Assembly: GCA_937957815.1 (NCBI GenBank)
Contig: CALFXN010000400.1
Coordinates: forward strand, 1-15,135
Direction of reading: 5' to 3'
Length of the DNA stretch: 15,135 nt
From: an uncultured Synergistales bacterium
Lineage (GTDB): Bacteria > Synergistota > Synergistia > Synergistales > Aminobacteriaceae
The notes under the pieces were generated by a model. That model had not been told where the DNA came from. It worked only from the letters and a program-made list of their open reading frames with translations, and did not search any database. Shown piece after piece: positions 1-15,135 of the stretch. Each line of letters begins with the position of its first letter. The first letter of the stretch is position 1. A program made the position numbers and the translations under genes.

Positions 1-10
1 AGGCGTTCCC

Positions 11-514
11 ATGGGGAAGAAAGTTCTGCGGTTTCTCGACAGATGGGAAGAATACGTCCTGTTCGTCGTAATGATCTTCATGCTTGTCACGCTTCTCGTT
101 CAGGTCGTGTGTCGTTACGTGTTTTCGTTCAGCTTTTCCTGGGCCGAACAGTCGGCCCGAATCGGTTTCGTCTGGCTGACGATGGTGGGCATCAGTCTCG
201 CGGCGAAGAAGGGAATCCACCTCAAGGTCGATATCCTCACGCAGGTCTGTCCTCCTTCCGTCGCCCGAACGATCGAAAAATTCTCGGACGTCTGCACGAT
301 GGCGTTCGGTGTCTATATGGGATGGCTCATCTTCAAGACAGTTCTGATGCAGGTCCGGCTTCATCAGGTTTTCGCGTCGATTCCATGGCTTCCGACGTGG
401 ACGATGTACGTCGCCGGAACGCTCGGGATGCTGGGGCTCACGTTCCGCACGATCCAGCGTCTCGTTCTCGCGTCGCGCGCGAAACGCGCCAGGGAAGGGA
501 GTGAGTCGGCATGA
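11..514 (+). CDS. dctQ: TRAP transporter small permease subunit (DctQ family)
   Basis: This 167-residue protein is the small membrane subunit of a tripartite ATP-independent periplasmic (TRAP) transporter, which drives uptake of carboxylates and related solutes with the sodium or proton gradient. Four hydrophobic helices are visible at about residues 15-37, 48-65, 92-112 and 128-148. The stretch FSWAEQSARIGFVWLTMVG is the family hallmark, a WAEE-like segment before the second helix, and is followed by KKGIHLKVD. The length is normal for DctQ. The stop codon overlaps the start of dctM (ATGA at 511-514), so the two are translationally coupled. The solute-binding subunit DctP is not in the window and may lie just to the left, so the substrate cannot be named. 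Only ten bases precede the start, so the promoter is not visible. Confidence 0.93.
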   Translation: MGKKVLRFLDRWEEYVLFVVMIFMLVTLLVQVVCRYVFSFSFSWAEQSARIGFVWLTMVGISLAAKKGIHLKVDILTQVCPPSVARTIEKFSDVCTMAFGVYMGWLIFKTVLMQVRLHQVFASIPWLPTWTMYVAGTLGMLGLTFRTIQRLVLASRAKRAREGSESA

Positions 515-1803
515 TTCCGCTTCTTCTCGTTTCCCTGCTCGTTCTTCTGCTTCTTTCGGTTCCCGTGGCGATCGCGATGGCGTCCGCGTGCGCGCTGGTC
601 TTCTGGGTATTCTATCCCGGGAGTCCGATGATCCAGCTGCTCGCGCAGGCGATGATCAGCACCGCCGATTCGTTTCCGCTCATGGCGATTCCGTTCTTCA
701 TGCTCGTCGGCACCCTGATGTCCCGTTCTGGACTCGCGGAGGAAATCATCAACGTCGGAGACGCCGTGACCGGAAGCATGCCGGGAGGACTCGGCGCGTC
801 GACGATCGTCGCGTGCATGATCTTCGCGGCGATTTCGGGCTCCGGGCCGGCCGTCGTCGCCGCGCTCGGCGTCATTCTCATTCCGGCGATGATTCAGCGG
901 GGGTACGATCCGGGGTACGCGGGATCGCTCGTCGCGGCCGGGGCCACGATAGGGCCCGTCATCCCGCCGAGCATTCCGATGATCATCTACAGCGTCATCG
1001 CCGGAACGTCTGTGGTCGGAATGTTCGCCGCCGGAGCCGTCCCGGGAATTCTCATGGGGCTCATCCTCATGCTCTTCAACTACTTCATCGCGAAAAAACG
1101 CGGATACCGGGGCAAGGAGCGCCGGGGCGGAGCGAAATGGGTCTTCGGCCAGTGCTGGAAGGCCAAATGGGCGCTCCTTCTCCCCTTTATCATCCTCGGC
1201 GGAATCTACGGCGGCGTCTTCACACCGACCGAAGCCGCGGTCGTCGGATGCTTCTACGCGCTCGTCGTCGGCCATTTCGTCTACCACCAGCTCTCGTTCG
1301 CGAAGCTGTTCGACGCGTGCGTCGAGGCCGGGGTTCTTTCGTGCCTGTCGATGTTCATCCTCGGCGGGGCGACGACGTTCGGCCGCCTCCTGACCATGGA
1401 GCAGATTCCGCAGATGCTCGCGGAAAGTATGCTCTCATTTACGAACAATCCGGTCATTCTCATGGCGCTTATCATGGGATTCCTGCTGATTACGGGAATG
1501 TTCATCGACACGACGTCCAACGTCGTGCTCTTCACGCCGCTCTTCCTTCCGATCGTGACGTCGGTCGGGTACAGCCCGATCCTCTTCGGCGTCGTCATGA
1601 CGATGAATCTCTGTCTCGGGATGATCACCCCGCCCGTCGGCGTCAACCTGTATGTCGCACAGGGAATCTCTCAGGCCCCGTTCGAAAAACTGATCCGGGA
1701 AGCGCTGCCGCTCATGGTCGCGCTCATGATCGCGATCGCGCTGACAATCGCTTTCCCGGAGCTCGCGCTGTTCCTTCCCAGACTCATGGGCCAGGCCGTC
1801 TGA
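511..1803 (+). CDS. dctM: TRAP transporter large permease subunit (DctM family)
   Basis: This 430-residue protein is the large membrane subunit that forms the transport channel of the TRAP system and works as a complex with the DctQ product. It is hydrophobic throughout, with about twelve membrane segments. Family motifs are present: PFFMLVGTLMSRSGLAEEI near residue 65, GGLGASTIVACMIFAAISGSGPA near residues 91-112, GATIGPVIPPSIPMIIYSV near 144-162, and MNLCLGMITPPVGVNLYVA near 366-384. The length matches the usual ~425-430 residues. The start is set by the ATGA overlap with dctQ and by a purine-rich ribosome binding site (GGGAAGGGAG) inside the end of dctQ. It ends 34 bp before a strong terminator, so it is the last gene of its operon. 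Confidence 0.95.
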   Translation: MIPLLLVSLLVLLLLSVPVAIAMASACALVFWVFYPGSPMIQLLAQAMISTADSFPLMAIPFFMLVGTLMSRSGLAEEIINVGDAVTGSMPGGLGASTIVACMIFAAISGSGPAVVAALGVILIPAMIQRGYDPGYAGSLVAAGATIGPVIPPSIPMIIYSVIAGTSVVGMFAAGAVPGILMGLILMLFNYFIAKKRGYRGKERRGGAKWVFGQCWKAKWALLLPFIILGGIYGGVFTPTEAAVVGCFYALVVGHFVYHQLSFAKLFDACVEAGVLSCLSMFILGGATTFGRLLTMEQIPQMLAESMLSFTNNPVILMALIMGFLLITGMFIDTTSNVVLFTPLFLPIVTSVGYSPILFGVVMTMNLCLGMITPPVGVNLYVAQGISQAPFEKLIREALPLMVALMIAIALTIAFPELALFLPRLMGQAV

Positions 1804-1837
1804 CGCTCCGGAACGGGATTCTGCGCCGGGTATCGTG

Positions 1838-1877
1838 GCGGGTTGCCGGAATATCCTTCCGGCGACCCGCTTTTTTT
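1838..1877 (+). terminator. Rho-independent terminator of the dctQM operon
   Basis: A 14-bp stem (GCGGGTTGCCGGAA at 1838-1851 pairs with TTCCGGCGACCCGC at 1857-1870, with one G-T wobble) closes a 5-base loop and is followed directly by seven T residues at 1871-1877. This is a textbook intrinsic terminator. It separates the TRAP genes from the downstream PLP enzyme. Confidence 0.93.
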
Positions 1878-1963
1878 ACGGAGCAATTCCGTTCAAGAAC
1901 TTCCTTCCGCCTCGACGTAGAATCTCTTCGAAAGAATATCTTCGGCAGGGGAGGGATCTGCGG

Positions 1964-2920
1964 ATGAAACCGGTACTGCGGAGCGTTCTGGAGGCGATCG
2001 GCGAGACGCCGCTCGTGGAACTCTCGCGGTTTGTCGCCGCGCGGAAGCTCGATGGGAGGATCCTCGCGAAGCTCGAGTATCTCAACCCGGGATTCAGCAA
2101 GAAAGACAGGATCGCGTTGCAGATCATCGACGACGCGGAGCGTTCGGGGGAACTCAAGCCGGGGCAGACCGTCGTCGAACTGACGAGCGGCAACACGGGA
2201 ACGGGGCTTTCGATCGTTTGCGGCGTGCGGGGGTACCCGTTCGTCGCCGTGATGTCGAAGGGGAATTCGATGGAGCGCGCCCGAATGATGGCGGCTCTCG
2301 GGGCCGAGGTGGTCCTCGTCGATCAGGCTCCGGGTTCGATGGTGGGGCAGGTGTCGGGCGACGACCTCGCGCTCGTCGAGCTGCGCGCGCAGGAGCTCGT
2401 CCGCGAACGGAACGCGTTCCGCGCCGATCAGTTCCGCAACCGGGGAAACATCCGGGCGCACGAGCTTCATACGGGCGAGGAGATCTGGGAGCAGTCGGGC
2501 GGAACCGTCGACGCGTTCGCTGATTTCGCGGGGACGGCCGGATCGTTCGTTGGATGCGCGAACGCGCTGCGCCGTCATCGTCCGGGAATGCCGTGCTGGC
2601 TCGTGGAGCCCGAGGGGGCTCCCTACCTCGCCGCGGGCCGCGTCTCGAACCCGAACCATCGTATCCAGGGAGGCGGCTATTCGATGGATCTCCCGTTCCT
2701 CGACGGCCGCGAGGTGACGGGGTTCCTGACGGTTTCCGACGAAGAGGCGATGCGGACGGCGCGGGATCTCGCGAGACTCGAGGGGATCTTCGGAGGATTC
2801 TCTGGCGGCGCGAACGTTGCGGCCGCGGCGAGGCTCCTCGAGGGACCGGCCCGGGGAAAGACCGTCGCGGTGCTGATCTGCGACTCCGGCCTCAAGTACA
2901 TGAGCACGGACCTGTACTGA
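1964..2920 (+). CDS. Cysteine synthase-like PLP-dependent enzyme (fold type II)
   Basis: This 318-residue protein belongs to the cysteine synthase / cystathionine beta-synthase family (beta family of PLP enzymes). The PLP-binding lysine is probably K47 in NPGFSKKDR, and the substrate loop TSGNTG is at 74-79. The phosphate loop reads GTAGSFVG at 190-197 where CysK usually has GTGGT. The stretch GGFSGGANVAAA lies at 277-288, and the C-terminal DSGLKYMSTDLY resembles the GERYLST ending of CysK. The start at 1964 is chosen because AGGGGAGGGA at 1947-1956 gives an ideal ribosome binding site; a frame reaching upstream to 1835 would run through the dctM terminator. The enzyme may make cysteine or act catabolically on cysteine, serine or a related amino acid. 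The changed motifs leave the substrate open. It is monocistronic, bounded by a terminator upstream and an inverted repeat downstream. Confidence 0.85.
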   Translation: MKPVLRSVLEAIGETPLVELSRFVAARKLDGRILAKLEYLNPGFSKKDRIALQIIDDAERSGELKPGQTVVELTSGNTGTGLSIVCGVRGYPFVAVMSKGNSMERARMMAALGAEVVLVDQAPGSMVGQVSGDDLALVELRAQELVRERNAFRADQFRNRGNIRAHELHTGEEIWEQSGGTVDAFADFAGTAGSFVGCANALRRHRPGMPCWLVEPEGAPYLAAGRVSNPNHRIQGGGYSMDLPFLDGREVTGFLTVSDEEAMRTARDLARLEGIFGGFSGGANVAAAARLLEGPARGKTVAVLICDSGLKYMSTDLY

Positions 2921-2930
2921 TCGCGATATG

Positions 2931-2971
2931 CTCCGGGGGATCCGTCGGTAGGGAGAACGGATCCCCCGGAG
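2931..2971. terminator. 15-bp perfect inverted repeat between convergent genes
   Basis: CTCCGGGGGATCCGT at 2931-2945 pairs perfectly with ACGGATCCCCCGGAG at 2957-2971 across an 11-base loop. It lies between two genes that end towards each other, at 2920 and 2996, so it probably stops or protects transcripts from both sides. There is no T run on either strand, so it is not a classical intrinsic terminator; 3' end stabilisation is as likely. Confidence 0.65.
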
Positions 2972-2995
2972 CGGCAAAAGCGCGCGGGATGAATC

Positions 2996-3403
2996 CTATC
3001 GGTCTTCTTCTTCCTGCTGCGCGAGCTGGCCGAGGACGGAGAGCGTGGATATTCCGTTGTCCGTCGTATTCGCCTTGATATCGTTCTCCGTCAGTGCCTG
3101 GAGGAGCTTGTCCGCGGCGGTTTCAACCTTCGAGCCGCACTTGCCGCAGACGATGGCGTTCGCTTCGAGCGTTGCGCCGCAGTTCGCGCACGTGCTCGTC
3201 GCCCCGTCGGAAACACTCCCCGTTCCGCCCGATGCCTGGGTCGCGGCCGTGTTCGCCGTTTTCGACGAACCGGACGATGAAGACGACCCCGCGGCGGCTT
3301 CCTGCTCCGTCGACGTCTTCGTTTTCTCCTCTGTCTCCGAGGTGATCCGGAGCGTGTATTTCGAGTTCGCCTGACTTGAGAGTCCCTGAATCTCCATCGT
3401 CAT
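2996..3403 (-). CDS. Small zinc-ribbon protein of unknown function
   Basis: I do not recognise this 135-residue protein beyond its zinc ribbon. Two CxxC pairs (C72/C75 and C86/C89, within CANCGATLEANAIVCGKCG) would bind one zinc ion. The N-terminal 70 residues are rich in Ser, Thr, Ala and Gly and look disordered, with a run of serines near 40-47. The C-terminal 45 residues (ADKLLQALTENDIKANTTDNG and after) could form a short helix and end in an acidic EEEDR tail. There is no signal peptide or membrane segment, so it is probably cytoplasmic. The start at 3403 is preferred over a second ATG two codons in, because AAGGGAGG lies 8 bases upstream of it. It sits 31 bp behind the gene at 3435-3932 and is probably co-transcribed with it. 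A role in protein or nucleic acid binding would be a guess. Confidence 0.78.
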   Translation of the reverse strand: MTMEIQGLSSQANSKYTLRITSETEEKTKTSTEQEAAAGSSSSSGSSKTANTAATQASGGTGSVSDGATSTCANCGATLEANAIVCGKCGSKVETAADKLLQALTENDIKANTTDNGISTLSVLGQLAQQEEEDR

Positions 3404-3434
3404 CGTCGGTGCCTCCCTTATGATATGTGAGTTT

Positions 3435-3932
3435 CTACGCGCCGAGCGCCTCGTCGATTCTGCTCGTGAGGCTCGCCAGGAGCGCCCCGATCGACGATCC
3501 TCCGTTCAGGTCCTCCGGGGGTTCCGGCGGCATCTGTCCGTTTTTCGGCCCGTACGTTCCGTTCGCGGAGACGGCGAAGTCGTCGTTCTCCTCGGGCGCT
3601 TTCGGCTGGAGCGCGGAAAGGTCTCCGGTTTTTGCGGCCGTCTCGAGATCGTCCGCGAGATTGCCGAGCATCTTCGCGTCCATGCCGGTGGCCGTTTTCG
3701 CCTTCTCGCGGACGTCGTTCGCGAGTTCGGAGACGGTGCTCTTGAAAAGTTCCGGGTCCTTTTCCTGCAACTCCCTGAGTTTGTTCAGAAGTTCGGCGAA
3801 CCGGGAGATCCCAACTTTGTCCCGTTCTCCGTCCGATACCTCTTCGCCGCCCTGCGTCGTTTGCGCGGTGACGTTTCCGACCTGCGATGTCTGTACGGTG
3901 TTCATCGTCGTCGCCATTTCGGAAATACGCAT
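3435..3932 (-). CDS. Hypothetical helical protein, first gene of a two-gene unit
   Basis: I cannot assign a function to this 165-residue protein. It has a Thr/Gln-rich N-terminus (1-35), an amphipathic helical core (about 42-110, with FAELLNKLRELQEKDPELFK and LADDLETAAKTGDLSAL), a Pro/Gly/Asn linker (110-145, including MPPEPPEDLNGG) and a short C-terminal helix (SSIGALLASLTSRIDEALGA). There are no cysteines, signal peptide or membrane segments. The start at 3932 has a strong AAGGAGGG ribbon site at 3939-3946 on the complementary strand, 6 bases away, so the gene is probably well translated. The pattern of a DPELFK-type helix followed by a GDLSAL turn is one I associate with uncharacterised bacterial proteins, but I cannot name a family. 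It precedes the zinc-ribbon gene and diverges from the cpxR-like gene. Confidence 0.75.
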   Translation of the reverse strand: MRISEMATTMNTVQTSQVGNVTAQTTQGGEEVSDGERDKVGISRFAELLNKLRELQEKDPELFKSTVSELANDVREKAKTATGMDAKMLGNLADDLETAAKTGDLSALQPKAPEENDDFAVSANGTYGPKNGQMPPEPPEDLNGGSSIGALLASLTSRIDEALGA

Positions 3933-4068
3933 GTCCGTCCCTCCTTATTCCTATGATACGCCTGATGCCGGATTTCGTGCGCCTTTTCCCGTTTCGTTCC
4001 GGTCCCTCCTTTCGGGAAGACGGCACGGGGGCTCTTGTTGCGTTTTCGGTAAGGAGTGGTCAGGGGTT

Positions 4069-4105
4069 CGTCAAGGATACGCCTGCCGGAACAAAGAAAT
4101 GTCAA
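4069..4105 (-). promoter_or_regulatory. Possible promoter region for the small-protein pair
   Basis: On the minus strand TTGACA (4105-4100) is a perfect -35 hexamer, and the nearest -10-like hexamer TATCCT (4079-4074) follows at 20 bp, which is longer than ideal. A second -35-like TTGACG lies at 4074-4069 with no good -10 box. The leader to the ATG at 3932 would be about 140 bases. This is the only candidate seen for the 3932-2996 transcript. Confidence 0.3.
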
Positions 4106-4140
4106 GAAACGGAAAGCCGTGCGTCCGGCGTTCGCGCTCT

Positions 4141-4149
4141 TGCTATACT
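4141..4149 (+). promoter_or_regulatory. Extended -10 promoter for the two-component operon
   Basis: TGCTATACT at 4141-4149 is an extended -10 element (TG, one base, then TATACT with five of six consensus positions). No convincing -35 hexamer lies at 17 bp, as expected for extended -10 promoters. Transcription would start about 40 bases before the ATG at 4197. The 264-bp spacer 3933-4196 otherwise holds only the divergent promoter candidates and a 10-base direct repeat. Confidence 0.55.
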
Positions 4150-4196
4150 TCATGGAAAATGACTCCATCGAACGGCAACGGAGAGGAGAACGAGCG

Positions 4197-4913
4197 ATGC
4201 GGCGGATTCTCGCGATCGACGACGATGTGGAGCTGTGCGACCTGCTGTCGGCATTCTTTTCGGGCGAGGGGTTTGAATTCCATGCGGTTCACGACGGACT
4301 TTCCGGCATCCGCGAAACCCTGTCGGGAAACTACGACGCGGTGATCCTCGACGTCATGTTGCCCGGGTGCAACGGTTTCGAGGCCTTGCGCGAGATCCGG
4401 AGCAAGAGCAGGGTCCCCGTTCTCATGCTGACGGCGAAGGGGGAGCACGTCGACCGGATCGTCGGACTCGAGATGGGGGCCGATGACTACGTTCCGAAGC
4501 CGTTCAACACCCGGGAGCTCGCGGCGCGCATCCGCGCCGTCCTGCGCAGGACGGAGACGGGGTGCGGCGATGCGGGAACCGTCGAGATCGGAGACCTCGT
4601 CCTCGATACGAAATCGCGTTCCGTGACGATCGCCGGAAAGGCGACTGACCTGACGGGAACCGAGTTCCGGATGCTCGAGCTTCTCATGGCCTCGGCGGGA
4701 GAACTTCTCTCGCTCGACAGGATTTCGCGGGAGGTTCTCGGGCGCAGGCATTCTCCGTTCGACCGGAGCATCGGCGTCCACATCAGCAATATCCGTCGCA
4801 AGATCGGGACCTATCCGGACGAGTCGGAACGGATTCGGAACGTTCGCGGCGAAGGATACGTCTTCGTGTTTCCGGACAGATCCGAGGGCGGGAGGGAGAA
4901 GGAGCAGGTATGA
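4197..4913 (+). CDS. OmpR/CpxR-type response regulator
   Basis: This 238-residue DNA-binding response regulator has a receiver domain (1-115) and a winged-helix output domain (about 130-232). The acidic pocket is D8-D10, the phosphoacceptor is D52 in ILDVMLPG, and the switch residues are T79 and K101 (in KPF). The wording closely follows enterobacterial CpxR, with LDVMLPGCNG, ADDYVPKPFNTRELAARIRAVLRR, LTGTEF, and SPFDRSIGVHISNIRRKIG before the wing RNVRGEGYVF. The start at 4197 is chosen for the GGAGAGGAG site at 4180-4188 and because the receiver begins there; a frame reaching 4056 adds 47 unrelated residues. The stop overlaps the kinase start (ATGA at 4910-4913). It probably answers to envelope stress, by analogy to CpxR, but target genes cannot be read here. 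Confidence 0.93.
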   Translation: MRRILAIDDDVELCDLLSAFFSGEGFEFHAVHDGLSGIRETLSGNYDAVILDVMLPGCNGFEALREIRSKSRVPVLMLTAKGEHVDRIVGLEMGADDYVPKPFNTRELAARIRAVLRRTETGCGDAGTVEIGDLVLDTKSRSVTIAGKATDLTGTEFRMLELLMASAGELLSLDRISREVLGRRHSPFDRSIGVHISNIRRKIGTYPDESERIRNVRGEGYVFVFPDRSEGGREKEQV

Positions 4914-6244
4914 GGAGGCTTTCGCTCTTCTGGAAGGTCTACTTCGGTTTCCTTCTCGCCCTGTTCCTTCCCCTCGCGATCAACGAGGTCATCTTCACGC
5001 TCGACAAGGGCCGTCACGAATTCAATCCCCGCCACAACATCGACAGATTCGTCGGATGGACGGCCTCCTCGCTCGCGAAGGAAGCCGCGGAACTTCTCGA
5101 GCTCGGCCGTGCGGACGAACTCGCGGTGCGTCTCGCAAAGGCGGGCGCGGAGAGCGGGGCCGAGTTCTCCGTGCGCTGCGCGGAAGGCGGCACCAGGCCC
5201 GTCGCCCCGGAGGCGCCGCCTCCCCGGGGCGACGTCGTTTCCGTCGCGGTCCCGTTCGCCGTTTCGGGCGACATCTACGAACTCTCGGCGTTCTTTTCGG
5301 TCTTTCGCGGAAAGCCCCCCCTTCCGCCGCGCAATCCGCTGATGTTTCTGATCCCCATGGGAGTCGGGGCGATATTGTGCTTCGTTCTCGTACGGCATAT
5401 CGTCGCTCCGATACTGGAGCTCCGCGGCGCCACGATGCGCCTCGGACGCGGCGAACTCGCCGCGCGGGTAGGAAATTCGGTGACGGCCAGGGGCGACGAG
5501 ATCGCCGACCTCGGGATGGCTTTCGACGCGATGGCCGAACGCATCGAGGATCTGATCGTTTCGCAGCGGCGGCTCATGGGCGACATATCGCACGAACTCC
5601 GTTCCCCGCTCCAGCGTCTCGACGTGGCGCTGACGCTCGCGCGAAAGGAGATATCGTCCGATGCGGGCGGTTTTCTCGACCGTGCCGGGCGCGAGGCGGA
5701 ACGCGTGAGCGACATGGTCGGCCAGATTCTCAAGCTCTCGGAGGCCGAACTCTGCCCTCCCGACATGCTTCACGGCGTGGTGGACGTTCCGGTGCTGCTG
5801 ACCGAAGTCGCCGAGGACGCCCGGTTCGAGGGGTGCAGCGACGACAAGGGAATCCGGCTCGGGGATATGCCGGGCGACCTCGAAATCCGGGGCGACGACC
5901 ACCTCCTCAGGAGCGCGGTCGAGAACGTCGTCCGCAACGCGCTGCGCGTCACGCCGTCCGGGACGTCGGTCGACGTCGGAGCGGAACGGAGGGGTGAGGA
6001 GATCGTCATCTCCATCAGGGATTACGGTTCCGGATTGCCGGAGAAGGAGCTCTCGAGGATCTTCCGTCCGTTCTACCGCATCGACGCCGCGCGCGACCGG
6101 GAGAGCGGCGGAGTCGGGCTCGGCCTCGCGATCGCGGAGCGGGCCGTCCGCTGCCACGGAGGAACGGTCGTCGCGCGGAACGCGGCCCCGGGCCTTCTCG
6201 TCGAGATCACGCTGCCCGACGGGAACGCGGCCGGAGGGATATAA
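4910..6244 (+). CDS. CpxA-like sensor histidine kinase
   Basis: This 444-residue membrane sensor kinase is the partner of the adjacent response regulator. Helix 1 spans about residues 8-29, the periplasmic sensor region 30-142, and helix 2 144-163. A HAMP linker (164-218) follows, then the H-box DISHELRSPLQRL with the phosphorylated H228. The catalytic domain shows the N-box (HLLRSAVENVVRNALR, N339 and N343), the G1 box DYGSG (371-375), the F-box FRPFYR (385-390) and the G2 box GGVGLGLAI (400-408), so all motifs needed for activity are intact. The periplasmic part is proline-rich near 98-106 and 135-143. H-box and HAMP resemble CpxA. The start is fixed by the ATGA overlap with the regulator gene. 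The stop TAA lies within a TATAAT hexamer that may serve the next frame. Confidence 0.92.
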   Translation: MRRLSLFWKVYFGFLLALFLPLAINEVIFTLDKGRHEFNPRHNIDRFVGWTASSLAKEAAELLELGRADELAVRLAKAGAESGAEFSVRCAEGGTRPVAPEAPPPRGDVVSVAVPFAVSGDIYELSAFFSVFRGKPPLPPRNPLMFLIPMGVGAILCFVLVRHIVAPILELRGATMRLGRGELAARVGNSVTARGDEIADLGMAFDAMAERIEDLIVSQRRLMGDISHELRSPLQRLDVALTLARKEISSDAGGFLDRAGREAERVSDMVGQILKLSEAELCPPDMLHGVVDVPVLLTEVAEDARFEGCSDDKGIRLGDMPGDLEIRGDDHLLRSAVENVVRNALRVTPSGTSVDVGAERRGEEIVISIRDYGSGLPEKELSRIFRPFYRIDAARDRESGGVGLGLAIAERAVRCHGGTVVARNAAPGLLVEITLPDGNAAGGI

Positions 6245-6245
6245 T
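6240..6245 (+). promoter_or_regulatory. Possible -10 box ahead of the archease/RtcB remnant
   Basis: A consensus TATAAT at 6240-6245 overlaps the stop codon of the kinase and lies 30 bases before the ATG at 6276. The best -35 match is CCGACG at 18 bp (three of six), so this is weak on its own. The downstream frame also has a good GGAGGGA ribosome binding site at 6264-6270. Confidence 0.35.
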
Positions 6246-6275
6246 CGACACACGTTCCATCGTGGAGGGAGTGTC

Positions 6276-6746
6276 ATGCCGTGGCGGCATCTGGAACATC
6301 CGGCGGACGTTCGGCTCGAGATCGCGGCGGAAAGCCCCGAGGCGCTCGTCGGCGAGTGCTCCCTGGCGTTCTACGACGTCGCGCTCGGCCGACCGCGAAC
6401 CGGTTTCGTCCCGCCGCGGCAGCCCGTCGTCATTCCCGGGAGCATGGGAACCGCGAGCTACGTTCTCGCCGCGGACAGGGGCGCGACCGAATGCTTCTGC
6501 TCGACGTGCCACGGCGCGGGCCGCCGCATGAGCCGCGGCGCGGCGCTGAGGGCTTCGGACCCGGAGGCCCTGATGCGGCGTATGGAGGATCGCGGGATTC
6601 TGGTCCGGACCGACAACCTGCGGACGCTCGGCGAGGAGGCCCCCGAAGCGTACAAGAACGTCGATCGCGTCGTCGATGTCGTCGAACGGGCGGGACTCTG
6701 CCGGAAGGTCGCACGCCTCCGGCCCCTCGGAGTCATCAAGTGGTAG
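6276..6746 (+). pseudogene. In-frame archease N-terminus / RtcB C-terminus chimera
   Basis: This open 156-codon frame joins pieces of two genes. Residues 1 to about 40 (WRHLEHPADVRLEI, then EALVGECSLAFYDV) match the N-terminus of archease, the RtcB activator of about 140 residues. From about residue 49 to the end it is the C-terminus of RtcB, the GTP-dependent RNA 3'-phosphate ligase of about 480 residues: QPVVIPGSMGTASYVL, STCHGAGRRMSR with H79 at the place of the guanylylated histidine, EEAPEAYKNVDRVVDVV and KVARLRPLGVIK. The metal-binding cysteine and histidines of RtcB and the C-terminal half of archease are missing, so neither activity is expected. The final residue is Trp where RtcB normally ends in Gly. 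A single deletion of roughly 1.4 kb across an archease-rtcB pair explains it best. The start has a GGAGGGA site 5 bases upstream, so it may still be translated. Confidence 0.82.
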
Positions 6747-6758
6747 GGCAAAGAGCGC

Positions 6759-7146
6759 TCACGTCGTCCTGAACGGCTGGTCGGCGTGAAGATCCCGCAG
6801 CGTCAGGCAGATTCGCGGCGCGAAGATCTCCGACGGGTCTTTCGGGTCGAAACCGCCGATCTCCGCGATCTTTTCGAGACGGTACGACAGCGTATTCCGG
6901 TGGATTCCGAGCCTCCGCGCCTGCCGCCGGGGTGCGTCGGGGCGAGCAGCCACTCGCGGAGCGTATCATCGAGTTCGCGGCTCCACTGCGGCGAGTCGAA
7001 CAGCCGTCCGATGTTCCTGAGCGAATACTCCCTCGCGGCGTCCCTGTTGAGTGTGAGCAGAAGATCCTCCAGCTCGAAGTCTCCGATGTCGTAGAGGGAC
7101 GTATCCTTCCTGAAATGGCCTGGGCATAGCTTCCGTGGATGTTCAT
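6759..7146 (-). pseudogene. Broken CdaR/PucR-type transcriptional regulator
   Basis: The C-terminal end of a CdaR/PucR-family regulator is visible in two frames on the minus strand. From about 7114 to 6941 one frame reads RKDTSLYDIGDFELEDLLLT, then LREWLLA. From about 6929 to 6759 another frame reads RRLGIHRNTLSYRLEKIAEI, the conserved helix-turn-helix of the family, then a stop. A frameshift must lie between about 6930 and 6941. Upstream, an ATG at 7146 with AAGGGAGG close by (7149-7156, spacing only 2 bases) opens a short frame MNIHGSYAQAISG that could be the original N-terminus. If so, most of the sensory N-terminal part was deleted near 7110. Intact members have about 350-550 residues. 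Relatives control sugar-diacid, purine or amino acid catabolism; what this one controlled is unknown. Confidence 0.72.
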
Positions 7147-7273
7147 GGCCTCCCTTCGTCCGGCATGACTGCGTCTCTTCACGCCCGTACATTTCAGCTA
7201 CCTGCGGCAATAGGAAAATGCCCGATTGCAACGGGGTCAACGGTCGGACGATGTGTATTCAGGGGACCCTATT

Positions 7274-7289
7274 TTGTGCATATGCACAA
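7274..7289. promoter_or_regulatory. 16-bp perfect palindrome, possible orphan operator
   Basis: TTGTGCATATGCACAA is a perfect dyad of two 8-base halves without spacer. It lies 34 bases upstream of the minus-strand -35-like box that would serve the broken CdaR/PucR-type regulator, and about 60 bases before a plus-strand TATAAT. This placement fits a site for that regulator or for another dimeric DNA-binding protein. The protein that binds it is not known from the sequence. Confidence 0.5.
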
Positions 7290-7347
7290 CAAAGACGTCG
7301 TTTTTCGACGGGAAGTTCTTCCAGTGATTCCCTGGTGTCCTCTCTCA

Positions 7348-7353
7348 TATAAT
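7348..7353 (+). promoter_or_regulatory. Possible -10 box of a lost plus-strand gene
   Basis: A consensus TATAAT stands in an A/T-rich patch about 85 bases before the reductase-like fragment. No -35 hexamer of note lies 16-18 bases upstream, so the call rests on the -10 and its position alone. Confidence 0.3.
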
Positions 7354-7437
7354 CACGAAGTGTGAGAATGCGGGATAGTCTCGTTTTATATTCAAAGGTA
7401 CCTTTTCGCGGCGAAACGATCGTTCGTTCGCGGGCGC

Positions 7438-7578
7438 GTGCGAATCATTCCCGTGAAGGATCTAATCGAGCCGCGATGCAAGCTCGAAGGAAAGGGCGAG
7501 TGCTTCCCCGGTTTCATCGGAGGATCGGAGACGGTCGGAAACGGGGCGACGCTGGTCCTCAAGGGGGCCGCGGTCGTC
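7438..7578 (+). pseudogene. Fragment like glycine/sarcosine/betaine reductase component B (GrdE type)
   Basis: About 47 codons read RIIPVKDLIEPRCKLEGKG, then CFPGFIGGSETVGNGATLVL and KGAAVV. This matches the part of GrdE-type reductase subunits that begins near residue 60, with its VRI-PVKD-IEPR and FPGF...VG-G-T-VLKG-AVV pattern, as I remember the family. The N-terminal segment with the family's usual opening is absent, and the match stops after KGAAVV, where intact proteins continue for about 350 residues. The reading frame runs on to 7746 but without similarity I can name. Such reductases ferment glycine, sarcosine, betaine or proline in strict anaerobes. This is a relic, not a working subunit. 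Assignment rests on remembered motifs. Confidence 0.55.
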
Positions 7579-7736
7579 GAGAAGGAGGAATACGAAACCG
7601 CGCTCCGCGACGCGGCGATCGACCGGACGGATGTGTACGAAATGGCGGACAGCGTCGAAGGCAAGGCGGCCGAATGCGGACATGACGCCCGAAATGAACG
7701 CGTACGTGTCCTGCGGCGACATCTGCACGGCGGCGC
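7579..7736 (+). other. Unassigned coding-like remnant between two gene fragments
   Basis: In frame with the reductase fragment, codons 7579-7674 read EKEEYETALRDAAIDRTDVY and EMADSVEGKAAE, which has the composition of a real protein. Around 7675 the sense-like reading moves to another frame (DMTPEMNAYVSCGDICTAAQ, about 7676-7737). I recognise neither piece. They look like parts of one or two genes joined by deletion and frameshift. Confidence 0.35.
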
Positions 7737-7829
7737 AGCGGCGTGAGGCGCGTCTTTCGCGTCTCGTCGATCACGGGGGAAGGGCTCGACGCGCTCCGCG
7801 CGTTTCTGCGCGAACGGCGTGAGTCATAG
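7737..7829 (+). pseudogene. C-terminal remnant of a small P-loop GTPase
   Basis: A frame ending at TAG 7827-7829 reads SGVRRVFRVSSITGEGLDAL then RAFLRERRES. The VSSITGEGLDAL pattern is the G5 (SA-type) guanine-specificity loop followed by the last helix, as seen at the end of HypB, EutP and similar GTPases. The P-loop and the NKxD motif are absent, and the sequence upstream in this frame is not protein-like, so only the tail remains. Which GTPase it was cannot be decided from 28 residues. Confidence 0.4.
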
Positions 7830-7888
7830 GCCGCAACAGGATCATCCGTCGGCGGAGGCGTTCCCGCGTTTTGTCGCGCGTCCTGCTT

Positions 7889-8530
7889 TCAAGGGCGGCC
7901 GGCGCAGTCGTCCCAGAAGCGGCGTTCGAGCGATGCCGCTTCGGAAAAGATGCTCCGGAGCCGTTTCCCGGCGACGCCGTCGAGCGACGGGATCGCCCCG
8001 TCGAGCCACGCGAGCGTGTCGTCGACGAGAGCGCCGTATTCGTCTCCGCCGTATGTTGCGAACCACTCTGCGTACGCGGCCGGAATGTGCGAGCGGATGC
8101 GCCCCTCGTACCGCGCGGCGATCTCCCGGTAGCTTGCGATGCAGGGCGTCATCGAAACGAGGATCGCGGTCGCGTCCCCTTCCATCGCGATCCGGAGCAG
8201 GAAGGCCTCGTACGCGAGCGCGGCGTCGCAGACCTCGAGACCCTCCGTGGCGTCTCTTCCAATGAGGTCATCGTGCATCTCCAGTTCTCCCGAGAGCGTC
8301 CCCGCGAGAAGGCGAACCCCCAGACGCCGCGCCGGGCGGTCCGGCGCCCTCGAGACGAACGCCCCCATGCAGCGGAGAAGAACGTCGAGATAGTAGTCGT
8401 CCTGGCGGAGATAGAACCGGAATGTCTCCGGCCGGAGCGTTCCGTCCGCCATCGACGAGACGAACGGATGGGCCAGGAGCCTCTCCCATTCGTCTGCAAC
8501 GGAATCGCGCAGCGTTTCGAATACGGTCAT
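7889..8530 (-). CDS. tenA: TenA/THI-4 family protein (thiaminase II, aminopyrimidine aminohydrolase)
   Basis: This 213-residue all-helical protein belongs to the TenA family. TenA hydrolyses aminopyrimidine breakdown products of thiamine to the hydroxymethylpyrimidine used for thiamine salvage, and some members also cleave thiamine. Expected active-site residues are present: D44 and Y47 in RQDDYYLDV, Y107 in LAYEAFLL, the nucleophile C130 in SMTPCIASYREIA, and E202 in SLERRFWDD. The length is near the usual 220-235. The start at 8530 has an AGGGAGG site 7 bases upstream on its strand. It follows the MFS gene by 28 bp and is probably on the same transcript. No TPP riboswitch was seen ahead of the pair. 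No other thiamine gene lies nearby, so a salvage role with the MFS protein as partner is only an inference. Confidence 0.88.
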   Translation of the reverse strand: MTVFETLRDSVADEWERLLAHPFVSSMADGTLRPETFRFYLRQDDYYLDVLLRCMGAFVSRAPDRPARRLGVRLLAGTLSGELEMHDDLIGRDATEGLEVCDAALAYEAFLLRIAMEGDATAILVSMTPCIASYREIAARYEGRIRSHIPAAYAEWFATYGGDEYGALVDDTLAWLDGAIPSLDGVAGKRLRSIFSEAASLERRFWDDCAGRP

Positions 8531-8558
8531 GACAACACCCTCCCTGAATTGACGAAAC

Positions 8559-9830
8559 TTATTCGATAAACCCCTTTTTCCGGTAGATCTCCGTGACGGC
8601 CGCGAGCGTCGCCGGGTGGCGCGCGAGAAGGACGGCCCCGAGGATCGCCACGAAGGCCCCGCAGAACGCGATCGTGAGCGGCGCGCCGAACAGCGACGCC
8701 GCCCATCCGGCGAGCAGGCTCCCGGTCGGCGCCCCGCCGACCGACGCGGCCACGTAGAGGCTCATCACGCGGCTGCGCTTGTCCTCGTCGACGAGCGTCT
8801 GGACGAGCGTGTTGCACGCGACGATCGCCGTGATCAGGCTGAAACCCGTCGGAAGCATGAGGATCGCCGAAAGCGCGAAATGGCGCGACGTCGAGAAGGT
8901 CGCGAGGAACATCCCGAGCGACAGGCACGCGAGCGCCATCGTCCGCCCGAGTCCGACGGGCGACGGGCGCGCCGCCAGAAGCAGCGATCCCGCGAGCGCC
9001 CCGATCCCCATGGACGCCATCAGAAGCCCGAGCGACTGCGGCCCTCCGGCGAGAACCTCGCGGACGAAGACGGGCATCAGCGTCATGAAGGGCATCCCGA
9101 AAAGCGAGAGGAACGCGAGGCCGATCATCGCGTTCCGCAGCGGCGCCACGGACGCGACGGAACAAAGCCCCTCGCCGTACTCCTTCAGGATATTCCGTTT
9201 TTCCCGCCGGACCTGAACCGCCGGCATCCGCATCATGAGGAGCGCCGCGAGCGTCGCCGAATAGCTCAGGCCGTTGAGGGCGAAGCAGACCCCCTCGCCG
9301 ACGAACGCGATGACGTATCCCGCGACCGCGGGACCGACGAGCCGGGAGCCGTTGAAGAGCGTCGAGTTGAGCGCGATCGCGCTGGACAGGTCCTTCGGAT
9401 CGGGGACGAGCCGCGGGACGAAGGCCTGGCGGGCCGGAAGCTCGAACGCGTCCGAGACGCCGAGAAGGAACGCGAGGACGACGACGTGCCAGTACTGTAC
9501 GATTCCCGAGAGCGTCAGGATCGCCATCGTGAACGCGTGGACCATGCTCAGGCTCTGGCAGACGAGAATGACCTTCCGGAGGTCGTAGCGCTCCATGAGC
9601 GCCCCGGTGAACGTCCCGAAGACGAAGACCGTGAACTGCCCCGTGAAGTCGACGATCCCGAGGCTGAGCGCGGACCCCGTGATGCCGTACACGAGCCAGC
9701 TCATGGCGACCCGCTGGATCCAGAGTCCCGTGAGCGAAACGCATTCCCCCGAGAAAAACAGCCGGTAGTTTCTGTGCCGAAAGGCCCGCAGCGCGGGCGC
9801 GATTCCGAGAAGCAGCGTCCCTTCCCCCAT
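8559..9830 (-). CDS. MFS transporter (MFS_3/EntS-like efflux family)
   Basis: This 423-residue protein is a major facilitator superfamily transporter with about ten to twelve membrane helices. The N-terminal stretch FRHRNYRLFFSGECVSLTGL, then WIQRVAMSWLVYGITGSA, is typical of the EntS-like group. The loop between helices 2 and 3 (GALMERYDLRKVIL) carries the MFS motif A, and SDAFELPARQAFVPRLV resembles the conserved DAFDMPARQAF segment. The second half repeats the pattern (LLMASMGIGALAGSLLLA). The start at 9830 is chosen because the family sequence begins there; its ribosome binding site is weak. The open frame extends to 10250 but this overlaps the operator and tetR. The substrate is unknown. 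It is co-transcribed with tenA and divergent from the tetR operon. Confidence 0.88.
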   Translation of the reverse strand: MGEGTLLLGIAPALRAFRHRNYRLFFSGECVSLTGLWIQRVAMSWLVYGITGSALSLGIVDFTGQFTVFVFGTFTGALMERYDLRKVILVCQSLSMVHAFTMAILTLSGIVQYWHVVVLAFLLGVSDAFELPARQAFVPRLVPDPKDLSSAIALNSTLFNGSRLVGPAVAGYVIAFVGEGVCFALNGLSYSATLAALLMMRMPAVQVRREKRNILKEYGEGLCSVASVAPLRNAMIGLAFLSLFGMPFMTLMPVFVREVLAGGPQSLGLLMASMGIGALAGSLLLAARPSPVGLGRTMALACLSLGMFLATFSTSRHFALSAILMLPTGFSLITAIVACNTLVQTLVDEDKRSRVMSLYVAASVGGAPTGSLLAGWAASLFGAPLTIAFCGAFVAILGAVLLARHPATLAAVTEIYRKKGFIE

Positions 9831-9854
9831 TCGTCCGACCGGAGTCGTGCGGCG

Positions 9855-9883
9855 ATTGTATCGTATCCGGCGCGAAGAGGGAA
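9855..9883 (-). promoter_or_regulatory. Possible promoter of the MFS-tenA unit
   Basis: On the minus strand TACAAT (9860-9855), within GATACAAT, lies 24 bases before the MFS start codon, and TTCCCT (9883-9878) stands 17 bp upstream as a poor -35. An alternative is a TATAGT (9957-9952) in the palindrome, again without a good -35. Confidence 0.4.
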
Positions 9884-9906
9884 TGGTGGGCGCGCGATGG
9901 GGACGC

Positions 9907-9935
9907 TTGACGAAGGAGGAGAGGCCGCGTATAGT
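9907..9935 (+). promoter_or_regulatory. Sigma-70 type promoter of the tetR-led efflux operon
   Basis: TTGACG (9907-9912) and TATAGT (9930-9935) are separated by exactly 17 bp and each match consensus at five of six positions. The -10 box lies inside the left half of the 38-bp palindrome, so a bound repressor would block polymerase. Transcription would start near 9942, about 30 bases before tetR. Confidence 0.8.
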
Positions 9936-9962
9936 AAGTAATCGATTACTTACTATACGCGG
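9925..9962. promoter_or_regulatory. 38-bp perfect palindrome, probable TetR operator
   Basis: The half CCGCGTATAGTAAGTAATC (9925-9943) is followed without spacer by its exact reverse complement (9944-9962). The inner part, AGTAAGTAATCGATTACTTACT, has the length and A/T-rich arms usual for TetR-family operators. The site covers the -10 box of the tetR promoter and ends 10 bases before the tetR start codon. A TetR dimer, or two, bound here would repress its own operon and could hinder transcription towards the MFS gene 94 bp away. Confidence 0.85.
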
Positions 9963-9972
9963 AGGAGATTGC

Positions 9973-10575
9973 ATGGAAATCGGGAAGAGACGATCTTCGG
10001 AGGAGCGGCGGGCGCTCGCCGTCGATGCGGTGATTGACCTCGCCTCGGAGATGAACCCGGCGGACATCACGACGGCCGCAATATCGGAGCGCATGGGGCT
10101 GACGCAGGGGGCGCTGTTCCGGCATTTCCCGAACAAGGACGCCGTGCTGCAGGCCGTGATGGAATCGGTCTCCGAGCGGATCCTCTCGCGGATCGACGAG
10201 GCGGTGCGGGACGAGGCGTCGCCGTTCGGGGCGCTCCGGGGGATCTTCATGGCGCACGTCGGGTTCGTCGAGTCGAATCCCGGCGTTCCGCGCCTGATGT
10301 TCGGCGAACTCCAGCGGACGGAAGAGACGGGCGCGAAGCGGGCGACGGCGGCGTTTCTCGAGACCTACGCGGCGCGGATTCTCGAACGGCTCGACGAGGC
10401 GAAGCAACTCGGGCAGGTCTCTTCCGAGGTCTGCATGCGTTCGGCGGCGATGGCCCTCATCGGGAGCATCCAGGGGCTCGTTATCCAGGCGACGCTCTCC
10501 GGACGCGTCGGGGACATCCGCGCGGGCGCGGATGCCGCTTTCATCATCTGGCTCAGGGGAGTGTCCGCGGCATGA
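9973..10575 (+). CDS. TetR/AcrR family transcriptional regulator
   Basis: This 200-residue regulator has an N-terminal TetR helix-turn-helix (about 12-58): ITTAAISERMGLTQGALFRH, then FPNKDAVLQAVME. The C-terminal ligand-binding domain (about 70-200) is helical and has the FMAHVGFVESNPGVPRLMFGEL segment seen in AcrR-like regulators of efflux operons. The start at 9973 follows a GGAGGAG site (9961-9967) by 5 bases; an upstream extension to 9847 would cross the operator and is rejected. The stop overlaps the adaptor gene start (ATGA at 10572-10575), so regulator and transporter are made together. It probably represses its own operon through the palindrome just upstream and is released by a substrate of the pump. 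Confidence 0.92.
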   Translation: MEIGKRRSSEERRALAVDAVIDLASEMNPADITTAAISERMGLTQGALFRHFPNKDAVLQAVMESVSERILSRIDEAVRDEASPFGALRGIFMAHVGFVESNPGVPRLMFGELQRTEETGAKRATAAFLETYAARILERLDEAKQLGQVSSEVCMRSAAMALIGSIQGLVIQATLSGRVGDIRAGADAAFIIWLRGVSAA

Positions 10576-11768
10576 CGGCGCGAATCCGAATCTCCGGACG
10601 CAGTCTCGCGTTCTTCGCGATCCTTGCGGCGCTCGGGGGACTCTTCGCGTTCGTCGCCGTGAAAACCGGTCCGTTCGCGGCGGTTCCGGTGACGGTCGCG
10701 ACGGTCGCGGAGCGAAGCGTCTCTCCGGCGATCTTCGGCATCGGAAATGTCGAAGCGAGGCGTCGCTACGCGATCGGTCCGGTAGCGACGGGGCGCCTCC
10801 TGCGGCTCGACGTCGCCGTGGGAGAGCGGGTTCGGGAGGGACAGACGCTCGGCGAGATGGACCCCGCGGACCTTCCCGACAGAATCAGGGCCCAGGAGGC
10901 CGCCGCGGGACGCGCCGAGGCCACCGTTCGTGCGGCCGTCTCGCAGCTCGACGACGCCCGGGCGCGGCTCTCCTACGCCGACTCCCAGTCGCGGCGGTTC
11001 GAGAAGCTCGTCGGCGCGAAGGCCGTCAGCCTCGAATCCGCCGAGTCGTGGCGCAAGGAACGCGCCGTCGCGGGGGCGCTCGCAGCCTCCGCGGGAGCCA
11101 ACCTGGCCGCGGCGCGGCAGGAACTCGAGCGGACGCGGGCCGAACGGGAAGCGCTTCTCACCCTGCTGAAAAATCTCCGTCTCACGTCGCCCGTCAACGG
11201 ACTCGTCGTTTCGAGGGAAGGCGAACCGGGAAGCACAATATCGGCCGGGCAGCCCGTCATCGAACTCGTCGATCCGGAGAGCCTCAGGGTCCACGTCCGC
11301 ATCGACCAGACGCACGCGTCGGGACTGAAAGCGGGGCTTTCCGCCTCGATCGTCCTGCGTTCGGCCGGAAGGACGTCCCTTCCAGGCAGTGTCTTCAGGG
11401 TGGAGCCGCTGGCCGACGAGGTGACGGAGGAGATTCTCGCGAAGGTTGCCTTCGATCGGATTCCCGAACCGCTCCCGTCGATCGGGGAACTTGTCGAAGT
11501 GACGATCGCGCTGCCCGTCCTTCCTCCCTCTCCCGTGATCCCGGCCGCGAGTCTCGCGAGCGTCGGCGGACGAACCGGCGTCTGGACAAACGACGACGGA
11601 AGGGCCCGTTTCGTTCCGGTGACGCCGGGCGAAAGCGACCTCGACGGGAACCTCCGGATTCTCTCCGGACTGCGACCGGGAGAGCGCGTCGTCGTCTACA
11701 GCGCAAGGCCGCTCGACGAGGGCCGGAGGATATCGGTCGTCGAACGCATTCGGGGGACGGCGCCATGA
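10572..11768 (+). CDS. HlyD/DevB-type periplasmic adaptor (membrane fusion protein)
   Basis: This 398-residue protein is the periplasmic adaptor of an ABC efflux pump and would link the inner-membrane permease to an outer-membrane channel. An uncleaved N-terminal anchor helix spans about 11-31. Half of the lipoyl-like domain lies at 60-95 (ATGRLLRLDVAVGERVREGQ), a long helical hairpin at about 103-190 rich in Ala, Arg and Glu, the second lipoyl half at 198-232 (LTSPVNGLVVSREGEPGSTI), then beta-barrel and membrane-proximal domains to the end (VVVYSARPLDEGRRI). The length fits the family. Start and stop both overlap neighbouring genes by ATGA. No outer-membrane factor is encoded in the window. 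Confidence 0.9.
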   Translation: MTARIRISGRSLAFFAILAALGGLFAFVAVKTGPFAAVPVTVATVAERSVSPAIFGIGNVEARRRYAIGPVATGRLLRLDVAVGERVREGQTLGEMDPADLPDRIRAQEAAAGRAEATVRAAVSQLDDARARLSYADSQSRRFEKLVGAKAVSLESAESWRKERAVAGALAASAGANLAAARQELERTRAEREALLTLLKNLRLTSPVNGLVVSREGEPGSTISAGQPVIELVDPESLRVHVRIDQTHASGLKAGLSASIVLRSAGRTSLPGSVFRVEPLADEVTEEILAKVAFDRIPEPLPSIGELVEVTIALPVLPPSPVIPAASLASVGGRTGVWTNDDGRARFVPVTPGESDLDGNLRILSGLRPGERVVVYSARPLDEGRRISVVERIRGTAP

Positions 11769-12967
11769 TCAACCTCGCCGGAAGGGACATCCTCCACTCG
11801 TGGGGCAGATTCGTCTTCACGGGGGTGGGGCTTGGCCTCCTGATCGGAGTGTCCCTCACGATGGCCGGCGTGTACCGGGGGATGGTCGACGACGCGAAGG
11901 CGCTTCTCGACAACACCGGCGCGGACCTGTGGGTCGTCCAGAAGGACACGCTCGGACCCTTCGCCGAGCCCTCGGGCGTTCACGACGCGGCGTGGCGGAG
12001 CATCCGCGGAGTCCCCGGCGTCGCTCACGCGACGAACGCCGTCTATGTGACCATGCAGGTCGGCGCGCGGGACCGGGACGTCCGCGCGATGGTCGTCGGC
12101 GTCGTTCCGGGAATTCCTCTCGAGCCGGGACAGCCGGGGAGTCTCGTCGCCGGGCGCCGAATCACCCGGGGGCATTACGAGGCGCTTGCCGACGTCGCGG
12201 CGGGATTCCGTGTCGGGGAGCGCATCCGGATCCGGAAAAACGAATACGCCGTCGTCGGGCTGACGAGCCGAATGGTGTCCTCCGGGGGAGATCCGATGGT
12301 GTTCATCCCGCTCCGGGACGCGCAGGAGGCCCAGTTCCTGAAGGACAGCGACGCGATTCTCCAGCAGCGGCGACGGACGGCCGTCAATCCGGTCTTCAAC
12401 CGGCCGGGTGCGCCGGATGTTCTCGACGCGGTCATCGCCTCGCAGACATCGAGTTCGTCGGTCAACGCGATTCTCGTCCGCGTCGCGCCGGGGGCGTCCG
12501 CGGACACGGTCGCGGAGTCGATCCGGCGATGGAAGCGCCTTCAGGTATATACGGCGGCGCAGATGGAGGACATTCTCGTGGGGAAGCTCATCGCGACGTC
12601 GGCGCGGCAGATCGGAATGTTCCTCGTGATCCTCGCGATCGTCAGCGCCGCCATCGTTGCGTTCATCATCTACACGCTCACGCTCGGAAAGATCCGCGAG
12701 ATCGCGGTCCTGAAGCTGATCGGAACGAAAAACCGGACGATCGCCGCGATGATCGTCCAGCAGTCTCTGGGACTCGGCGCGATCGGTTTCGCAGTGGGAA
12801 AGGTCGCGTCGACCTTCTGGGCCCCGTTCTTCCCGAAACATGTCCTCCTCATCCCCCGGGATTCGCTGGCCGCTCTCGCGATGGTTCTCGCGATCTGTCT
12901 GCTCGCGAGCGGAATAGCGCTCCGGGCCGCGATCCGAGTGGACCCCGCGGAAGCCGTCGGAGGCTGA
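11765..12967 (+). CDS. ABC transporter permease, DevC/FtsX (MacB-like) type
   Basis: This 400-residue inner-membrane permease works with the adaptor before it and the ATPase after it. The topology is that of the FtsX/MacB fold: one helix at 15-37, a large periplasmic domain (about 40-283, with DLWVVQKDTLGPFAEPSGV and DVRAMVVGVVPG), then three helices at about 284-306, 329-351 and 366-388. The cytoplasmic stretch KIREIAVLKLIGTKNRTI (309-326) is the coupling helix that touches the ATPase. The ending RVDPAEAVGG is usual for this group. The nearest known arrangement is the DevB-DevC-DevA exporter; heterocysts are not implied. The start overlaps the adaptor stop (ATGA at 11765-11768). Confidence 0.9.
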   Translation: MINLAGRDILHSWGRFVFTGVGLGLLIGVSLTMAGVYRGMVDDAKALLDNTGADLWVVQKDTLGPFAEPSGVHDAAWRSIRGVPGVAHATNAVYVTMQVGARDRDVRAMVVGVVPGIPLEPGQPGSLVAGRRITRGHYEALADVAAGFRVGERIRIRKNEYAVVGLTSRMVSSGGDPMVFIPLRDAQEAQFLKDSDAILQQRRRTAVNPVFNRPGAPDVLDAVIASQTSSSSVNAILVRVAPGASADTVAESIRRWKRLQVYTAAQMEDILVGKLIATSARQIGMFLVILAIVSAAIVAFIIYTLTLGKIREIAVLKLIGTKNRTIAAMIVQQSLGLGAIGFAVGKVASTFWAPFFPKHVLLIPRDSLAALAMVLAICLLASGIALRAAIRVDPAEAVGG

Positions 12968-12968
12968 C

Positions 12969-13697
12969 ATGGCGGGGTCGGGAATCGTCGTCGAGGGGCT
13001 CCGGAAGCGATACGGCTCCGGAGAGACTGCGGTCGACGCGCTCCAGGGCGTCGACATGCAGGTCGGGGCGGGGGAGGTCGTCGGTCTGATCGGCCCGTCG
13101 GGATCGGGGAAGAGCACGCTCCTCAAGTGTCTCGGGGCCGTGATCGAACCGACTTCGGGGCGCATCCGTCTCGGCGACGAAACGATATTCGACGGCGGAT
13201 GGACGATCCGGGATCTCCGGGCGCTCCGCCGGGACTATATCGGGTTCATCTTCCAGGCGCCGTATCTGATCCCGTTTCTCGATGTGACGGACAACGTGGC
13301 GTTGCTTCCGATGCTTGCCGGACGGCCGAACGGGGAGGCGCGCAACCGGGCGCGGGAGCTTCTCGAGGCGCTCGGGTGCGCGCACCGGGCATCGGCGATG
13401 CCGGCGACGCTCTCGGGGGGCGAACAGCAGCGGGTCGCCATCGCCCGCGCGCTCGCGAACCGGCCGCCGATCGTCCTCGCGGACGAACCGACCGCTCCGC
13501 TCGACGGCGAGCGGGCGCTCGCCGTCATCGGCATCCTGAACGCGATGGCCCGGAAGTACGAAACGGCGATCATCGTAGTGACGCACGACGAAAAGATCAT
13601 CCCGACCTTCCGGAGGATCTACAGGATCAGGGACGGAATGACCGTCGAAGAGGCTGGGGAAGGGCGGATTCCCGGAGCGAGCGCCGGGGGGCGCTGA
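12969..13697 (+). CDS. ABC transporter ATP-binding protein, LolD/MacB/DevA type
   Basis: This 242-residue ATPase powers the permease encoded just before it. All catalytic motifs are intact: Walker [10 protein letters not shown] (42-50), Q-loop Q96 in [17 protein letters not shown], signature [15 protein letters not shown] (148-162), Walker B IVLADEP with catalytic E173, D-loop PLDGE (177-181) and switch H206 in VTHD. The D-loop reads APLDGE where ANLDS or SALDS is common, a mild change. The start codon at 12969 follows the permease stop by one base. The gene ends the operon 29 bp from the end of the convergent HD-GYP gene, and I found no clear terminator hairpin in that gap. Confidence 0.93.
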
Positions 13698-13726
13698 CCC
13701 TGCGTTCGAAGGTATCGGAACGCGGC

Positions 13727-15135
13727 CTATGGAACTTCGTCGGGGTCGTTGTGCCGCAGGAAGATACCGGGGAAACGATCCTCGACGAGATCGAACGCCC
13801 TCAGAAGCTCCGGGCTGAAATGTTCCGGGCGGACGCGGCCGTCGCCCTTCGTGATGATCTCCACCGCGCGTTCGTGCGGCAGCGGCGGCTTGTAGGTCCG
13901 GTACGACCGCAGCGCGTCGTAGATATCCGCGAGCGCGGCGACCTGTCCCTCCCACGGGATCTCGTCGCCCCTGAGCCCGGAGGGGTATCCGGTTCCGTCC
14001 CACTTCTCGTGGTGCGTCAGACAGATGTTCCGTGCCATCGAGAGCCACGACGCGTCTCCGATGATCTCCGCTCCCCAGACGGGATGGTTCGTGATCACCC
14101 TGAACTCTTCGGAGGTGAGGGGCCCGGGTTTCGAGAGGATCTCCGTCGGCACCTTGAGCTTTCCGATATCGTGGAGCCGCGCGAAGAGCGCGATGTCCTC
14201 CTGCTCCGTGACGTCCCGGCCGACGGCCCACGCCAGCAGACGGCAGTACTCCCCGATCCGCGAGATGTGGGCGGCCGTCTCGTCGTGATAGATGCTCGTC
14301 ACGAACTGGAGCTTCTCCGCGAGATGCCCGTAGGAGCCTTTGACCTCGCGACGCATCTTCTCGCCGTGGATCAGGCCGCCGAGGTAGGCCGCGACCGGCA
14401 TCAGCGTCTCGGTCAGGAACGGGTCCTCCCGCATCGGGGAGTCGAAGGCGATCTCGAGGACACCCTCCTCTTCGCCGGCCTGGAAGAGCGGGATCAAAAG
14501 TTCGCTTCTGACCTTCGGATGCACGGGATGCGCCGTGGGATTCGTCGAGATGTCGGAGACCCACACCGGCTGACGCGTCTCGATGCTCTGCGACGCGACG
14601 ATCCCGTCCTTCCTGATGGAGAAGTTCAGGAGCTGGTTGTCGTAGCCGCTCGATGCCACGAGACGGAACAGATCGTCCTCGACGGATGATACGAGGACCC
14701 CGAACGCGCCGATGTCCTCGCGGATCGCCGAAAGCGTCACGCGGATGCCGCTCAGGATGTCCGCATTGGCGACGAAGATCCGGGAGATGTCGAGCGTCCG
14801 TTCCCACACCGACTCCCGCAGCAGGAGCTGGTTGTTCGTCTCTTCGAGTTCCTGGTTCATCGCCTCCGTCTCTTCGTTGAAGGACGCGATTTCCTCCTGC
14901 TGGCGCGAGATGACGTGGAAGAGGCCGTAGAGATCCTGGACGAAGGTGTCGATCTCACGGACGAACGTCCTGCGTATGGTGGAAAACTTCGAAGCCAGCA
15001 TCGAAAGCGCCTCGCTCGCCCCCTGGAGATCCTTTCCTCCGATGTCCGAAAGCCGCGTCCGCATCTCGTCGGCGAGCGATGCGATTTCCGCGATGCTCGA
15101 GTAGATTCCGCGCCGCCAGAGAAACCAGAAGAGAA
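13727..15135 (-). CDS. GAF/HD-GYP domain protein, probable c-di-GMP phosphodiesterase (5' end beyond window)
   Basis: The frame is open to the right edge, so the true start lies outside. Numbering from the ATG at 15064, a coiled coil spans about 50-85, a GAF domain about 90-235, and an HD-GYP domain about 250-435. Catalytic signatures are complete: HDIGK (H298, D299), H327, HHEKWDGTGYP (351-361, the GYP motif) and D380 in ALADIYDAL. HD-GYP proteins degrade cyclic di-GMP. Before the ATG at 15064 the frame reads LFWFLWRRGIYSSIAEI, the end of a membrane helix with a positive cytoplasmic edge, then LADEMRTRL, a HAMP-like region. The ATG at 15064 is thus internal, and the protein is a membrane sensor whose N-terminal input part is cut off by the window. 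Confidence 0.9.
   Translation of the reverse strand, partial: LFWFLWRRGIYSSIAEIASLADEMRTRLSDIGGKDLQGASEALSMLASKFSTIRRTFVREIDTFVQDLYGLFHVISRQQEEIASFNEETEAMNQELEETNNQLLLRESVWERTLDISRIFVANADILSGIRVTLSAIREDIGAFGVLVSSVEDDLFRLVASSGYDNQLLNFSIRKDGIVASQSIETRQPVWVSDISTNPTAHPVHPKVRSELLIPLFQAGEEEGVLEIAFDSPMREDPFLTETLMPVAAYLGGLIHGEKMRREVKGSYGHLAEKLQFVTSIYHDETAAHISRIGEYCRLLAWAVGRDVTEQEDIALFARLHDIGKLKVPTEILSKPGPLTSEEFRVITNHPVWGAEIIGDASWLSMARNICLTHHEKWDGTGYPSGLRGDEIPWEGQVAALADIYDALRSYRTYKPPLPHERAVEIITKGDGRVRPEHFSPELLRAFDLVEDRFPGIFLRHNDPDEVP

Follow-up and report, generated by a model that had tools for sequence, protein, structure and literature searches.

Organization of the locus

The window (the whole stretch of 15,135 nucleotides analyzed) carries an open frame that begins as archease and ends as the C-terminus of RtcB (Table 1). 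The preliminary description had read it this way, with RtcB from about codon 49 and no stop in between, and we obtained family matches for residues 3-37 and 48-155, respectively. Comparing both parts with family profiles, as it had proposed, gave a strong match for RtcB and, for archease, one below the curated cut-off (21.4 versus 25 bits), the second of three Pfam families listed for the frame at E up to 1. NCBIfam also places RtcB families at about residues 48-155, and the top-scoring RtcB chains of the PDB cover the same residues at about 1e-32. By its sequence, this half is RtcB beyond doubt. For the other half, a profile built from 23 control archease loci scored 14.0 bits over residues 3-36, and the NCBIfam entry PRK00407, named 'hypothetical protein' and which we take to be archease-like, matched residues 2-36 weakly (12.5 bits, E 0.12). 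Modest by score, the archease half is nevertheless credible because of its RtcB partner and the usual order of the archease and rtcB genes. The intact frame, the retained H79 and the good ribosome-binding site of the earlier description all hold, and the codon-position G+C of the frame is ordinary.

Table 1. Features of the chimeric frame and its surroundings (positions in the window)
Feature	Position	Strand	Details
Sensor histidine kinase, uninterrupted frame	4910..6244	+	HATPase_c, HAMP, HisKA; 31 nt upstream of the chimera
GGAGG ribosome-binding site	6264..6268	+	7 nt 5' of the ATG; read from the sequence
Archease::RtcB chimeric reading frame	6276..6746	+	156 aa, ATG to TAG, no internal stop
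Archease 5' part, codons 1-48	6276..6419	+	PF01951 (hmmscan, Pfam), residues 3-37, 21.4 bits, E 3.5e-4, profile 1-35 of 136
Putative deletion junction	6408..6425	+	Placed within a few codons from HMM match ends and alignment with full RtcB
RtcB 3' part, codons 48-156	6417..6743	+	PF01139 (hmmscan, Pfam), residues 48-155, 130.9 bits, E 9.7e-38, profile 318-425 of 426; PDB alignments; H79 kept
PucR C-terminal HTH remnant	6762..6965	-	PF13556, E 5.8e-13, match from profile position 17 of 59
Glycine/sarcosine/betaine reductase component B scrap	7366..7743	+	PF09338, E 3.6e-18, match 7435-7623, profile 56-117 of 426
Possible EutP/PduV C-terminal scrap	7698..7826	+	PF10662, E 0.006, weak, below cut-off
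TenA family gene, uninterrupted frame	7889..8530	-	PF03070, E 4e-29; marks the far end of the decayed region

The chimera opens a series of broken genes that spans about 1.55 kb, with further remnants in the 1.1 kb after it. What precedes the PucR remnant apparently lies, by eye, in another frame, which has no Pfam match. These remnants just downstream support the view that the chimera itself is decaying. Upstream, the regulator is open over its length, like the kinase. When the kinase was used as query against genome contigs, 64 loci were retrieved with no close relative among them; by title they are mostly Acidobacteriota and Pseudomonadota, and the nearest, from Acidobacteriota, reaches at most 48% identity in its best segment. 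Megablast of the window against plasmids returned two records that align to it over about 100 bases each, near 13400-13510. Elsewhere in the window, a small protein with a zinc ribbon (2996-3403, minus strand; PF13240 just over cut-off) lies beside a 165-residue frame (3435-3932) with no significant family.

Among the records listed by literature searches on archease, RtcB, fusion, operon and pseudogene, no title or abstract start describes the chimera, and a search on RtcB in Synergistetes found nothing.

Gene order in control genomes and size of the deletion

As controls we used the 77 genomes with archease among 199 sampled from the phylum of genome G004 (reached from locus L014, titled Terriglobia), which is likely a phylum other than that of the window's host (Synergistota). 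Each genome contributed one locus in views of up to 3 kb, some of them ended by contig ends. The script found rtcB downstream of archease on the same strand in 49 of the 77 loci (50 with L078, which was mis-filed), upstream in 5, and nowhere in view in 22. Joined in the same way, these loci would lose a median of 1412 bp (range 402-1588; 29 of 45 loci measurable), the minimum coming from L107, whose own RtcB is eroded. Both results agree with the preliminary description, according to which the two genes are often adjacent and a single in-frame deletion of about 1.4 kb would create the frame: archease followed by rtcB is the commonest order, and the expected loss has the proposed size.

The window holds remnants of both neighbors, in their usual order and joined at one point. 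The ancestor would have been an archease-rtcB operon lying downstream of a two-component system. A single deletion of about 1.4 kb, from about codon 48 of archease to about codon 368 of rtcB, would have removed the rest, and its ends would have been rejoined in frame by chance, leaving a pseudogene, probably young, inside some 1.55 kb of local decay. To the observed domain matches, neighboring remnants and second copy (see below), this model adds an intact ancestor, a single deletion and a loss of function, all of which we infer. On these sequence data, we consider it highly probable that the chimera is an in-frame deletion pseudogene of the archease-rtcB pair, with neither archease nor ligase activity. 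It looks like ordinary gene decay and not like a new protein.

The in-frame outcome would be more natural if the chimera derived by internal deletion from a gene that already encoded a full-length archease-RtcB fusion. Such an ancestor is scarcely credible, as none of the best 120 of 7,054 RtcB matches carries an archease domain in the precomputed domain column (these 120 measure 267-491 residues, 110 of them 440 or more), and no open frame holds both archease and RtcB in the 77 control loci. The idea had been prompted by six control archease frames of 599-948 residues, in which RtcB turned out to lie in a different frame.

Two published cases are close to the proposed event. According to excerpts of PMC1586002, a deletion of about 1,000 nucleotides in Escherichia coli K-12 runs from within an rtcB-like gene into prfH, so that the upstream stop, the downstream start and large parts of both neighbors are gone. 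In that pair, the upstream gene is the rtcB-like one and a release factor is its partner, whereas in the window archease is upstream and, unlike the K-12 remnant as described in those excerpts, the product of the join is one open frame. By analogy, the chimera seems to record an event of this kind in a different gene pair. The archease-rtcB operon described in the available part of PMC3973293 provides the gene neighborhood of the presumed ancestor; it encodes two complete proteins, in contrast to the 156-residue scrap of the window. The chimera shows how a co-operating gene pair may vanish in one step and leave behind a small gene that looks plausible.

Three control loci (L107, L134 and L138) have an RtcB that is broken or partly missing beside archease, although the view was long enough, which indicates that erosion of RtcB is not rare. 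The remnant in L107 (1858-2208, minus strand) matches only profile positions 337-380 and 409-478 and directly follows a complete archease. Other unusual archease genes were seen among the controls. L098 carries an archease fragment (1959-2204, minus strand; profile 3-36 only, in an 82-residue frame) with no RtcB in view. L112, from genome G097, shows two tandem archease frames of 166 residues and equal score before one rtcB (2383-3435, plus strand), which may be either a duplication or an assembly repeat.

A second copy of the chimera

The same junction is present on another contig. The public protein cluster P0002 (three members drawn from Logan and ENA, on contigs of up to 10149 bases) is identical to the chimera of the window at 155 of 156 residues, the sole difference being the final residue, which is Gly in the cluster and Trp in the window. 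When residues 1-48 of the chimera alone were used as query, P0002 was the only match at E up to 1 among three candidates. The terminal Trp of the window copy may be either a variant or an error, and since P0002 ends in Gly it is no mark of the chimera as such. The preliminary description had taken this Trp, together with the loss of the metal-binding part, as a sign of decay. The argument from Trp falls with P0002, while decay gains support from the gene remnants downstream.

The second copy also bears on the possibility that the genome has an intact gene pair and that the assembler skipped 1.4 kb. Because P0002 carries the same chimera, a one-off collapse in the assembly of the window is unlikely. 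The neighboring broken genes would moreover require separate errors. The two copies differ in the residue of the last codon, which speaks for a faulty assembly, as does the chance that P0002 comes from the window's own sample; the window protein may even be a member of the cluster. Overall, we judge a collapse very unlikely.

Relatives of the RtcB part and a similar join in another lineage

Among the best 120 of 1,694 matches to the chimera, archease was detected at E 0.01 or better only in P0002 and in P0034, a protein of 220 residues from a Logan contig of 1510 bases. P0034 resembles the chimera in having an archease start joined in frame to an RtcB end. It differs in its junction, with archease over residues 3-84 and RtcB from residue 91-92, and in its lineage. 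A tree built from the last 108 residues of 36 rows groups P0034 with P0145, P0051 and a Solirubrobacterales RtcB in a supported clade (98/93), apart from the clade (99/91) formed by the window copy (P0001) and P0002. This suggests that archease-RtcB joins arose at least twice and hence recur, provided that the 1510-base contig behind P0034 can be trusted. Within a poorly resolved group, the chimera pair sits on a stem branch of 0.27, as compared to end branches of 0.033 for P0122 and 0.12 for P0129; its greater length fits either drift or mere distance.

The best-scoring full-length RtcB matches with a name come from Acetomicrobium (Synergistota) at 59-62% identity. Unnamed full-length matches rank above them (67-74% identity), and named matches from other phyla score only slightly below. 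Set against these and against the Acidobacteriota loci nearest to the kinase, the Acetomicrobium matches lend a host in Synergistota weak support. A search for RtcB in viral contigs gave two loci at 28-30% identity, which were left aside. A further close relative, P0127 (286 residues, contig of 205406 bases), has an N-terminus that by eye continues in another frame, so that the gene is either frameshifted or mis-sequenced.

Conservation and predicted function of the join

We measured how far the RtcB part departs from conserved columns, using as reference 238 other RtcB rows, which are best matches, many of them closely related, and include P0034. At columns conserved at 98%, P0002 breaks none of 32 and the window copy breaks one (the final Trp), while 25 of the 238 rows break at least one. 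At 95%, the window copy breaks 2 of 37 columns, as many or more being broken in only 18 of 238 rows, and P0002 breaks 1, a level reached by 51 rows. At 80%, the window copy breaks 4 of 51 columns (57 of 238 rows). From the absence of changes in the 32 columns of P0002, at most about 9% change can have accumulated after constraint was lost. Constraint on the chimera may either have ended recently or still continue. Selection on the frame is possible, because the frame is intact, the ribosome-binding site is good, the codon-position G+C is ordinary and conservation of the RtcB part is high.

The chimera lacks homology to the whole RtcB family, since it covers only profile positions 318-425 of 426 in PF01139. 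Its RtcB part aligns from residue 398 of the human chains, or residue 372 of 1uc2, onwards. Excerpts of PMC10944509 list D119, C122, H227, H259 and H353 as metal ligands of human RTCB and report that mutating any of them impairs guanylylation. As the alignment starts only at human residue 398, all five are missing, in agreement with the statement in the preliminary description that the metal-binding part of RtcB is gone.

The guanylylated His and the conserved C-terminal Lys are present, H79 and K155 of the chimera being invariant columns. Counted in the printed alignment, H79 corresponds to H404 of 1uc2 (PhRtcB), which is presumably equivalent to human H428. Human RTCB is guanylylated at H428, according to the same excerpts (PMC10944509). 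For archease, the available part of PMC3973293 reports that the Pyrococcus horikoshii protein needs D12, D141, the I142 terminus, His9 and Lys117. By motif, the chimera keeps H8 and D11 of the HxxD start; the C-terminal positions fall beyond the junction, and with most of archease gone the metal site and its neighbors are incomplete. From these losses, the product is predicted neither to activate nor to ligate. Annotation calls for caution here, as RNA ligase activity does not follow from an RtcB label when the protein has some 150 residues.

The chimera could still be a small protein in which selection keeps the C-terminal fold of RtcB, for example to bind a guanine nucleotide, RtcB or archease. 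The intact frame with its ribosome-binding site, the 32 unbroken columns of P0002 and the similar join of P0034 speak for such a role, and so does the AlphaFold2 model (37 sequences), in which the blocks of the RtcB part have mean pLDDT of 75-94, except for residues 71-80. Residues 1-47 are below pLDDT 50, which counts little against it because few alignment rows cover them. The loss of the metal ligands, the decaying genes that adjoin the chimera and the rarity of archease among the relatives (2 of the best 120 of 1,694 at E up to 0.01, one of them the same gene) weigh more heavily, and we regard a retained protein as unlikely. Bolder still is the idea that chimeras of archease and the RtcB C-terminus recur and that some lineages keep them as short translated proteins acting through the guanine-nucleotide or partner surface, for instance as a decoy that regulates a second RtcB; we see this as a long shot. 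Decay after an in-frame deletion is the reading that we prefer.

Candidate selenocysteine RtcB genes in the control phylum

An observation outside the window, and more novel than the chimera, concerns RtcB genes of the G004 phylum (loci L072, L074, L075, L076, L092, L096, L129 and L150-L161). Among the 52 catalytic-motif sites of RtcB in the 77 control loci, 45 encode Cys and 7 an in-frame TGA; TAA and TAG were never found. In a pattern search, the TGA form at the metal-binding Cys (GYDIN-TGA-GVR) was detected in 12 of 396 genomes of the phylum, with no hit in the reversed control. Eleven of the 12 genes match RtcB to the end when read on, and the remaining one is truncated in the available sequence.

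A hairpin with a GGTC loop, located about 17-35 nucleotides after the TGA, is common to 8 of the 12 genes. In three more, a stem of 6-8 pairs with another sequence occupies this position, and in L159 the script preferred another hairpin. Hairpins with a GGT loop and 5 or more pairs occur in 5 of 7 TGA loci as compared to 2 of 45 Cys loci. When the register was fixed, some stem columns paired in all 12 genes, with changed pairs, and others in only 8. SelB scored above cut-off in all 7 of the 12 TGA genomes that were tested and in 24 of 38 Cys genomes (chance 0.058). The TGA, and the SECIS-like hairpin that follows it in most of them, make these genes candidates for a natural selenocysteine RtcB. 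Such a protein was absent from the titles and abstract starts listed by our literature searches, one of which covered 15 of 68 records. In excerpts of PMC4150793, a laboratory-made Sec98 at the same Cys of P. horikoshii RtcB is reported to have caused cleavage of the protein.
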